From the NCBI RefSeq assembly GCF_002964975.1, contig NZ_PSZM01000036.1, positions 62,001 through 126,000 of the forward strand: 64,000 nucleotides of DNA, written 5' to 3'. The position numbers and the translations under genes are program-made. This DNA is from Apibacter adventoris (lineage in GTDB: Bacteria; Bacteroidota; Bacteroidia; Flavobacteriales; Weeksellaceae). The notes beneath the pieces were generated by a model. It made no database searches, was not told the origin of the DNA, and saw only the letters and a list, made by a program, of their open reading frames with translations. Below, in pieces: positions 1 through 64,000 of this stretch. Position 1 is the first letter of the stretch; every line of letters begins with the position of its first letter.

Positions 1-834
1 AAACCTGCGATTGTATTTGGCGGTTGGGGAGAAATTTCCGCTTTTTTATCACCTATAATACCATTTTTTCCTAAAATTCATTTTATCACAAGAGAAACCA
101 ATATAGTATCAAAACATGTAATAAGGCCGGAAATTAAATTTTTTTATAAATTTTATAACAACTTTTCTACAATTGTTGCCCAAAGTGAAGATATGAAATC
201 AGATTTAATTAAAAATCTGAAGATAAAAGAATCCAAAATTGTTAAAATTAATAATCCGGTAGATTTTGATTTAATAGAATCCAAACTAAAAGAAAAAATT
301 GAACTTCCATATTTAAAAGAAAATAAAAATGTTATTGCTATTGGCAATCTATCCAAAAGAAAAGGATTTGATAATCTCTTGAAAGTATTTATATATTTAA
401 AAGAAGAGAATATACATTTATATATAATAGGTGAAGGAGATGAAGAAGAAAATCTTAAATTACAAAAAGAACAAAATAAACTAAATAATGTTCATTTTTT
501 AGGAAAAAAGACAAATCCTTTTCCCTTTATAAAAAATGCAGACTTATTTGTACTTTCTTCACGTTACGAAGGATTTCCAAATGTTTTGTTAGAAGCAGGA
601 GCTTGTGGCATATTTTCAATTGTAAATAATTGTAAAGGAGGAATTAATGAAATTATACAACCTAATATTAATGGAAAAATAGTTAATATCGAGAATTTTC
701 ATTTATTTGCAAATGAAATTAAAAGAGAAGTTAATATTCAACATGAAAAAAATATAATAAAAAAATCTATTAAAGATAGATATTCAAAAGAAAAAATCAT
801 TAGACAATATGAAGATCTATTTTCTGTCATTTAA
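1..834 (+). CDS. Glycosyltransferase family 4, 3' part (5' end outside window)
   Basis: The reading frame is open from base 1, so the start lies upstream; 277 residues are visible. The fragment holds the C-terminal half of a GT-B, GT4-type enzyme: a loop SKRKGFDNLL after the interdomain linker, and the nucleotide-sugar motif RYEGFPNVLLEAG with the paired glutamates at about fragment residues 190 and 198. Such enzymes transfer sugars from NDP donors during surface polysaccharide or LPS synthesis at the inner face of the cytoplasmic membrane. The acceptor cannot be inferred. It is probably the last gene of a surface-sugar cluster to the left, since the next gene has its own promoter. Confidence 0.88.
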   Translation, partial: KPAIVFGGWGEISAFLSPIIPFFPKIHFITRETNIVSKHVIRPEIKFFYKFYNNFSTIVAQSEDMKSDLIKNLKIKESKIVKINNPVDFDLIESKLKEKIELPYLKENKNVIAIGNLSKRKGFDNLLKVFIYLKEENIHLYIIGEGDEEENLKLQKEQNKLNNVHFLGKKTNPFPFIKNADLFVLSSRYEGFPNVLLEAGACGIFSIVNNCKGGINEIIQPNINGKIVNIENFHLFANEIKREVNIQHEKNIIKKSIKDRYSKEKIIRQYEDLFSVI

Positions 835-899
835 AATTATATTTTAAATACCACATAAAGTTTCTTAATAAAAAAACATATTTACACAACAAAAATACC

Positions 900-907
900 T
901 ACTTTTG
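900..907 (+). promoter_or_regulatory. -7 promoter element before the guanidino-hydrolase pair
   Basis: TACTTTTG matches the Bacteroidota housekeeping -7 consensus TAnnTTTG and lies 43 bases before the ATG at 951. No clear -33 box is seen. Confidence 0.55.
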
Positions 908-950
908 GTATAATATTTCCTTATCTTTAAAATAATCTTGATTGAATTTT

Positions 951-1871
951 ATGCAATTATTAAATATAAATGATGAAACATCAGAATTAGAAACTGTTGT
1001 ATTAGGTCAACCTCATTCTATGGGTAAAACCCCTAATTTAGAGGAAACCTACGATGCAAAATCTTACGAAAACGTTACTAATAATTCATATCCTCAAGAA
1101 GACGACATTATTTATGAAATGACTTGTTTTGAAAAAATATTAAACGACCATAAAGTAAAAGTGTTACGTCCCAGAATACTAAAAGATTGTAATCAAGTCT
1201 TTGCAAGAGATGTCGCTTTTGTAATTGAAAATAAAGTTATTATATCTAACATAATTCCCGACAGAGCAGACGAGCAAGAAGCCTATAAAGAAATATTTGA
1301 TATGATTTCTTTTCAAGATATATATAACTTGCCTGAAAAAGCACATGTTGAGGGAGGAGATATAATTCTTTGTAATGATACTATTTTTTGTGGGGTATAT
1401 AAAGGGGATGATTATTCTTCACTTAAAACCGCAAGAACCAATGCATATGCTATAGACTTTCTAAAAGAATTATTTCCACATAAAACATTTATAGATATAT
1501 CCTTAAAAAAAAATGACAAAGATCCTAAACAAGGAATATTGCATTTAGATTGTACATTTATGCCGGTTGGAAAAAACAAAGCAATTGTGTATAAAGAAGG
1601 TTTTATAAATCTTAAGGATTATCAATTTATAGTAGATTTTTTTGGAAAAGATAATATTTTTGAAATTACTCAACAAGAAATGTATTATATGAATACAAAT
1701 ATATTTTCAATTTCTCCGGAAGTAGTTGTTTCAGAAGAAAGATTCATTAGACTTAATAAATTTTTAGAAGAAAAATGGAATCTAACTGTAAAAAAAGTTC
1801 CATATTATGAAATATCCAAAATGGGAGGACTGTTAAGATGTTCAACATTACCTTTAAAACGTAAAAAATAA
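951..1871 (+). CDS. Arginine deiminase / dimethylargininase-like hydrolase
   Basis: Member of the guanidino-group modifying (amidinotransferase) fold, which hydrolyses or transfers guanidino groups of arginine-like substrates through a covalent cysteine adduct. Visible family motifs are FARD near residue 85, EGGD near 134, HLDC near 198 and the nucleophile cysteine in GGLLRCSTLPL near residue 297. All catalytic positions look intact. A TTG 9 bases upstream is in frame, but the ATG at 951 is preferred. The stop is followed after 3 bases by a second member of the superfamily, so the two are probably co-transcribed. The exact substrate (arginine, methylarginine or citrulline) is not set by the sequence. 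Confidence 0.85.
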   Translation: MQLLNINDETSELETVVLGQPHSMGKTPNLEETYDAKSYENVTNNSYPQEDDIIYEMTCFEKILNDHKVKVLRPRILKDCNQVFARDVAFVIENKVIISNIIPDRADEQEAYKEIFDMISFQDIYNLPEKAHVEGGDIILCNDTIFCGVYKGDDYSSLKTARTNAYAIDFLKELFPHKTFIDISLKKNDKDPKQGILHLDCTFMPVGKNKAIVYKEGFINLKDYQFIVDFFGKDNIFEITQQEMYYMNTNIFSISPEVVVSEERFIRLNKFLEEKWNLTVKKVPYYEISKMGGLLRCSTLPLKRKK

Positions 1872-1874
1872 ATA

Positions 1875-2834
1875 ATGAAGATGAAAAATAAACAGATAAC
1901 AAATACTGTATTAATGATTGAACCTATTGTTTTTGGATTCAATGAAGAAACTGCAACAAATAATTTTTTTCAAAAAAAAGATTCTGATCCTAAGAAATTG
2001 ATACAGGACAAAGCTTTAGAAGAGTTTACTAATATGGTTGATAAACTTAGAAAACATTATATTAATGTTATAGTTTTTAAAGATACAAAAGAACCATACA
2101 CTCCTGACTCTATTTTTCCCAATAACTGGATCTCTTTTCATGATGATGGTAATGTATTATTATATCCTTTATATGCACCCAATAGAAGAAAAGAAAGAAG
2201 ATTAGACATAATAGAAGGTTTAAAAAATAAAGGTTTTTTAATAAAAAACATAGTTGATTTTACAGAATCAGAAAACAAACAGATTTATTTAGAAGGTACA
2301 GGAAGTATTGTTTTAGATAGAACAAATAAAGTTGCTTATATTTCAGTTTCAGAAAGAACTAATGAAGGATTATTCTTAGAATTTTGTGAAAAAATGGAAT
2401 TTACACCTATTATTTTTCATGCAACACAAAACATTGAAAAAAAAGAATGTCCTATTTATCATACAAATGTAATGATAAGTATTACTGAAGATTTTGTAAT
2501 AGTGTGTTTAGATTCCATTAAAGACTTAAAAGAAAGAAAATTAGTTTCAGATATTTTACATAGTTCGCAAAAAGAAATTATCACGATATCTGAAAAGCAA
2601 ATGATGCATTTTGCTGCTAATTGTTTACAATTAGAAACAGAAAATTTAAATAAATATTTAGTAATGTCTTCTACAGGTTATAAAAGTTTAAATATGGGGC
2701 AAATAGAAAAAATTAATAAATACAGCAAAATATTAGTGATAGATGTTCCTACAATTGAAAAATACGGAGGAGGAAGTGTTAGATGTATGATGGCAGAGAT
2801 TTTTTTACAAAAAATAGATATTGGAAATAAATAA
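1875..2834 (+). CDS. ctlX: CtlX-type citrulline utilization hydrolase (guanidino-modifying family)
   Basis: 319 residues. Motifs typical of the CtlX branch are seen: PDSIFPNNW near residue 78, the EGTGS loop near 140, YHTNV near 195 and a C-terminal GGSVRCMM with the putative nucleophile cysteine. CtlX proteins are named for a role in citrulline use in Francisella; the reaction is poorly characterised, so the function is by family only. It starts 3 bases after the stop of the preceding deiminase-like gene, which argues for one operon acting on arginine/citrulline. The 44-base gap after it carries the promoter of tRNA-Met, so transcription may run into the tRNA. Confidence 0.8.
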   Translation: MKMKNKQITNTVLMIEPIVFGFNEETATNNFFQKKDSDPKKLIQDKALEEFTNMVDKLRKHYINVIVFKDTKEPYTPDSIFPNNWISFHDDGNVLLYPLYAPNRRKERRLDIIEGLKNKGFLIKNIVDFTESENKQIYLEGTGSIVLDRTNKVAYISVSERTNEGLFLEFCEKMEFTPIIFHATQNIEKKECPIYHTNVMISITEDFVIVCLDSIKDLKERKLVSDILHSSQKEIITISEKQMMHFAANCLQLETENLNKYLVMSSTGYKSLNMGQIEKINKYSKILVIDVPTIEKYGGGSVRCMMAEIFLQKIDIGNK

Positions 2835-2859
2835 TTTTGTAGTTTAATGAAAATCCTAC

Positions 2860-2867
2860 TATATTTG
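2860..2867 (+). promoter_or_regulatory. -7 element of tRNA-Met
   Basis: TATATTTG (TAnnTTTG) ends 11 bases before the tRNA 5' end, the expected distance for a tRNA transcribed with a very short leader. Confidence 0.65.
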
Positions 2868-2878
2868 CACACTCATTT

Positions 2879-2952
2879 GGCGAGGTAGCTCAGGTGGTTA
2901 GAGCGTTGGATTCATAACCCAAAGGTCGGCAGTTCAAGTCTGCTCCTCGCTA
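2879..2952 (+). tRNA. tRNA-Met (CAT)
   Basis: A full cloverleaf of 74 nt can be folded: acceptor GGCGAGG/CCTCGCT, D stem GCTC/GAGC, anticodon loop TTCATAA with anticodon CAT, T stem GGCAG/CTGCT, discriminator A, CCA not encoded. The G1-U72 closing pair, A at 73 and loop sequence fit elongator tRNA-Met. An initiator would usually show an unpaired position 1 and three GC pairs under the anticodon, which are absent. tRNA-Ile2 (lysidine) cannot be fully excluded. Confidence 0.92.
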
Positions 2953-2958
2953 CGAAAT

Positions 2959-3001
2959 AAACCCATAACACATTAATTAGTAATGTTTTGTGGGTTTTTT
3001 G
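2959..3001 (+). terminator. Terminator after tRNA-Met
   Basis: AAACCCATAACACA pairs imperfectly with TGTTTTGTGGGTTT (2984-2997), and the right arm runs into TTTTTT. Confidence 0.6.
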
Positions 3002-3112
3002 ATTAAAATATTTTCGATATATTATTAAAAATTTTATGGTATAGCAATTAGATAAAGAAAATTTTTTATCTAAAAAAGGATTTTGATTTGATATTATATT
3101 AATAATATATTT

Positions 3113-3120
3113 TACTTTTG
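3113..3120 (+). promoter_or_regulatory. -7 element upstream of the structured RNA candidate
   Basis: TACTTTTG fits TAnnTTTG. A TTTG at 3087-3090, 22 bases upstream, could serve as the -33 box. Transcription would begin near 3127 and would read the structured block that follows. Confidence 0.5.
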
Positions 3121-3126
3121 TAAAGT

Positions 3127-3332
3127 AGAAACTTTAAAAGATTAGAAGTTATAAGAAAATAAAAATTTTAAAATAAAAAAATTAAGCGTTAGCTTTAGTG
3201 ATAACCAGAAAATCGCCAGTTTTCAAACATTTCACACACTAGCTATTCAAAGTGGCGTGGGATGTTTTTATTGAGTGTGTGGGTTCTGGCGAGCCTTTGG
3301 TGTCAATAAGTTCAGTTCCCACGCTTTTTTAT
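3127..3332 (+). ncRNA. Candidate structured non-coding RNA (class not recognised)
   Basis: No ORF of note covers this block, but four nested helices fold: AAGCGT 3184-3189 with ACGCTT 3321-3326; ACCA 3204-3207 with TGGT 3298-3301; TCGCCAG 3213-3219 with CTGGCGA 3286-3292; CACACACT 3233-3240 with AGTGTGTG 3274-3281. The 33-nt apical loop contains GCGTGGGA (3255-3262), which is complementary to TCCCACGC at the 3' end (3317-3324); this is a possible pseudoknot, or a switch that would build a terminator before TTTTTT. The block is clearly richer in GC than its surroundings. Rod shape, length and central bulge recall 6S RNA, but I cannot assign a family. It could also be a riboswitch-like leader of the VanZ-like gene at 3388. 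Confidence 0.55.
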
Positions 3333-3387
3333 TTAAATAAATTCTGCTTTTTGGGATTGGAAGCATAAATTAAAATTAGAATTTTCG

Positions 3388-3858
3388 TTGAAAATAATCA
3401 ATAATTCTTTTACTAAACATAAAATATGCTTATTAATTGGAAGTAGTATTAGTTTATTCATAGGTATCCTAATATATATATTCTTTAGGAATTTTCCCTT
3501 AAGAATTTTTTCATGGAGTGAACTAGTAGGAATACAACAATTTTTATATAAAATAAGAGAACATAACATTTCTTACGTCAGATATATTCCTGATTGGATG
3601 TTATTTTCTTTACCAGATGGACTATGGATTTTTTCTTATACCTGTTTTACACTTTACATTTGGAAAAATATAATATCTGTGGAAAATGTAATCTGGTTTA
3701 TAATAATTCCTTTTGTAGCAATAGGGTCTGAATTACTACAGTTATTTCAATTACTCTCCGGGACTTTTGATATAACAGATTTGTTATTTTATTTATTGGG
3801 ATTTCTCCTTCCTTTTATACTTTTCAAAAAATCAATTATATATAAATTTAAAATTTAA
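3388..3858 (+). CDS. VanZ-like small membrane protein
   Basis: 156 residues with about four hydrophobic segments (residues 12-32, 74-91, 98-115, 128-146). The block SLPDGLWIF followed by an acidic GSELLQLFQ and GTFDITDLLFYLLG matches the VanZ-like family found in many flavobacteria. Its function is unknown; the name comes from a teicoplanin-resistance gene, but no resistance role is implied. No ATG is available between the upstream in-frame stop at 3334 and the conserved region, so the TTG at 3388 is taken as start. It lies 55 bases downstream of the U-tract of the structured RNA and 4 bases before the next gene, with which it probably forms an operon. Confidence 0.72.
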   Translation: MKIINNSFTKHKICLLIGSSISLFIGILIYIFFRNFPLRIFSWSELVGIQQFLYKIREHNISYVRYIPDWMLFSLPDGLWIFSYTCFTLYIWKNIISVENVIWFIIIPFVAIGSELLQLFQLLSGTFDITDLLFYLLGFLLPFILFKKSIIYKFKI

Positions 3859-3862
3859 AATC

Positions 3863-4396
3863 ATGAAAAAACATTTTAAAACATTAATTTCAGCTTTAGC
3901 TGTTGTATTCTTTTCATTTATTGCTTTTGCAAGTCTGGACGATGATAAAAAAGATTCGGAATCTTCTTCTATAGATAATTCTTTCAATTATATAAAATTA
4001 GGAGAGCCTCTACAGACAAAGTATTTTGAAGTAACAGTGAATAAAATAAATATAGAAGATAAGGTAGATACCGGAAATCAATTTGCAGACCTTGACAAAG
4101 AAGAAGGGAATCTTTATTTAATTTTAAACACTACTTTCAAAAATATAAGTGATGAAAGCAGGATGTTAATGGATGGAGAAGTGTTGATTAATTATAATGG
4201 GAAACAATATAAATTTGATCACTCAGAAACAATACTATTAGATGGTTGGGGATTGTCACTTAAACAGATTAATCCATTAACTAAGAAAACAACTAATTTA
4301 GTATATAAAATTCCGGCAGAAATAAAAGGAGAGGTTTATTATAGACCTGGACGTTCTGATAAAAAAGATTTAATAGTATTGGGAGAAATTAAATAG
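3863..4396 (+). CDS. Secreted DUF4352-like protein
   Basis: 177 residues. An N-terminal signal peptide (KK, then a hydrophobic stretch to about residue 23, ending AFA-S) directs export. The mature part starts with a Ser/Asp-rich linker and then a beta-rich domain with the pattern typical of DUF4352/telokin-like folds: GEPLQTKYFEVTVNKI, LYLILNTTFKNISDE, and a closing YKIPAEIKGEVYY strand. These are extracytoplasmic immunoglobulin-like proteins of unknown role. It starts 4 bases after the VanZ-like gene. Confidence 0.7.
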   Translation: MKKHFKTLISALAVVFFSFIAFASLDDDKKDSESSSIDNSFNYIKLGEPLQTKYFEVTVNKINIEDKVDTGNQFADLDKEEGNLYLILNTTFKNISDESRMLMDGEVLINYNGKQYKFDHSETILLDGWGLSLKQINPLTKKTTNLVYKIPAEIKGEVYYRPGRSDKKDLIVLGEIK

Positions 4397-4410
4397 AAAA
4401 GAAGAAAGTA

Positions 4411-4444
4411 CAAGAAATACGAACAGAAATGTTTGTATTTCTTG
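4411..4444 (+). other. Long hairpin with GAAA tetraloop
   Basis: CAAGAAATAC-g-AACA, loop gaaa, TGTT-t-GTATTTCTTG: 14 pairs with a single mismatch. It has no U-tract of its own but sits directly before the terminator at 4446, in the 3' UTR of the DUF4352 gene, where it could protect the mRNA end. Confidence 0.6.
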
Positions 4445-4445
4445 G

Positions 4446-4470
4446 AAGCTTGTTATGCTTTTTTTATTTT
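4446..4470 (+). terminator. Terminator of the VanZ-DUF4352 operon
   Basis: AAGC, 7-nt loop, GCTT followed by TTTTT; the stem is short but immediately follows the stable hairpin. Confidence 0.5.
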
Positions 4471-4573
4471 AAACTCTGTGGTTATTATAAATAATTATAT
4501 GAAATTTTATAATTTACCTATTTAAGCAGAATAGATTTATTATTTTAACTCTTTTGAGTTTAAAAGAAATAGC

Positions 4574-4611
4574 TTTAGTTCAATAAATTTATTATAATTT
4601 ATTGAACTAAA
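4574..4611. terminator. Perfect 14-bp inverted repeat between convergent genes
   Basis: TTTAGTTCAATAAA and its exact reverse complement flank a 10-nt AT loop. It lies between the rightward DUF4352 gene and the leftward exporter operon, so a bidirectional terminator or RNA-end role is likely. The U-tract is weak on both strands. Confidence 0.4.
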
Positions 4612-4657
4612 ACTGTTAAATCGTATTTATCTAGTTAATTTGTAAATAAATAAAAAT

Positions 4658-5203
4658 TTAAATATTTTTATTTTTATTTATAAAAAATTGGTTTAAACTG
4701 GTTTTTTTGACAGAGGCAGTTTTAAATATTAATAGAGGAAAAACTACTCCAAAGGCTAGAGATAATAATGTAAAGCCTGTACGAGCAGATTTTTCAATCA
4801 TTTCAACTAAATATTCAAATTGAAGTACCTCTCCTTCCTTTAAAGAAATAACCTCAATAAGAGAAATCATAAATTCATAACCGGGTTTTCCTGGAATTAT
4901 ATTTATAACGGCTGGTATAGTAAAAACAATAGGAGGTGTATGTACTTTATGAGCAAAGTAAACACCTAATACACCTACTAAACTGGCAGCAGTAAAACTT
5001 GCAAAAACAATTTGATCTTTAAAATAGATAAGTAGAAAGGCTCTACAACTGAATCCTATAGCTCCGAGCACTGCTACGACCCACATAGAACGTTTAGGAG
5101 TTCGAAATATAACGGCAAAACCAATAGACACCCACATAGACCAAAATATCTTTTCACCTAAAGATACTTGCGTAGAAGAAAAAAAATCAATTAAAAAATT
5201 CAT
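4658..5203 (-). CDS. Threonine/serine exporter small subunit (YjjB-like, DUF3815)
   Basis: 181 residues with five hydrophobic segments, matching the C-terminal (ThrE_2/DUF3815) half of ThrE exporters, including the loop VFTIPAVINIIPGKPGYEF that carries the family's conserved PG. It works with the product of the gene before it, which supplies the DUF1212 half. The ATG at 5203 is chosen because it leaves a 17-base overlap with the upstream gene and starts at MNFLIDFF; a longer frame to 5242 would overlap by 56 bases. In E. coli the YjjP/YjjB pair exports succinate, so the substrate here may be an amino acid or a dicarboxylate. Confidence 0.83.
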   Translation of the reverse strand: MNFLIDFFSSTQVSLGEKIFWSMWVSIGFAVIFRTPKRSMWVVAVLGAIGFSCRAFLLIYFKDQIVFASFTAASLVGVLGVYFAHKVHTPPIVFTIPAVINIIPGKPGYEFMISLIEVISLKEGEVLQFEYLVEMIEKSARTGFTLLSLAFGVVFPLLIFKTASVKKTSLNQFFINKNKNI

Positions 5204-5963
5204 AACCAAATATAAATAATGATAAAAATAAACCGAGAGCAATCATAAATATTAATACAGAACCTTGAATACCTCTTGAGATACCCTGAGAAATATATCC
5301 CTCAAGAATATCTATAAAAGAGTTAATTAAAGGAACTCCCGGAATTAAAAATAAAACACTGGCTGCAAATGCACTTTTTAAATCTGAATCAGTAATAATC
5401 CTACATATGTTTACTGTAGAAACAGCTGTAAAAGAAGCTGTTGCAAAAACAATGAAAACGTTAAAATGTTTTTCTGTTAAAAATTGCCTAACAATTAATC
5501 CTAAAACAGTAGCTATAAAAGTAACAAAAAATTCTAACCAGCTTCCTCCAAGAATCCGGCTCAAACTAGCTCCTGCAAGACCTACAAAAAACCATATGGC
5601 AGGCTTAGGATAATGGGCTATTTTTTTAATTTTTTGGAGTTGTTCATACACTTTTTGAAGATCATATTTTTCCTGAATAGTTTTCCAGGAAAGAATACTA
5701 ATTTCAGAAACTATTTCAAAATTAACCCCTACATGAGGAATAGCCCTTACAATAGTATGCATTTCATTAGTTGTTCGGTCTCTAACACTTAAAACAGCAC
5801 CGGATAAAGAAATAAATAAATCTGCCTCAAAATCTAAAGCATCAGCAATACGTTGCGTATTTTTCTTTATACGAGAAGTATTAGCTCCACTCATCATTAA
5901 AGTTACAGCTACATCTGATAGCAATTCACTTGCATATTTAATCTTGATAGACGGTTCGTCCAT
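5187..5963 (-). CDS. Threonine/serine exporter large subunit (YjjP-like, DUF1212)
   Basis: 258 residues: a cytoplasmic N-terminal domain (LLMSGANTSRIKKNTQRIA near residue 20) of the kind found in ThrE/YjjP proteins, then five hydrophobic segments from about residue 120. The motif FLIPGVPLINSFIDILEGYISQG near 205 is the family signature. With the downstream overlapping subunit it forms a split ThrE exporter in the inner membrane. A -7 element (TATTTTTG on this strand) lies 30 bases upstream of the ATG. Confidence 0.85.
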   Translation of the reverse strand: MDEPSIKIKYASELLSDVAVTLMMSGANTSRIKKNTQRIADALDFEADLFISLSGAVLSVRDRTTNEMHTIVRAIPHVGVNFEIVSEISILSWKTIQEKYDLQKVYEQLQKIKKIAHYPKPAIWFFVGLAGASLSRILGGSWLEFFVTFIATVLGLIVRQFLTEKHFNVFIVFATASFTAVSTVNICRIITDSDLKSAFAASVLFLIPGVPLINSFIDILEGYISQGISRGIQGSVLIFMIALGLFLSLFIFGYEFFN

Positions 5964-5992
5964 AAATTTAAATTTTAGATAAAAAATTTTTG

Positions 5993-6000
5993 CAAAAATA
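5993..6000 (-). promoter_or_regulatory. -7 element of the exporter operon
   Basis: CAAAAATA on the plus strand reads TATTTTTG on the minus strand, 30 bases before the ATG at 5963. Confidence 0.55.
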
Positions 6001-6112
6001 TAAAGTTATTACCTTTTGTATCTCATAAAAGTTAACAAACCTTTATAAATATGACAAGAATCACAGAAATAGAATGAACAAAAAAAATGTATTATACTTA
6101 GAGTATTATTAT

Positions 6113-6120
6113 TAAATTTG
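6113..6120 (+). promoter_or_regulatory. -7 element of the DUF4136 lipoprotein gene
   Basis: TAAATTTG ends 8 bases before the first ATG (6129) and 26 before the second (6147). Transcription would start near 6126, which favours the second ATG as the working start. Confidence 0.55.
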
Positions 6121-6146
6121 CTTTAATAATGAAAATAATTAAATAC

Positions 6147-6704
6147 ATGAAAATAATTATTGTATTAGGACTTTCTTTTTTCCTTTTTATAAATTGTCAG
6201 TCAATAAAACCTACTGTAGATTACGATACAAATACAAATTTTACTAACATAAAAACCTATGATTATTATACAAATAACAGCATTCAATTAAATCAAATTG
6301 ATAGTTTAAATTTCATGAAAAATCTTGATAATTCTTTAATTAATAAAGGGCTACAAAGAACTTCAGATAATCCAGATGTTTATATAGCTGTTATGGTTTC
6401 AATTGCTGAGGGAAATGATGTTAATACCGTAAATTTAGGTGTTGGTGGAGGTAGTGGATGGTTTGGTTTGGGAACCAATATAGGAATTCCCATAAAAAAA
6501 AGAATTATAAATTACACATTTCAAATAGATATGGATAATGCTCATACTAACCAATTAATCTGGACATCTAAATTCTCAAATACAGTAGATTATAATAAAT
6601 ATTCCAATTCTAAAACAACTTTATTTCAAGAAAACATCAATGCGTTAGTTAAAAATTACCCTCCTAAAATAGCAAAACCTAAAAAGAAGAATTATTATAA
6701 TTGA
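6147..6704 (+). CDS. DUF4136-type lipoprotein
   Basis: 185 residues from the second ATG; the first ATG at 6129 adds six residues but lies almost on the predicted transcript start. A lipoprotein signal peptide ends in FINC, giving the acylated cysteine at residue 17. The following block, PTVDYDTNTNFTNIKTYDYY, is the start of DUF4136, a domain of envelope lipoproteins of unknown function found widely in Bacteroidota. A Gly-rich turn GVGGGSGWFGLGTNIG is also family-typical. The C-terminus is basic (KPKKKNYYN). It is a single-gene unit with its own promoter and terminator. Confidence 0.78.
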   Translation: MKIIIVLGLSFFLFINCQSIKPTVDYDTNTNFTNIKTYDYYTNNSIQLNQIDSLNFMKNLDNSLINKGLQRTSDNPDVYIAVMVSIAEGNDVNTVNLGVGGGSGWFGLGTNIGIPIKKRIINYTFQIDMDNAHTNQLIWTSKFSNTVDYNKYSNSKTTLFQENINALVKNYPPKIAKPKKKNYYN

Positions 6705-6740
6705 TATAATAATTAAAAAATAATATTTTAATTACATAAT

Positions 6741-6777
6741 AAAAACCCTTTAATATATATTTATTAAAGGGTTTTTT
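6741..6777 (+). terminator. Terminator of the DUF4136 gene
   Basis: AAAAACCCTTTAAT and ATTAAAGGGTTTTT form a 14-bp stem that runs into T residues. Confidence 0.8.
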
Positions 6778-6855
6778 ATGTTTTAATGATATAATTTCAT
6801 TAATTGTTTTTATATTTTTATTGCTTTGCGATTAAATATATGAAAATAATATATG

Positions 6856-6869
6856 TTTAAACGTTTAAA
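6856..6869. promoter_or_regulatory. LacI-type operator palindrome
   Basis: TTTAAACGTTTAAA is a perfect 14-bp palindrome with the central CG typical of LacI-family operators. It sits 5 bases upstream of the -7 element at 6875-6882, so a bound repressor would block RNA polymerase. The likely ligand is the LacI-family protein encoded at 8275 in the same operon. The assignment rests on position and symmetry. Confidence 0.65.
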
Positions 6870-6874
6870 TTTTT

Positions 6875-6882
6875 TATTTTTG
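6875..6882 (+). promoter_or_regulatory. -7 element of the sugar operon
   Basis: TATTTTTG lies 27 bases before the ATG at 6910. The predicted transcript start near 6889 makes the in-frame GTG at 6895 an unlikely start codon. Confidence 0.6.
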
Positions 6883-6909
6883 CATATTTAAAATGTGAAA
6901 TATTTTTAT

Positions 6910-8259
6910 ATGATGAATAAATATTTATATTGGGTAACTTTTGTTGCTGTAAACGGAGGTTTAATATTTGGTCTTAATATGGCCGGAATTTCTGGCGCCA
7001 ATGATATGATTAAAAATGAATTTTCCCTTACTGACAGTGGATTAGGAACTGTTGCAGCCCTATTAACCATAGGTTGTTTATTAGGTTCTTTGTTTACTGG
7101 GAATATAGCAGATAGGTTGGGAAGAAAAACAGTTATGATTATTACTGCAATTTTATATATTTTATCTGCTTTAGGATGTGCTTTAGCAACATCATCTTCC
7201 ATACTAATATTTTTTAGAGTTTTATCAGGTCTTGCTGTAGGATCAACCTCAGTAGTTGGGCCTATGTATATTTCTGAAATATCTCCTGCAAAAAAAAGAG
7301 GTACATTAGTTTCCCTAAATCAGTTTGCCATTACAATTGGTATTTTATTAGCATATGTTTTTGATTTTTTGTTAATTAATCTGGGCGATGATAGTTGGAG
7401 ATATATGCTTGTGATACCTGCTTTATTTGGCTTTTTATATTTGGTTTTTCTTTTAATTGATTTTCCAGAAAGCCCTCGATGGTTAATTTCCAAGAATAAA
7501 GAAGAAGAAGCCATTAAAATTTTAAGAAAAATTGGAGGCGATGAAATGGTAAAAACTGATTTACCAGAAATGAAACAAATAATTAATTCAGAAAAAAATA
7601 GAGAAAAAATATCTATTGGCAAATTGTTTAAAGGAAATATGGGAAAAGTGGTTTTAGTAGGAACACTTATAGCTGCTTTTCAACAAATTACTGGAATAAA
7701 TGCAATTATTATGTATGCTCCAGATATATTTCAGGCAGCAGGATCTGCTCAAAATGATTCTTTATTTCAATCGATGATAGTTGGGTTAGTTAATTTTTTA
7801 ATGACATTTATAGCCTTAAGACTAGTAGATACAAAAGGTCGTAAAACACTTCTATTATGGGGAGCTGTAGGTATGGCAATATCACTAGGCTATTTAACCT
7901 ATGAATTTTCAAAACCTATACAAAATGGTTTTGGGGTTCTTATTGCGTTACTAATTTATATATCTTTTTTTGCAGCTTCTTTTGCTCCTGTAATGTGGGT
8001 AATTATATCAGAGATTTATCCTAACAAAATTAAAGGTATAGCAATGTCTTTTTCCACAGCAATAAGCTGGCTTTGTACTTTTTTTACAATACAATTTGCA
8101 CCTATCATTAAAGGAATAAGTTTTGAATATTTATTCGCTATTTTTGAAGTATTTACGATATTAGCATTTATTTTCGTTAAAATTTGGATACCAGAAACTA
8201 AAGGAAAATCTTTAGAACAAATTGAGAAAGAAATAGGTCTGGATGTCTCAGATAATTAA
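6910..8259 (+). CDS. MFS sugar porter (sugar:H+ symporter family)
   Basis: About 449 residues with 12 predicted membrane segments. Sugar-porter signatures are complete: DRLGRK between TM2 and TM3, PESPRWL after TM6, QQITGINAIIMYAP in TM7, and PETKGKSLEQIE after TM12. It imports a monosaccharide or disaccharide with protons across the inner membrane. It is the first gene of an operon with a LacI regulator 15 bases downstream and a fructokinase-like kinase, so fructose, or a disaccharide releasing it, is the most economical substrate. The start is set by the promoter; a GTG at 6895 is in frame. Confidence 0.9.
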   Translation: MMNKYLYWVTFVAVNGGLIFGLNMAGISGANDMIKNEFSLTDSGLGTVAALLTIGCLLGSLFTGNIADRLGRKTVMIITAILYILSALGCALATSSSILIFFRVLSGLAVGSTSVVGPMYISEISPAKKRGTLVSLNQFAITIGILLAYVFDFLLINLGDDSWRYMLVIPALFGFLYLVFLLIDFPESPRWLISKNKEEEAIKILRKIGGDEMVKTDLPEMKQIINSEKNREKISIGKLFKGNMGKVVLVGTLIAAFQQITGINAIIMYAPDIFQAAGSAQNDSLFQSMIVGLVNFLMTFIALRLVDTKGRKTLLLWGAVGMAISLGYLTYEFSKPIQNGFGVLIALLIYISFFAASFAPVMWVIISEIYPNKIKGIAMSFSTAISWLCTFFTIQFAPIIKGISFEYLFAIFEVFTILAFIFVKIWIPETKGKSLEQIEKEIGLDVSDN

Positions 8260-8274
8260 TAAACTGAATTCTAA

Positions 8275-9276
8275 ATGAAAAGAGCTTCAATTAAAGATAT
8301 AGCAGAAAAGGCAGGTGTATCTATTGCTTTAGTATCCTATGTACTTAATGATAAATTTGTAAATCGCATAAATAAAGAAACAGCAAAAAAAATAAAAGAA
8401 ATTGCTGCAGAACTAAATTATAAACCAAATAAAATAGCTCAAAGTCTTAAATCTAATAAGACCAATACAATAGCTTTATTGGTAGCAGACATAGCTAACC
8501 CTTTTACTTCTCAAGTAGCAAGAATTATTGAAGATGAAACCTCTAAAAGAGGATACATGCTATTAATTGGAAGTTCAGATGAAAATGAAGAAAAATTAAA
8601 ACAACTTATAGATTTATTTCAAAAAAGACAAGTAGACGGATTTATAATAGCTCCAGTTGAAAACTCAGAAAGTATAATTAATAATTTGGTAGAAACTAAA
8701 GCTCCGGTAGTATTAATTGATAGACCTATAGATAATATGGAAATAGATTCCATAGTCACTAATAATTTTGAAATATCTTATCAAGCTGTTAATTACTTAA
8801 TAAATAAAGGGAAAAAAAACATTGCGATTTTTTCATATAAAAAAAATTTAGAAAATTTAAAAAATAGAGTAGAAGGATATAAAAAAGCGTTAAAGGATAG
8901 TAAAATATATCTGGATTCTGAAAAAATTATTTATATAGAAGAATCTAAGACACAATCAGAAGTATATAAAGCTATTGATGAACTGAATTTAATGACTACT
9001 GATGCTCTTTTTTTTACCAGTAATAAATTGGCTATAGCAGCATTAAAAAAATTATCAACATTAGATATAAAAATTCCTGAAGAGCTCGCTCTTGTAACCT
9101 TTGATGAATCAGAGGCATTTGATATTTTTAGGGTCCCTTTAACACATATAAAGCAGCCAATAAAAAAAATATCTAAAAAAGCAGTTGAGCTTTTAATAGA
9201 AAAAATTGAAAACACAAACTTATTACAACAACAAATAGTTTATAATTCTGAAATAATAATTGGAAAATCTGTGTAG
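8275..9276 (+). CDS. LacI-family transcriptional regulator
   Basis: 333 residues. An N-terminal helix-turn-helix (SIKDIAEKAGVSIALVSYVLN, split here as residues 4-24) and hinge helix are followed by a periplasmic-binding-protein-like sugar sensor domain (ALLVADIANPFTSQVARIIE, then VDGFIIAP and PVVLIDRP). It probably represses its own operon through the palindrome at 6856-6869 and is released by a sugar or sugar phosphate. It lies between the transporter and kinase genes with spacings of 15 and 29 bases. Confidence 0.9.
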   Translation: MKRASIKDIAEKAGVSIALVSYVLNDKFVNRINKETAKKIKEIAAELNYKPNKIAQSLKSNKTNTIALLVADIANPFTSQVARIIEDETSKRGYMLLIGSSDENEEKLKQLIDLFQKRQVDGFIIAPVENSESIINNLVETKAPVVLIDRPIDNMEIDSIVTNNFEISYQAVNYLINKGKKNIAIFSYKKNLENLKNRVEGYKKALKDSKIYLDSEKIIYIEESKTQSEVYKAIDELNLMTTDALFFTSNKLAIAALKKLSTLDIKIPEELALVTFDESEAFDIFRVPLTHIKQPIKKISKKAVELLIEKIENTNLLQQQIVYNSEIIIGKSV

Positions 9277-9305
9277 ATAAAATTAACAATAAAAAACATA
9301 AAGAA

Positions 9306-10211
9306 ATGATAAATAAGAGTACAAAAACCATAGTTTGTTTCGGAGAAATATTATGGGATATTTTTCCTAAAGGACGAAAAATAGGAGGAGCTCCTTTCAA
9401 TGTTGCTTATAATCTTAATAAAATGGGTATTGATGCTAGGATGATAAGCCGTGTAGGAAATGATGATTTAGGAAAAGAATTGCTTGAGAAAATATCTAAT
9501 GCAAACATAAGTGTAAATGAGTGCCAAATAGATCCCAATCATGATACAGGTACTGTTATTGCTAAAATTGATGAAAATAATGAAGCTCACTATACTATTG
9601 TAGAACCCGTAGCTTGGGATTTTATAGAATGGAAAGATGAATATGTGAACTTAGTAAAAAATACTGAGGCTTTTGTTTTTGGCAGTTTAGGAACAAGAAA
9701 TAATATTTCAAAGCAAACACTTCAAAAATTATTAGACATTGCGCCATATAAAGTATTTGATATAAATCTTCGTCCACCTTTTATCTCTCAGGAAGATATT
9801 GTTCAGTTTATGAAAAAATCGGATTTAGTTAAAATGAATAAATCTGAATTAAGACAGCTTTTAGATTGGATCGGAGTAGAATATGTTACAGAAGAAAAAG
9901 CAGTACAATATGTTAGGAAATATTTTAATTTAGAAGCAATAATTATTACTAAAGGTAGTAAAGGGGCAGTTTACCATGATAAGGATAACTATATCTATGC
10001 AGAGGCTATTAAAGTAGCAATAAGAGATACAGTAGGTAGTGGAGATTCTTTTTTAGCCGGATTTTTAGCAAAAAAAGTAAAAGGAAGTTCTGTTAATGAA
10101 TCTATAGAAAATGCTATATCTTTAGGTGCATTTATAACTAATAGCGAAGGGGCTTGTCCAGATTATTCTTTAGAAACATTTGAAAAATTTAAGACCAGTC
10201 ATAAATTATAA
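9306..10211 (+). CDS. PfkB-family carbohydrate kinase, fructokinase-like
   Basis: 301 residues. The PfkB signatures are present: GGAPFNVAYNL near residue 27 (substrate side) and DTVGSGDSFLAGF at 241-253, with D247 as catalytic base and the GSGD anion hole. FGEILWDIFP at the N-terminus is typical of the bacterial fructokinase branch. It would phosphorylate the sugar brought in by the MFS porter encoded two genes upstream. A strong terminator ends the operon. Other PfkB substrates such as 2-keto-3-deoxygluconate are less likely but possible. Confidence 0.85.
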   Translation: MINKSTKTIVCFGEILWDIFPKGRKIGGAPFNVAYNLNKMGIDARMISRVGNDDLGKELLEKISNANISVNECQIDPNHDTGTVIAKIDENNEAHYTIVEPVAWDFIEWKDEYVNLVKNTEAFVFGSLGTRNNISKQTLQKLLDIAPYKVFDINLRPPFISQEDIVQFMKKSDLVKMNKSELRQLLDWIGVEYVTEEKAVQYVRKYFNLEAIIITKGSKGAVYHDKDNYIYAEAIKVAIRDTVGSGDSFLAGFLAKKVKGSSVNESIENAISLGAFITNSEGACPDYSLETFEKFKTSHKL

Positions 10212-10231
10212 TATTTTTATTACATTTAGAT

Positions 10232-10264
10232 AAAAAACAGCTCTATTTATGAGCTGTTTTTTTA
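10232..10264 (+). terminator. Terminator of the sugar operon
   Basis: AAAAAACAGCTC, 7-nt loop, GAGCTGTTTTTT. On the minus strand it may also serve the convergent fumarase gene. Confidence 0.85.
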
Positions 10265-10296
10265 TTTACTATTAATTAAAGAAAAAATTAGATTTT

Positions 10297-11937
10297 TTAA
10301 CAGTTTGAGCAATTTGGTTGATTAATTTGTTGAAAAAAATCGTTTCCCTTATCATCTACAAGTATAAAAGCAGGAAAATTCTCAACTTCTATTTTCCAAA
10401 TTGCTTCCATACCCAACTCAGGATATTCAACACACTCTAGGCTCTTAATACTGTTTTGAGCAAGAATTGCTGCAGGTCCTCCTATACTTCCTAAATAAAA
10501 ACCCCCATGTTTTTTACATGCATCAGTAACCTGTTGGCTTCTATTACCCTTAGCAATCATAATTAAACTTCCTTTATGAGATTGAAATGAATCAACATAA
10601 GAGTCCATTCTTCCTGCTGTAGTAGGGCCCATAGATCCACAAGCATATCCGTTAGGTGTTTTAGCCGGACCAGCATAATAAATAGGATGATCTTTTATAT
10701 ATTGAGGAAGATCTTCTCCTTTATCCAATTTTTCTTGTAATTTGGCATGAGCTATATCTCTCCCTACAATTATTGTACCTGTTAAAGATAAACGTGTAGA
10801 AACAGGATATTGAGAAAGTTCAGCTAAAATATCTTTCATAGGACGGTTTAAGTCTATTTTAATTCCACCGGCTTCTCCTTTTTGTCTGTATTTTTCAGGA
10901 ATTAACCGAGTAGGGTTATCTTCCAATTTTTCTAACCAAATACCCTCTTTATTTATTTTTGCTTTAATATTTCTATCTGCAGAACAAGAAACGCCCATAC
11001 CTACAGGGCAAGAGGCACCATGACGAGGTAGGCGTATAACACGTATATCATGAGCAAAAAACTTACCTCCAAATTGAGCACCTAATCCAAGTTTTTGAGC
11101 TGCTTCCAAAAGTCTTTGCTCCATATCTAAATCTCTAAACGCGCGTCCCCCCTCATTTCCAGAAGTAGCCAGATTATCATAATATTTGGTTGAAGCAAGT
11201 TTTACTGTTTTTAAATTAGTTTCTGCTGATGTTCCTCCAATTACAAAAGCAATGTGATAGGGAGGACAGGCAGCAGTTCCTAAAGATTTCATTTTTTCCA
11301 CTAAAAATGGGAATAATTTTTCAGGAGTTAGTAAAGCCTTTGTTTCTTGATATAGGTAAGTTTTATTAGCAGATCCACCTCCTTTTGCAACAAATAAAAA
11401 TTTATATTCATCACCTTTTACTGAATATAGATCAATTTGAGCGGGAAGATTACATCCTGTATTTACTTCCTTATACATATCTAAAGGCGCATTTTGAGAA
11501 TAACGGAGATTATCAGAAGTGAAAGTGTTAAATACGCCTTTTGATAAAGCTTCTTCATCATTGCCCCCGGTCCATACTTGCTGACCTTTTTTTCCAACAA
11601 TTATAGCTGTTCCAGTATCTTGGCAAAAAGGTAATATTCCCTTAGCTGAAATTTCAGAATTTCTTAGAAAGTTAAGAGCAACAAATTTATCATTTTCGCT
11701 CGATTTAGGATCAGACAATATTTTCGCTACTTGTTGTTGATGTTCCGGACGAAGTAAAAATTCAACATTATGAAAAGCATGTTGAGCTAAAAGTGTTAGT
11801 CCTTCCGGATCAATTTTCAGTATTTCTTTTCCTTCAAAAAAAGCAGCTGAAGTATAATCTTTAGATAGTAAATAATACTCGGTTGTATCTTTTCCCTGTT
11901 CAAAGGTAGCCTGATACTTAAATTCTGGTTTTGCCAT
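10297..11937 (-). CDS. Class I fumarate hydratase (Fe-S dependent)
   Basis: 546 residues, the full length of the FumA/FumB type. It interconverts fumarate and malate in the cytoplasm. The three 4Fe-4S ligands are at C105 (LPFCQDTG), C224 (TAACPPYH) and C318 (GVSCSA), the same numbers as in E. coli FumA. The C-terminal catalytic part [14 protein letters not shown] is intact. Oxygen-labile class I enzymes suit microaerobic or anaerobic life. It is a single gene with its own -7 element 40 bases upstream. Confidence 0.95.
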
Positions 11938-11976
11938 ATTTTACAATAATTGGTTTTATTAACGTTTGTAAGGGGG

Positions 11977-11984
11977 CAAAAATA
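11977..11984 (-). promoter_or_regulatory. -7 element of the fumarase gene
   Basis: Reads TATTTTTG on the minus strand, 39 bases before the ATG at 11937. Confidence 0.6.
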
Positions 11985-12047
11985 AATAATAACATAGTAA
12001 TAAAATATGATTTTTGATAGTCTGAATCCTATTTATATACATAATAA

Positions 12048-12086
12048 ATAAAAATGGATCCATAATGTTATGGATCCATTTTTTAT
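12048..12086 (-). terminator. Terminator of glutamine synthetase III
   Basis: A 16-17 bp stem built on ATGGATCCATAA and its complement, flanked by A- and T-runs on both sides; it can act in either direction. Confidence 0.85.
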
Positions 12087-12104
12087 TGAAACTTTTTAAG
12101 TAAT

Positions 12105-14297
12105 TTATCTTATTGTAAATAATAATTCTCTATATTTAGTAAGAGGCCACATTTCGTTATCAATAAGCATTTCCAAAGCATCAGAATGTTCCCTTATTAA
12201 ACTAAAAATAGGTTTTACTTTATTACAAAATGCTTCAGCCTGTTTAGCCGGGTTTGTAATATTAATGGCTTTATCCCTTTCAGTAAATAATTTATCAACA
12301 TTACTTTTAATCTCTGTAATATGTGTAGATATTCTTTTAATTAAATCCAGTTGTTCCGTACACATAGACTTCATTTCCTTTTCACCGAAAATTTCTTTAA
12401 GTCCTTTGGCGTTTTCAATAAGTTTTGTTTGATAATCAACGGCAACAGGTATAATATGATTTCTGGCAATATCACCTAGTACTTTAGCCTCAATAGAAAT
12501 CATTTTAGAATATTTTTCTAATTTAATTTCATTTCTAGCTTCAATTTCTTTATGGCTTAATATTTCTAATTCTTCATAAATAGAAATAAATTTCTTTTCT
12601 AATTCAAATTTTAAAGCTTCTGGAGTAGTTTTTCTATTTTCCAAACCTCTTTTTTTGGCTTCTTTTACCCAATCATCGCTATATCCGTCACCTTCAAAAA
12701 GAATATTTTTAGACTCTTTAATATAATCTCTTAAAACATTAAAAATAGCTTCATCTTTTTTCAATCCTTTTTCAATTAAGGTATCTACTTCTTTTTTAAA
12801 TTTTCTTAATTGATAGGCAACAATTGCATTTAATACAGTCATAGGTTCACCACAATTAGCTTGAGAACCTACTGCTCGGAATTCAAATTTATTTCCTGTA
12901 AATGCAAATGGCGATGTTCTATTTCGATCAGTATTATCTAATAATAACTCTGGGATTTTACCTACTACATTTAGTTTTAAATCTGTTTTTTCATCAGGAG
13001 ATAGTTTTCCTTTAGTTACCTTTTCCAATTCGTCTAACACATTTGTTAATTGGGAGCCTATAAAGACAGAGATAATAGCAGGAGGAGCTTCATTAGCACC
13101 TAATCTATGATCATTACCTGCTGAGGCGATAGCAGCTCTTAATAAATCTCCATTATCATGAACAGCCTTAATTGTATTTACGAAGAAAGTTAAAAATTGA
13201 AGATTTTTTTTAGGATTTTTTCCTGGGCTTAAAAGATTATCACCCGTATTGGTACTTAAAGACCAATTATTATGTTTTCCACTTCCATTGACACCATCAA
13301 AAGGTTTTTCATGCAAAAGAATATTTAATCCATGTCTACGGCTTACCTTTTTCATAACATCCATTAATAAAGAATTGTGATCTACAGCTAAATTAGCTTC
13401 CTCAAAGAGAGGTGCCAGTTCAAACTGATTAGGGGCAACTTCATTATGTCTGGTAGTTACAGGAATTCCTAGTTTCATACAATCAATTTCTAATTCCTTC
13501 ATGAAATTTCTTACTCGAGTAGGAATGGAACCAAAATAATGATCTTCTAATTGTTGCCCTTTAGCAGGAGCATGCCCCAAAAGAGTTCTTCCGGTAAGCA
13601 CTAAATCTGGACGTGTTTGGAATAATGATGAATCAATTAAAAAATATTCTTGTTCCCAGCCTAAAGTTGAATGTACTTTTGTAACATTTTTGTCAAAATA
13701 AGATTGACAAACATCTGTAGCTGCCTCATCAACCGCTTGTAAAGCTTTTAATAAAGGAGTTTTATAATCTAATGTTTCTCCAGTATAAGAAACAAATACA
13801 GACGGGATACATAAAGTGGTATCTATAATAAAAGCAGGAGAAGTAGGATCCCATGCAGTGTATCCTCTAGCCTCAAAAGTATTTCTTATTCCTCCATTAG
13901 GAAAGCTGGAAGCATCAGGTTCTTGTTGAATTAATAAAGATCCATTAAATCTTTCAATAGCTCTGCCTTCGCCGATAGGTGTAAAAAATGAATCATGCTT
14001 TTCAGCAGTTTCTCCTGTTAAGGGCTGAAACCAATGGGTATAGTGCGTAACTCCTTTAGATAGAGCCCAATCTTTCATTGCAACAGCAATTTGATCAGCA
14101 ATCTCACGATTGATTTTCTTACCAAATTTGATGGCATCTAATATGCTTTGATAAGCATCTTTCGTTAAATATTCTCTCATAGTTGATTCTGAGAATACAT
14201 GTTCACAATATAATTCAGATAATTTTTTAGGAACTTCTATGCGTCTAGGTTGCAAATAAGGAAGTTTTTTTAGAGCGGAAAATCGTAAAGTTGACAT
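12105..14297 (-). CDS. glnN: Glutamine synthetase type III
   Basis: 730 residues from the ATG at 14297 (MSTLRFSALKK), the usual start of GSIII. It makes glutamine from glutamate, ammonia and ATP in the cytoplasm. The long GSIII-specific N-terminal domain is followed by the catalytic core: NGSGKHNNWSLST, GNDHRLGANEAPPAI, and NRTSPFAFTGNKFEFRAVGS. An in-frame TTG at 14321 would fall inside the -7 promoter element at 14319-14326, so it is rejected as start. No other nitrogen-control gene lies beside it. Confidence 0.95.
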   Translation of the reverse strand: MSTLRFSALKKLPYLQPRRIEVPKKLSELYCEHVFSESTMREYLTKDAYQSILDAIKFGKKINREIADQIAVAMKDWALSKGVTHYTHWFQPLTGETAEKHDSFFTPIGEGRAIERFNGSLLIQQEPDASSFPNGGIRNTFEARGYTAWDPTSPAFIIDTTLCIPSVFVSYTGETLDYKTPLLKALQAVDEAATDVCQSYFDKNVTKVHSTLGWEQEYFLIDSSLFQTRPDLVLTGRTLLGHAPAKGQQLEDHYFGSIPTRVRNFMKELEIDCMKLGIPVTTRHNEVAPNQFELAPLFEEANLAVDHNSLLMDVMKKVSRRHGLNILLHEKPFDGVNGSGKHNNWSLSTNTGDNLLSPGKNPKKNLQFLTFFVNTIKAVHDNGDLLRAAIASAGNDHRLGANEAPPAIISVFIGSQLTNVLDELEKVTKGKLSPDEKTDLKLNVVGKIPELLLDNTDRNRTSPFAFTGNKFEFRAVGSQANCGEPMTVLNAIVAYQLRKFKKEVDTLIEKGLKKDEAIFNVLRDYIKESKNILFEGDGYSDDWVKEAKKRGLENRKTTPEALKFELEKKFISIYEELEILSHKEIEARNEIKLEKYSKMISIEAKVLGDIARNHIIPVAVDYQTKLIENAKGLKEIFGEKEMKSMCTEQLDLIKRISTHITEIKSNVDKLFTERDKAINITNPAKQAEAFCNKVKPIFSLIREHSDALEMLIDNEMWPLTKYRELLFTIR

Positions 14298-14318
14298 AAA
14301 GCTATATTTTTTATAGGA

Positions 14319-14326
14319 CAAATATA
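14319..14326 (-). promoter_or_regulatory. -7 element of glutamine synthetase III
   Basis: Reads TATATTTG on the minus strand, 21 bases before the ATG at 14297; it decides the start codon. Confidence 0.6.
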
Positions 14327-14670
14327 AAAATAAAATTAAAATAAAATTAAAACACCCCTAATTTTTACCCACATTATCTTATTTTTTTATATTTATCCTA
14401 TTTAAATAATTTTTTCAAGTAAATAAAAGTTGATAAGAAATACTTTAAATTAAAGAACGGGGATAAAACATTGAAATTAAGTTCTAATTTATTTTTTAAA
14501 TTTAAATATTTTTAATATTTCTATATTTGATTAGACATGTTAAAAAGATAAAATTAAATGTCTTAAAGTTATTTGCTTTAGTGTTATTTAAATAATGAAG
14601 TATATAAAATGTATAAGTTTTTTATAATATGATAATTATTTTTTTAATATTAATGATTTAGATAAAATAT
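14327..14670. other. AT-rich intergenic stretch without recognised elements
   Basis: 344 bases of very high AT content between the glnN promoter and the 3' end of the phosphoesterase gene. I see no ORF, tRNA, convincing hairpin or repeat. Confidence 0.5.
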
Positions 14671-15165
14671 TTAACGTTTAAACTCAATTACTTCCAAATT
14701 TTGTATTTTATTTTTATCTATTTCAAATCGAAGCATAGTACGTACTTTGTGAAAACCATAAATACCTATAGCTCCAGGATTCATGTGCAGTAAATTTAGT
14801 TTTTTATCATTCATTACTTTTAATATATGGGAATGACCACATATAAAAAGTTTTGGTGGAGATTTATATATTTTTTCTCGTATGGACGGTGCATATTTTC
14901 CTGGATATCCACCAATGTGAGTAATCCATACATCTACATTTTCACAAAAAAAACGTTGATTTAGAGGGAATTCTTTTCTTATTTCTGTTCCATCGATATT
15001 TCCATATACAGCACGAAATACTGGAGAAATCTTTTGTAAAGCTTCAGAAACTTTTATATCTCCAATATCCCCTGCATGCCATACTTCATCTGCTTGTGAG
15101 GCGTAATGTAAAATTTTTTCATCGATATAAGAATGACTATCTGAGAGAAGTAAAATTTTTTTCAA
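14671..15165 (-). CDS. YfcE/MJ0936-type metallophosphoesterase
   Basis: 164 residues from the TTG at 15165, giving the classic start KKILLLSDSHSYID. The binuclear metal motifs are present: SDSH near residue 8, HAGDIGD near 33, YGNIDG near 59, THIGG near 85 and GHSHILK near 113. Such enzymes cleave phosphodiesters or phosphomonoesters; the physiological substrate is unknown. ATG codons further upstream would push the start into the divergent truA gene, so the TTG is preferred. It is divergent from truA, with only 27 bases between the two TTG starts. Confidence 0.83.
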   Translation of the reverse strand: MKKILLLSDSHSYIDEKILHYASQADEVWHAGDIGDIKVSEALQKISPVFRAVYGNIDGTEIRKEFPLNQRFFCENVDVWITHIGGYPGKYAPSIREKIYKSPPKLFICGHSHILKVMNDKKLNLLHMNPGAIGIYGFHKVRTMLRFEIDKNKIQNLEVIEFKR

Positions 15166-15173
15166 TATTTTTG
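15166..15173 (+). promoter_or_regulatory. -7 element of truA
   Basis: TATTTTTG ends 19 bases before the TTG start of truA and begins on the base after the start codon of the divergent phosphoesterase, so the two transcription units abut. Confidence 0.5.
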
Positions 15174-15192
15174 CATTAAAAATACAATAAAT

Positions 15193-15942
15193 TTGCGTTA
15201 TTTCATACAATTTTCTTACAATGGAACTCATTATTATGGATATCAACGTCAACCGGAGCAAATTTCCATACAAGAAATAATAGAAAAGTCACTCAGTTTA
15301 CTACTTAATAAGGAAATTAAAACTATTGGAGCAGGAAGGACTGATACTGGGGTTCATGCAAAAGAAATGTTTGCACATTTTGATTATGACGATGATATTC
15401 CCAAAAACTTGGTTAAAAGATTAAATTCTTACCTACCTTCAGATATTGCAATTAGAAATATTTTTAAAGTTTCAAATTCAGCCCATGCTCGTTTTGATGC
15501 ATTAAAACGGACCTATAAATATTACATATCTACTTATAAAAATCCTTTTAAACAAGAGTTTCACGCTCAGTTTTATTATTATGATTTTAGAATAGATAAA
15601 ATGAATGAATCTGCCCAATTGCTATTGCATTATAAAGATTTTACAAGTTTTTCTAAACTTCATGCAGATAATAAAACGAATAATTGTAATATTTATAAAG
15701 CTTTTTGGGAACAGAAAGAGGAAGAGCTTATTTTTACTATTTCTGCAAATCGATTTTTACGAAATATGGTACGGGCTATTGTAGGAACTTTAATAGATGT
15801 AGGCAGAGGAAAGTTAGATGTTGAAAATTTTAGACAAATTATTGAAAAAAAGGACCGTAAATTTGCCTCTACTTCTGCTCCGGCTCAAGGACTAACCTTG
15901 GTGGAAATTGAATATCCGGAAAGTATTTATCATGAAAAATAG
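15193..15942 (+). CDS. truA: tRNA pseudouridine(38-40) synthase TruA
   Basis: 249 residues. It converts uridines 38-40 of many tRNAs to pseudouridine. The catalytic aspartate is D51 in GAGRTDTGVHA, and RFDALKRTYKYYI near residue 100 is the second family signature. The start is TTG, directly giving MRYFIQFSYNGTHYYGYQRQ, the typical TruA N-terminus; no ATG is in range. The 3' end overlaps the ABC exporter gene by 11 bases, so the two are translationally coupled. Confidence 0.94.
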   Translation: MRYFIQFSYNGTHYYGYQRQPEQISIQEIIEKSLSLLLNKEIKTIGAGRTDTGVHAKEMFAHFDYDDDIPKNLVKRLNSYLPSDIAIRNIFKVSNSAHARFDALKRTYKYYISTYKNPFKQEFHAQFYYYDFRIDKMNESAQLLLHYKDFTSFSKLHADNKTNNCNIYKAFWEQKEEELIFTISANRFLRNMVRAIVGTLIDVGRGKLDVENFRQIIEKKDRKFASTSAPAQGLTLVEIEYPESIYHEK

Positions 15943-17710
15943 ACCCAAAAATAAAATTTCTGAAGTAGGTACAGGGCAAGCGCTTTCCCGTTTGGTAAAG
16001 TTGGGTAGCCAAAACACATTTTGGTTTTATTCTACAATATTTGTAGCCATAATTTTAGCGTTTGTTTCCTCTTATCGCCCAGTTTTAATTAGTAGAACTA
16101 TTGACATAGATATTTTAAAAAATAAAAGTTATTCAGATTTATATCAAACTTTATTATTTATTTTTTTATTGCTTATAGCCGAAGTCGTTTTTCAATTTTT
16201 ATTAGTTTATTCTTCAAATTTTGTAGCACAGAATGTAATACGAAGTTTAAGGATTAAATTGTATAAGAAATTGATTTATTTTAAATCGGCTTTTTTTGAT
16301 AGAACGCCTATAGGAGTATTAGTAACTCGATCAGTTTCCGATATAGAAACTATTTCTACAATTTTCACTGATGGTATTTTAATGGTATTGGGAGATATTT
16401 TACGGATTATTTTTGTTGTAGGAACAATGTATTGGATTAATTGGGAATTAGCAACCATAGCTATGTTTATTTTTCCTATTATGCTGATAATAACCAGAGT
16501 TTTTCAAAAAGCAATTAAGAAGGCTTTTTCAGAAGAAAGAACTCAAACTGCCAATCAAAATACTTTTGTACAAGAAAGATTAACAGGAATGACAATTGTT
16601 CAGGTTTTTAATCAACAAAATAGAGAATATAATAATTTTTTCAAAATAAATGAGAAATTAGAAAAAGCATATTTAAAGACTGTTTTTTACTTTTCACTTT
16701 TTTTCCCTATTGTAGATATTATTACAGGAATTGCTATTGGGGTCATGATCTGGTATGCTGGATATGATGCATTGACTGCTCATAATATTTCTCCGGGAGT
16801 TGTAATTGCCTTTACCACTTCATACATTAATATGCTTGTTCGACCAATGCGACAGATAGCAGATAGGTTTAATACAATACAAAGAGGGATTGTTGGTGCA
16901 GAAAGAGTTTTTACAGTTTTAGATTCCAATCATGAAATTCCTGATATGGGAAATGTAAAAAAAGATTTTATTAAAGGGGATATCCGTTTTGAAGATGTAT
17001 CTTTTTCCTATAAAGAAGGAGAAGAAATATTACAAAATTTGTCTTTTAATGTTTCCAGCGGTGAAAAGGTAGCTATTGTTGGAGCAACCGGAGCAGGTAA
17101 ATCCACAATTATAAATTTATTGAGTCGCTTTTACGATATTTCAGGTGGGCATATTTACATAGACGGAACAGATATAAAAGAATATAAATTACAGAATTTG
17201 CGTTCTCATATTGCCGTAGTTTTACAGGATGTATTTTTATTTAATGATACGATATTGGAAAATATTTCTCTTGGAAATAAAAATATAACATATGATGAGG
17301 TACGTAAAGCAGCTAAAGAAATACAAATTGATGATTTTATTATGAGCCTTCCAAATGGATATAATTATGAAGTGAGTGAAAGAGGGTCCTCTATTTCCTT
17401 GGGGCAAAGGCAATTAATATCTTTTTTACGTGCTTATTTATACAATCCTTCTATTTTAGTCTTGGATGAGGCTACATCCTCTATAGATACGAAATCCGAG
17501 GAATTATTACAAAGTGCTACTGATAAACTTACAGGTAACCGGACTTCAATTATTATTGCTCACCGATTAGCTACCATAAAAAATGCTGATAAAATTATTG
17601 TCATGGATCATGGAAAGATAATTGAAATAGGAAAGCATAAAGATCTTTTAGAGAAAGGGGGATATTATAAAAAATTATATGATGCCCAATTTTTAAATGA
17701 AATAAAATAA
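15932..17710 (+). CDS. ABC exporter, fused membrane and ATPase domains
   Basis: 592 residues from the ATG at 15932: six membrane helices in the first ~320 residues (type 1 exporter fold), then a nucleotide-binding domain with Walker A GATGAGKST, signature SLGQRQL, Walker B ILVLDEATSSID and the H-loop IIAHR. Half-transporters of this class dimerise and flip lipids, peptides or drugs; the MsbA/MdlB-like layout fits, but the substrate is unknown. It overlaps truA by 11 bases. Confidence 0.9.
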   Translation: MKNRPKNKISEVGTGQALSRLVKLGSQNTFWFYSTIFVAIILAFVSSYRPVLISRTIDIDILKNKSYSDLYQTLLFIFLLLIAEVVFQFLLVYSSNFVAQNVIRSLRIKLYKKLIYFKSAFFDRTPIGVLVTRSVSDIETISTIFTDGILMVLGDILRIIFVVGTMYWINWELATIAMFIFPIMLIITRVFQKAIKKAFSEERTQTANQNTFVQERLTGMTIVQVFNQQNREYNNFFKINEKLEKAYLKTVFYFSLFFPIVDIITGIAIGVMIWYAGYDALTAHNISPGVVIAFTTSYINMLVRPMRQIADRFNTIQRGIVGAERVFTVLDSNHEIPDMGNVKKDFIKGDIRFEDVSFSYKEGEEILQNLSFNVSSGEKVAIVGATGAGKSTIINLLSRFYDISGGHIYIDGTDIKEYKLQNLRSHIAVVLQDVFLFNDTILENISLGNKNITYDEVRKAAKEIQIDDFIMSLPNGYNYEVSERGSSISLGQRQLISFLRAYLYNPSILVLDEATSSIDTKSEELLQSATDKLTGNRTSIIIAHRLATIKNADKIIVMDHGKIIEIGKHKDLLEKGGYYKKLYDAQFLNEIK

Positions 17711-17808
17711 AGTATTTATTTTAGGTTATTTAGAGTATACATCATAATTTTATATATGAATATAAAGAATATAAATGAAAATAACATTTAAGACTAATGT
17801 GAAATTAT

Positions 17809-17816
17809 TAAATTTG
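17809..17816 (+). promoter_or_regulatory. -7 element of dapD
   Basis: TAAATTTG ends 17 bases before the ATG at 17834. Confidence 0.6.
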
Positions 17817-17833
17817 CCATTTAAAAAAAGAAT

Positions 17834-18652
17834 ATGAAAGATTTACAACATACTATTGAAAAAGTTTGGGAATACCGTTCTCTGTTATCTGAAAGCAAAT
17901 ACCATACGGCAATTAATGAAGTGATAGAGTTATTAGATTCAGGGAAATTGAGAGTAGCAGAACCTTTAGGAGATGGTAAATGGCAGGTAAATGAATGGGT
18001 AAAAAAGGCAGTAGTATTATATTTCCCGATTAAAAATATGGAAACTTTTGAAATAGGTATTTTTGAATTTCATGATAAAATTCCATTGAAGAGAGATTAT
18101 GCGGCAAAAGGAGTAAGAGTAGTTCCCGGGGCTACAGCAAGAAAAGGTGCTTATATTTCTAAAGGGGTTATTATGATGCCATCATATGTGAATATTGGAG
18201 CTTATGTTGATGAAGGAACTATGGTAGATACCTGGGCAACAGTAGGAAGTTGCGCACAAGTTGGGAAAAATGTACACCTAAGTGGAGGAGTAGGAATTGG
18301 TGGGGTTTTAGAACCTTTACAAGCAGCTCCGGTTATTGTAGGTGATAATTGTTTTATTGGTTCTAGGTGTATAGTAGTGGAGGGAGTACAAGTTGGAGAT
18401 GAAGCGGTTTTAGGCGCAAATGTAACATTAACGGCATCAACTAAAATTATAGATGTTTCAGGTTCAGAACCTATTGAATATAAAGGTTATGTTCCACCAA
18501 GATCAGTAGTAATTCCCGGTTCTATAACTAAAAAATTTCCTGCTGGAGAATACGGTGTATCTTGTGCTTTGATTATAGGTAAAAGAAAAGAAAGTACAGA
18601 TAAAAAAACATCTTTAAATAATGCTTTACGAGAACATAACGTCTCTATATAG
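17834..18652 (+). CDS. dapD: 2,3,4,5-tetrahydropyridine-2,6-dicarboxylate N-succinyltransferase
   Basis: 272 residues. It transfers succinyl from succinyl-CoA to tetrahydrodipicolinate in the succinylase route to meso-diaminopimelate and lysine. An N-terminal helical domain is followed by left-handed beta-helix hexapeptide repeats (from about residue 100: GATARKGAYISKGVIMMPSY, NIGAYVDEGTMVDTWATVGS). DapF, which acts later in the pathway, is encoded at 40630. It has its own promoter, and a GT9 gene follows 20 bases later. Confidence 0.96.
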   Translation: MKDLQHTIEKVWEYRSLLSESKYHTAINEVIELLDSGKLRVAEPLGDGKWQVNEWVKKAVVLYFPIKNMETFEIGIFEFHDKIPLKRDYAAKGVRVVPGATARKGAYISKGVIMMPSYVNIGAYVDEGTMVDTWATVGSCAQVGKNVHLSGGVGIGGVLEPLQAAPVIVGDNCFIGSRCIVVEGVQVGDEAVLGANVTLTASTKIIDVSGSEPIEYKGYVPPRSVVIPGSITKKFPAGEYGVSCALIIGKRKESTDKKTSLNNALREHNVSI

Positions 18653-18672
18653 TTTATGAAAAAGTTAGGCTT

Positions 18673-19755
18673 GTGAAAGCTCTGATTATACAGTATAAAA
18701 ACATAGGAGATGTTTTAGTTTCCAGTGTAATTGCTAATAACCTAAAAAAAATATATCCACATAGTAAGATTGATTTTTTATGTTATAAGAGATATATGGG
18801 AGTCTTACAAAAGAATCCTAATATCGATAGAATTATAGCTCTAGACAGTAATCGTGTAAGGTCTTTATTTTTTTTATATAAATATATTAAATTAATAAAA
18901 AGTGAAAAATATGATATCTTAATAAATCTATCTCAAAATTTGAGTAGTTTTTTATTTACTATATTTTCTAAATCGCAAAAGAAATATGGTTTTTCGCAAA
19001 ATTTATTTAATAAAATTTATGATAAAACATTTACAAAAGTTACCGTTCCGGTTACACAAACCTGTAATCTATTAGAAAACAGGTTAGTTGTAATAGAGGA
19101 ATTTTTAAAAGATAATCCGGTTCCTATAGATCCACAAGCAAAAATATATCTTACAGAACAAGAAATAAAGGAGGCCAAAGAAAAAATGATTAATTCCGGG
19201 ATTCGATTTACCCGGCCTATAATTATGTTAGGAGTATTAGGTTCTAATGTTAAAAATACATGGACTTTAGGTAATATGGCTAAATTTATAGATTTTATAT
19301 GGGTAAATTATCGAGCAGATTTATTGTTTAATTATTTACCCTCACAATATAAACAGATAAATGAATTACTTTCATTACTTAATGCAAACACAAAGGTATT
19401 TGTACAGCCTGTAGGAAAAACAGTTAGGGAATATGCTTCTTTTATGCAAAATTGTACTTTATTTATGGGCAATGATAGCAGAGCTGTTTTAATTGCGAAG
19501 GCACTCCAAAAACCTACATTTACTATTTATCCTCCATATGTTCATAGAAAAGATGTAGCCTGCTATGAAAATACAAGTCTCCATCAAAGCGTCCATTTAC
19601 AGGATTTTTTACCTAATTTATTTGATGATTTTTATCAAAGTGAGTTGAAAAAAGATTCCTCAAAATTTTATCTTATGTTGTCTAATGATTTTGTTATCTT
19701 AAAAGTTAAGCCTTTTATTAAAGAGCATTTATCTATATTTAAAAAAGTAAAATAA
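18673..19755 (+). CDS. Glycosyltransferase family 9 (heptosyltransferase-like)
   Basis: 360 residues from GTG. The N-terminus KALIIQYKNIGDVLVSSVIANNLKK is the GT9 pattern (R/QxxxxGDvl), and NDSRAVLIAKALQKPTFTIYPP near residue 265 corresponds to the donor-site region of GT9 enzymes. It probably adds a heptose or related sugar to LPS core at the inner membrane. No ATG lies in the right frame before the conserved start; the ATG at 18657 is out of frame. Its last 27 bases overlap the convergent DUF423 gene. Confidence 0.82.
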   Translation: MKALIIQYKNIGDVLVSSVIANNLKKIYPHSKIDFLCYKRYMGVLQKNPNIDRIIALDSNRVRSLFFLYKYIKLIKSEKYDILINLSQNLSSFLFTIFSKSQKKYGFSQNLFNKIYDKTFTKVTVPVTQTCNLLENRLVVIEEFLKDNPVPIDPQAKIYLTEQEIKEAKEKMINSGIRFTRPIIMLGVLGSNVKNTWTLGNMAKFIDFIWVNYRADLLFNYLPSQYKQINELLSLLNANTKVFVQPVGKTVREYASFMQNCTLFMGNDSRAVLIAKALQKPTFTIYPPYVHRKDVACYENTSLHQSVHLQDFLPNLFDDFYQSELKKDSSKFYLMLSNDFVILKVKPFIKEHLSIFKKVK

Positions 19756-20112
19756 TAAGCATACCCATCCTAAAATCATAAATACTCCTCCAATAGGAGT
19801 AATAGGTCCAAGAATTTTTAAATTTATATTCCAGTATTCTGAAAAAGATAAAAAATAGATACTCACAGAAAATAGAAAAGTTCCGATTATAATTCCCCAA
19901 CTGGCCCATTTTTCTAATCCTGTAGTAAAAGATAAAGAAAACCCTAATATCAATAAAGTTAATGCATGATACATTTGATATCTGACACCGGTTTCGAAGC
20001 TTGTTAACTTTTCAACAGAAAGTAATTTTTTAAAAGCATGGGCCCCTAAAGCACCTAAAATAACAGAGGTTAATCCATATAGAGCTCCAAAAATAAGTAC
20101 AATATTTTTCAT
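19729..20112 (-). CDS. DUF423 (YgdD-like) inner-membrane protein
   Basis: 127 residues and four hydrophobic segments. The block GALGAHAFKKLL followed by FETGVRYQMYHALTLL is the DUF423 hallmark. Role unknown. The 3' end overlaps the end of the convergent GT9 gene by 27 bases. Confidence 0.88.
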   Translation of the reverse strand: MKNIVLIFGALYGLTSVILGALGAHAFKKLLSVEKLTSFETGVRYQMYHALTLLILGFSLSFTTGLEKWASWGIIIGTFLFSVSIYFLSFSEYWNINLKILGPITPIGGVFMILGWVCLLFYFFKYR

Positions 20113-20148
20113 TTTTTTAAATTGAAGTTAAATGTAATAAAATTTTGG

Positions 20149-20979
20149 TTATAATTTTTTACCTTCTAGAAAAAGCATAGGAATAGATAAAGAAATTTGT
20201 TTATGCTCCTCAGCGTAAATATTCAGATTGTATTCTAATTTTTTGAATATTTTTGGAATTGCAGAATCAGGAAATAGAGAAAACCAAGAGCTAAGCCAGC
20301 CACATTTTATAAAATGATGGTTTAAAAAAGCAGTTCCGTTTAAAAAATTCATGGTGAATTGACTTTCAATACTATTTGTAATAGAAAAACCTTGATTTAC
20401 GAATAATTTTGAAATATTTTCCTTTGTACCTCGTTGTATTTGTTCTTGATGTAAATTATCAATTAAATAAGGATATTTACATTCATGTAAAGTGGATTCG
20501 AAAATAGAGTAAAATTCTTTCCAATGTCCATATAAATTGGTAGTTATAGCTAATTTTCCGTTAATCTTCAGAACACGTAAGCATTCTTGGAGAATTAACT
20601 CTTTATTTTTAAAATTATTAATACCTAAATTTGATACAATCAAATCAACAGATTTTTCTTTGAAGGGAAGTTTTTCAGCAGATTGTTCTATTATTTCGAC
20701 ATTAAATAAATTATATTCTTTTATTTTTTGTTTTGCTTTTTTATTTGCATTTTCCCAAGGGTCTATACCATAAATTTTAGAAGAATTTCCTAAACGTTCG
20801 GCTATTTCCAATAAAGGAAAGCCTGTTCCCGAACCTAAATCAATTACTGTTAAATTAGGTTTTAATTTTATATTATCTAGTAATAAGAATCCAAATCTGG
20901 AACTCCATAGAGGAGCTTCATCAAAAGTATTTATACAATTACTTGAATCTATAAATTCATACGACAAAAAATCATTCAT
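20149..20979 (-). CDS. Class I SAM-dependent methyltransferase
   Basis: 276 residues. Motif I is VIDLGSGTGFPLLEIAE near residue 45, followed by YGIDPW (acidic loop) and the post-motif LPFKEKSVDLIVSNLGINNF, the pattern of UbiE/COQ5-like small-molecule methyltransferases. The substrate cannot be read from the sequence. It begins 6 bases after the end of nth and is probably co-transcribed with it. Confidence 0.8.
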   Translation of the reverse strand: MNDFLSYEFIDSSNCINTFDEAPLWSSRFGFLLLDNIKLKPNLTVIDLGSGTGFPLLEIAERLGNSSKIYGIDPWENANKKAKQKIKEYNLFNVEIIEQSAEKLPFKEKSVDLIVSNLGINNFKNKELILQECLRVLKINGKLAITTNLYGHWKEFYSIFESTLHECKYPYLIDNLHQEQIQRGTKENISKLFVNQGFSITNSIESQFTMNFLNGTAFLNHHFIKCGWLSSWFSLFPDSAIPKIFKKLEYNLNIYAEEHKQISLSIPMLFLEGKKL

Positions 20980-20985
20980 AATATG

Positions 20986-21609
20986 CTAATTTTCTAATAA
21001 GTGTCTGGTAATAAAGTCTTTTTCCAGGCTCCAACCTCTTGCCGGAGAATATTCCCGTCCATAGAAAATAATTTGTATATGTAACTTATTCCACAATTCT
21101 TTGGGAAATAAACGTTTTGCATCTTTTTCAGTCTCTTCTACGTTTTTTCCATTAGTAAGTTTCCAAAGTTTCATAAGTCTATGTATATGGGTATCTACAG
21201 GAAATGCAGGATGTCCAAATCCTTGACTCATTACAACCGAAGCTGTTTTATGACCAACTCCTGGTAATGCTTCCAATTCATCAAAACTTTCAGGAACTTC
21301 TCCATTATATTTTTCTACTAATATATTGGCTAATTTATGTATGTTTTTCGATTTAGTATTAGATAAACCTATTTCTTTAATATATTCTTTAATTTCCCAT
21401 TCTGGTAATTCTGCCATTTTAAAAGCATTTGGAGCAACTTTATAAAAAGCAGGTGTTACCTCATTTACTTTTTTATCGGTTGTTTGTGCTGATAATAATA
21501 CTGATATTAATAATGTAAAAATATCCTGATGTTCCAATGGCGCGATAGGGTTAGGATAAAGTTTGTTTAATTCTTTTATAATATATTCTATTTTTTCTTT
21601 TTGCTTCAT
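20986..21609 (-). CDS. nth: Endonuclease III, lacking the Fe-S cluster loop
   Basis: 207 residues. This DNA glycosylase/AP lyase removes oxidised pyrimidines. The helix-hairpin-helix ALPGVGHKTASVV holds the catalytic K121, and D139 sits in VDTHIHRL. The C-terminal 4Fe-4S loop (CX6CX2CX5C in E. coli Nth) is replaced by a cysteine-free tail, and the whole protein contains no cysteine. This appears to be a feature of related flavobacterial Nth proteins rather than a defect, as the catalytic core is intact. Confidence 0.92.
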   Translation of the reverse strand: MKQKEKIEYIIKELNKLYPNPIAPLEHQDIFTLLISVLLSAQTTDKKVNEVTPAFYKVAPNAFKMAELPEWEIKEYIKEIGLSNTKSKNIHKLANILVEKYNGEVPESFDELEALPGVGHKTASVVMSQGFGHPAFPVDTHIHRLMKLWKLTNGKNVEETEKDAKRLFPKELWNKLHIQIIFYGREYSPARGWSLEKDFITRHLLEN

Positions 21610-21803
21610 TAGGTTGTTGTTTTTATCAGCTTTTAAAAGTAATAAATTTATTAATGAGATTTATTAGTTAAAATTTAATACTTCTTGATTTATATTCAAT
21701 GTGTGTAAAAAAAATGTTTTTTTATTTTTAGTGATTTTTTATAAATATAATTCATAAAAGTATGAATACATATTTTTCATATATTTAATTATAATTAAAA
21801 TAA

Positions 21804-22289
21804 ATGCACTTAAAGCCACAAATAAAGATATTACATAAAAAAAAATTAATTGGTTTAAATATAGAAATTTCATTTTCTAATAATTTGACTTATGATTTAT
21901 GGCAAAGTTTTATGAAAAGAAAAAAAGAAATTAAAAATGTTTTTTCTCAGGATTTATTTTCTATGCAAATCTATCCTGAAAATTTTGATTTTAATCCAAC
22001 AGTTAAATTTATAAAATGGGCTGCTGTAGAAGTTATTCAAATAAGTAAAATTCCTGAAGGTATGGATAGTTTTATTTTTTCTGGGGGACTATATGCTGTT
22101 TTTCATTATAAAGGATCTAGTGAAGACATTTCTATATTTAAAACTATATTTAATGAATGGCTTCCTAAATCTAAATATATTGTTGATAATAGAAGACCTC
22201 ATTTTGAGGTTTTAGGACAAAAATATAAAAATAATAATTTAAATTCAGAAGAAGATATTTACATTCCTATTAAGTTAAAAACAAATTAA
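21804..22289 (+). CDS. GyrI-like small-molecule-binding protein
   Basis: 161 residues resembling the effector-binding domain of AraC/Rob regulators (GyrI-like/SHS2 fold). Recognisable blocks are LIGLNIEISF near residue 16, FIKWAAVEVIQISKIPEGM near 68, FSGGLYAVFHYKGSSEDI near 90 and RRPHFEVLGQKY near 137. It stands alone, without a DNA-binding domain, and is convergent with an AraC regulator 26 bases away, so the two may work together in sensing a lipophilic compound. This link is inference. Confidence 0.7.
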   Translation: MHLKPQIKILHKKKLIGLNIEISFSNNLTYDLWQSFMKRKKEIKNVFSQDLFSMQIYPENFDFNPTVKFIKWAAVEVIQISKIPEGMDSFIFSGGLYAVFHYKGSSEDISIFKTIFNEWLPKSKYIVDNRRPHFEVLGQKYKNNNLNSEEDIYIPIKLKTN

Positions 22290-22315
22290 ATTTTAATACT
22301 TATAATAAAAAAAAA

Positions 22316-23182
22316 TTATTTCATCATCCATTGCTTAGGGGTAATTCCATATTTTTTTTTAAAAGCCTCAATAAAATGACTGGGATTTTCATACCCCAAA
22401 TCATACGCAATTTCTTTTACCTGTTTAACTTTCATATCTAATTTATCTTTTCCAATTTCCAATTTTGTATCTAAGATGAAACTTGAAATTGTTTTGCCAT
22501 AAAGTTTTTTAAATCCTTCCTTAATTTTGTATTCACTTAATCCTACAGTGTATGAAATTGATTTTAAAGTAGGAGGGGAAGCTATATTATCCATGAGCAA
22601 TTTTTTAATTTCATTTAATTGTAAAACCAATTTATCATCCATTTTTTTGTTTTCTTGTTCTTTTTTATTACTACTGGAAAAGTAATGAATAAGTATTTCG
22701 TGGAGTTTTAAAGTCAGATATAAATTTTCAAATTCACAATCTAAAATATAGTCTTCTAGTTGCGAAATAATAAGTTTTTCCTGAATACTTAAAGGTTTTT
22801 CAATATAACTGTTTTCATAAATTTTATTTTTAATAAATGGAATTTTTTCAGAATACCCTTTAAAATAAGATATCAAATTTTGAATAGTTATAACAAAAAT
22901 AACTAGCTTGGATTTTTTAGATAAGCTTATATTAATGGGGATATCAATGTTAGGATTGTAGAGTAATAAAGAATAACCATCTTTCAATAAATATTGATTT
23001 TCATTTTCAAAATGAAATGTAGCTCTCCCTTTTGTACAAAAATAAAATTGTACAAACCGTTTATCTACCGGCTTAGAAATTGTATCGGTTAAAACAGTGT
23101 AATTGTCAATTAGTGCGAGATAAATATCAGATCCTATTTTATTTTCTCTAATCCTACTTTTAAAGGTATTTTTTAATTCCAT
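22316..23182 (-). CDS. AraC-family transcriptional regulator
   Basis: 288 residues. The C-terminal ~100 residues hold two helix-turn-helix units; the second, VKEIAYDLGYENPSHFIEAFKKKYG (described here in pieces: VKEIAYDLGY, then PSHFIEAFKKKYG), and the closing PKQW are the AraC signature. The N-terminal part is a beta-rich sensor with no recognised ligand. It is divergent from hemA (172 bases between ATGs) and convergent with the GyrI-like gene. Its targets are unknown. Confidence 0.88.
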   Translation of the reverse strand: MELKNTFKSRIRENKIGSDIYLALIDNYTVLTDTISKPVDKRFVQFYFCTKGRATFHFENENQYLLKDGYSLLLYNPNIDIPINISLSKKSKLVIFVITIQNLISYFKGYSEKIPFIKNKIYENSYIEKPLSIQEKLIISQLEDYILDCEFENLYLTLKLHEILIHYFSSSNKKEQENKKMDDKLVLQLNEIKKLLMDNIASPPTLKSISYTVGLSEYKIKEGFKKLYGKTISSFILDTKLEIGKDKLDMKVKQVKEIAYDLGYENPSHFIEAFKKKYGITPKQWMMK

Positions 23183-23330
23183 GATCCTATTTAAAAAAAC
23201 AAGTAATAATCAATCTTTATATGAATAGGTGCTATAAAATCGGTTATTTAGACTTATTCCAAACTTTGTAAAATTGATTTTTACCGGCATTTTTTTGTAA
23301 ATATAGGTATTTTATAAATTTTGTGAACAA

Positions 23331-23338
23331 TATATTTG
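23331..23338 (+). promoter_or_regulatory. -7 element of hemA
   Basis: TATATTTG ends 15 bases before the ATG at 23354. An in-frame TTG at 23336 lies inside this element and so cannot be the start. Confidence 0.6.
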
Positions 23339-23353
23339 TGTGCATTTAATAGC

Positions 23354-24613
23354 ATGGAAAAAAATAAGCTAAATAATAATAAATATAATTTTTATGCAAT
23401 TAGCCTAAGTTATGAAAAGGCTGAAGCAAAAATTCGAGGAAAATTTAGTTTTCCTTCAGATTTAGTTGAATCATTCTGCGATAAGATTAATTTGTTTTTT
23501 CCTACAACTAAATTATTTATACTTTCTACATGCAATCGTACAGAATTATATGTACAGTCTGAAAGTGTGAATGATGTAATTACATTATTTTGTCAACACA
23601 TTCATGTATCTGAAGAGGATTATAAAAAATATATTTCTGTTTATAAAGAACAAGATGCTATTAGTCATTTTTTACGAGTTTCAGCAGGCCTAGAAAGTCA
23701 AATATTAGGTGATTTTGAAATTATTGGTCAGGTAAAAACATGGTTTAAAAGATTTAAAAAACACCATACAACCAATGCTTTTTTAGAAAGGTTAGTAAAT
23801 ACCGGCATACAAACATCTAAAAAAATTAAAAGTACAACTGCATTAAGCAATGGAGCGACTTCTATGTCTTATGCTGCTGTACATTATATATTAAATAATT
23901 ATTCCCAACTTTCGGATAAAAAAATTGCATTAATAGGCATTGGAAAAATAGGGAGAAATACTTGTGAAAATTTATTAAAACATATAAAGAAACCACAAAT
24001 AACACTCTTAAACAGAACTTTTACCAAAGCCAAAGAGATGGCAGATGCATTTAATTTACAGGTAAAAGATTATTCTGAATTACATACCGTTGTTAATGAA
24101 TCAGATATTATTATCGTTTCTACAGGAGCCCCTTTCCCAATTATTAGAAAAGAAAATTTTATTCCTAATAAATCGGTCACTTTAATAGATTTATCTATTC
24201 CTGCTAATATTTCTGTTTCACTTAAAGATTTTCCTCAGGTCACCCTATTAAATGTTGATGATCTTTCTCAAATAATCAATAAAACTTTTGAGCAAAGAAA
24301 TAAAGAAATACCTAAAGCAGAAGCTATTATTAAAGAAATGATGAAAGAGTTTATAATTTGGGTTGAAAACAGGAAGTATGTGCCAGTTATACATGCGTTT
24401 AAAAATGATTTAGAAAGAATTAAAGATTATCAAGTGAAAACTTTAAAAAAAGATCAGATAGAGGTATCAAATGAAGAAATTGTACTTTCAGAGAAAGTTG
24501 TACAAAAAATAACAAATAAGTTGGCAAACTATTTAATAAAAAATCCCGAGAAAGCAGACGATACTATAGGCTTGTTTAAAGAAATGTTTCAACTACAAAT
24601 TTCTAATTTCTAA
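23354..24613 (+). CDS. hemA: Glutamyl-tRNA reductase
   Basis: 419 residues. It reduces glutamyl-tRNA to glutamate-1-semialdehyde, the first step of the C5 route to haem. The catalytic cysteine is C60 in LSTCNRTELY; the substrate-site motif GLESQILGDFEIIGQVK lies near 115, and the NADPH-binding domain IALIGIGKIGRN near 195. A C-terminal dimerisation helix is present. It is followed 8 bases later by hemC. Confidence 0.95.
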   Translation: MEKNKLNNNKYNFYAISLSYEKAEAKIRGKFSFPSDLVESFCDKINLFFPTTKLFILSTCNRTELYVQSESVNDVITLFCQHIHVSEEDYKKYISVYKEQDAISHFLRVSAGLESQILGDFEIIGQVKTWFKRFKKHHTTNAFLERLVNTGIQTSKKIKSTTALSNGATSMSYAAVHYILNNYSQLSDKKIALIGIGKIGRNTCENLLKHIKKPQITLLNRTFTKAKEMADAFNLQVKDYSELHTVVNESDIIIVSTGAPFPIIRKENFIPNKSVTLIDLSIPANISVSLKDFPQVTLLNVDDLSQIINKTFEQRNKEIPKAEAIIKEMMKEFIIWVENRKYVPVIHAFKNDLERIKDYQVKTLKKDQIEVSNEEIVLSEKVVQKITNKLANYLIKNPEKADDTIGLFKEMFQLQISNF

Positions 24614-24621
24614 AATTTTTT

Positions 24622-25533
24622 ATGAATCTGATTCGAATTGGTACCCGAAAAAGTCCCTTAGCAATGTGGCAAGCATATGCCGTAGAACAGAAATTAAAGA
24701 AACAAGGTTATTTAACAAAAGTAATTCCTATATCTTCACATGGAGATAAAAATTTAATACAACCTTTATATCGAATGGATATAGTAGGTGTTTTCACCAA
24801 AGATTTAGATATAGCATTATTAAATAATGAAGTGGATATTGCTGTACATAGTCTAAAAGATGTTCCGACTATTTTGCCGGATTCTATTGAAATTACGGCT
24901 TTTTTAGAAAGAGATTATGAACAAGATATATTAATAAGAAATTCTAGCAGTTCTAAAAATACAGGAAATTTTAATGATTTATATGTTGGTTGTAGTAGTT
25001 TAAGAAGAAGAGCTTTTTGGAAATCTCAGTATCCTAATGTAATATTTGGTGATATAAGAGGAAACATCCAGACCCGATTAAATAAATTAGAATCTGAAAA
25101 TTTTGATGCAACAATTTTTTCCCTAGCAGCTATAAAAAGATTAAATATACCTTTGTCTTATGAAGTTTTAGACTTTATTATTCCGGCCCCATCGCAAGGT
25201 GTAATTGCTGTAACATCATTAAAGACAAATACAGAAATAAAAAAAGCAGTAAATAAAATAAATCATAAAAAGACACAAATTTGTGTACAAATAGAAAGGA
25301 GTTTTTTAAATGAATTAGAAGGAGGATGTACAGCACCTGTTGGGGCAATAGCTAAAATAGAGGGAGAAAATGTGCATTTTAAAGCAGGAATAGTATCTTT
25401 AGAAGGAAATGATAAAGTATTATTAAATGAGGTATTCCCATTTGTTAATAGCGAACTGCATGGGAAAAAATTAGCTGATAAAGCTAAAAAAATGGGTGCA
25501 GATAAAATTATTGAAGAAATAAAAATAAAATAG
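24622..25533 (+). CDS. hemC: Hydroxymethylbilane synthase (porphobilinogen deaminase)
   Basis: 303 residues. It polymerises four porphobilinogens to hydroxymethylbilane. The cofactor-binding cysteine is C236 in LEGGCTAPVGA, the catalytic aspartate is D80 in HSLKDVPT, and the N-terminus IRIGTRKSPLAMWQA is canonical. It lies 8 bases after hemA and ends 8 bases before the end of the convergent ribH, with no visible terminator between them. Confidence 0.96.
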   Translation: MNLIRIGTRKSPLAMWQAYAVEQKLKKQGYLTKVIPISSHGDKNLIQPLYRMDIVGVFTKDLDIALLNNEVDIAVHSLKDVPTILPDSIEITAFLERDYEQDILIRNSSSSKNTGNFNDLYVGCSSLRRRAFWKSQYPNVIFGDIRGNIQTRLNKLESENFDATIFSLAAIKRLNIPLSYEVLDFIIPAPSQGVIAVTSLKTNTEIKKAVNKINHKKTQICVQIERSFLNELEGGCTAPVGAIAKIEGENVHFKAGIVSLEGNDKVLLNEVFPFVNSELHGKKLADKAKKMGADKIIEEIKIK

Positions 25534-25541
25534 TTTTAATG

Positions 25542-26024
25542 CTAACGTTCTTCTTTTAACGTTGCCATTCTTAAAGCAACTACTCCGGCTTCAACTCCTT
25601 TATTACCAAATTTACCGCCACTTCTGTCTAAAGATTGTTGAATGTGGTTATCGGTAAGTACACAGAAAACAACAGGAGTGTCCATATGTGTGTTTAAATA
25701 AGTAATTCCGTTAGTCACACTTTGACATACATAATCAAAATGAGCAGTTTCACCACGAATAACACAACCTATAACAATAACAGCATCATATATATTTTTT
25801 TTACACATTTTGGTAGCTCCATAAACCAATTCAATAGAACCAGGAACAAATATTGTATCGATATTACTATCTTTAGCTCCCAGATCTATAAGAGTTTCTA
25901 CGGCTCCTTTATGCAAATTATGAGTTACTTGTGAATTCCAGTCAGCTACTACAATTCCAAAACGATATGGATGAGCTGATGGTAGTTTGCTTTTTTCGTA
26001 TGCAGATAAATTATTTGTAGCCAT
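25542..26024 (-). CDS. ribH: 6,7-dimethyl-8-ribityllumazine synthase
   Basis: 160 residues. It forms the riboflavin precursor lumazine from the butanone phosphate and the ribitylaminouracil. Typical blocks are VADWNSQVTHNLHKGAVE near 27, VPGSIELVYGA near 60, VIGCVIRGETAHFDYVCQ near 83 with the catalytic histidine, and FCVLTDNHIQQSLDRSGG near 120. Its ATG overlaps the stop of the TPR gene by one base (TAATG), so the two are translationally coupled. Confidence 0.96.
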   Translation of the reverse strand: MATNNLSAYEKSKLPSAHPYRFGIVVADWNSQVTHNLHKGAVETLIDLGAKDSNIDTIFVPGSIELVYGATKMCKKNIYDAVIVIGCVIRGETAHFDYVCQSVTNGITYLNTHMDTPVVFCVLTDNHIQQSLDRSGGKFGNKGVEAGVVALRMATLKEER

Positions 26025-26734
26025 TATTGTTTTCCTGTAGCGTATTTAAGTCTTTCAATATAGGCTTCAACTTCCCCGTTTTGTTCTATATCCGGATATT
26101 TATCATGAATAGATTGGAAAAATTCTAAAGCTTTTTCATTTTGATTTAAAGACATTGCTAAAATTCCTGCTTTTTTTCCAAATTGATAAGCTGTAGCAGC
26201 ATTATTACTTTCTTTTGCAGCTTTAGTTATATAATTCATGGCTTCTGTTGTATTATTAAGCTCTACGTAGGTATCTGCAATTGCTCCGTATTTTACAGCT
26301 TTTAAATCTTTATCTGGAGAATCAAAATTTTGGAAATATTCTAAGGCTTTTTGATAATTTCCTTTTTTAAATTGCGTAACTCCGGCATACAGGTAAGCTA
26401 ATTTTCCTGCTTTAGTATTACTATATTCTTCAGCAATGTCAACAAAACCAGAAATACCACTTGCTTTACCTCCTAACGCTTGATCAATTTTTCCTTCATT
26501 ATATAAATTTTCTGCATCTACCATTAAATCAGAAGCTTCTATATTTTTAGGAGTAACTACATAATTATCATAAATCACATAACCTAATGCAGCTACAATC
26601 ACAATACTGAAAAGAATACCAATGGGTTTAGCATATTTTTGTAAAAATTTTTCGCCACTTAAAGCAGAAGTATTTAGAGAATCTAAAATCTCCTTTGTTT
26701 CATAGTTTTGATTTTTCCTTCTTCGAATTGACAT
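26024..26734 (-). CDS. TPR-repeat membrane-anchored protein (YfgM-like)
   Basis: 236 residues: a cytoplasmic basic N-terminus (SIRRRKNQN), one membrane helix at about 37-54, then tetratricopeptide-like repeats (AGKLAYLYAGVTQFKKGNYQKALEYFQNF read in parts). The layout resembles YfgM/PpiD-type ancillary proteins of the Sec translocon, or BamD-like TPR proteins without a lipobox. Function is inferred from architecture only. It has its own -7 element and is coupled to ribH. Confidence 0.72.
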   Translation of the reverse strand: MSIRRRKNQNYETKEILDSLNTSALSGEKFLQKYAKPIGILFSIVIVAALGYVIYDNYVVTPKNIEASDLMVDAENLYNEGKIDQALGGKASGISGFVDIAEEYSNTKAGKLAYLYAGVTQFKKGNYQKALEYFQNFDSPDKDLKAVKYGAIADTYVELNNTTEAMNYITKAAKESNNAATAYQFGKKAGILAMSLNQNEKALEFFQSIHDKYPDIEQNGEVEAYIERLKYATGKQ

Positions 26735-26759
26735 GGTGCGCCTGATTATATTTAGCGAG

Positions 26760-26767
26760 CAAATATA
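26760..26767 (-). promoter_or_regulatory. -7 element of the TPR-ribH operon
   Basis: Reads TATATTTG on the minus strand, 25 bases before the ATG at 26734. Confidence 0.6.
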
Positions 26768-26775
26768 GGTATCTA

Positions 26776-27435
26776 TTATTTGAAATGCAAATTTTTAACA
26801 GCTTCATCGTCTAGTAGTTCCTTAAATTTCTCTCGAGGAATTTCAACAGCACCTAATTGTGCTAAATAAGAACTATATATTTGACAATCAATTGCTTTGT
26901 ATTTTTTTGTATATTTATTGACAAAATAAGAAAATCCACATTTTGAAGCATTACTTGCAAGAGAAAACATACTCTCTCCACAAAATATTGTCATAAGGTC
27001 TATACCATAAAAACCACCTACTAATTGATTATCTTTCCAAACTTCTACACTTTTAGCAATTCCTCTTTTGTGTAATAGGCAATAAACCTCAATCATTTCA
27101 GAGGTAATCCATGTTCCGGATTGTCCTTTTCTTTTTATTTTAGAACAATATTGTATTACCTGTTCAAAACACTGATTTTCGGTAAATTGAAAATAATTGT
27201 TTTTTAATAATTTGTGTGTGTTTTTTGAGATTTTTAAATGTTGTGGATAAAGTATAAATCTGGGATTTGGAGACCACCATTGTATAATTTCTCCGGAGTT
27301 ATACCAAGGGAATATACCTGATTGGTAAGCGAGTAAGAGTCGCTGAGGAGATAAGTCTCCTCCAATTGCCAATAAACCGTTTGGATCAGCATTTGAAATA
27401 TCAGGGAAAATAAGTTTTTGATTTAATAAATACAT
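26776..27435 (-). CDS. aat: Leucyl/phenylalanyl-tRNA-protein transferase
   Basis: 219 residues. It adds Leu or Phe to proteins with N-terminal Arg or Lys, marking them for ClpAP (N-degron pathway). Signatures are DPNGLLAIGGDLSPQRLLLAY near 17, GIFPWYNSGEIIQWWSPNPR near 40, and GGFYGIDLMTIFCGESMFS near 140. The start codon lies directly behind a terminator-like hairpin (27446-27468), which could limit or control its expression. Confidence 0.95.
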   Translation of the reverse strand: MYLLNQKLIFPDISNADPNGLLAIGGDLSPQRLLLAYQSGIFPWYNSGEIIQWWSPNPRFILYPQHLKISKNTHKLLKNNYFQFTENQCFEQVIQYCSKIKRKGQSGTWITSEMIEVYCLLHKRGIAKSVEVWKDNQLVGGFYGIDLMTIFCGESMFSLASNASKCGFSYFVNKYTKKYKAIDCQIYSSYLAQLGAVEIPREKFKELLDDEAVKNLHFK

Positions 27436-27436
27436 T

Positions 27437-27468
27437 TTTAAAAATTAAAGCACCTAAAAGGTGCTTTA
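27437..27468 (-). terminator. Terminator/attenuator between the DUF3127 gene and aat
   Basis: On the minus strand TAAAGCACC, a 5-nt loop, GGTGCTTTA, then AATTTTTAAAA. The U-tract ends 2 bases before the aat ATG, so it ends the DUF3127 transcript and may act as a leader attenuator for aat. Confidence 0.75.
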
Positions 27469-27507
27469 TAACAATATTATTAAATTAATTTGTTTCTAAT
27501 TCATTAA

Positions 27508-27894
27508 TTAAAAAGGTAAGTCATCATCTTCATCTTCTATTACAGGGGATATAGGTGAAGTGGAATTAGGAATTTGTTGAGATAATGGATTGTTAGGTTG
27601 TTGAGAAAAAGTTTCCGATTGTAATTTTTCTATTCTCCAACCAGTGAGGCTATTAAAATATTTTGTTTCTCCTTGAGGATTTACCCACTCTCTTCCTCTT
27701 ATATTTATAGAAATTTTCACATCATCACCTACCTTAAACGGATTGATGATCTCTGTTCTATCGCCTAATAATTCTACTAAAATATGTTGAGGATATTGTT
27801 CTTCTGTAGTAATTACAACCTCTCTTTTTTTAAATCCGCTATCAAAGGTTTGTATATCAGAAATTAATTTAATTTTTCCCGCTATTTCCATCAT
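27508..27894 (-). CDS. DUF3127 protein with SSB-like acidic tail
   Basis: 128 residues. The N-terminal ~95 residues form an OB-like domain of the DUF3127 family (IAGKIKLISDIQTFDSGFKKREVVI, split after QTFDSG; then GREWVNPQGETKYFNSLTGWRIE). The remaining part is a flexible Gln/Asn/Ser/Pro linker ending in EDEDDDLPF. That ending is the tip (acidic residues, then hydrophobic-Pro-Phe) by which bacterial single-stranded-DNA-binding proteins recruit partners. It may therefore bind single-stranded nucleic acid and repair or replication proteins; this is inference, as the family is uncharacterised. A second ATG one codon downstream is also possible. Confidence 0.75.
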   Translation of the reverse strand: MMEIAGKIKLISDIQTFDSGFKKREVVITTEEQYPQHILVELLGDRTEIINPFKVGDDVKISINIRGREWVNPQGETKYFNSLTGWRIEKLQSETFSQQPNNPLSQQIPNSTSPISPVIEDEDDDLPF

Positions 27895-27917
27895 TAATTA
27901 ATTTTATATGTAGGATA

Positions 27918-27925
27918 CAAAAATA
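27918..27925 (-). promoter_or_regulatory. -7 element of the DUF3127 gene
   Basis: Reads TATTTTTG on the minus strand, 23 bases before the ATG at 27894. Confidence 0.6.
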
Positions 27926-27974
27926 TAAAAATAAATTTTAGGTATAAAACAATGTTAATAAGTTTATTGAGAAA

Positions 27975-28003
27975 TAAGAAGAGCCCTCATAAAGGGCTCT
28001 TTC
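27975..28003 (-). terminator. Terminator of the OmpA lipoprotein gene
   Basis: AAGAGCCCT and AGGGCTCTT form a 9-bp GC-rich stem with a short loop, 32 bases after the stop codon on the minus strand. Confidence 0.75.
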
Positions 28004-28034
28004 TATATGTATAAATTTTATTAGTTTATATTTA

Positions 28035-28874
28035 TTATTTCATTTTTTGATCCATAAGTTGCATAAATTGATCTAATTTAGGAAGAATAACAATTTCTGT
28101 TCTCCTATTAATTGCTTTATTTGCAGGGGTATCATTTGAAACTTTTGGTTGATATTGACCATGTCCACCAGCTAACATTCTGGCAGGATCTACGCCAAAT
28201 TTAGATTGTAATAATTTTACAATAGATGTAGCTCTCATTGCACTTAAATCCCAGTTATCTCTTATACAACCGGAAGCAGAACTTCTAAATGGATCTGTAT
28301 CTGTATATCCTTGTACTTGAATGTCATAATCTTTATAATCATTAATAATCTTAGCTACTTTGTCTAATACATTTTCTGCACTAGGTAATACCTCATAACT
28401 TCCAGATTTATACAACATTTTGTCAGATAAAGAAATAAATACAACTCCTTTTTGTACTTGTACATCTACATCAGAATCGTTTAAATTATCTAATGAACGT
28501 TTCAATTTGTTAGATAAAGCTAAATTTAGTGAATCATTCTTCGCTCTAGCTTCTGTTAAACGTTTGATGTAATCATTTGACTCTTTAATCTGTCCGATTA
28601 ATTTTTCAATATTAATACTTCCTGATTTTCCATTAGCCATACAATCAGCTAAACTTTGTTGAAGTACTTCATTTTGTTTCCTTATTAAGTCCATTTGCTG
28701 ATCTAAAGAGTTGTTTCTTTCCTGTAGAGTAGCTATAGTTCTGTCTTTATCAACATTCCTTTGCAAACAAGACTCATAGTCAGCTTTCGTTTGTTCAAAT
28801 TGTTTTTTACTTACTCCGCAAGAAGTAGCTATTAAACCTATAGAGGATAAAAGCATTAATTTTACAATTTTCAT
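28035..28874 (-). CDS. OmpA-family peptidoglycan-associated lipoprotein
   Basis: 279 residues. A lipoprotein signal peptide ends in IATSC (acylated cysteine at 19). A coiled-coil rod (about residues 25-140, with QERNNSLDQQMDLIRKQNEVL-type heptads) precedes a C-terminal OmpA domain: VQGYTDTDPF near 188, NWDLSAMRATSIVKLL, and NKAINRRTEIVI, which hold the Asp and Arg that bind diaminopimelate. It would tether the outer membrane to peptidoglycan. A Cys-containing insert (SGCIRDN) in the binding loop is a minor oddity. Confidence 0.88.
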   Translation of the reverse strand: MKIVKLMLLSSIGLIATSCGVSKKQFEQTKADYESCLQRNVDKDRTIATLQERNNSLDQQMDLIRKQNEVLQQSLADCMANGKSGSINIEKLIGQIKESNDYIKRLTEARAKNDSLNLALSNKLKRSLDNLNDSDVDVQVQKGVVFISLSDKMLYKSGSYEVLPSAENVLDKVAKIINDYKDYDIQVQGYTDTDPFRSSASGCIRDNWDLSAMRATSIVKLLQSKFGVDPARMLAGGHGQYQPKVSNDTPANKAINRRTEIVILPKLDQFMQLMDQKMK

Positions 28875-28928
28875 AATTAATTTTTTATATATTATTAGGA
28901 TAACATCAAAAACAAAGCCAAAATGTTG

Positions 28929-28936
28929 TAATTTTG
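28929..28936 (+). promoter_or_regulatory. -7 element of the alpha/beta hydrolase gene
   Basis: TAATTTTG ends 42 bases before the ATG at 28979. Confidence 0.5.
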
Positions 28937-28978
28937 TAGTTTATTAGTCATTTAAAAATAAAACTAAAAAACACATAA

Positions 28979-29746
28979 ATGCTATATTTCACAGAAAAAG
29001 GAAAAGGAAATACAATTGTTTTTCTTCACGGATTTTTAGAAAATCATAAAATATGGGAATATTTTAAAAATGAATTATCAGATAATTATCATGTTGTCTG
29101 TATTGATTTACCTGGACATGGTAACTCTGCCAATCTGACAAATGAAGTCAATAGAATGGAAGATATATCAGATAGAGTTAATGAAGTATTAGATTTTTTG
29201 AATGTAAAACATGCAATAATTATCGGACATTCTATGGGTGGATATGTATCTTTAGCTTTTGCTGATAAATATAAAACAAAAGTAAATGGATTAGGACTTT
29301 TTTATTCTACTCCGTTAGCAGATGATGAGGTTAAAAAAGAACAGAGATTAAAAGCTGCCGAGGTTGCAACTAAAAATCCTAAAGAATTTTTCAGACTTTC
29401 AATACCAAACCTTTTTGCACAAAAAAATTTGTCCAAATTAAAATCTGAAATTGAAGAAGCTATTTCATGGGCTACTCAAACTTCTTTAGTGGGCATTTCT
29501 GCATCTTTAAAGGGAATGAGATTAAGGTTAGATCGTACTGAGGTAATTAAGAATTTAGGAAAACCGGTTTTTGTTATTGCTGGAGAATATGATAATGCAG
29601 TAAAGACGGAAGAATTAAAAAAAGCAATCAAAGATTTTCCAAATGTTTCATATTATACCCTTCCTACAGGTCACATGGGTATGTTGGAAGCTTCAGAAGA
29701 AAGTTTACAAGTAATTAAAGCGTGGCTTAAAGAAAATAATTTATAA
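28979..29746 (+). CDS. Alpha/beta hydrolase
   Basis: 255 residues with the complete catalytic set: oxyanion loop FLHGFLEN near residue 16, nucleophile elbow GHSMGGYV (Ser near 84), acid in AGEYDNAV near 205 and histidine in TGHMGML near 231. It acts on an ester, thioester or C-C bond; the substrate is unknown. Its stop lies 9 bases from the stop of the convergent tsaB. Confidence 0.88.
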   Translation: MLYFTEKGKGNTIVFLHGFLENHKIWEYFKNELSDNYHVVCIDLPGHGNSANLTNEVNRMEDISDRVNEVLDFLNVKHAIIIGHSMGGYVSLAFADKYKTKVNGLGLFYSTPLADDEVKKEQRLKAAEVATKNPKEFFRLSIPNLFAQKNLSKLKSEIEEAISWATQTSLVGISASLKGMRLRLDRTEVIKNLGKPVFVIAGEYDNAVKTEELKKAIKDFPNVSYYTLPTGHMGMLEASEESLQVIKAWLKENNL

Positions 29747-29755
29747 AAAATAAAT

Positions 29756-30424
29756 TTATTTACCCCATTCTTTTAGATAAAGAGGATCAAAGTAAGCAAC
29801 ATTTTCAAATCCTTTTTGTTGATACTTTTCGTAAGATAATTGACTCATATTTTTTGCAGATGGATAGGATAATATAAAAGAAGCTTGTTCAAAATTTAAA
29901 TTATGATCTTGAAAAAAATTTTCAGTTTTAACTGTAGCATCACCAATAAAAAGAATTTTTTTATTTCTATAATTTTCAAAAGAATGTTTATTTAGGATAT
30001 GAGGATGTGTTTTCTCTATCATATCCCCTTTAGAATTAAAAATGGTTGTATATATTTCCATTCTACGAGCATCCATTATAGGAATGATAAATTCATATTC
30101 TTGTCTGAAGTAAGGATAAGCCAAGAAATGTAAAGAATTTAGCGCAATTAAAGGGATATCATTTCCAAAACAAAGTCCTTTAGCGGAAGCTAATCCGATT
30201 CTTAATCCAGTATAAGATCCCGGCCCCATTCCAATAGCTACGGCATGGATTTCTTTTAATTCTAATTCTGCACCTTCCAAGGCCCATAAAATAAAAGTAT
30301 GTAAGTTTTCACTATGTTTAAAATCAGGAGAAATTTCTTCACATAAACAATTTAGTTTTCCATCTGTGCCTATTGAGACAGAGCTGTTTTTAGATGTAGT
30401 TTCTATTTGAAGTATATGAGTCAT
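29756..30424 (-). CDS. tsaB: tRNA threonylcarbamoyladenosine biosynthesis protein TsaB
   Basis: 222 residues. Partner of TsaD/TsaE in making t6A at position 37 of ANN-decoding tRNAs. The ASKHA-fold blocks ILQIETTSKNSSVSI at the N-terminus and AIGMGPGSYTGLRIGLASAKGL near residue 63 are characteristic. It is the last gene of a leftward run tgt-lptF/G-small membrane protein-tsaB with spacings of -4, 12 and 11 bases. Confidence 0.94.
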   Translation of the reverse strand: MTHILQIETTSKNSSVSIGTDGKLNCLCEEISPDFKHSENLHTFILWALEGAELELKEIHAVAIGMGPGSYTGLRIGLASAKGLCFGNDIPLIALNSLHFLAYPYFRQEYEFIIPIMDARRMEIYTTIFNSKGDMIEKTHPHILNKHSFENYRNKKILFIGDATVKTENFFQDHNLNFEQASFILSYPSAKNMSQLSYEKYQQKGFENVAYFDPLYLKEWGK

Positions 30425-30435
30425 TAGAAAAATTA

Positions 30436-30630
30436 TTATTTTTTCCTTTTTATATAATTTACAATAATCTGAATAAGAATAGCAATAATACCTATACCAA
30501 GATAAATAGAAGCAAAAAATTTATTTTGCTCTAAATTTCCATTTTTATTTATGTACCAAAAAAATGCTCTTACAATAAAATAAATGCCAATAATAAATGC
30601 AATAAAATTCGCTAAAAAAATTTTTTTCAT
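30436..30630 (-). CDS. Small two-helix membrane protein
   Basis: 64 residues with two hydrophobic helices (about 5-25 and 42-59) separated by a short polar loop and closed by a basic tail (YIKRKK). No family recognised. It is credited as real because it fills the gap between lptF/G and tsaB with operon-like spacing (12 and 11 bases) and has normal codon use. Confidence 0.65.
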   Translation of the reverse strand: MKKIFLANFIAFIIGIYFIVRAFFWYINKNGNLEQNKFFASIYLGIGIIAILIQIIVNYIKRKK

Positions 30631-30642
30631 ATAAATTTATAA

Positions 30643-31743
30643 TTAGGCATATGCACGTTTTAGATATAAAATAAAGGTGATAATACCAAATATGAAATTG
30701 GGCAGCCATACGGCTAACCAAGAAGGTATAATACCTTTAGAAGAAAATATTTGTAAAGCCTGAAAAGAAAAAATATATAAAAAAGCACAAGCGATTCCTA
30801 TGGCTAAATTTATCCCTATACCTCCTCTTTTTTTTGTTGAGGAAAGTGATAAAGCAAGAAAGGTGAGGATAAGAACTGCAACAGAAGAGCTGGTTCTTTG
30901 GTATAATTCATTTAAGTAAATATTCACATTATTAGCTCCTCGCATTTTTTCTTTTTTTATAAAATCATTTAATTCAGGAGTGTTCATAGTTTCTGCTACG
31001 AAAGCTTCAGGAAGCAGTTCATCCGGGGTAAAATTAAAATGTTTTTTTAATGAAGGGCCATTATGTAGTGATATGATTTTTCCTTGAGGCGAGATTTCTT
31101 TTTCATAAAAATCTCTCAAAATATATGAAGAATCTATATCTGACCAACTTATTTCGGTAGCTCTTATTTCATGTAATAATATTCTCTTATCATTAAATTT
31201 TTGATAGACAAAACCTGATCCAATTTTGGATTGTCTGCTATAACTATTTACAAAAAGATATTCTGAGGGTGATATTTGAGATGAAATAATTTGATTGGCA
31301 TTATGAGCATCTCTCTTATTCCCTGTAAGTGTTTTAACATTAAATTCATTTTTTTTAATATTTGCCCATGGCAATAAAAAGTGATTAGTTAGTAATGAAG
31401 CGGTTGCAATTACAATTCCTACAAATAAATAAGGCCTTGAAAACCTAAAAAAACTGGTTCCTGAACTTGTAATTGCCACAATTTCTGTATTGTTGGCTAA
31501 ACGAGAAGTAAAATAAATTACAGTTATAAAAACTAATATGGAGGCAAAAATATTAGCAGCCCAAATAACATAATAAGGATAATATTGAATTAAAGTATCA
31601 AGAATGGAAAAATTGTTTTCACTAAATTCTTGATAATGGCTTTGAATATCAATAACTACAAAAATTGTAATTAAAAGTATAAGCATAAAGAATAAAGTTC
31701 CTACAAAATTTCTAATTATATATCTGTCAAGAACCGTAATCAT
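30643..31743 (-). CDS. LptF/LptG-family LPS export permease
   Basis: 366 residues: three N-terminal membrane helices, a periplasmic beta-jellyroll domain (about 105-270), then three C-terminal helices, the YjgP/YjgQ plan. With LptB and its partner permease it extracts LPS from the inner membrane. The start LDRYIIRNFVGTLFF and CAFLYIFSFQALQIFSSKG fit the family; LptF and LptG cannot be told apart here. Its ATG overlaps the tgt stop by 4 bases (ATGA). Confidence 0.9.
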   Translation of the reverse strand: MITVLDRYIIRNFVGTLFFMLILLITIFVVIDIQSHYQEFSENNFSILDTLIQYYPYYVIWAANIFASILVFITVIYFTSRLANNTEIVAITSSGTSFFRFSRPYLFVGIVIATASLLTNHFLLPWANIKKNEFNVKTLTGNKRDAHNANQIISSQISPSEYLFVNSYSRQSKIGSGFVYQKFNDKRILLHEIRATEISWSDIDSSYILRDFYEKEISPQGKIISLHNGPSLKKHFNFTPDELLPEAFVAETMNTPELNDFIKKEKMRGANNVNIYLNELYQRTSSSVAVLILTFLALSLSSTKKRGGIGINLAIGIACAFLYIFSFQALQIFSSKGIIPSWLAVWLPNFIFGIITFILYLKRAYA

Positions 31744-32873
31744 AACCTTGTTTTAAGAGTAGGGATTATAGATTTTTTCCAAGTATAAAAATCTCCGTTT
31801 ATAATATGTTTTCTTGCGGTTTTTACTAAATCTAAATAAAATGAAAGATTATGTATAGAAGCAATTTGTTTTCCTAAAAATTCATTGACAGAAAATAAAT
31901 GTCTGAGGTAGGCCTTTGTATAATCATGGTCTACAAAAGATGTTCCTTTTGAATCTAATTCAGAAAAATCTTCAGCCCATTTTTTGTTTTTAATATTAAT
32001 AACACCATTCCAAGTAAATAACATTCCATTTCTTGCATTTCGAGTAGGCATTACACAATCCATCATATCAATTCCTAAAGAAATAGATTCCAATATATTC
32101 CAAGGAGTGCCCACACCCATTAAATATCGAGGTTTATCTTTGGGGAGTATATCAGTAACTAATTCAGTTATTCTGTACATTTCTTCTTCAGGTTCTCCTA
32201 CACTTAACCCTCCAATTGCATTTCCATCTGCATTAACTGAAGATATAAATTCTGCAGAAATTTTTCTAAGGTCATCAAAAGTGCTTCCTTGGACAATGGG
32301 AAATAAATGCTGTTTATATCCGTATAACTCAGGATTTTCATTACACCATTTACAACATCTTTGTAACCATTGGTGAGTAATACTCAAAGATTTTTTCGCA
32401 TAACTATAATCGCAAGGATAGGGAGTACATTCATCAAAAGCCATAAAAATATCGCCACCAATAAATCTTTGGATTTCCATTGATTTTTCAGGAGTGAAAA
32501 AATGATATGATCCATCTATATGAGATTTAAATTTTACTCCTTCTTCTTGAATTTTACTTCGAGTTTGAGATAAGGAAAATACTTGAAATCCACCACTATC
32601 TGTAAGAATAGGTCTATCCCAATTTATAAATTTATGTAACCCGCCTGCTTTATATAGAATGTTCGTACCCGGACGTAAGTATAGATGGTATGTATTTCCT
32701 AAAATAATTTGAGCTTGAATATCCTCTTTAAGCTCTCTTTGATGTACAGATTTTACAGAACCTATGGTACCTACAGGCATAAAAATAGGAGTTTCAATAA
32801 TTCCATGTTCAGTAGTAATTATTCCGGCGCGAGCTTTAGAATTTCTATCTTCGTTACCTAATTTAAAAAACAT
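31740..32873 (-). CDS. tgt: tRNA-guanine transglycosylase, zinc ligands replaced
   Basis: 377 residues. It exchanges guanine 34 for preQ1 in Asp, Asn, His and Tyr tRNAs. The active site is present: D92 in LTDSGGFQVFSLS, GGLSVGEP near 222 and the second Asp/nucleophile region MMDCVMPTRNARNG near 270. The C-terminal zinc motif CxCxxC...H of E. coli Tgt is replaced by LDSKGTSFVDHDYTKAYLRHL without the cysteines; the flanking IHNLSFYL is normal. This looks like a clade variant. The promoter lies so close that the mRNA would be almost leaderless. Confidence 0.95.
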   Translation of the reverse strand: MFFKLGNEDRNSKARAGIITTEHGIIETPIFMPVGTIGSVKSVHQRELKEDIQAQIILGNTYHLYLRPGTNILYKAGGLHKFINWDRPILTDSGGFQVFSLSQTRSKIQEEGVKFKSHIDGSYHFFTPEKSMEIQRFIGGDIFMAFDECTPYPCDYSYAKKSLSITHQWLQRCCKWCNENPELYGYKQHLFPIVQGSTFDDLRKISAEFISSVNADGNAIGGLSVGEPEEEMYRITELVTDILPKDKPRYLMGVGTPWNILESISLGIDMMDCVMPTRNARNGMLFTWNGVINIKNKKWAEDFSELDSKGTSFVDHDYTKAYLRHLFSVNEFLGKQIASIHNLSFYLDLVKTARKHIINGDFYTWKKSIIPTLKTRL

Positions 32874-32878
32874 AAGTG

Positions 32879-32886
32879 CAAATATA
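32879..32886 (-). promoter_or_regulatory. -7 element of the tgt-tsaB operon
   Basis: Reads TATATTTG on the minus strand, only 5 bases before the ATG at 32873, implying a nearly leaderless transcript. Confidence 0.55.
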
Positions 32887-32993
32887 AAAGAGATTTATCA
32901 ATAACATAAATTCAAGAGAGTATTTTAACATAATAATATAATTTACTATATGTTAGGATATACTAAAATGTATTTATAAATGTGCTAATGCAT

Positions 32994-34184
32994 TTATTTT
33001 AATTCAGTTACAAATATTGAATATATAGGATAGTGGTCACTGTACCCACCTGTATAATTATCTCCTGAAAATGATCGGAAAGGATAACCTTTTTTAGCTC
33101 CTTCCTGACTTACGAGATAAGCTGGAGAAAATACATTCATCTTATAGAATGTATATCCATCTTTGTTATTAACAAATGCCGGTGACAAAATTTGTTGATC
33201 AAAAAAATTGAAGGTATCTTTATAAGCTAATGTTCCCATTCCTTTTTTAAATAAATATTCAGCAGGATTATAGTAAGTGTCTTTTTTTACCTGATCCTTT
33301 TTAAATACAGTATGGAATACTTTTTTTATACTAGGGCTATTAGGATCATCATTAAAATCACCCATAGCTAGCATTTTAGCAGAAGTATTTATTTTTAAAA
33401 TACTATCCATAGCTGTTTTCACTACTTGAGCTGCTGCCATTCTTTTAGGTAAACTTTTTTGTTCTCCCCCTAATCTTGAAGGCCAGTGATTTACAAAAAA
33501 ATACATTTTTTCTCCATCTAGTAATCCTTCAACCAATAAAATATCTCGAGTATATTCACGATAACCTGCCTCATTTCTTAAATAGACTTGTAGTCTTTTT
33601 CTATTTATAGGAATGAATCGTGTTTTATCATACAATAAAGCTACGTCTACACCTCTTGCATCAAATGAATTATAATGTATAAAATCATAGATCTTTCCGT
33701 AGTTTTTCATTCCATTACAAAGATCTTTAAGAACATGTTCATTTTCAATTTCGCAAACCCCAATTATAGCTGGCGTAGATTGAGTCTCAGTTTTACCCGT
33801 TTCGGAAAAGACTTTTGTTATATTTCTGATTTTTTCATTATATTTTTTTGAATTCCAAAGTTTACTCCCTTTATAGTAAAATTCATCTGTAAGGATATGT
33901 TTTCTAATAACATTTTTACCTTTTAATTTATTAAAATTGAGTTCTCCTCTATAAATTTCCAATCCAGAAGTTAGAGCACTGTCTTCAGGGACACTAATTT
34001 GATATCTTTTATCTTCTGGTGATAGATTCCCATTAATAATATCTGCTGATTTTATTGTATCATATAGATTTTCCACATTATAAAACATTATAGTAGCTGT
34101 TTTATAACTTTTTTGAGCATTCATTTCTGAAAAAATGTTAATAAAAAGGCTAAAAATGATAATTTTCATCAAAAAATCCTTCAT
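32994..34184 (-). CDS. Secreted endonuclease/exonuclease/phosphatase family protein
   Basis: 396 residues. A signal peptide ends in the typical Bacteroidota form MNAQ near residue 23. The EEP fold follows: TIMFYNVENLYDT (metal-binding Asn/Glu), GVCEIENEHVL, VNHWPSR, LAMGDFNDDP and the final SDHYPI with catalytic Asp-His. It cleaves phosphodiester or phosphomonoester bonds outside the cytoplasm. The divergent TonB receptor and DUF5689 gene suggest a module that takes phosphate or nucleotides from extracellular nucleic acid; this link is inference. Confidence 0.88.
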   Translation of the reverse strand: MKDFLMKIIIFSLFINIFSEMNAQKSYKTATIMFYNVENLYDTIKSADIINGNLSPEDKRYQISVPEDSALTSGLEIYRGELNFNKLKGKNVIRKHILTDEFYYKGSKLWNSKKYNEKIRNITKVFSETGKTETQSTPAIIGVCEIENEHVLKDLCNGMKNYGKIYDFIHYNSFDARGVDVALLYDKTRFIPINRKRLQVYLRNEAGYREYTRDILLVEGLLDGEKMYFFVNHWPSRLGGEQKSLPKRMAAAQVVKTAMDSILKINTSAKMLAMGDFNDDPNSPSIKKVFHTVFKKDQVKKDTYYNPAEYLFKKGMGTLAYKDTFNFFDQQILSPAFVNNKDGYTFYKMNVFSPAYLVSQEGAKKGYPFRSFSGDNYTGGYSDHYPIYSIFVTELK

Positions 34185-34204
34185 AATGGTAATTTTTTTT
34201 ATTA

Positions 34205-34212
34205 CAAAAGTA
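34205..34212 (-). promoter_or_regulatory. -7 element of the EEP gene
   Basis: Reads TACTTTTG on the minus strand, 20 bases before the ATG at 34184; it is 12 bases from the divergent -7 element at 34225. Confidence 0.6.
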
Positions 34213-34224
34213 ATAATAAATAAT

Positions 34225-34232
34225 TATATTTG
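34225..34232 (+). promoter_or_regulatory. -7 element of the TonB receptor operon
   Basis: TATATTTG ends 30 bases before the ATG at 34263. The two divergent promoters overlap back to back, so one regulator could control both. Confidence 0.6.
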
Positions 34233-34262
34233 CATAGGTGAGTATAACAAAAATTACTAAGT

Positions 34263-37055
34263 ATGATTAAATTTAGGCTGAGTTGTTTGATAATTTTTAT
34301 TAGTCAAATAACATTTGCACAAACGATGGTTTTCGGCTATCTTAAGGGGTTGGATGATAAGCCATTGAACCGGGCTACAATAAGCCTGGGAGAAGACAGA
34401 ATGCTGCATACAGAATCAGACCAAGTAGGGTATTTTCAATTTAAAGATGTTTCGGCAGGGACCTATCTTATTATTGTAAATAAATCAGGATACATACCCA
34501 CTACCTTTACCTTTGTAGTTTCTTCTAATGAATTAAAAAAAGATTTGGGGGAAATTAAACTGGAATACAGTCCTTCTCAAATGAATGCCGGGATAATTAC
34601 ATTAACAGATGATGAATTATCAACAGATGAAGGCTCTTCTTTAGGGCAGACGGGCATAGGTTTGTTGCAATCTTCCAAAGATGTTTTTTCTAATACGGCA
34701 GCATTTGAATTAGGAGCTTATTGGTTTAAAGTGCGAGGAATAGATAATCGCTATAATAACATTATGTTTAATGGAATTCCAATGGCAAAAAATCAAACAG
34801 GAAGACCAGAATTTAAAAATTGGGGAGGATTAAATAATGTAATAAGATCTCCCTATGAGTTAGCTGAAAATAATACGGTTTCTGATTATTCTTTTAGTGA
34901 TTTAGGTGGAACAACCTATTATGATACACGGGCTTCAAATTATAGAAAAGGTTTAAATTTATCTTACTCATTCGGAAATAGAACCTATCAGCATCGTGTT
35001 ATGGCAACTTATTCTACAGGAATGTTATCCTCAGGCTGGGCATTTACTTTTTCAGGATCCAGAAGATGGATGGATGAGGGCGTAATTGATGGGACTTATA
35101 ATGATTCTTATGCTTATTTTGCATCTATTGAAAAAAAATTATCAGATAAACATAGGATCAATTTTACAGCGTTTGGAACTCCATCCAGAAAAGCAGGTTC
35201 AAGCCCCAATACACAAGAAGTGTATGATTTAAGAGGTAAAAATTATAATTCTTATTGGGGCTGGCAAGATGGAGACAAAAGGAATGAAAGAGTAAAAAGA
35301 ATTTTTGAACCTATTTTCATGCTCACACATTATTGGAATATAAATAATAAAACAAAATTAACCACTACAGCCTCATATCAGTTCGGATATAATAAAAGTT
35401 CACGTTTAAATAGATATCAGGCAGAGAATCCTTCTCCTACATATTATAAAAATCTTCCAAGTTATTGGCTTGCAAAAGGGAATGCATCGGAAAGTAGTGC
35501 GCTAATAAATTCTTGGCTGAATAATGATCTTTCAGTTACTCAGATAAATTGGGAGAGTTTATATAATGCTAATAGAAGTGCTCCTTTTTATTTAGATCCA
35601 TATTCAAATCAGGAAGGAAGAAGAGCTTCTTATTTCTTAGTTGATGATGTAACAAAAGATAAAACTTTTAATGCTGCAACTCATCTACAAACCCAATTTA
35701 CTGATAATTGGAAATTTTATGTAAATGTAAATTACCAAAATTTAGTTTCAGATAATTATAGAGAAGTAAATGATTTATTAGGGGCTGATTTTGTACTTAA
35801 TAAAACTTCATTCCTTAAAGGTGATGGATCTGCAAATTCTATTGATGATTATAATATTTTAAAACCAGGAAGCGTAGCAAGAAAAGGAGATAAAACAGAA
35901 TATAATTACAAATTCTATAGACAAGAATTAACTACAAATTTCTCTACTAGAATTAATATTAACAGATGGCAGGTTTCAACATCTCTATTAGTCGGATGGA
36001 ATGAATCTTATAGAGAGGGTAAATATATGCATGGCTTATATGCAAATAATTCTTATGGAAAAAGTGAAAAAGAAAACTTTATAGAAGTGGGGTTAAGAAG
36101 TGGAATTACTTATAAAATAAATGGAAGAAATTTTATAATTGTAAATACATCTTATTTTGAATCTTCTCCAGCATTAAATGATATTTTTCCTAATGCCAGG
36201 TTAAATAATGATATATCGCCCAATATTACTAAACAAAAAATCAATGCTAATGATATAACTTATACTCTTAGATCTCCTTCAGTGAAAGGAAGGTTGACAG
36301 GTTACTATACAAAAATAAAAGATGCGACAGAAGTTTCAAGATATTATGCACAGGGAGTTGGTTTAGATGGAGGAAATGATGCTTTTATTTCAGAAGTGCT
36401 AACCGGAATAGAAAAAGACTTTTTAGGGACTGAATTCGGAATTGAATGGAATATTACTTCTACATTAGTTTTGAGTGGTATCGCTTCCATAGGGCAATAT
36501 ACCTATAAAAACAATCCTAATTTATATGTATTTAGTGATCTTTCTTCCTCCATTAAAGATTATGGGAAATCATATTTGAAAGATTATAAACTAGCAGGAA
36601 CTCCTCAAAAAGGATACTCATTAGGATTAAAATATAATTCTCCTAAATATTGGTGGGTCGGAGTATCAGGAAATTTTTTACAAGATAACTATACAAACGT
36701 TTCAGGATTATCTAGAACTATGAATTTTATATTGTCAGATGTTAATGATCCTGGCTCTGTATATCCAGGAGTTACAGAAGAAAGCATAAGAAAGTTATTA
36801 AAACAAAAACAATATCAGGATGTATTTATGCTAAATGCAAATATTGGAAAATCTTTTCGTTTAGGTAAATATAGTATGGGTATAAGCGCTTCAGTAAATA
36901 ATATTTTGAATGAAAGAGGATATGTAACTAATTCATTTGAACAAGGGAGAAATGCAAATTATGAAGATATGGTATCACAACCATATTTTGCTAACAGTAA
37001 ATTATTTTATGATCGAGGAAGATCTTATTTTTTCAATGTATATTTAAGATTTTAA
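34263..37055 (+). CDS. TonB-dependent outer-membrane receptor
   Basis: 930 residues. A signal peptide ends in ITFAQ; residues 22-100 form a carboxypeptidase-regulatory-like beta-sandwich (VFGYLKGLDDKPLNRATISLG...GTYLIIVNKSGY); the plug has KVRGIDNRYNNIMFNGIPM near 160; and the rest is a 22-strand barrel ending in aromatic NVYLRF. It imports a large ligand using TonB energy. It is co-transcribed with a DUF5689 lipoprotein 17 bases downstream and divergent from a secreted EEP enzyme. Ligand unknown. Confidence 0.92.
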   Translation: MIKFRLSCLIIFISQITFAQTMVFGYLKGLDDKPLNRATISLGEDRMLHTESDQVGYFQFKDVSAGTYLIIVNKSGYIPTTFTFVVSSNELKKDLGEIKLEYSPSQMNAGIITLTDDELSTDEGSSLGQTGIGLLQSSKDVFSNTAAFELGAYWFKVRGIDNRYNNIMFNGIPMAKNQTGRPEFKNWGGLNNVIRSPYELAENNTVSDYSFSDLGGTTYYDTRASNYRKGLNLSYSFGNRTYQHRVMATYSTGMLSSGWAFTFSGSRRWMDEGVIDGTYNDSYAYFASIEKKLSDKHRINFTAFGTPSRKAGSSPNTQEVYDLRGKNYNSYWGWQDGDKRNERVKRIFEPIFMLTHYWNINNKTKLTTTASYQFGYNKSSRLNRYQAENPSPTYYKNLPSYWLAKGNASESSALINSWLNNDLSVTQINWESLYNANRSAPFYLDPYSNQEGRRASYFLVDDVTKDKTFNAATHLQTQFTDNWKFYVNVNYQNLVSDNYREVNDLLGADFVLNKTSFLKGDGSANSIDDYNILKPGSVARKGDKTEYNYKFYRQELTTNFSTRININRWQVSTSLLVGWNESYREGKYMHGLYANNSYGKSEKENFIEVGLRSGITYKINGRNFIIVNTSYFESSPALNDIFPNARLNNDISPNITKQKINANDITYTLRSPSVKGRLTGYYTKIKDATEVSRYYAQGVGLDGGNDAFISEVLTGIEKDFLGTEFGIEWNITSTLVLSGIASIGQYTYKNNPNLYVFSDLSSSIKDYGKSYLKDYKLAGTPQKGYSLGLKYNSPKYWWVGVSGNFLQDNYTNVSGLSRTMNFILSDVNDPGSVYPGVTEESIRKLLKQKQYQDVFMLNANIGKSFRLGKYSMGISASVNNILNERGYVTNSFEQGRNANYEDMVSQPYFANSKLFYDRGRSYFFNVYLRF

Positions 37056-37072
37056 CATATAAAAACAATAAA

Positions 37073-38416
37073 ATGAAAATATTTAGTACAAAAAATCAGA
37101 TAATACTTTTATTAATTTTTTCTTTCTATTTAATGGGCTGTGTTCATGATGATGACTACAACAGTCCACCACTAAATAAAGGACAAGTATTAACCCCAAC
37201 ATTAAGTATTTCTGATGTACATACAACAGCTCCAGTTTATACAGGAAATACAGTTAATGATACTATACCAGAATCTATTCCTTTTAAAAAAGGAGATATT
37301 TTAGAAGGATATGTGATTTCTACAGATGAAGGGGGAAATATTTATAAAAATTTATTTATAGTTTCTGAAGATGGTACACAAGGAATAATGTTAAGTATAA
37401 ATAAATCTAGTACTTACAATATGTATCCTTTAGGATCAAAGATCTATGTGAAATTAGATGGATTATATTATGGAAAACAAAATGGAATGGTGCAAATTGG
37501 GATGAAACCTACTCAATCTAAAAAATACATTGTTGACCAAATAAACCCTAGTATAATTTCATCTAATATTATTTTAGGAGTGGATAAGAAATCAGAAGAA
37601 GAATTAGTTATTAAAACAAATTCTGCAGGAGAACCATTAACCGCAAATGATGTAAAAAATAATGAGAAATATTTAAATACTTTAGTAGAAATTAGTGATG
37701 TAGAGTTTAATGAAGCAGGTTCTACTTTTGTCAGAGGAAATCTAAATACTAACAATCAGGTAGATACTATTAAAGTGACAAATTTTACTGTAAGAGTTAG
37801 TAATTATGCTACTTTTGGAGGGAATATAATTCCTTATGATAAAGGAAAATTACGAGGAGTAATGACTAGATATGATGGGAAATATAATACTTATCAATTA
37901 TTAATAAGAACCATTAATGATGTAAAAGAATTTCCGAAAACTATTTATGCTGAGTCATTTAATAAGGTAAATGATATTGCAGGAAAACCAAAAATTGGAG
38001 AAGCTACAGGGTATGACAATAAAATGGTTACATATTCTGATTCATATGGGAAAACAGATATAAGGACATCGAAAACATTTCAAAGTCCGGCAATATGGTT
38101 CCCTTCTAATACTAATACTTCGTTGGTAATTGATAATATTGATACCAAAGGATATACAAATATGAAACTTTCATATAGATTTAATGCCAATATTTTTGCG
38201 GTAGCAGATAAGGCTTATGTGGATGATTTAGTGATAAAATGTAATGATGTTAAAATTCAATTACCACACCAAGAATTAAATGTTTCAAATAACAAAAATA
38301 TCTATTATACAGTAAAAGTTGCTATTCCAGATGGTACTACTAAAATTGAATTTTTAGGACAATCCGAAAAAAATAAATTAGGAATGAGGATTGATAATAT
38401 TATTATTGTAAATTAA
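37073..38416 (+). CDS. DUF5689 surface lipoprotein
   Basis: 447 residues. The lipoprotein signal ends in LMGC (cysteine at 23), followed by an acidic VHDDDYNSPP typical of Bacteroidota surface export. Residues ~50-290 form the DUF5689 domain (OB-like, with FKKGDILEGYVISTDEGGN and QLLIRTINDV). Residues ~297-447 look like a choice-of-anchor-J/jellyroll module (YAESFNKVND near the start, LGMRIDNIII at the end). It is probably the surface ligand-binding partner of the receptor encoded just upstream. Confidence 0.85.
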   Translation: MKIFSTKNQIILLLIFSFYLMGCVHDDDYNSPPLNKGQVLTPTLSISDVHTTAPVYTGNTVNDTIPESIPFKKGDILEGYVISTDEGGNIYKNLFIVSEDGTQGIMLSINKSSTYNMYPLGSKIYVKLDGLYYGKQNGMVQIGMKPTQSKKYIVDQINPSIISSNIILGVDKKSEEELVIKTNSAGEPLTANDVKNNEKYLNTLVEISDVEFNEAGSTFVRGNLNTNNQVDTIKVTNFTVRVSNYATFGGNIIPYDKGKLRGVMTRYDGKYNTYQLLIRTINDVKEFPKTIYAESFNKVNDIAGKPKIGEATGYDNKMVTYSDSYGKTDIRTSKTFQSPAIWFPSNTNTSLVIDNIDTKGYTNMKLSYRFNANIFAVADKAYVDDLVIKCNDVKIQLPHQELNVSNNKNIYYTVKVAIPDGTTKIEFLGQSEKNKLGMRIDNIIIVN

Positions 38417-38430
38417 TTAAAACTATAAAA

Positions 38431-38630
38431 ATGAAAGTAAAGTCATTATTTTATATATTTTAATTTGTTGTATTAACTGTTACTTCTACAATTGCTTGTG
38501 TAGACAATGATGATTATTCTACTCCTTCTTTACCTTCAAAAGTTTTTTTTAAGAAACTTTTGATAATGTAAAACAAACAGGAGTTGGTTTAGGGAATATT
38601 AATTCTACCCGGTCTAAAATAGAAAATTAA
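38431..38630 (+). pseudogene. Decayed lipoprotein gene related to the upstream DUF5689 gene
   Basis: An ATG 14 bases after the upstream stop opens a lipoprotein signal that would end in TIACVDNDDYSTP, close to MGCVHDDDYNSPP of the intact neighbour. A TAA interrupts codon 11. After a run of eight T, the frame shifts: restoring one G there yields VFFEETFDNVKQTGVGL, which resembles YAESFNKVND of the neighbour's anchor domain. The sequence then stops at 38630 after about 20 more codons, so most of the domain is gone. Three lesions (nonsense, 1-base deletion, truncation) mark it as a pseudogene of the receptor operon. Confidence 0.75.
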
Positions 38631-38662
38631 ATTGTACTAAAATTTATAGTTAAAACCTATCA

Positions 38663-38690
38663 AAACGACTATCATTAAGATAGTCGTTTC
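38663..38690 (+). terminator. Hairpin ending the TonB receptor operon
   Basis: AAACGACTATC, 5-nt loop, GATAGTCGTTT: 11 perfect pairs followed by a T-rich stretch. Confidence 0.7.
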
Positions 38691-38694
38691 ATTT

Positions 38695-38702
38695 TATATT
38701 TG
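38695..38702 (+). promoter_or_regulatory. -7 element of the SDR gene
   Basis: TATATTTG ends 18 bases before the ATG at 38721. Confidence 0.6.
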
Positions 38703-38720
38703 TAACTTTAAAATAAAAAA

Positions 38721-39488
38721 ATGGAATTAGAAAAAATAGCGTTAATTACGGGTTCAACATCAGGAATAGGACGTGCTACCGCAGAGTTATTTGCAAAAAA
38801 CGGAATCCATTTAATTCTTTGTGGGAGAAGAGAAGATAGATTAGAGGAAGTAAAAAATGAGTTACAAAAAAATGTTAATGTTATAACTTTAAAGTTTGAT
38901 GTAAGTAATAGAAAAGAAGTTTTTTCTGCAATTGATAATTTACCGGAAGAATGGAAATCTATAGATATTTTAGTAAATAATGCAGGAAATGCACACGGAT
39001 TAGCTACTTTTCAAGATGCTTCATTAGATGATTTTGATTCTATGATAAATTCAAATGTTCGTGGGATATTAAATGTTTCTAAAGCTGTAGTACCTTTTCT
39101 TATAAATAGAAAATCTGGTCATATAGTAAATTTAAGTTCTATTGCAGGAAAACAAACCTATCCTAAAGGTTCAGTATATTGTGCTTCTAAACATGCCGTA
39201 GAAGCAATTAGCCAAGGTATGAGGATGGATTTACTTCCCTATGGTATAAAGGTTACGAATATAGCTCCGGGAGCTGTAGAAACAGAATTTTCATTGGTAA
39301 GATTTAAAGGAGATAAAAAATTAGCAGATGCTGTCTATCAAGGATTTGAACCTTTAGTTGCTGGAGATATAGCAGATGCTATTTATTATGCAGTATCTCG
39401 TCCGGCTCATGTGCAGATTGCAGATATGACAATTTTTCCTAAAGCACAAGCTTCTGGAACCTTATTTGAAAAAAATAATAAGATATAA
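38721..39488 (+). CDS. Short-chain dehydrogenase/reductase (YdfG-like)
   Basis: 255 residues, classical SDR: cofactor loop TGSTSGIGRATA near residue 10, NNAGNAHG near 90, and the catalytic Ser, Tyr and Lys in VNLSSIAGKQTYPKGSVYCASKHAVEA near 140-165 (read in parts). GRREDRL after strand 2 supports NADP(H). The closest known type is the 3-hydroxy acid (serine/malonic semialdehyde) dehydrogenase YdfG; the substrate is not certain. Single-gene unit. Confidence 0.88.
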   Translation: MELEKIALITGSTSGIGRATAELFAKNGIHLILCGRREDRLEEVKNELQKNVNVITLKFDVSNRKEVFSAIDNLPEEWKSIDILVNNAGNAHGLATFQDASLDDFDSMINSNVRGILNVSKAVVPFLINRKSGHIVNLSSIAGKQTYPKGSVYCASKHAVEAISQGMRMDLLPYGIKVTNIAPGAVETEFSLVRFKGDKKLADAVYQGFEPLVAGDIADAIYYAVSRPAHVQIADMTIFPKAQASGTLFEKNNKI

Positions 39489-39609
39489 TATAGAAGTATA
39501 AGCATTGAAAAAACACAAATAATGTAGTTGTGATTTTGCTTTATCTATCATCAAATATACAGACTTACATAATAAAAACATTACAGTTTGTAAATAATGT
39601 AATTTCAAA

Positions 39610-39735
39610 GTGAACTTTTTGCCAAATAAAGAGTTAATAGGTTATTAAGACCTTTTCGGATTTTAAAATTTTGGTAACAATTTTTTTGTGTAAAAGCTAT
39701 TTATGGCAAATTCTAAATTTAACATATAAGTTCAC
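39610..39735. repeat. Interrupted inverted repeat between SDR and aroE
   Basis: GTGAACTT (39610-39617) matches AAGTTCAC (39728-39735), and nested inside them TTTGCCA (39618-39624) matches TGGCAAA (39705-39711); the right arm carries 16 extra bases between its two parts. It could be a degenerate MITE or an RNA fold. No ORF lies inside. Confidence 0.35.
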
Positions 39736-39782
39736 ACATAAGATAAAAATATCTTTAATTTCAAACGAAATAAATAGCATTA

Positions 39783-40517
39783 TCAATAATAATAGTTCGA
39801 CCTATCATTCCATATATCCCATGCAGCTTCAGCTTGAAGATGAAGCATTTCCAATCCGTTTTTTGTTTTTGCCCCCTTTTCTTTTGCCAGTTTCAGCAGT
39901 TTTGTCTCCTCAGGATTATAAATAAGATCATAAACTAAATGTTTATGAGTGAGAAATTCTATCGGAAAAGGAGGATATTTATCAAGGTTAGGAAATGTAC
40001 CTACAGGTGTAGTGTTTACTATCAGTAAATTCTCAGAAATAGTATTTTGGGTTAAAAAATTGTAATCTTTTTCACCAGTTCTTGAAATAATATGATATTC
40101 AATGCCAAGACTTTTTAAGACAAAACCAACAGCTTTAGAAGCTCCTCCACTTCCTAAGACTAAAGACGAAGTATGATAAGGTTTCAGAAGTGGTAATAAA
40201 GATTTTTTAAATCCTAGGGCATCTGTATTAAAGCCTACTTTTTTTCCATTAGAAATTTTAACTGTATTCACAGCACCTATTTTTTCAGCTTCGCTACTTA
40301 AATTATCTAAAAAAGGAATAATATCTTGTTTATAAGGTATAGTTACATTAAATCCTTTTAGGTCAGGAATATCAAAAAGAGAAATAATATCTTTTTTGTC
40401 CGCAATATCAAATACAGAATAACTAAAATCAGTAAGTCTCATTTTATTAAACTTATCAGTAAAATAACTTTGCGAAAAAGAATACGAAATATTTCTGCCT
40501 AAAATGCCCAGTTTCAT
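39783..40517 (-). CDS. aroE: Shikimate dehydrogenase
   Basis: 244 residues from the ATG at 40517 (MKLGILGRNISYSFSQSYFT, a typical AroE start; a TTG at 40535 is less likely). It reduces 3-dehydroshikimate with NADPH in aromatic amino-acid synthesis. Substrate and cofactor motifs are present: SYSFSQ for SxS, NVTIPYK with the catalytic lysine, GAVNTV, NTDALGF and the glycine loop LGSGGASKAV. Single-gene unit with its own promoter. Confidence 0.94.
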   Translation of the reverse strand: MKLGILGRNISYSFSQSYFTDKFNKMRLTDFSYSVFDIADKKDIISLFDIPDLKGFNVTIPYKQDIIPFLDNLSSEAEKIGAVNTVKISNGKKVGFNTDALGFKKSLLPLLKPYHTSSLVLGSGGASKAVGFVLKSLGIEYHIISRTGEKDYNFLTQNTISENLLIVNTTPVGTFPNLDKYPPFPIEFLTHKHLVYDLIYNPEETKLLKLAKEKGAKTKNGLEMLHLQAEAAWDIWNDRSNYYY

Positions 40518-40552
40518 AATTTTTGGTTTAATCAAACGTTTTAAAATAAAAA

Positions 40553-40560
40553 CAAATATA
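40553..40560 (-). promoter_or_regulatory. -7 element of aroE
   Basis: Reads TATATTTG on the minus strand, 35 bases before the ATG at 40517. Confidence 0.55.
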
Positions 40561-40604
40561 AGGTAAAAGAAAAAAGAAGTAAAATTTGTTATTTAAAAAC
40601 AATG

Positions 40605-40612
40605 TATTTTTG
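40605..40612 (+). promoter_or_regulatory. -7 element of dapF
   Basis: TATTTTTG ends 17 bases before the ATG at 40630; a TTTG at 40585-40588 could be the -33 box. Confidence 0.6.
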
Positions 40613-40629
40613 TAAACAGAACAAAAACA

Positions 40630-41418
40630 ATGAATATAAAATTTTATAAATATCAAGGGGCAGGAAATGACTTTATTATGATTGATGATAGGAGTTTAAA
40701 CTTTCCCAAAGATAATATCCAACTCGTTAGTCATATGTGTAATCGTCATTTTGGAATTGGTTCTGACGGGTTAATATTGTTGCAGAATGATACATTATCA
40801 GATTTCCGAATGGTTTATTACAATTCAGATGGAAACGAAAGCACGATGTGTGGAAATGGAGGAAGATGTATAGTTGCCTTTGCAAGAGATTTAGGAATAA
40901 TTGATAAAATAGCAACATTTAATGCTATAGACGGAGGACATATTGCAGAAATTAATTATGATATTATAAAACTTAAAATGATTAATGTAAAAGAATATAC
41001 AGTTTCAGATCAATATTCTTTTTTTCAGACAGGCTCTCCCCATCATATACAACCAGTGAATAATTTAAAAAATCATGATGTTTATAATGAAGGTAAAAAA
41101 ATCAGATATGCTGAAATGTATAATTCTACGGGGGGAACAAATGTGAATTTTGTTGAGCCTATATCAAAAGATGAAATTTTTGTGAGAACATATGAACGAG
41201 GAGTAGAAGATGAAACCTTAGCATGTGGTACCGGAGTAACTGCTGCAGCATTAGATTTTGCTGAAAAAAATAATATTAGAATGGGGGAATTAAAAGTAAA
41301 AGTTTTAGGAGGAGAATTAAAAGTATATTGGTTTAAAAAACACGATTACTATCAGGACGTATGGTTAGAAGGACCTGCAAAAAATGTTTTTAAAGGAGAA
41401 TTAGATTTGGATTTATGA
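40630..41418 (+). CDS. dapF: Diaminopimelate epimerase
   Basis: 262 residues. It converts LL- to meso-diaminopimelate for lysine and peptidoglycan. The two catalytic cysteines are C74 in MCGNGGRC and C199 in ACGTGVTA; the N-terminus YKYQGAGNDFIMID is canonical. Its stop overlaps the ATG of mltG by 4 bases (ATGA), a coupling of two wall genes. DapD is encoded at 17834. Confidence 0.96.
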   Translation: MNIKFYKYQGAGNDFIMIDDRSLNFPKDNIQLVSHMCNRHFGIGSDGLILLQNDTLSDFRMVYYNSDGNESTMCGNGGRCIVAFARDLGIIDKIATFNAIDGGHIAEINYDIIKLKMINVKEYTVSDQYSFFQTGSPHHIQPVNNLKNHDVYNEGKKIRYAEMYNSTGGTNVNFVEPISKDEIFVRTYERGVEDETLACGTGVTAAALDFAEKNNIRMGELKVKVLGGELKVYWFKKHDYYQDVWLEGPAKNVFKGELDLDL

Positions 41419-42437
41419 AAAAAACCTCAATTTTTTTAGTAGTTATTTTTATGATTCTTATATTAGGAATTATAATAGGTTATCCATACTATAAAAATAA
41501 TTACTCATCCAATGTTAATCAGACTACAGTTATTTATATACCAACCCATGCAACTTATGAACAAGTAAGGGTACTTATAATGCCTTATCTTAAAGATATT
41601 AAATCCTTTGATAAAATTGCAAAATCTCAAAAATATCCCGATAAAATAAAAGCTGGTAAATATAAGATTAATAAAGGCGAAAGTAATAAAGAAGTAATAC
41701 GAAGGTTATATTTGGGAGAACAAGAATATGTACACCTTAGAATTAAAAGTTATGATGATGTTTATGAATTAGTGGCAGATTTAGGTAAGAATTTAGAAAG
41801 TGATTCCCTGACTTTTATAAATTATTTAAAAAAAGAAACAACTCTCAAAGGTTTTTCAAATGTGGAGGAACTTAAAATATACTTTACACCAGAAACCTAT
41901 TATGTGAATTGGAATACCTCTCCTAAAGAACTTTTTTCTCGTTTTGAAAAGATACATGATCAATTTTGGACCCAGGAAAGAATGAGAAAAGCACAGAACT
42001 TAGGTTTAAATCAATTGCAAGTATATATCTTAGCCTCTATTGTGCAGAGAGAATATATGAGAAAAGAGGAATTACCGGTAATAGCCAGTTTATATTTAAA
42101 TCGTTATAGAAAAGGAATGAAGTTACAATCAGATCCAACTGTAATTTATGCAGAAAGGAAAGTACAAGGATTCAGGTTACAATTAAAAAGAGTAAAAAAT
42201 GTTTCTGTAGATTCACCCTATAATACTTATAAATATAAAGGGCTTCCCCCTTTACCTATATGTATTCCCAATGATTTTGTAATAGATGCAGTTCTAAATC
42301 CTGCACAAACGGATTATTTATTTATGTGTGCAAATCCAAAAAAGAAAGGATATCATTTATTTACTAATAATGCACAAGAACATATGAAGAATGCTAAAGC
42401 CTATACAGATTGGCTAGATTCTATAGGGATAGAATAA
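41415..42437 (+). CDS. mltG: Endolytic peptidoglycan transglycosylase MltG
   Basis: 340 residues: one N-terminal membrane helix (about 5-24), a LysM-like subdomain (KAGKYKINKGESNKEVIRRL near 80), and the YceG catalytic domain with LASIVQREYMRKEELPVIASLYLNR near 212 (catalytic Glu), LQSDPTVIYA and the closing SPYNTYKYKGLPPLPI. It cuts nascent glycan strands at the inner membrane and sets their length. Translationally coupled to dapF. Confidence 0.95.
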   Translation: MKKTSIFLVVIFMILILGIIIGYPYYKNNYSSNVNQTTVIYIPTHATYEQVRVLIMPYLKDIKSFDKIAKSQKYPDKIKAGKYKINKGESNKEVIRRLYLGEQEYVHLRIKSYDDVYELVADLGKNLESDSLTFINYLKKETTLKGFSNVEELKIYFTPETYYVNWNTSPKELFSRFEKIHDQFWTQERMRKAQNLGLNQLQVYILASIVQREYMRKEELPVIASLYLNRYRKGMKLQSDPTVIYAERKVQGFRLQLKRVKNVSVDSPYNTYKYKGLPPLPICIPNDFVIDAVLNPAQTDYLFMCANPKKKGYHLFTNNAQEHMKNAKAYTDWLDSIGIE

Positions 42438-42468
42438 AAAATGCTTTAATATACAATTAAAGCATTTT
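42438..42468 (+). terminator. Terminator of the dapF-mltG operon
   Basis: AAAATGCTTTAAT, 5-nt loop, ATTAAAGCATTTT. The right arm overlaps the last codons of the convergent rluB gene. Confidence 0.75.
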
Positions 42469-43350
42469 AAGATTATTAATTTCTAATTCTGTAAGAATTC
42501 TCCAATATCCCCGTTTCAAATTCTTTTTAGTTAATCCGGCAAACATTACTCGGTCTAGTTTTTCCACTTCATATCCCAATTTACTGAACATTCTTCTGAT
42601 AATTCTATTCCAACCAATATGAATTTCGACACCTACTTCATTTTTGGGACATCCTTCAATATATGAAATCTTGTCTACCTTAGCCAAACCTTCTTCAAAA
42701 TGTAACCCTTCGATTAATTTTTCAAAATCAGTCAAAGAAACTTTTTTGTCTAATGTTACGTGATAAATTTTCTTTACTTCATGAGAGGGATGAGTAAGTT
42801 TTTTAGTTATATTACCATCGTTTGTTAATAATAAAACACCTGTTGTTTGTCTATCTAATCTTCCTACAGGATATAGACGATAAGGAGACGCATTTGTCAC
42901 TAAATCTAAAACAGTTTTTCGTGCTTTTTCATCTTTTGTAGTAGAAATGTATCCTTTAGGCTTATTAAGTAAAACGTAAACATTCTTTTCTGGTCGAATA
43001 TATCTCCCATCAAAAAAAACCTCGTCTCCAGGCATAACCTGATAACCAAATTCTGTTATAATATTACCATTTACTTTTACTACACCATTTTGTATAAATA
43101 AATCAGCCTCTCTACGACTGCATACTCCAGAATTTGCTATATATTTATTTAAACGAGTTCCTTCTTTTTCTTCTTTTTTTTGAATAGATTTTTTTCTAAA
43201 AGTAGGTGAAGATTTAAATGTTTTTTTTGTATAATTATCTTTTTTATCTCCCGATTTTATGCTATTTTTTTTATTAAAAGATTCTTTATTAAAAGTTTTT
43301 TTTTCATTTCTTCCTGTCCCTTTACGGTTATGGGGTGAATTGTTTTTCAT
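42457..43350 (-). CDS. rluB: RsuA/RluB-type pseudouridine synthase
   Basis: 297 residues. A very basic low-complexity N-terminal extension (about 1-65, many Lys, Asn, Ser) precedes an S4 RNA-binding domain (TRLNKYIANSGVCSRREADLFIQ in parts) and the catalytic domain with Asp in VGRLDRQTTGVLLLTNDG near 170. It modifies 23S or 16S rRNA; the RluB assignment over RsuA/RluE is by length and likeness only. The Lys-rich extension is common in Bacteroidota homologues. Confidence 0.88.
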   Translation of the reverse strand: MKNNSPHNRKGTGRNEKKTFNKESFNKKNSIKSGDKKDNYTKKTFKSSPTFRKKSIQKKEEKEGTRLNKYIANSGVCSRREADLFIQNGVVKVNGNIITEFGYQVMPGDEVFFDGRYIRPEKNVYVLLNKPKGYISTTKDEKARKTVLDLVTNASPYRLYPVGRLDRQTTGVLLLTNDGNITKKLTHPSHEVKKIYHVTLDKKVSLTDFEKLIEGLHFEEGLAKVDKISYIEGCPKNEVGVEIHIGWNRIIRRMFSKLGYEVEKLDRVMFAGLTKKNLKRGYWRILTELEINNLKML

Positions 43351-43535
43351 TTTCGATTTGGAATATAATTATTAAAGAAAAAAAGATAACTAGATTTTTA
43401 ATAATTTTTGCTATTATTAGTATTTTAAAAGGCAAAGATACTAGATTTTACTGATAAAGTAATAGCTATTTTACCAAATACAATTTTATCAATTTACTTT
43501 TGTCCTTAATATAAATTTTAGATAAATAAATTTTA

Positions 43536-44432
43536 CTAAAGTAAAGAGAGAGGATTTCCATCTATGAATAATAAAGATATAGTGCCTAAAAAAATCCAAA
43601 ATTTAATCATTAAAATAATAATTTGTATCCATTTATTTCGCATAAACCAAATTCCAATTATAATAAAAAAACTTAAAAAACCTGTTAGTAGATAATATAA
43701 TCTTATTTCTTGCAAATGAGGTTCAAAAGTTAGGCAAATAGATAAAATAGTTAATAAAAATAATAAAACATCCAAATATATTTTTGTGGGTATAATGCCC
43801 AATGAATTGGGAATAGTGGAATAATTAAATAAATGATCAAATTTATAAGAATGAAGATCTTTACAAATATCTCTTATAAGTATAATTAAAAATAAAAATC
43901 CGGCTAGATATAAAATATATTTTGAAAAATTTTCATAAAAAAGAAATAAAGCTAAAAATGGGAATATCATTAATATAGAGGAAGTTATATTGTTTATAAA
44001 AATAATTTTGCTAAGTTTATGGCTATAAAACCATATTAAAAACTGATAAATTAAAAAAAAGATAAAAATTCGGTAAGATAAGAGAGCTGCAATAATTAAA
44101 GAGATAAAATTAAAAATAATGTAAAGTCTGAGTGCTGTTTTTTGATTAATAAACTGTAATAACATAGATGTAATCGGCTTATATAGCTTATCCTTGTCTT
44201 GATCATAAAAATGATTGATAATGTATCCGGCCATAGCACTTAATGCTGAAGAAAAAACGATTCCATGAAGTTTTATGTTTTTTAGATTTTCAATGATATT
44301 ATGCTTTTCATTGAAAAGGAAAATCGCTGAAATGTACATAGCAAGAATTAACATAATTACATTAGTAATCCTTACTCTTATTAAGAGAGAAAAGTTAAAT
44401 AAAAAAAACTTTTTATTAGCCAGACGCTCCAT
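43536..44432 (-). CDS. UbiA-family prenyltransferase
   Basis: 298 residues with about eight to nine membrane helices. The first Asp-rich motif is NHFYDQDKDKL near residue 71 (NxxxDxxxD type) and the second is RDICKDLHSYKFD near 190, both needed to bind prenyl diphosphate-Mg2+. It lies 50 bases downstream of mevalonate kinase on the same strand, so isoprenoid supply and transfer are linked. In related flavobacteria this neighbour is often annotated as geranylgeranylglycerol-phosphate geranylgeranyltransferase; the acceptor is not proven. Confidence 0.78.
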   Translation of the reverse strand: MERLANKKFFLFNFSLLIRVRITNVIMLILAMYISAIFLFNEKHNIIENLKNIKLHGIVFSSALSAMAGYIINHFYDQDKDKLYKPITSMLLQFINQKTALRLYIIFNFISLIIAALLSYRIFIFFLIYQFLIWFYSHKLSKIIFINNITSSILMIFPFLALFLFYENFSKYILYLAGFLFLIILIRDICKDLHSYKFDHLFNYSTIPNSLGIIPTKIYLDVLLFLLTILSICLTFEPHLQEIRLYYLLTGFLSFFIIIGIWFMRNKWIQIIILMIKFWIFLGTISLLFIDGNPLSLL

Positions 44433-44482
44433 TTTTATGCTTTAATTAGGCATAAAATTACAAAAAAGCTATTCAAAAGCTA

Positions 44483-45409
44483 TTAAAAGCGGTAAATGAC
44501 TTCTTTATTGTAATTTTTAAGCATTTTTTCAGTAGTTGTATAATCTTGGGTAAAGCCAAGTATATAACCTCCTCCGCCAGATCCACATAGTTTTAAATAA
44601 TAAGTGTTGGTATCAATACCTTTTTTCCATATTTTAAGAAAGTCGTTAGGTATCATAGGAGAAAAATGGTTCAATGCCCATAGAGAAAGTTTTTTTAAAT
44701 TTTGAAAGAGAGGTTTAGTCTCTTTTTTTAAGAAAGCATCAATGCAAGCATTATTGTATCGAATAAATTCTTCTTTAAGAGTTTTACGAAATCCCTCGTT
44801 TTTAAGTTTTTCAAAGAAAATTTTGACCATAGGCTCTGTTTCTCCGGGAACTCCTGAATTTATAAGGAATATAGCTCCTTTTCCTTCTTTTCCTTCAAAA
44901 ATACCAACTTTATCCACTTCAGAATTTGGTTGTATAAGAAGAGGAATATTCATATAGCAAATAAGAGGGTCTATTCCAGAACTTTTTCCATGGAAAAAAG
45001 ATTCCATTTCACCCAATATTAACTTTAAACTTTTTAGATCTTGCTTTGCTATTTTACTGGGAGATATTTTATGAATACAGTATTTATCAAAAATTGCCGC
45101 AACTAAAGCGCCAGAACTCCCTACACCATATCCTTGAGGTATATTGGAATTAAAATACATACCTTGTTGTATATCTTTTTCCAGTTGCGTGTTATTGAGT
45201 TCAAATTTTGATGGAAATTTTAAAGTTTTAAGATACTTTGAAAATGCCTTAAGTGAAAGATTAGACTTTTGTTCTTTATCATCTTTAAGATCAGAAAATT
45301 GTAAAGTACCTTTATAAGAATTAAAAGGAAGAGTTAACCCTTTTGAGTTTTCTATAATCCCATATTCCCCAAAAAGCATAATTTTTGCATAAAATAGAGA
45401 ATGAGTCAT
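44483..45409 (-). CDS. Mevalonate kinase-like GHMP kinase
   Basis: 308 residues. GHMP motifs are present: KIMLFGEYGII at the N-terminus (motif 1), GYGVGSSGALVAAI near 97 (ATP loop, motif 2) and LCGSGGGGYILGF near 274 (motif 3). FGEY rather than FGEH is seen in the flavobacterial branch. It phosphorylates mevalonate in the mevalonate route to isoprenoids. A -7 element lies 36 bases upstream and a UbiA prenyltransferase gene follows. No other mevalonate-pathway gene is in the window. Confidence 0.82.
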   Translation of the reverse strand: MTHSLFYAKIMLFGEYGIIENSKGLTLPFNSYKGTLQFSDLKDDKEQKSNLSLKAFSKYLKTLKFPSKFELNNTQLEKDIQQGMYFNSNIPQGYGVGSSGALVAAIFDKYCIHKISPSKIAKQDLKSLKLILGEMESFFHGKSSGIDPLICYMNIPLLIQPNSEVDKVGIFEGKEGKGAIFLINSGVPGETEPMVKIFFEKLKNEGFRKTLKEEFIRYNNACIDAFLKKETKPLFQNLKKLSLWALNHFSPMIPNDFLKIWKKGIDTNTYYLKLCGSGGGGYILGFTQDYTTTEKMLKNYNKEVIYRF

Positions 45410-45444
45410 ATTTTAAATATCCATAAAAAATGGTTAATATTTTA

Positions 45445-45452
45445 CAAATGTA
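45445..45452 (-). promoter_or_regulatory. -7 element of the mevalonate kinase-UbiA operon
   Basis: Reads TACATTTG on the minus strand, 35 bases before the ATG at 45409. Confidence 0.55.
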
Positions 45453-45593
45453 AGAAAATTATCTAATTCTATTTTATAATGGAACTTATTATTTAAATTG
45501 TATTAAATAAATTTCTTATGAGAATAAATATTATCTTTTCATAAAGATATTCTTTGTTATTAAATTAATTTATTTCAAATCAATTTTGAATAA

Positions 45594-45632
45594 TAAAAAA
45601 AGCTGGATTTAATTTTAAATCCAGCTTTTTTA
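45594..45632 (-). terminator. Terminator of groES-groEL
   Basis: AAAAAGCTGGATTTAA and its complement form a long stem bounded by A- and T-runs on both sides. Confidence 0.85.
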
Positions 45633-45652
45633 TTATTATGCATGTATGTATA

Positions 45653-47293
<1,641 letters not shown>

Positions 47294-47311
47294 TTAATTA
47301 ATGAAAAATTA

Positions 47312-47590
47312 TTATATAATTGCTAAAATATCAGATTCCCTCATAATTAGGTAATCTTTACCATTTAGTTTTAATTCCGTTCCTGCATATTTACCATATA
47401 AAACTTTATCTCCTTTTTTTACAGTCATAGGTTCATCTTTTTTACCGGTTCCCACAGCAACAACAGTTCCTTCTTGAGGTTTCTCCTTCGCACTATCAGG
47501 TATAATAATTCCTGAAGCTGTTTTGGTTTCAGCTGCTGCCGGTTCTATTATTACACGATCAGCTAATGGTTTAATTGATAATTCTGACAT
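47312..47590 (-). CDS. groES: Co-chaperonin GroES
   Basis: 92 residues. Caps Gro[32 protein letters not shown] holds the start and the mobile loop (read in parts), followed by VVAVGTGK and [14 protein letters not shown]. No TAnnTTTG element and no CIRCE repeat is seen upstream; instead two direct copies of TATATTTTGGCA lie 57-88 bases before the ATG and are the likely control site. Confidence 0.97.
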
Positions 47591-47646
47591 ATTTTTTAAT
47601 TTTTAATTAATACTAAATTATTTTCCATATTTGATTTTCGAAAAAT

Positions 47647-47677
47647 ATGCCAAAATATATTATTGTGCCAAAATATA
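47647..47677 (-). promoter_or_regulatory. Two direct repeats upstream of groES
   Basis: TGCCAAAATATA occurs at 47648-47659 and 47666-47677 (TATATTTTGGCA on the minus strand), 18 bases apart. The copy nearer the gene reads ATTTTGGCAT, identical to a site before the YegP-like gene. Confidence 0.5.
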
Positions 47678-47679
47678 GT

Positions 47680-47882
47680 TTTAATAAGTAACTAAATGAC
47701 AAATTGTCTTTTGTTTGCCTTAGTGGAAAATTAAAGACAAAAAAATTATTGAATAATTAATATTATTAGGAATTTTTCTAAATTTTTATATTTATAATGA
47801 TTTTATCTTTTTAATACGGTATAAATTTATGGGTCTGATAAAAAATAATTATATGTGCATATATTTAGTTCAACTTTTAAAA
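47680..47882. other. Intergenic stretch between groES control region and the HdeD terminator
   Basis: About 200 AT-rich bases. The only structure noted is an 8-bp inverted repeat, TTGTCTTT (47704-47711) with AAAGACAA (47733-47740). No ORF. Confidence 0.4.
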
Positions 47883-47914
47883 TAAAAAAGGTCTGTTATT
47901 AACAGACCTTTTTA
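47883..47914 (-). terminator. Terminator of the HdeD-like gene
   Basis: AAAAAGGTCTGTT, 3-nt loop, AACAGACCTTTTT: 13 perfect pairs with flanking A/T runs. Confidence 0.85.
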
Positions 47915-47946
47915 TGTATTATGAAATAAATACTTTTTGTAAAAAA

Positions 47947-48513
47947 TTATTCATCTAGTTTTGTAAAAAATTTCTTTACTCTGATTGCAATATATATATT
48001 CATAATTCCTAAAAATAAGGCTACCATGCTTGACCATATAATAATTGTTCCTATGCCTATAGGGGGGAAAATAACAATTATAAAAGAAATAATTACTTCA
48101 AGGATTCCAAAAATTAATAAAAATCCCCAGTCAGAAGAATAATTTTTAGTTTCCAAAGATATCCCTATAGAATTTATACCTCTAAATAATAACCATAATC
48201 CAATAAATAATACTAAAATTTGAGCAGATAAGGTAATAGGATTACATAATAAAATAATTCCTAAAAAAAGATCTAAAATTCCTCCTACTAAATACCATCC
48301 CCACGAATCTATAGTATTTTTATTATTTAGTGAAAAGATAATTTCAAATATTCCACTAATAAAAAATCCTATAGAGAAAAGCATAGCTAAAGCAGCAAAA
48401 GAAGCAATAGGATATAATATAAGTAATATACTAAATATAATTAATAATATACCCATAAGTAAAAAAGCCCACCAACTCCCGTGGCTTTTTCTTACGTTTG
48501 AATAATTTGTCAT
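47947..48513 (-). CDS. HdeD family (DUF308) membrane protein
   Basis: 188 residues from the ATG at 48513; a longer in-frame extension lacks family likeness. Six hydrophobic helices arranged as three repeats of the DUF308 pair, with the typical GWYLVGGILDLFLGIILLCNP and WWAFLLMGILLIIFSILL segments. HdeD is linked to acid tolerance in enterobacteria; the role here is unproven. It has a standard -7 element, unlike the nearby groES. Confidence 0.85.
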   Translation of the reverse strand: MTNYSNVRKSHGSWWAFLLMGILLIIFSILLILYPIASFAALAMLFSIGFFISGIFEIIFSLNNKNTIDSWGWYLVGGILDLFLGIILLCNPITLSAQILVLFIGLWLLFRGINSIGISLETKNYSSDWGFLLIFGILEVIISFIIVIFPPIGIGTIIIWSSMVALFLGIMNIYIAIRVKKFFTKLDE

Positions 48514-48543
48514 AATTTTGATTTTATAATTAATCGTTAAAGA

Positions 48544-48551
48544 CAAAAATA
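48544..48551 (-). promoter_or_regulatory. -7 element of the HdeD-like gene
   Basis: Reads TATTTTTG on the minus strand, 30 bases before the ATG at 48513. Confidence 0.55.
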
Positions 48552-48685
48552 ATGCCACTAGATGAATGTATTTTACATGTTCCTAATATTTAGTAAGTGT
48601 AAATATAATAAGTGCTGGTATCAATATTGGTATAATTTAATTTAGGTATTATTATTGCGTAAAATTAGGCAGTAAATATTTTAAT

Positions 48686-49255
48686 TTGAAAACAAAGTCT
48701 AATTTATTACAATTAATAGAGCAGGCAAGGTGTTCTAAACCACAAGCTCAAAGCAAAATAGTGAATCTTTTTTGGGATGAAATTAAAGGATATATTAATT
48801 CTTTAACTAAAGATGAAATTTTAGCTGAGGAGTTAACCATAAATACATTCACAAAAGTTTTAAATAAATTGTCGTTATATAATTCTGATTTTGATTTTAA
48901 AACTTGGATTGTATCGATAGCCCACAATACCACAGTAGATTGCTTTAGAAAAAGAAGTAAAGGATTTGATTTTTATATAGAAGATAGTTATAGTGAAATT
49001 AAAGATATGGAACCTTCACCAGAACAGGTATTTATTGAAAAACAAGATTCTGAAGTATTGGAAAGAATGATGTCTAAATTACCAAAAAATTATAGTTACT
49101 TGATGCAATTAAGATATTTGGAAGGAAAAAAGTTAAAAGAAATAACGAAGGAAACGGACCTTTCGCTTGCGAATGTAAAAGTGAGTCTAATGAGGGCCAA
49201 GAAGTTATTATTTGAAATGCAACAGAAAGACAGTGAGTCCAATAATTTAAAATAA
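48686..49255 (+). CDS. RNA polymerase sigma factor, ECF type
   Basis: 189 residues from a TTG start; no ATG is in reach. Region 2 is visible as FDFKTWIVSIAHNTTVDCFRKR near residue 70 (-10 recognition and melting), and region 4 as LRYLEGKKLKEITKETDLSLANVKVSLMRAKK near 143 (helix-turn-helix, read in parts). No anti-sigma gene follows; yaaA lies convergent only 5 bases away. The targets are unknown. It is flanked by HdeD-like, groESL and peroxide-stress genes, so a stress role is a reasonable guess. Confidence 0.85.
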   Translation: MKTKSNLLQLIEQARCSKPQAQSKIVNLFWDEIKGYINSLTKDEILAEELTINTFTKVLNKLSLYNSDFDFKTWIVSIAHNTTVDCFRKRSKGFDFYIEDSYSEIKDMEPSPEQVFIEKQDSEVLERMMSKLPKNYSYLMQLRYLEGKKLKEITKETDLSLANVKVSLMRAKKLLFEMQQKDSESNNLK

Positions 49256-49260
49256 AAAAA

Positions 49261-50019
49261 TTAACGAACAAAGACAAGGTTGTTATTTTGAGATAACTCT
49301 TCTGAAAATTCATAACCATCTTCATTATAAACTTTTAATTTTTCTACATCTTTAATATTATTTATAGCACACCAACGAGCCATTTTTCCTCGGGCATTTT
49401 TTATATATATAACTATATACTTCCATTTATTATCTTTAAAATCTTTAAATTCAACATTTACTACTTTCCCTTTAAGATTTTTAGTTTTAAAAACTTTAAA
49501 ATATTCTTTACTACAAAGGTTTAGGATAGGTTCATCATTTTCAAGATGAGAATTCAGGTAATAGGTAAGTGTTTGTTCCCAAAAGGAATATAAATCTTTA
49601 GATTTTTCAGTTTTTAATTTTTTTCCAATTTCTAAGCGGTATGGCATAATATCATCTGAGGGTCGAAGTATACCATAAAGCCCAGAAATGATTAAGAGGT
49701 TTTTTTGTAGATAATTTAATGCTGTAGATGAGAGGTTTTTTGCATTTAAACCTCTATAAACTTCACCTTTAAAAGCATAAATTGCCTGTAAAGATTCTTT
49801 TTTAGAAGGATTAGATTTCCATTTCTGATTTCTTTCCCAGTTTTCTTGAGATAATTTTGGAGAAATATCAAGAAGATTTTCGAGTTCTTTTGGGGTATAT
49901 TCTTTTAATACTGAATGTAGTTTCTTACTGAGTTCAATATATTCAGGTTGGGTATGTTTATGCCATTGGGATACGGTTTCAATACTCATAAGCTTTGCCG
50001 GAGATAATAGTATTTTCAT
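49261..50019 (-). CDS. yaaA: Peroxide stress protein YaaA (DUF328)
   Basis: 252 residues. The whole DUF328 pattern is present: MKILLSPAKLM at the start, QAIYAFKGEVYRGLNA near 83, ISGLYGILRPSDDIMPYRLEIG near 113 and NARGKMARWC near 209. In E. coli YaaA lowers free iron and protects DNA during peroxide stress. It is convergent with the sigma factor gene (5 bases between stops), and no terminator separates them. Confidence 0.94.
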   Translation of the reverse strand: MKILLSPAKLMSIETVSQWHKHTQPEYIELSKKLHSVLKEYTPKELENLLDISPKLSQENWERNQKWKSNPSKKESLQAIYAFKGEVYRGLNAKNLSSTALNYLQKNLLIISGLYGILRPSDDIMPYRLEIGKKLKTEKSKDLYSFWEQTLTYYLNSHLENDEPILNLCSKEYFKVFKTKNLKGKVVNVEFKDFKDNKWKYIVIYIKNARGKMARWCAINNIKDVEKLKVYNEDGYEFSEELSQNNNLVFVR

Positions 50020-50129
50020 GCAAATGAATTTATTATTCTACTAAATTAAAAAAATATAGAATGTGATAATAAATATTATTTTATTGTTTTTTTCTTAAAA
50101 AAAACAGATATTTTTTCTGTAATGTAGAT

Positions 50130-50165
50130 TAAAAAACAAAAGGTTAATATTGCATTTAACCTTTT
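50130..50165 (-). terminator. Terminator of sufCD
   Basis: On the minus strand AAAAGGTTAA, 8-nt loop, TTAACCTTTT, then GTTTTTT; it lies 21 bases after the sufD stop. Confidence 0.75.
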
Positions 50166-50185
50166 ATATAATTGAGCAATTTTTA

Positions 50186-51451
50186 TTAAAAATCAATGTC
50201 AACATTAACATTTAGTTTTTTAGCTATTAATTTATTTATTTCGGTTTTTAGTTCAGGAATATTTACAGTATTGAGTACATCGTTGAAAAAAGCAAGCATA
50301 AGCAATGCTTGAGCTTCTTTTTGATGGATTCCTCTTTGTTTCATATAAAATAAAGCATCATTATCTAACTGTCCTATGGTACAACCATGAGAACATTTTA
50401 CATCATCAGCAAATATTTCTAATTGTGGTTTAGAGTCAATTTCAGCTTTATTAGATAATAAAATACTATTATTTTGTTGAAAAGCATTTGTTTTTTGTGC
50501 TTTCTTATGAACTTTAATTTTACCATTAAAAATTCCATGAGCATCATCTAAATAAATTCCTCTGTATAATTCATGGCTCTCACAATTGGGTTGATTATGA
50601 TGTACCATAGTATGATTTCCAACTTCCTGACTGTTTCCTATAATAGTAATTCCTTTTAGAGTTGAATTAATATTTTCTCCATTATGGTCAAATGTTAATT
50701 CGTTTCGAGTAGTATTTCCTCCAAAAGAGAATGTATGTATAAAAGCTTGGCTATCTTGTTCTTGTTGTATATAAGTTAAGTCTATTAAATTAGACAATTT
50801 AGTGTCATTTTGTATTTTATATATTCTGGCAACAGCATTTTTTTCAATAAAAATTTCATTAACAGCATTTGTTAAAAAAGAATATGTTGATAGTGTATGA
50901 ATTTTTTGTGTAATACAAACCTCCGAGCTTTGTTCTAATATCAATAGATTCCTAATATTTTGTTTAGCTTTTTCAGATTGTTCTGAATTTATATATAATA
51001 GTTCTATGGGCTTTTCTTCTTTTATATTTTTAGGTAAATAAATGAAAACTCCCGAGGGAAAAGAAGAACTATTTAATACACAAAAAAAATGATGTTTATC
51101 GGTAATAGAATTATATTTTTTTTTAATTATGGAAAAATAACGTTCGTCTTTAAGAGCTTCAGATAAAGGAAGTATAACTAGTTTTTCTTTTGGATAAAAA
51201 GATAATTTAGGGGAAAAAACTCCATCAATAAAAATAATTTTATAAGAATCTAATCCCATAATTAAATGTTCTTTAATTACAGAATCATTTATTGTATTAT
51301 TTTTTGCAGTAGCATATTCATTTACGTGGAAATCAGATATGCGAGAATATTTCCAATCTTCATTTTTTTTTAGAGGAAAAGGAATATTTTGTAAAAGAGA
51401 ATCAGCGTTTGCTTGTATTTTATTTATTAGAGTGTTTTCTAAATGATTCAT
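50186..51451 (-). CDS. sufD: Fe-S cluster assembly protein SufD
   Basis: 421 residues. Scaffold subunit that joins SufB and SufC in the SUF Fe-S assembly complex. The beta-helix core (GENINSTLKGITIIGNSQEVGNHTMVHHNQPNC in parts) and the C-terminal FADDVKCSHGCTIGQLDNDALFYMKQRGI (in parts), with the conserved Cys/His, are present. It is 51 bases downstream of sufC. The usual partner gene sufB is not upstream of sufC here. Confidence 0.94.
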   Translation of the reverse strand: MNHLENTLINKIQANADSLLQNIPFPLKKNEDWKYSRISDFHVNEYATAKNNTINDSVIKEHLIMGLDSYKIIFIDGVFSPKLSFYPKEKLVILPLSEALKDERYFSIIKKKYNSITDKHHFFCVLNSSSFPSGVFIYLPKNIKEEKPIELLYINSEQSEKAKQNIRNLLILEQSSEVCITQKIHTLSTYSFLTNAVNEIFIEKNAVARIYKIQNDTKLSNLIDLTYIQQEQDSQAFIHTFSFGGNTTRNELTFDHNGENINSTLKGITIIGNSQEVGNHTMVHHNQPNCESHELYRGIYLDDAHGIFNGKIKVHKKAQKTNAFQQNNSILLSNKAEIDSKPQLEIFADDVKCSHGCTIGQLDNDALFYMKQRGIHQKEAQALLMLAFFNDVLNTVNIPELKTEINKLIAKKLNVNVDIDF

Positions 51452-51502
51452 GAGATTTATTTATATGTAGTGTGTAAATTGTAATAATAATAGAAAATAC
51501 TT

Positions 51503-52237
51503 TTAAAGCCAATCATACCCTTTTTGTTCAAGTTCTAAAGCAAGTTCTTTAGTTCCTGATTTTATTATTTTTCCGTCTCTTAATACATGCACTACATCTG
51601 GAATTATATAATCTAATAGCCTTTGGTAATGAGTAATAACCAATACAGCATTGTTAGGATTTTTAAGTTTGTTTACCCCATTGGAAACAATACGGAGGGC
51701 ATCGATATCTAATCCGGAATCAGTCTCATCTAAGATTGATAATTTAGGTTCTAACATAGCCATTTGAAAAATTTCATTACGTTTTTTTTCTCCACCAGAA
51801 AAACCTTCATTTAAAGACCGAGAAAGAAAATCTTTTTTAATTTCCAGTAATTTAGATTTTTCGTTTACTTTTTGCAAGAATTCTTTGGCTGAAATATCTT
51901 CCAATCCATGAGCCATTCTATTAGCATTTATGGCAGCTTTCAAAAAGTTAGAAACACTTACTCCTGGAATTTCCACTGGATATTGAAAAGACATAAAAAT
52001 ACCTTCATTTGCTCTTTCCTCTGGAGCTAAATTTAATAGATCTTTCCCTTCAAAAATTATTGAACCCTCTGTTACCTGATAATCTTCTCTTCCCGTAATA
52101 ACATTTGATAGTGTGCTTTTTCCTCCACCGTTAGGTCCCATAATAGCATGAACCTCTCCTTTTTTAATTTCTAAATTAATACCCTTTAAAATTTTTTTAC
52201 CATCTATTTCTGCATGTAAATTTTTTATTGTTAACAT
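51503..52237 (-). CDS. sufC: Fe-S cluster assembly ATPase SufC
   Basis: 244 residues. ABC-type ATPase that drives the SufBCD scaffold. Walker [11 protein letters not shown] near residue 34, signature [12 protein letters not shown] near 143 and Walker [17 protein letters not shown] near 164 are SufC-specific. It is the first gene of the transcript, with a -7 element and an inverted repeat just upstream, so sufB must be encoded elsewhere. Confidence 0.96.
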
Positions 52238-52255
52238 ATTTATTTCGCCTTATAC

Positions 52256-52272
52256 TTTAGATTTGTTCTAAA
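52256..52272. promoter_or_regulatory. Inverted repeat at the sufC transcript start
   Basis: TTTAGA-N5-TCTAAA, a perfect 6+6 repeat, covers the expected transcript start (near 52268) just downstream of the -7 element. This is where a repressor operator is expected; an Rrf2-type iron-sulfur regulator would be a natural candidate. Confidence 0.5.
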
Positions 52273-52274
52273 TA

Positions 52275-52282
52275 CAAATATA
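52275..52282 (-). promoter_or_regulatory. -7 element of sufCD
   Basis: Reads TATATTTG on the minus strand, 37 bases before the ATG at 52237. Confidence 0.6.
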
Positions 52283-52870
52283 CTATCTTTATATTAGGTA
52301 TGAAAAACCCATTATAGATTTTATCTATTTTTTCATTTATAATTAAATAATTACAATTTTATTTATGTTTTAAAACTCAAAATATAAAATATTATCAACA
52401 AAAAAGAAATTTTTTAATATTTTCAATGATTCAATGGTACCTTTAAGATACTTACCTAAAATAAACATTTCTTTACTTTAATTAAAGTATTAAAAATACG
52501 GGTGTATTTTATAGTTCAAAATTCTGCATAAACAGGAATATAATTATTTTTATTATTAGATAAAAGAATAATATAATAGGTTTATGAATTTTTTTTGAAA
52601 GAAATTCTTTCCCTTAGTGCATTACCAACATTATATTTCAAATAAGTTTAATTATGTCAAGTTCTTTTTCTCTTAGAAATGAAAATAGAAATAAAAAATA
52701 TAAATTTTTAAGTTTAATTTTCAATAGATTGAATGTTATTAAAATGTATAATAAACATTTGATTCTACGAATCTTCTAATATTTTTCAAAAAAAATAAAT
52801 AGTACAACATAGGTTTAAATTTAAAATTTTTATTTAAAGTGAATAATAAATAAAAAATATACACTATAAC
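52283..52870. other. 588-base AT-rich gap without genes
   Basis: The space where sufB would be expected holds no ORF over 60 codons on either strand and no SufB-like sequence that I can see. One small hairpin, AAAATAC-GGGT-GTATTTT (52495-52512), is present. It may be a scar of gene loss or rearrangement. Confidence 0.5.
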
Positions 52871-55318
52871 TTATTCACGGTAATAAACTCTTTTTACCCT
52901 TGGCGAAATAGAAGTAAGAATTTCATAAGGAATAGTCTGACACCAGTTTGCATATTCACGTAAGCTGGGGCTTTCGCCCAATATAATTACGGAATCTCCT
53001 TCTTTACAAGAAATATCTGTAACATTAATCATCATCATATCCATACATATAGATCCTATAATTGGTGCTTTTTGTCCGTTAACCAGCACATATCCCACTT
53101 CATTTCCTACCAGCCTACGGATTCCGTCAGCATAACCTATAGGAAGAGTAGCAATTATACAATCTTTTTTTGCTTTAAATCTTCTACCATACCCTACCGT
53201 TTCTCCTTTTTTAAGATAATGTAAATTAGATATTACAGTTTTAAGGGTTACTACATTTTCTAAATTTTTCATAGCTTTTGTACTATCTACATATCCGTAC
53301 ATGCCTATTCCAATACGCACAGCGTCAAATTGATATTCCGGATAATTAATAATACCTGTAGTATTGCATATATGCAAAAAAGGAGTATAAGAGATTTCTG
53401 CAATTAATGATTCATAACACTTTTTAAGTTCTTCGGCTTGCTTTCGGGTAAATTCTTCTTCAGATAAATCATCAGATGCAACAAAATGACTAAATATAGA
53501 TTTTACTTCAACAAACGGATTGTCTTTAAGAAAAAGGCCTAGCTGTGTCATTTGCTCAAAATTAAATCCCAGTCTATGCATTCCGGTATCAATTTTTATA
53601 TGTATTGGATACTTTCCTGAAATAGATTTTTCTTTGAGTTTAGATATAAATTTTTCAAGTACACGAAAACTGTATATTTCAGGTTCTAATTGATAATCTA
53701 TAACAGTATCATAGCTGCTGATTTCAGGATTCATAACCATGATAGGAAGGTAAATTCCTTTTTTTCTTAATAAAGCTCCTTCATCTGCAATGGCAACAGC
53801 TAAATAATCTATGTGGTAATATTGAAGGACTTCTGCTACTTCAAAACTACCGATTCCATAAGAAGAAGCTTTTACCATAGCAATAATTTTAGTTTCCGGC
53901 TTTACAAGACTTTGGAAGTAGTTGATGTTTGTCATCAAAGAATGCAAATTAATTTCCATAATAGTATCATGGGACTGAACTTCCAAATGGGCTGCAACTT
54001 TTTCTAATTCAAATTTACGTGCACCTTTTAGTAAAATAGCGGCATCTTTCATTATATAATTATCAAGATGATTAATCAATTCATTTGTAGATAGAAAACA
54101 ATAAATAGATCCCTGAAAAAGATTTCTATATTTGTTTAAACATTCTCCAACTAAAAAAACAGAATTTATTTGGAACGTATTTACCCGTTTAGCTATTTTA
54201 TGATAAAGTTCTTTTTCGGGTGTCTGAGATTGCAATATATCTGAAAGAATTAGTATTTTATTAGGTTTATTTTGTTGGAAAAGAAAGTTAAGGGCTATTT
54301 CCAGTGAAGTAAAATCAGAATTGAATGTATCATTTATAAGAATACAATTATGATTTCCCTTAATCAGCTCCAATCTCATAGAAACCGTCTGCAATTGAAG
54401 GAATTTTTCCTGCATAAATTGAGGACTGAATTCTAATGAATGTAAAACAGCTGTTATACATAAAATATTCTGTATAGAAGCCTCATCTGTAAAAGGAATA
54501 GTAAAAGTTATTTTTTCTCCCAGTATGGAAATTTCAATCTGAGGTTCTATTAGTGAGGTGTTTATTCTAATTAATTGAATGTCTGCATTTTGGTAGCCAA
54601 ATGAAATAAGTTTTTTATGTTTATAATTTTCTCGAATTATTTTTTCAACTTCCTTATTATCATTGTTGTAAATAACAATATGTGAATGTATAAACAGCTT
54701 TATTTTTTCATTAATTAATTCAGTTTTATTAGTAAAATATTCGGAATGTGCAGATAAGACATTTGTAAGGACTCCGATTTGCGGATGGAAAATTTGTTCT
54801 TGTATTTCCATTTCTCCGGGTTTCGATATTCCTACTTCGAAAATACCCAAATTATTATCGTTTTCTGTTTGTAAAAGCGAAAGGGGAAGACCTATTTGAG
54901 AATTATAACTTTTAGGGCTTCTTACAATATTAAACTGTTCCCATAGGCATTGGTAAAGCCATTCTTTAATAATAGTTTTTCCGTTGCTCCCGGTAATGCC
55001 TATAGAAGGAAAATTAAATTGCGAAATATGATATGCAGCCCATTTTTGTAAAGTCTTTAGAGGGTTTTTAACGACTAGGTAGCTGCAATCTTTATGAAGA
55101 ATAGGGATATGTGTACAAATAAATATACGAATGGATTTTTGATAGGCTTCTTCCATATAAATATGTCCGTCATGAATTCCTTGTATAGCTATAAATACCC
55201 CGTTTTCAGGATTAACTATAGTGCGGCTATCATAAAAGATATGAGTAATTTTTTTATCAGGGTTGCCTACAATTTCAGCATCCGTAATTTTTGCTAATTG
55301 AGAAAGTGTATAATTCAT
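52871..55318 (-). CDS. Bifunctional MurF ligase / alanine racemase
   Basis: 815 residues, a fusion known in Bacteroidota. The N-terminal ~455 residues are MurF-like (GITGSNGKT P-loop at 108-115, FEVGISKPGEM near 176, NDTFNSDFTSL near 330), joining D-Ala-D-Ala to the UDP-MurNAc-tripeptide. The C-terminal ~360 residues are alanine racemase: the PLP lysine in AMVKASSYGIG near 485, and the second base region with GYADGIRR near 738. One protein thus makes D-Ala and adds the dipeptide, though Ddl is still needed between the two steps. It is 29 bases downstream of tdk on the same strand. Confidence 0.94.
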   Translation of the reverse strand: MNYTLSQLAKITDAEIVGNPDKKITHIFYDSRTIVNPENGVFIAIQGIHDGHIYMEEAYQKSIRIFICTHIPILHKDCSYLVVKNPLKTLQKWAAYHISQFNFPSIGITGSNGKTIIKEWLYQCLWEQFNIVRSPKSYNSQIGLPLSLLQTENDNNLGIFEVGISKPGEMEIQEQIFHPQIGVLTNVLSAHSEYFTNKTELINEKIKLFIHSHIVIYNNDNKEVEKIIRENYKHKKLISFGYQNADIQLIRINTSLIEPQIEISILGEKITFTIPFTDEASIQNILCITAVLHSLEFSPQFMQEKFLQLQTVSMRLELIKGNHNCILINDTFNSDFTSLEIALNFLFQQNKPNKILILSDILQSQTPEKELYHKIAKRVNTFQINSVFLVGECLNKYRNLFQGSIYCFLSTNELINHLDNYIMKDAAILLKGARKFELEKVAAHLEVQSHDTIMEINLHSLMTNINYFQSLVKPETKIIAMVKASSYGIGSFEVAEVLQYYHIDYLAVAIADEGALLRKKGIYLPIMVMNPEISSYDTVIDYQLEPEIYSFRVLEKFISKLKEKSISGKYPIHIKIDTGMHRLGFNFEQMTQLGLFLKDNPFVEVKSIFSHFVASDDLSEEEFTRKQAEELKKCYESLIAEISYTPFLHICNTTGIINYPEYQFDAVRIGIGMYGYVDSTKAMKNLENVVTLKTVISNLHYLKKGETVGYGRRFKAKKDCIIATLPIGYADGIRRLVGNEVGYVLVNGQKAPIIGSICMDMMMINVTDISCKEGDSVIILGESPSLREYANWCQTIPYEILTSISPRVKRVYYRE

Positions 55319-55347
55319 AAAAATGAGATAGGAAAGTAATATTCAAT

Positions 55348-55950
55348 TTATTCTGGAGTATTTTTCTCTCGGTCTTTCTGTAATATTTCCCAAAAAGCCT
55401 GACGACTTAAAGGCTCATAATGCTCTTTTTCACCTAATTCTACTAAGTTTGTTCCCGGAGTAATACGATGTGAGTAATTTGCCAGATTTCCAGTTTTTAC
55501 ACATATAGCATGTACTTTTGTCACATATTCTGCAGTAGCCATTAAAAAAGGCATAGGTCCAAAAGGACGTCCCATAAAATCCATATCTAACCCTGCTACT
55601 ATTATTCTTTTTCCTTGGTTTGCCAGTAAATTGCAAACATCTACAATAGCATCACTAAAAAATTGTGCTTCGTCAATGCCTATTACATCACAATCTGCAG
55701 CTAATAATGGAATTTCTAAAGGATTGTCTATAGGAGTACTTAAAATAGAAGTTTGGTCGTGTGAAACTACAAGTTCTTCATCATAGCGAGTATCCATTGA
55801 AGGTTTGAAAATTTCAACTTTTTGTTTTGCAAATTTAGCACGATTCAACCTTCGGATTAATTCTTCGGTTTTACCCGAAAACATCGATCCGCAAATTACT
55901 TCGATCCAACCACTTTGTTTAACGCTATTTATTGTATTTTCAAGAAACAT
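55348..55950 (-). CDS. tdk: Thymidine kinase (type II), zinc cysteines lost
   Basis: 200 residues. It phosphorylates thymidine and deoxyuridine with ATP. P-loop [14 protein letters not shown] at 21-34, catalytic E94 in GIDEAQFF, and the lasso YSHRITPG near 159 are intact. Of the four zinc cysteines of the family only C150 remains; the others are T153, S182 and A185 (CVKTG and YEPLSRQAF). The structural zinc is therefore probably absent, as in related Bacteroidota. First gene of a tdk-murF/alr transcript. Confidence 0.94.
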
Positions 55951-55983
55951 TTGTAAATTCGAACTTTAAAAAACTACTTTTTA

Positions 55984-55991
55984 CAAAAGTA
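55984..55991 (-). promoter_or_regulatory. -7 element of tdk
   Basis: Reads TACTTTTG on the minus strand, 33 bases before the ATG at 55950. Confidence 0.6.
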
Positions 55992-56022
55992 AAAATTAAA
56001 GGATATAATAAAAAGAGATTTT

Positions 56023-56709
56023 ATGAACAATCAGGAACAGTTTCAAAATGAATTACTCAAAGATTTTAAAGACCTTGTAAATGAATTGAGTCAAATCAAG
56101 ACTTTTTCGGGTTTGATGATACATCAACAAAAAATCCAATATTTATATGAAAAATTTATTTTTCTAAAACAATTGAATAATTTAAAATATTCACAAATTC
56201 TAGATCCTGTTTTCTCAAATTCCTCAGAAATTCAAAAAGGAGTTTCTGAAAGTACTTTAGAACAAGAAGTAGACACTCCTACATCAGTAGAATCTGTTGA
56301 GGAAAATGAAAATGTTTCAACACCAGAATTTGTGCAGGAAAGTAATTTAGATAGTGATAATAAAGAAAATTTTTCATCAGAAGAAAATATACAAGAATTA
56401 CAGGTAATAGAGAAAGATATTAAACTTACCCCACTTAATGTGGAAATTGCAGAAATAAAACCTCAAGAAAAAACAAAAACTTTCGAACCTATTCATTTAG
56501 ATTTTAATGATTCTATAGCTTTTATTAGTCAACTATTTAATGGCAGCAAAGCAGATATGGACAAAGAGTTTGCAGTATTAAATAATACTCAAAGCATAGA
56601 AGAGGCAAGAAAATGGATGGAAGAAATGTTTCATACTTATAATTGGAAAAATAAAGAGGAATTTGTTGAACGATTATCTGGGTTAATTATTAATCGCTTT
56701 GAATTATAA
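56023..56709 (+). CDS. Conserved-looking hypothetical acidic protein
   Basis: 228 residues, no family recognised. Three parts are visible: an N-terminal helical region (1-65, hydrophobic heptads), a disordered Glu/Ser-rich linker (about 66-150), and a C-terminal helical domain (IHLDFNDSIAFISQLFNGS to the end, read in parts) with an Asp/Trp-rich EARKWMEEMFHTYNWKN. No signal peptide, so it is cytoplasmic. It ends 6 bases before rsmI and probably shares its transcript. The stable C-terminal fold suggests a real, conserved gene. Confidence 0.7.
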   Translation: MNNQEQFQNELLKDFKDLVNELSQIKTFSGLMIHQQKIQYLYEKFIFLKQLNNLKYSQILDPVFSNSSEIQKGVSESTLEQEVDTPTSVESVEENENVSTPEFVQESNLDSDNKENFSSEENIQELQVIEKDIKLTPLNVEIAEIKPQEKTKTFEPIHLDFNDSIAFISQLFNGSKADMDKEFAVLNNTQSIEEARKWMEEMFHTYNWKNKEEFVERLSGLIINRFEL

Positions 56710-56715
56710 TATTTG

Positions 56716-57390
56716 ATGGGGGGAAAATTATATTTAATACCTACACCTATTGGAAATTTAGAAGATATTACGCTTAGAGCAATTCGTATATTACAAGAAG
56801 TAGACTTAATATTGGCAGAGGATACTCGTACTTCTGGAAAATTGCTTAAGCATTATGAAATACAAACCCCCATGCAATCCTATCATTTACATAATGAACA
56901 TCAAAAAACTCATTTATATCTTAACTATATAGAAGAAGGTAAAAATATTGCAGTTATTACGGATGCTGGTACACCAGGAATTTCTGATCCGGGGTATATG
57001 CTAGTAAAGGCTTGTGTAGATAAAAATATTATAGTAGAATGTTTACCCGGAGCAACCGCATTTGTGCCGGCTTTAGTAGTATCAGGTCTTCCATCTCACG
57101 AATTTTTATTTGTTGGTTTTCTACCACAAAAAAAAGGAAGGCAGACTAAATTGAAAGATTTATCAGAAGAAAAAAGAACCATAATTTTATATGAAAGCCC
57201 GCATAAGATAATTAATACCTTAGAACAAATAGCCCTGTTGTTTGGAGCTGACAGGAGAATTAGTTTAAGTAGAGAAATCACTAAAATTTACGAAGAAACA
57301 TTAAGGGGTGAAGTTTCTGTAATCTTAGAAAAATGCAAAGAAAAACCTTTGAAAGGAGAAATAGTTTTATTAATTGAAGGTAAAAAATGA
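56716..57390 (+). CDS. rsmI: 16S rRNA 2'-O-ribose C1402 methyltransferase RsmI
   Basis: 224 residues from the ATG at 56716. It methylates the 2'-OH of C1402 in 16S rRNA. The tetrapyrrole-methylase-like fold is clear: LIPTPIGNLEDITLRAI at the start, AEDTRTSGKLL near 35, ITDAGTPGISDPGY near 83, LPGATAFVPALVVSGLP near 112, and ILYESPHKI near 155. Its stop overlaps the ATG of the Rrf2 regulator gene by 4 bases. Confidence 0.95.
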   Translation: MGGKLYLIPTPIGNLEDITLRAIRILQEVDLILAEDTRTSGKLLKHYEIQTPMQSYHLHNEHQKTHLYLNYIEEGKNIAVITDAGTPGISDPGYMLVKACVDKNIIVECLPGATAFVPALVVSGLPSHEFLFVGFLPQKKGRQTKLKDLSEEKRTIILYESPHKIINTLEQIALLFGADRRISLSREITKIYEETLRGEVSVILEKCKEKPLKGEIVLLIEGKK

Positions 57391-57806
57391 TTTCAAACCG
57401 ATGTAAATATGCTTTAAAAGCTCTGATTTATATTGCTAAGCAAGATAAAGCAAAAAGCGTATTATCATCTGAAATATCAAAAGATGAAAATATTCCTAAA
57501 AAATTTCTGGAAAATATTTTAAGAGATTTGAAAAATGCCCAATTTTTAACCAGTAAAAGAGGGGCTAGGGGAGGGTATAAATTAAATAAAGAACCGGAAG
57601 AGGTTACTCTTATAGAAATTATCCGATTAATGGATGGTCCCATTGCCTTGTTGCCTTGCGTCTCGCTTATGTATCATCAAACGTGTGATACATGCATGAC
57701 AGAAGAAACTTGTAGTATACGTAATGTATTTATTGAAGTGAGAGATGCTACTTTAGATATTTATCAAAAAACCACATTGGCGGGTTTGGTTAAAAAAGAA
57801 AAATAA
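57387..57806 (+). CDS. Rrf2-family transcriptional regulator
   Basis: 139 residues. Winged helix with MISNRCKYALKALIYIAKQ and the wing KRGARGGYKL near 58. The C-terminal half has C91, C100, C103 and C109 (LPCVSLMYHQTCDTCMTEETC), a spacing that could ligate an Fe-S cluster, as in IscR/NsrR/RsrR. It may therefore sense iron-sulfur status, NO or redox. The target is unknown; the inverted repeat before sufC is one candidate. Coupled to rsmI by an ATGA overlap. Confidence 0.88.
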   Translation: MISNRCKYALKALIYIAKQDKAKSVLSSEISKDENIPKKFLENILRDLKNAQFLTSKRGARGGYKLNKEPEEVTLIEIIRLMDGPIALLPCVSLMYHQTCDTCMTEETCSIRNVFIEVRDATLDIYQKTTLAGLVKKEK

Positions 57807-57808
57807 TA

Positions 57809-57816
57809 TACATTTG
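57809..57816 (+). promoter_or_regulatory. -7 element of tRNA-Ala
   Basis: TACATTTG ends 18 bases before the tRNA 5' end. Confidence 0.55.
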
Positions 57817-57834
57817 CAACTTAAAATTTAAAGA

Positions 57835-57908
57835 GGGGCTGTAGCTCAGCTGGCTAGAGTGTTAGACTGGCAGTCTAAAGGTCGTGGGTTCGAGCCCCAT
57901 CAGCTCCA
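57835..57908 (+). tRNA. tRNA-Ala (GGC)
   Basis: A 74-nt cloverleaf: acceptor GGGGCTG/CAGCTCC with the G3-U70 pair that identifies alanine tRNAs, anticodon stem TTAGA/TCTAA with loop CTGGCAG (anticodon GGC), T loop TTCGAGC, discriminator A, CCA not encoded. The D stem has one G-U pair. Confidence 0.95.
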
Positions 57909-57918
57909 CTTTTTTTGC

Positions 57919-57957
57919 AAGGCAACAAATTGATAATCAATTTATTGCCTTTATTAT
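57919..57957 (+). terminator. Terminator after tRNA-Ala
   Basis: AGGCAA-c-AAATTGAT pairs with ATCAATTT-a-TTGCCT; the single mismatch is c/a. TTTATTATTTC follows. Confidence 0.65.
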
Positions 57958-58205
57958 TTCACTAATTCTTGGCTGAAAAATTTACGATTAAACTATTACT
58001 TTGATTTTTTTAATGAATGTAACCATTTAATTATAGGTTATTATTATAAAAATAAATGAAAATTTAGTAAAATTTATTTATATAAATTAAGTTTAAAAAT
58101 TACCAGAAAAAGCTTTTTATAGTGGAGATTTAATTTATATGCAAAGTTATTTTTCGTTAATAAACTTAATTATGTTCTACAAAATATCAAAATAATAATT
58201 TATAA
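57958..58205. other. AT-rich gap without recognised elements
   Basis: About 250 bases between the tRNA-Ala terminator and the stop of the CPBP protease gene. No ORF or convincing structure seen. Confidence 0.5.
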
Positions 58206-59090
58206 TTAATTATGCATTTTTTGATTTTTAATGTTAAAGGCATAATCTATTATAAAAACAGTTAATACCGAAAGGATCATTAATACCCCTATAGGTCCAA
58301 ATAAATCATTAAAGTTTATTTGTGTAAATACTAATGTTCGTGATGTTGCATTAAAACCTCCATGAAGAGCAGCAATAACAAATAGACATTTTGTGTTTTT
58401 TAATGCAAAAGAAAAATAAAAAGACATTGGTATACATAAGAATACCATCATTATTATTCCTAAAAAAGGATGTGATGGGTAATTATGGCCGCATAAGATT
58501 ATAGGCGCATGCCATATGCCCCAAATAATACCAATTAAAACATTTTTTTTAAAAAAAGATAGGTTAATATTTTTTTCTAGAAACCCTCTCCAGCCAATTT
58601 CTTCACCCAATGCAATAATCCCATTTACAGAAATAGATGACAATAAACAAGAAATAAATGTCATGAGAATTAGAAAAAATAATAGATAATCTGTTTTTAA
58701 AAAAGAAGGTAGCTTTTTAATTATTTCAGGATCTAACTGGATATAATTAGTTACTAATCTTCCAAATACTTCAATTTCTAATACATTTCCTAATAAATAC
58801 CCATAAGCCATAACTAAAATAGGAATAAATAAGTTCGTTATTAATAAATATTTAAAAGTTTGTTTCCAGTTAATATTTTTAAAATTTAATTGAAATTTTT
58901 CGGTTATTTCTAAAAACTTCTTTTTTTCTACTATAAATGCTACAATAGAAGGAGTAAGCATTAATAATATATAAAGAAAAAGTAGAAAAGGGTTAAAAGG
59001 ATTTTGTGTTTTTGGGATATTCCACATTATTATACCTATTATCCCAGATAAAATATAACATATGGTTATAAATACAGTTACTTTTTTCAT
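58206..59090 (-). CDS. CPBP-family intramembrane glutamic protease
   Basis: 294 residues with eight hydrophobic helices. The three ABI/CAAX-protease motifs are intact: EEIGWRGFL near residue 162 (catalytic Glu pair), GIIWGIWHAPI near 186 (His) and AALHGGFNA near 240 (His). Bacterial members process peptides or signal in membrane pathways; the substrate is unknown. Single-gene unit with its own promoter. CPBP genes near bacteriocin loci give immunity, but no bacteriocin gene is seen here. Confidence 0.88.
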   Translation of the reverse strand: MKKVTVFITICYILSGIIGIIMWNIPKTQNPFNPFLLFLYILLMLTPSIVAFIVEKKKFLEITEKFQLNFKNINWKQTFKYLLITNLFIPILVMAYGYLLGNVLEIEVFGRLVTNYIQLDPEIIKKLPSFLKTDYLLFFLILMTFISCLLSSISVNGIIALGEEIGWRGFLEKNINLSFFKKNVLIGIIWGIWHAPIILCGHNYPSHPFLGIIMMVFLCIPMSFYFSFALKNTKCLFVIAALHGGFNATSRTLVFTQINFNDLFGPIGVLMILSVLTVFIIDYAFNIKNQKMHN

Positions 59091-59120
59091 AAATATAAAA
59101 AATATAGTTAATTTTGTTTA

Positions 59121-59128
59121 CAAACATA
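59121..59128 (-). promoter_or_regulatory. -7 element of the CPBP protease gene
   Basis: Reads TATGTTTG on the minus strand, 30 bases before the ATG at 59090. Confidence 0.5.
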
Positions 59129-59280
59129 CATTTTTTAAATCATAAATTAATTAAAAAATATTTATGTTTAAGTATTTAAGGATAATTTCTTTCTATTATA
59201 AAAATAACAAAAATATGTCTTTTATTTTTTAATTGGTTTTAATGTTTTTTTGTATTTATACTTATTTCAAAATATAAAAT

Positions 59281-59877
59281 TTACATATCCAAAGATAGTT
59301 GAGTAGGAATAAGTTTAAAAGATTTTCTATGATAAGGAGTTATTCCATTATCAATAATAGCCTGTCTATGTTCAGCGGTAGGATATCCTTTATTTTTCTT
59401 CCATTGATATTGCGGATATTCACTATCTAAATTTGTCATTAATTGATCTCTATAATTTTTTGCTAATATAGAAGCTGCCGCTATATTCATATAATTAGCA
59501 TCTCCTTTTACTGCACAAATAAAAGGAATTTCCTTATATTTTTTAAAACGATTCCCATCTACCACTAAAAAATCCGGTTTTTGAATGAGTTTTTCTAGGG
59601 CTTTATGCATGGCAAGAAAACTAGCGTTTAATATATTGATTTTATCAATTTCTTCTGGAGGTACTTCAGCAATAGCATAATCCAAAGCATTATTTTTAAT
59701 AATTATATCTAGTTCAATTCTTTTTTTTTCACTTAGTTGTTTAGAGTCATTAATTAAAGGGTTAAAAAAATCTTTGGGTAATATAACTGCTGCAGCTACT
59801 ACCGGACCAGCTAAGCAGCCCCTTCCTACCTCGTCTAAGGCAGCTTCATATGAAAAATTTGAATAACGTTTTTTCAT
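59281..59877 (-). CDS. rnhB: Ribonuclease HII
   Basis: 198 residues. It cuts RNA in RNA-DNA hybrids and single ribonucleotides in DNA. Catalytic acidic residues are D15 and E16 in LDEVGRGCLAGPVVAAAVIL, with further Asp in VVDGNRF near 107 and the GDANYMNIAAASILAK block near 125. It follows the NlpC/P60 gene by 41 bases in the leftward run. Confidence 0.96.
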   Translation of the reverse strand: MKKRYSNFSYEAALDEVGRGCLAGPVVAAAVILPKDFFNPLINDSKQLSEKKRIELDIIIKNNALDYAIAEVPPEEIDKINILNASFLAMHKALEKLIQKPDFLVVDGNRFKKYKEIPFICAVKGDANYMNIAAASILAKNYRDQLMTNLDSEYPQYQWKKNKGYPTAEHRQAIIDNGITPYHRKSFKLIPTQLSLDM

Positions 59878-59918
59878 ATAATAAATATATGTTTTAGATC
59901 ACTTAACAAATAAGAAAA

Positions 59919-60689
59919 TTAAAATATTTTTCTAATAAAACGTAATTGATGTGTGTATCGGTTTATCTCAGAGTTAAAAATACCTGTATAATCTAAATTA
60001 TCAATACGGACTTTTCCGTGTGCGTGTAAAATTTTTTGTTCAGGAAGAACAAAACCAACATGAATAATTTTCCCTTCAGAATTTTCAAAAAAAGCAAGAT
60101 CACCCGGTTCAGATTCTTCTATAAAACTTAAAACTTCGCCTATTTCTGCCTGTTGATAGGCATCTCTTGGGAGTTTATACCCGCAAATTTTATATACCAT
60201 TTGAGTAAATCCACTACAATCAATACCATAAGTAGATTTCCCTCCCCATAAATAAGGGGTATTTATATATTTAAAAGCAAAATCCAGAATTTTTTCTTTG
60301 GTTTGTTTGCCTTTGATTAAACTATCCTCAATAAAAAATTTTTTACTTTGTATCAATTGGAAAGTATCGGGTTCTTGTAAGGTATGGATTTCTGCGCCGA
60401 TGGTTACAGGGAAAGGTTTATGATCATAGACCAATAAACCAAAAGGTTCTGAAATAAAAGAAGTTTCCTGAGATAAGGCACTATATTCAAGATCACTTAA
60501 CATTAAAATTTGCTTAATATCTACCCATCCTTCATATCCATCAAAAATAATTTTAATTTTCACCCAATTTTTTAAAACTTCCAGAACCTCAACAAATTCG
60601 CCAAACAAAATTTGTGTAATCATTTCAGAAGTATCTGAGGGCTCTTTTCTTACGGGAGATACACTTACCTGGCAGATAGATTTACTCAT
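59919..60689 (-). CDS. NlpC/P60 peptidoglycan endopeptidase with SH3 domains
   Basis: 256 residues. Two bacterial SH3-like domains (about 5-120: KEPSDTSEMITQILFGEFVEVLE in parts, then a second near 62) precede a C40 cysteine peptidase domain: TPYLWGGKSTYGIDCSGF (Cys near 157), GDLAFFENSEGKIIHVGF (His near 209) and HAHGKVRID. It resembles the dipeptidyl-peptidase VI/YkfC type that cleaves gamma-D-Glu-DAP in recycled muropeptides. No signal peptide is seen, which fits a cytoplasmic recycling role. It starts 2 bases after the upstream O-methyltransferase stop. Confidence 0.88.
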   Translation of the reverse strand: MSKSICQVSVSPVRKEPSDTSEMITQILFGEFVEVLEVLKNWVKIKIIFDGYEGWVDIKQILMLSDLEYSALSQETSFISEPFGLLVYDHKPFPVTIGAEIHTLQEPDTFQLIQSKKFFIEDSLIKGKQTKEKILDFAFKYINTPYLWGGKSTYGIDCSGFTQMVYKICGYKLPRDAYQQAEIGEVLSFIEESEPGDLAFFENSEGKIIHVGFVLPEQKILHAHGKVRIDNLDYTGIFNSEINRYTHQLRFIRKIF

Positions 60690-60691
60690 AC

Positions 60692-61324
60692 TTATTTCTT
60701 ACGGATAATACTTATTCCATCTCTAATCGGTAAAATAACCACCTCTACGGAATCATTCAATTTTATCATTTTATTAAATTTTCGGATAGCCTCTGTTTTT
60801 TTATCCTTTGCATCTCCTACTACCTTGCCTTTCCATAATATATTATCGGCAAGAACTATTCCTCCTTTTTTTAATTTAGGCAATAGTATATTTATATAAT
60901 CTGAATAAGATTCTTTATCTGCATCCAGAAAAACCAAATCAATACCATCTTCTATATTGGGAAGGATTTCTATAGCTTCTCCTATCTTGTAATTAATCAA
61001 ATTGGAAAATTGAGACTGACGAAAATATTTCTCAGGTATATAAGAAGTTTCTAAATTTTTGTCTATTGTTATGATCTTTCCGTTTTTATTTAACCCTTCT
61101 GCGAGACATAGAGTAGAATAACCGGTAAATGTTCCCACCTCTACGATAAGATTGGGATTTATAATTTTAGAAATAATACTTAAAATTCTACCTTGTAGAT
61201 ATCCCGAAATCATATGGGGTTGTGTTGTCTTTTGGTATGTTTCTCGTCTTAGCTGAGCTAATATTTCAGGTTCATCTTCACTATTTTGTTCAATATATAA
61301 TTCTAAATCTTTTGTAAGGTCCAT
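60692..61324 (-). CDS. Caffeoyl-CoA O-methyltransferase-like methyltransferase
   Basis: 210 residues. Class I methyltransferase: LIVEVGTFTGYSTLCLAEGL near residue 57 (SAM motif I), ITIDKNLE (acidic loop), DLVFLDADKESYSDY near 131 (metal-binding DADK) and VLADNILWKGKV near 160. This family (COMT-like, YrrM) methylates catechol-like hydroxyls or, in some bacteria, wobble uridine of tRNA (TrmR); the choice is open. First gene of the leftward run with NlpC/P60 and rnhB. Confidence 0.87.
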   Translation of the reverse strand: MDLTKDLELYIEQNSEDEPEILAQLRRETYQKTTQPHMISGYLQGRILSIISKIINPNLIVEVGTFTGYSTLCLAEGLNKNGKIITIDKNLETSYIPEKYFRQSQFSNLINYKIGEAIEILPNIEDGIDLVFLDADKESYSDYINILLPKLKKGGIVLADNILWKGKVVGDAKDKKTEAIRKFNKMIKLNDSVEVVILPIRDGISIIRKK

Positions 61325-61346
61325 TATTGTTTACTGTCTTTTATCA

Positions 61347-61354
61347 CAAAATTA
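61347..61354 (-). promoter_or_regulatory. -7 element of the O-methyltransferase-NlpC-rnhB run
   Basis: Reads TAATTTTG on the minus strand, 22 bases before the ATG at 61324. Confidence 0.5.
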
Positions 61355-61651
61355 ATTAAAAAAATAAGTAAATAAGTTTTTTAGTAAAAATAGTATTTCT
61401 TAAAAAGTAAATAAAGCTAAAAATATGTTTATAAACAAATTGTAATGATGTAAATAAAAATAAATAGCAAAGAAAGATGATTAAAAATATTTAAAGTTAA
61501 ATTCTATTTAGAATAAGATAAAATCAAAACTTATAATGCCTTGAAAATAAAATGAAAAAGAAATTATCAAAGTGATTTTTTTAATAATAAAATGCATATA
61601 CAGAATAGTAAACTAATTATTTAGATATATTAAAATTTGTTTTTTATAAAA
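61355..61651. other. AT-rich gap without recognised elements
   Basis: About 300 bases between two divergent transcription units. No ORF, stable hairpin or repeat seen before the ATTTTGGCAT site. Confidence 0.5.
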
Positions 61652-61660
61652 TTTTGGCAT
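61651..61660 (+). promoter_or_regulatory. ATTTTGGCAT element upstream of the YegP-like gene
   Basis: Identical over 10 bases to the site before groES, and in both cases followed after one or two bases by TTTTT. It lies 47 bases before the ATG. No TAnnTTTG element is seen between it and the gene. Confidence 0.4.
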
Positions 61661-61707
61661 GATTTTTACTATGATTATGTCATATTAACACTAAAAAATA
61701 AAGAATT

Positions 61708-62034
61708 ATGTTTGAAATTTTCAAAAACAATTCCGGTGCTTTTTGTTTTAGACTTAAGTCTAAAAATGGTGAAACAATCTTGGTAAGTGATGGATATACC
61801 CAAAAGACAAACTGTCAAAAAGGTATAGGTTCTGTAAAAAGAAATACTAAAAATGAAGATCGATTTGAATTTAAACAATCTTCTAATAAAAAATGGTATT
61901 TCAATCTAAAAGCTGGTAATGGACAATCTGTTTGTGTAGGAGAAAAATATGATAATGAATCTTCAGTGAAAAATGCTGCAAAATTAGCAATGAAAACAGC
62001 TCCAGTAGCAGAGATTATAGATTTGACCAAGTAA
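61708..62034 (+). CDS. YegP-like DUF1508 protein
   Basis: 108 residues made of two related ~50-residue units. Each has the beta-hairpin pattern FRLKSKNGETILVS / FNLKAGNGQSVCVG followed by GYTQKTNCQKGIGSVKRN / KYDNESSVKNAAKLAMK. This is the DUF1508/YegP plan; the function is unknown but homologues are often stress-linked. Monocistronic with a clear terminator. Confidence 0.88.
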   Translation: MFEIFKNNSGAFCFRLKSKNGETILVSDGYTQKTNCQKGIGSVKRNTKNEDRFEFKQSSNKKWYFNLKAGNGQSVCVGEKYDNESSVKNAAKLAMKTAPVAEIIDLTK

Positions 62035-62061
62035 AAAAACAAATTGACTTTTTCATATAAT

Positions 62062-62086
62062 AAGACCGGTTTTTTGCCGGTCTTTT
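62062..62086 (+). terminator. Terminator of the YegP-like gene
   Basis: AAGACCGG, 7-nt loop, CCGGTCTT, followed by TT. Confidence 0.85.
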
Positions 62087-62190
62087 GTTATTTAAAAAAA
62101 TTGAAGATAATAGGTTGAAATTTATGATTTATTATCATTAAATTTTATCTGGAAATATTAAAAAAAAATATAAAAAAGTATTAATTTTTC

Positions 62191-62198
62191 TACCTTTG
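62191..62198 (+). promoter_or_regulatory. -7 element of uvrA
   Basis: TACCTTTG ends 44 bases before the TTG start at 62243. Confidence 0.55.
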
Positions 62199-62242
62199 TT
62201 TTTTGTATATAACAGAAATTTACCATACATTAAAAAGAAGAT

Positions 62243-64000
62243 TTGAAAACAAAAAATATAAAAACTACGGATATTGTATATATTAAAAATGCACACCTTC
62301 ACAATTTAAAAAACATTAATGTATCCATACCGCAAAATAAATTGACAGTTATTACAGGAGTTTCAGGAAGCGGAAAATCAACCTTGGCTTTTGATACTTT
62401 ATATGCAGAGGGACAACGACGGTATGTGGAAAGTTTAAGTTCTTATGCACGTCAGTTTTTAGGTAAGCTAGAAAAACCTCAGGTAGATGATATAAAAGGT
62501 TTGGCGCCTGCTATTGCTATACAACAAAAAGTTATTTCAGGAAATTCACGTTCTACAGTAGGAACTTCTACAGAAATTTATGATTATCTCCGATTGCTAT
62601 TTTCAAGAGTCGGAAAAACCTATTCTCCGGTTTCAGGAGAAGAAGTTAAAAAAGATGAAGTTACAGATGTTATCAATTATATTACCCAATTACCGGAAGG
62701 AGGAAAATATATTTTATCCTCACCTTTAGAATGGGAAGATAAAAAATTTCCTGAATTATTAAAATTATTAAAAAGTCAGGGATATGTTAGATTAGAAGTA
62801 GGCGGTAGATTAATCACAATTGATGATTTAGAAAGTTTTGGTTTTATACCTGAAAAGGGAATTGAAATTAATTTAGTAATTGAAAGATTTTCTGTGGAAT
62901 ATGAAGATGAATTTTTACAACGTTTTGCAGATAGTGTGCAGACAGCTTTTTATGAAGGAAAAGGAATTTGTTTCATAAAAAATACAGAAACAGAAACCAC
63001 TCGTACATTTTCTAATGCATTTGAAAGAGATGGCATTACCTTTTTAGAGCCTACAATACATTTTTTTAGTTTTAATAATCCTTATGGAGCTTGTCCTATG
63101 TGTGAAGGATATGGAAAAGTATTAGGTATTGATGAAGATTTAGTGATTACTAATAAAAATTTATCTTTATATGAAGATGCAATCTTATGTTGGAGAGGAG
63201 AAAAAATGAGTGAATGGAAAGATGAATTTATCAAGCAATCAGCAAAATATAAATTTCCGATTCATAAACCATATTTTGAATTAACCGAATCACAAAAGGA
63301 AATTTTATGGAAAGGAAATGGAGATAAAGATTTTCCATGTCTTAATAATTTTTTCAAAATGTTGGAAGAGAATACCTATAAGATACAATATAGAGTTATG
63401 CTTTCCCGCTATAGAGGAAGAACAATATGTCCGGAATGTAAAGGGAAACGTTTAAGACCAGAAACAAAATATGTGAAAATTAATGGATATTCTTTAACTG
63501 ATTGGGTAGATATTCCATTAGATCAATTATATAAAATAATTCAAGATTTATCATTAGATTCATATCAAAAAAAAGTCTCTCAAAGACTATTATTTGAAAT
63601 AAATAATCGACTGTCTTTTTTATTAGATGTTGGTTTAGGATATTTAACATTAAATAGGGCATCTAATACACTTTCTGGAGGAGAATCTCAGCGAATTAAT
63701 CTTGCTACTTCTCTTGGGAGTAGTTTAGTAGGATCTATTTATATTTTAGATGAACCAAGCATCGGATTACACGGAAGGGATACAGAACGATTGATATCTG
63801 TCCTTAAACGATTACGAAATTTAGGTAATACCGTAGTAGTTGTTGAACATGACGAAGATATTATGAAAGCAGCAGATTATTTAGTAGATATAGGACCAAA
63901 TGCAGGAAATTTAGGAGGAGAAGTAGTTTTTGAAGGTAATTTTAAAGATATGTTAAAAAACCATACGCTTACTTCGGACTATTTAAATGGAGATAAAAAG
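62243..64000 (+). CDS. uvrA: Excinuclease ABC subunit A, 5' part (runs off the window)
   Basis: The frame is open to the last base (586 codons of about 940). UvrA finds bulky DNA lesions and loads UvrB. Walker A of the first ATPase is GVSGSGKSTLAFDTLYAEGQ; the UvrB-binding region QQKVISGNSRSTVGT, zinc pair CPMC, CPECKGKRLRPE, and the first ABC signature LSGGESQRINLATSLGSSL with ILDEPSIGLHGRD follow. The start is TTG at 62243: an in-frame stop lies at 62231 and no ATG precedes the conserved N-terminus. Confidence 0.95.
   Translation, partial: MKTKNIKTTDIVYIKNAHLHNLKNINVSIPQNKLTVITGVSGSGKSTLAFDTLYAEGQRRYVESLSSYARQFLGKLEKPQVDDIKGLAPAIAIQQKVISGNSRSTVGTSTEIYDYLRLLFSRVGKTYSPVSGEEVKKDEVTDVINYITQLPEGGKYILSSPLEWEDKKFPELLKLLKSQGYVRLEVGGRLITIDDLESFGFIPEKGIEINLVIERFSVEYEDEFLQRFADSVQTAFYEGKGICFIKNTETETTRTFSNAFERDGITFLEPTIHFFSFNNPYGACPMCEGYGKVLGIDEDLVITNKNLSLYEDAILCWRGEKMSEWKDEFIKQSAKYKFPIHKPYFELTESQKEILWKGNGDKDFPCLNNFFKMLEENTYKIQYRVMLSRYRGRTICPECKGKRLRPETKYVKINGYSLTDWVDIPLDQLYKIIQDLSLDSYQKKVSQRLLFEINNRLSFLLDVGLGYLTLNRASNTLSGGESQRINLATSLGSSLVGSIYILDEPSIGLHGRDTERLISVLKRLRNLGNTVVVVEHDEDIMKAADYLVDIGPNAGNLGGEVVFEGNFKDMLKNHTLTSDYLNGDKK

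Follow-up and report, generated by a model that had tools for sequence, protein, structure and literature searches.

A structured RNA ahead of a VanZ-like gene of Apibacter adventoris: probable member of a widespread Bacteroidota family of attenuator leaders with two competing folds

We have analysed an RNA encoded at positions 3182-3331 of a 64,000-nt stretch of Apibacter adventoris DNA, referred to here as the window. It is a real structured RNA with very strong covariation, and comparison and prediction brought to light its leader position, a promoter box, competing strands, two folds and a U-run; from these we consider it probable that the RNA belongs to a widespread Bacteroidota family of 5' leaders that would act as transcription attenuators. 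On its 5' side the RNA is flanked by a tRNA-Met gene (2879-2953), itself preceded by two consecutive arginine deiminase/DDAH-type genes (942-2834), and on its 3' side by a VanZ-like/DUF4352 gene pair (3388-4396). In the first of the two proposed folds, state A, the 5' and 3' halves would pair with each other as one long hairpin (P1-P4), with strand 2 tied up by strand 1. In the second, state B, each half would fold on itself through the helices 0:1 and 2:3, and the 2:3 hairpin would be followed by the U-run. The parts of the locus are as follows.

3087-3120, + strand: promoter, with TTTG at 3087-3090 and the Bacteroidota-type -7 box TACTTTTG at 3113-3120, assigned from the sequence
3182-3331, + strand: structured RNA, full covariance-model match of 95.1 bits; this copy is one of the five training sequences
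3184-3195, + strand: 5' hairpin of state A, AAGC-GTTA-GCTT, at the start of strand 0 (folds, model alignment and covariation)
3190-3201, + strand: strand 0 as used in state B, TAGCT at 3190-3194 and GTGA at 3198-3201 (constrained fold and fold of the 5' half)
3204-3209, + strand: 5' strand of P1, ACCAGA, with its state A partner at 3296-3301 (covariation and constrained fold)
3213-3219, + strand: 5' strand of P2, TCGCCAG, with its state A partner at 3286-3292 (covariation and constrained fold)
3232-3245, + strand: strand 1 region, with TCAC (3232-3235) and AGCTA (3241-3245) as the partners of strand 0 in state B (constrained and half folds)
3254-3274, + strand: strand 2, GGCGTGGGATGTTTTTATTGA, with strand 1 as putative partner in state A and strand 3 in state B
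3286-3292, + strand: 3' strand of P2, CTGGCGA (covariation and constrained fold)
3296-3301, + strand: 3' strand of P1, TTTGGT (covariation and constrained fold)
3303-3324, + strand: strand 3, the tail, TCAATAAGTTCAGTTCCCACGC, a terminator-like arm (2:3 pairing tests and fold of the 3' half)
3325-3330, + strand: U-run, TTTTTT, from the sequence
3353-3360, + strand: element GGGATTGG past the U-run; in some members the tail can pair with a similar element, and family-wide support is weak
3388-3858, + strand: open reading frame for a VanZ-like membrane protein, listed with a TTG start that is uncertain (Pfam VanZ, E 8e-4, under the curated cut-off)
3863-4396, + strand: open reading frame for a DUF4352 protein with a signal-like N-terminus (ORF listing and domain match)

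The promoter element reported in the first-pass annotation of this DNA is present: TACTTTTG has the form TAnnTTTG, which we take to be the consensus of the Bacteroidota-type -7 box, and boxes of the same form class were also found in G003 and G006, two further genomes of the genus. From the position of the box, transcription would be expected to start near 3127. The exact 8-bp complement between GCGTGGGA (3255-3262) and TCCCACGC (3317-3324), the latter followed by TTTTTT at 3325-3330, was as had been claimed, and we observed that this loop-to-tail pairing extends further, as TTATTGA (3268-3274) also complements TCAATAA (3303-3309). CACACACT (3233-3240) and AGTGTGTG (3274-3281) are exact complements as well. 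The + strand of the RNA folded better than 200 dinucleotide shuffles, none of which was as good (z -3.5); the fold of the opposite strand was weaker (z -2.2). The nested helices that had been put forward were recovered in part, in that the 6-bp closing stem and the 7-bp helix occur in the best fold, whereas the middle pairs are somewhat unlike the 8-bp helix described. In the unconstrained best fold the 5' end at 3184-3195 pairs with the tail instead of forming its own hairpin. The original description of a structured RNA with loop-to-3'-end pairing or a switch fits these results well, in that the helix between apical arm and tail is an alternative to the hairpin.

A search of the window against Rfam 15 yielded nothing but tRNAs over threshold, a line for MALAT1 (E 8.3) being due to chance, and among the loci of 26 relatives only tRNAs and one rteR, the latter outside the element, exceeded the gathering cut-offs. 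A match to the rteR small RNA over the Rfam cut-off was seen at L091:38-120, in a locus that also carries a family copy. A BLAST-type search of 60 related genomes gave one strong relative, syntenic and 78% identical over nearly the full length, in G003, and weak matches in G052 and G036 that were judged real by eye, with the same 5' motif and tail and with helices different in sequence yet complementary. Further members, L041/L043 and L045, came from a pattern scan and a search of phages; for L041 and L045 the z of the RNA fold was -6.9 and -6.7, respectively. By BLAST, the RNA of a relative matched one phage record and no plasmid.

We built a covariance model from five sequences (the window, G036, G052, L041 and L045) and searched with it at E 0.01. 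Matches were found in 58 of 246 genomes of the order and in 31 of 296 genomes of the phylum, two samples that overlap; five of the 31 are related to the window only at the level of the phylum. The G003 copy, outside the training set, scored 61 bits. The 54 aligned loci from the model searches constitute our first set. A second set came from a pattern scan of named genomes, which gave at least 120 stretches; the model matched 70 of the 80 loci listed (74 hits), mostly from Bacteroidales (Paraprevotella clara, Bacteroides caecigallinarum, Alistipes and Prevotella MAGs). It should be noted that the second set was chosen by an exact sequence pattern, which exaggerates the apparent conservation of its 5' hairpin and P2. 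In most counts 70 of its hits were used, with L171, L157, L104 and a weak antisense hit in L115 left out; covariation and the 2:3 and 0:1 column counts were computed on all 74 hits (71 distinct sequences).

The family is thus widespread, and it is multi-copy, neither of which the first-pass annotation had suggested. In 15 genomes chosen for having hits, with up to 150 candidates scored in each, we counted one to eight copies per genome; the window's own genome has one. Copies also occur on viral or phage-labelled contigs: when 20 viral-contig loci were compared with the model, five matched at up to E 0.01, one of them weakly (E 0.005), and 19 contained the exact core pattern. A Prevotellaceae MAG (L141) carries three copies within 8 kb, in both orientations, with an open reading frame of its own after each. 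A contig labelled as Paenibacillus (L115) carries a typical Bacteroidales-type copy, so this MAG may be mislabelled or contaminated.

The long hairpin of state A is borne out by covariation in both sets. In alignments that were fitted to state A and that counted related sequences at full weight, 89.1% of the cells of the 54 distinct first-set sequences were paired, with changes on both sides at 48 of 51 pairs and a covariation score of 0.576 (0.185 in shuffles, and at most 0.092 with the partner slid), and the corresponding values for the 71 distinct second-set sequences were 87.7%, 35 of 51 pairs and 0.388 (0.139 in shuffles). Compensatory changes in relatives had been named beforehand as the test that could refute the structure, and they were found. 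GU cells outnumbered AC cells by 291 to 44, which fits an RNA of the + strand. The A residues of J1/2 and the CC of J2/1 were near-invariant. RNAalifold gave poor structures on MAFFT alignments of four sequences. The motifs CAAACAT (3224-3230) and ATGTTT (3262-3267), to which a role in promoter mimicry had been attributed, are present, but they lie within a part of the RNA that by eye varies across the family and therefore lend that proposal no support.

State B rests on the resemblance of the tail to the 5' arm of P4, by virtue of which strands 1 and 3 are alternative partners for strand 2. In both sets, the 7-bp core of the 2:3 helix was paired in 96.8% of cases, with both-side changes at six of the seven pairs in the first set and at three in the second; the cells with such changes numbered 8 (1.1 in shuffles) and 4 (0.1 in shuffles), respectively. 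Some measures for the second set were weak, further pair types being reached by 58 of 500 shuffles. RNAalifold, applied without the model to 28 3' halves (L032 left out), returned the same 8-bp 2:3 stem with both-side changes at three pairs. Over the longer 2:3 stretch, duplexes with a member's own tail had a mean energy of -24.7 kcal/mol, as compared with -20.0 kcal/mol for swapped tails, and the member's own tail was the stronger partner in 108 of 111 cases; 13 of the 124 hits, which have no recognisable apical anchor, were left out of these swaps and of the constrained-energy comparison described below.

Constrained folds revealed that strand 0, at the 5' end, is complementary to strand 1, so that the 5' end has a competing partner of its own, a feature beyond the scope of the earlier description. 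Own 0:1 duplexes were stronger than swapped ones in 95 of 108 members, this being the number left after removal of duplicates here and in the half-fold and unconstrained-fold tests. The 0:1 columns were paired in 88.8% (first set) and 94.1% (second set) of cases, and in at most 62.3% and 50.1% when slid. The 0:1 helix is likely, though less firmly shown than the remaining helices, because 18 of the 20 first-set cells with both-side changes fell at a single pair (such pairs numbered two in all, which 294 of 500 shuffles reached), because the second set had two such cells, and because RNAalifold did not recover the helix from 27 MAFFT-aligned 5' halves (L032 and L159 left out), for which it gave poor structure.

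Each half also folds well by itself. Compared with shuffles, the mean z was -2.57 for 5' halves and -4.42 for 3' halves. The 5' halves were predicted to pair within themselves in 107 of 108 members; among the 3' halves, the terminator stem was predicted in 105, an inner hairpin that includes bases of J2/1 in 98, and both in 96. The commonest loops of this inner hairpin, UGGC (58 members) and ACCA (18), are parts of the 3' strand of P2, and in the predicted 5' half CGCCA of the 5' strand of P2 forms a hairpin loop. A U-run was found at the 3' end of 114 of 124 members, as compared with 147 of 980 background windows.

When the tail was held unpaired in state A, the 2 states were nearly equal in predicted energy (means of -50.8 kcal/mol for A and -50.9 kcal/mol for B, with A the lower in 54 of 111 members). 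The unconstrained best fold of the complete RNA, on the other hand, was the long hairpin in 98 of 108 members and contained 2:3 in only 9; in 81 of those 98 folds the 5' end was paired with the tail. The mean best fold was -60.5 kcal/mol over all 108, versus -50.9 kcal/mol with 2:3 forced. Since the finished RNA is predicted to prefer state A, state B, if it matters, must arise during transcription; other attenuators likewise decide their folding as they are transcribed. Three further pairings of the ends were weighed. For the pairing of the 5' end with the tail, which corresponds to the 6-bp closing helix of the first-pass annotation, own sequences surpassed swapped ones in 57 of 108 members and were thus no better than swaps, as expected if both ends are nearly constant. 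We set aside a closing helix P0 (GGACA of the leader with UGUCC past the U-run), which looks good by eye in several Bacteroidales copies, since own exceeded swapped in only 50 of 70, and likewise a GGGACTG-type element past the U-run as partner of the tail (only 36 of 54 and 42 of 69).

The preference of the finished RNA for the long hairpin can be turned into an argument for a structured 5' UTR with an effect on the translation or stability of the downstream message, with read-through as the rule and an incidental U-run; the element past the U-run that can pair with the tail in some members would suit such a function, although its statistics are weak. We consider this rather unlikely, as a U-run at the frequency given above, placed directly after 2:3, has the look of an intrinsic terminator.

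The genomic setting of the family is that of a leader. The nearest open reading frame within 500 nt downstream was on the same strand in 102 of 110 cases (second set alone, 57 of 59), and its median distance from the RNA was 65 nt. In the 130 nt before the RNA, a TAnnTTTG box was present in 47 of 69 and in 43 of 54 loci, as compared with 14 of 176 and 13 of 162 background windows; it usually stands some 30 nt away in the Flavobacterium/Chryseobacterium type, and some 60-80 nt away in the second set. The suggestion of a riboswitch-like leader for the VanZ-like gene, also made in the first-pass annotation, agrees well with these findings as far as the RNA is a leader in cis. Its companion suggestion, a 6S-like promoter mimic, does not: the Rfam covariance search proposed at the outset, with 6S first, gave no 6S match at the region even at E 10, and a separate 6S-Flavo candidate is present on a different contig of the genome (G000:C46:13692-13824, L031; 46.8 bits, below the Rfam cut-off of 85).

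A stand-alone or trans-acting small RNA, whether 6S-like or base-pairing, that merely happens to lie upstream of genes would also have a promoter box and a U-run, and the single stable hairpin predicted for the finished RNA would suit it. In the Flavobacterium/Chryseobacterium type, moreover, the SusC-type open reading frame starts as far as 226-418 nt from the RNA, and both functions could coexist if the terminated product acted in trans. We regard this alternative as improbable in view of the same-strand gene at close range in most loci, the outcome of the 6S search, the separate 6S-Flavo candidate and the occurrence of up to eight copies in other genomes, mostly each ahead of a gene.

Genes for putatively exported proteins were enriched downstream. 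By a crude hydrophobicity rule applied to our own ORF calls, a hydrophobic N-terminus or lipobox was present in 71 of 97 of the encoded proteins, versus 81 of 228 for the other complete open reading frames of these loci that have 100 aa or more (Fisher p 6e-10, with kinship ignored and near-identical loci kept). Among the downstream proteins are those of the TonB-plug (SusC) type (first set, 12 of 41), BspA-type LRR proteins (8 of 56), outer-membrane barrels (4 of 56) and DNA methylases (2 of 56), together with lipoproteins, sigma factors and VanZ-like proteins; DarT, a PD-(D/E)XK nuclease and a LytTR regulator occurred once each. We saw no coherent metabolic or functional theme among them. 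No RT family appeared among the best 25 of the 26, 33 and 42 families for 41, 47 and 56 neighbours, respectively. Three loci with copies of the Flavobacterium/Chryseobacterium type (L236, L237 and L238) share a layout in which a small divergent HTH-like gene is followed by the RNA, a SusC-type gene, a SusD-like open reading frame, a large open reading frame, a small convergent one and a MauE/DoxX-like one; the names were read by eye except for the SusC plug and the HTH, which are domain matches. At L240:1969-4127 (G268) the RNA lies ahead of genes for an ECF sigma factor and a 364-aa protein, and the latter matches nuclease-deactivated Cas12f (PDB 9n9c) over its full length (E 2e-194). The next open reading frame in L089, from another genome, is also sigma factor-like.

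The diversity of these genes bears on whether the family might be a metabolite or second-messenger riboswitch, with P1-P2-P3 and the conserved junctions as aptamer and the choice between 1:2 and 2:3 as expression platform. Leader position, U-run and alternative helices would all be expected of a riboswitch, the near-invariant bases of J1/2 and J2/1 would suit an aptamer core, and multiple copies ahead of diverse genes, here up to eight per genome, are a pattern also known for second-messenger riboswitches. We nevertheless hold a riboswitch to be possible but unlikely. The downstream genes show no coherent metabolic theme, and the J2/1 bases pair within the inner hairpin in 98 of 108 predicted 3' halves, so that their conservation could be explained without a ligand.

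The scattered distribution of the family, together with its copies on viral or phage-labelled contigs, raises a different possibility, namely that the element functions as DNA, i.e. as a folded recombination or transposition site (attC-like or a mobile-element end) carried along with accessory genes. A serine resolvase gene lies upstream in 3 of 47 loci (L009, L048 and L050, from three genera), ending 73-233 nt before the RNA, and mobilisation-like open reading frames were noticed by eye near two type-2 operons (L236 and L237). We consider a DNA element highly improbable. The orientation of the genes, the promoter box, the U-run, the in-frame mini-ORF described below and the excess of GU over AC favour an RNA of the + strand, and at most three copies occur within 8 kb among 80 loci. 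Integron attC sites have conserved core boxes and stand in cassette arrays; core boxes of the attC type were not seen by eye in the element.

Leaders of the second set contain a start-stop mini-ORF: an ATG lies about 33 nt before the RNA and is followed within 0-2 codons by an in-frame stop in 52 of 57 distinct leaders, whereas the other two frames have a stop in 5 and 19 of the 57. An open reading frame of at most 3 codons was present in 58 of 70 second-set leaders, versus 21.3 in shuffles. By eye, the codons of the second-set mini-ORFs (ATG, 0-2 codons and stop) vary, and we saw no leader peptide with regulatory codons. First-set leaders had the mini-ORF no more often than shuffles (13 of 54 versus 19.6). 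In 15 first-set leaders an ATG stands at the appropriate place; the stop was in frame in 9 of them and in the other frames in 3 and 1. In the window the leader has no ATG after the promoter. We therefore rejected the mini-ORF as a family-wide feature; being absent from the window and unenriched in the first set, it cannot be the common input.

The mechanism that we propose for the family, that of a transcription attenuator, would operate as follows. The 5' half would fold first, while the RNA is still being transcribed. As long as the halves are kept apart, strand 2 would meet strand 3 and transcription would stop early (OFF). Should the P2 complements, which lie in or near hairpin loops, meet each other, the strands would exchange to form the long hairpin, no terminator would form and the gene would be read (ON). 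Given the predicted preference of the finished molecule for the long hairpin, OFF would have to be a kinetic decision, and the balance would depend on some factor, for instance a protein, a ligand, the speed of the polymerase or, in Bacteroidales, a ribosome on the mini-ORF. Only tentatively, as an elaboration that may well prove wrong in one or other of its parts, do we suggest a portable, phylum-wide switch in which most bases would have partners in both folds, the loops would kiss to begin refolding, and the outcome in Bacteroidales would be set by a ribosome on the start-stop mini-ORF. If that were true, surface, secreted and defence genes would be switched by the state of translation initiation and termination rather than by codons of a leader peptide.

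The genes under control of the putative switch in the window would be the VanZ-like/DUF4352 pair. The window copy, however, no longer has the 5' arm of its apical hairpin, CACGC in other members. Its predicted energies with an unpaired tail are -36.6 kcal/mol for state A and -42.5 kcal/mol for state B; without constraint the best fold belongs to the long-hairpin class and reaches -44.2 kcal/mol. A terminator scan limited to loops of 3-8 found none in the window. Of nine genomes of the genus, two gave a match to the model at E 0.01, namely G000 (that of the window) and G003. G006 retains the tRNA-Met gene, the promoter box and the VanZ gene (71% protein identity), and its tRNA-Met/VanZ gap (about 1265-1441 of L036) apparently holds a decayed copy, a natural case of loss of the element. 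A VanZ-like gene also lies 3' of the RNA in G052, from another family (proteins 40% identical). We conclude that the window carries a worn copy of a functional RNA family; given its degeneracy and the decayed copy of G006, control of the VanZ-like gene may be lost.

Bacteroidota are dominant in many guts, and much of the post-initiation control of their surface systems is unexplored. A leader absent from Rfam 15 that precedes SusC-type operons, genes for BspA-type surface proteins and lipoproteins, and some restriction genes would constitute a shared control point, and any carrier kept in the laboratory could be used to test it. The wealth of natural variants should lend itself well to testing how RNA folds as it is transcribed, and as a translation input the start-stop mini-ORF would be unusual.

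In a literature coverage largely outside subscription journals and preprints, we did not find a description of the family. There was none in the accessible text of PMC11697453, PMC8040213, PMC5418344, PMC7366714 and PMC9723704, and term searches of PMC11109978 and PMC8632094 were without hits. Fragments of the family may be contained in the supplementary candidate lists of published surveys, among them that of Fremin and Bhatt (2021), which reported structured, terminator-like candidate RNAs from Bacteroidetes of human microbiomes (PMC8040213); its accessible text describes no architecture, spread or gene set like those of the present family.

Several known RNAs resemble the family in part. 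6S RNA of Flavobacteria is a long hairpin with bulges, of which there is essentially one housekeeping copy per genome. The window family shares the bulged long hairpin with 6S-Flavo (RF01685), but it gives no 6S match and has several copies in other genomes. The tetQ leader of the Bacteroides element CTnDOT is said to contain a very short leader ORF, of 3 codons (reportedly Wang et al., 2005). It is, like the window family, a Bacteroidota leader, and is under ribosome control; in the accessible text of PMC5418344, however, it is listed as a translation attenuator of one resistance gene, and not as a multi-copy family. The FopS and GibS small RNAs of Bacteroides are multi-copy and tied to SusC genes, but according to the accessible text of PMC11697453 the FopS RNAs are about 65-70 nt long and act in trans, whereas members of the window family have about 150 nt or more and lie in cis.

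There is a likeness, too, to the trp/his-type attenuators of amino acid operons, in which four strands pair as 1:2, 2:3 and 3:4 and the last hairpin, with its U-run, is the terminator. In both cases there is a leader RNA with strands that pair in turn and with a final hairpin and U-run. Unlike the trp/his attenuators, the RNA described here is one conserved family that stands before unrelated genes in many genera, and in place of a leader peptide with regulatory codons we saw only the 0-2-codon start-stop mini-ORF of the Bacteroidales type, which the window lacks. The design principle, competing strands and a terminator, is known; what is new is a portable and widespread family and its start-stop mini-ORF.
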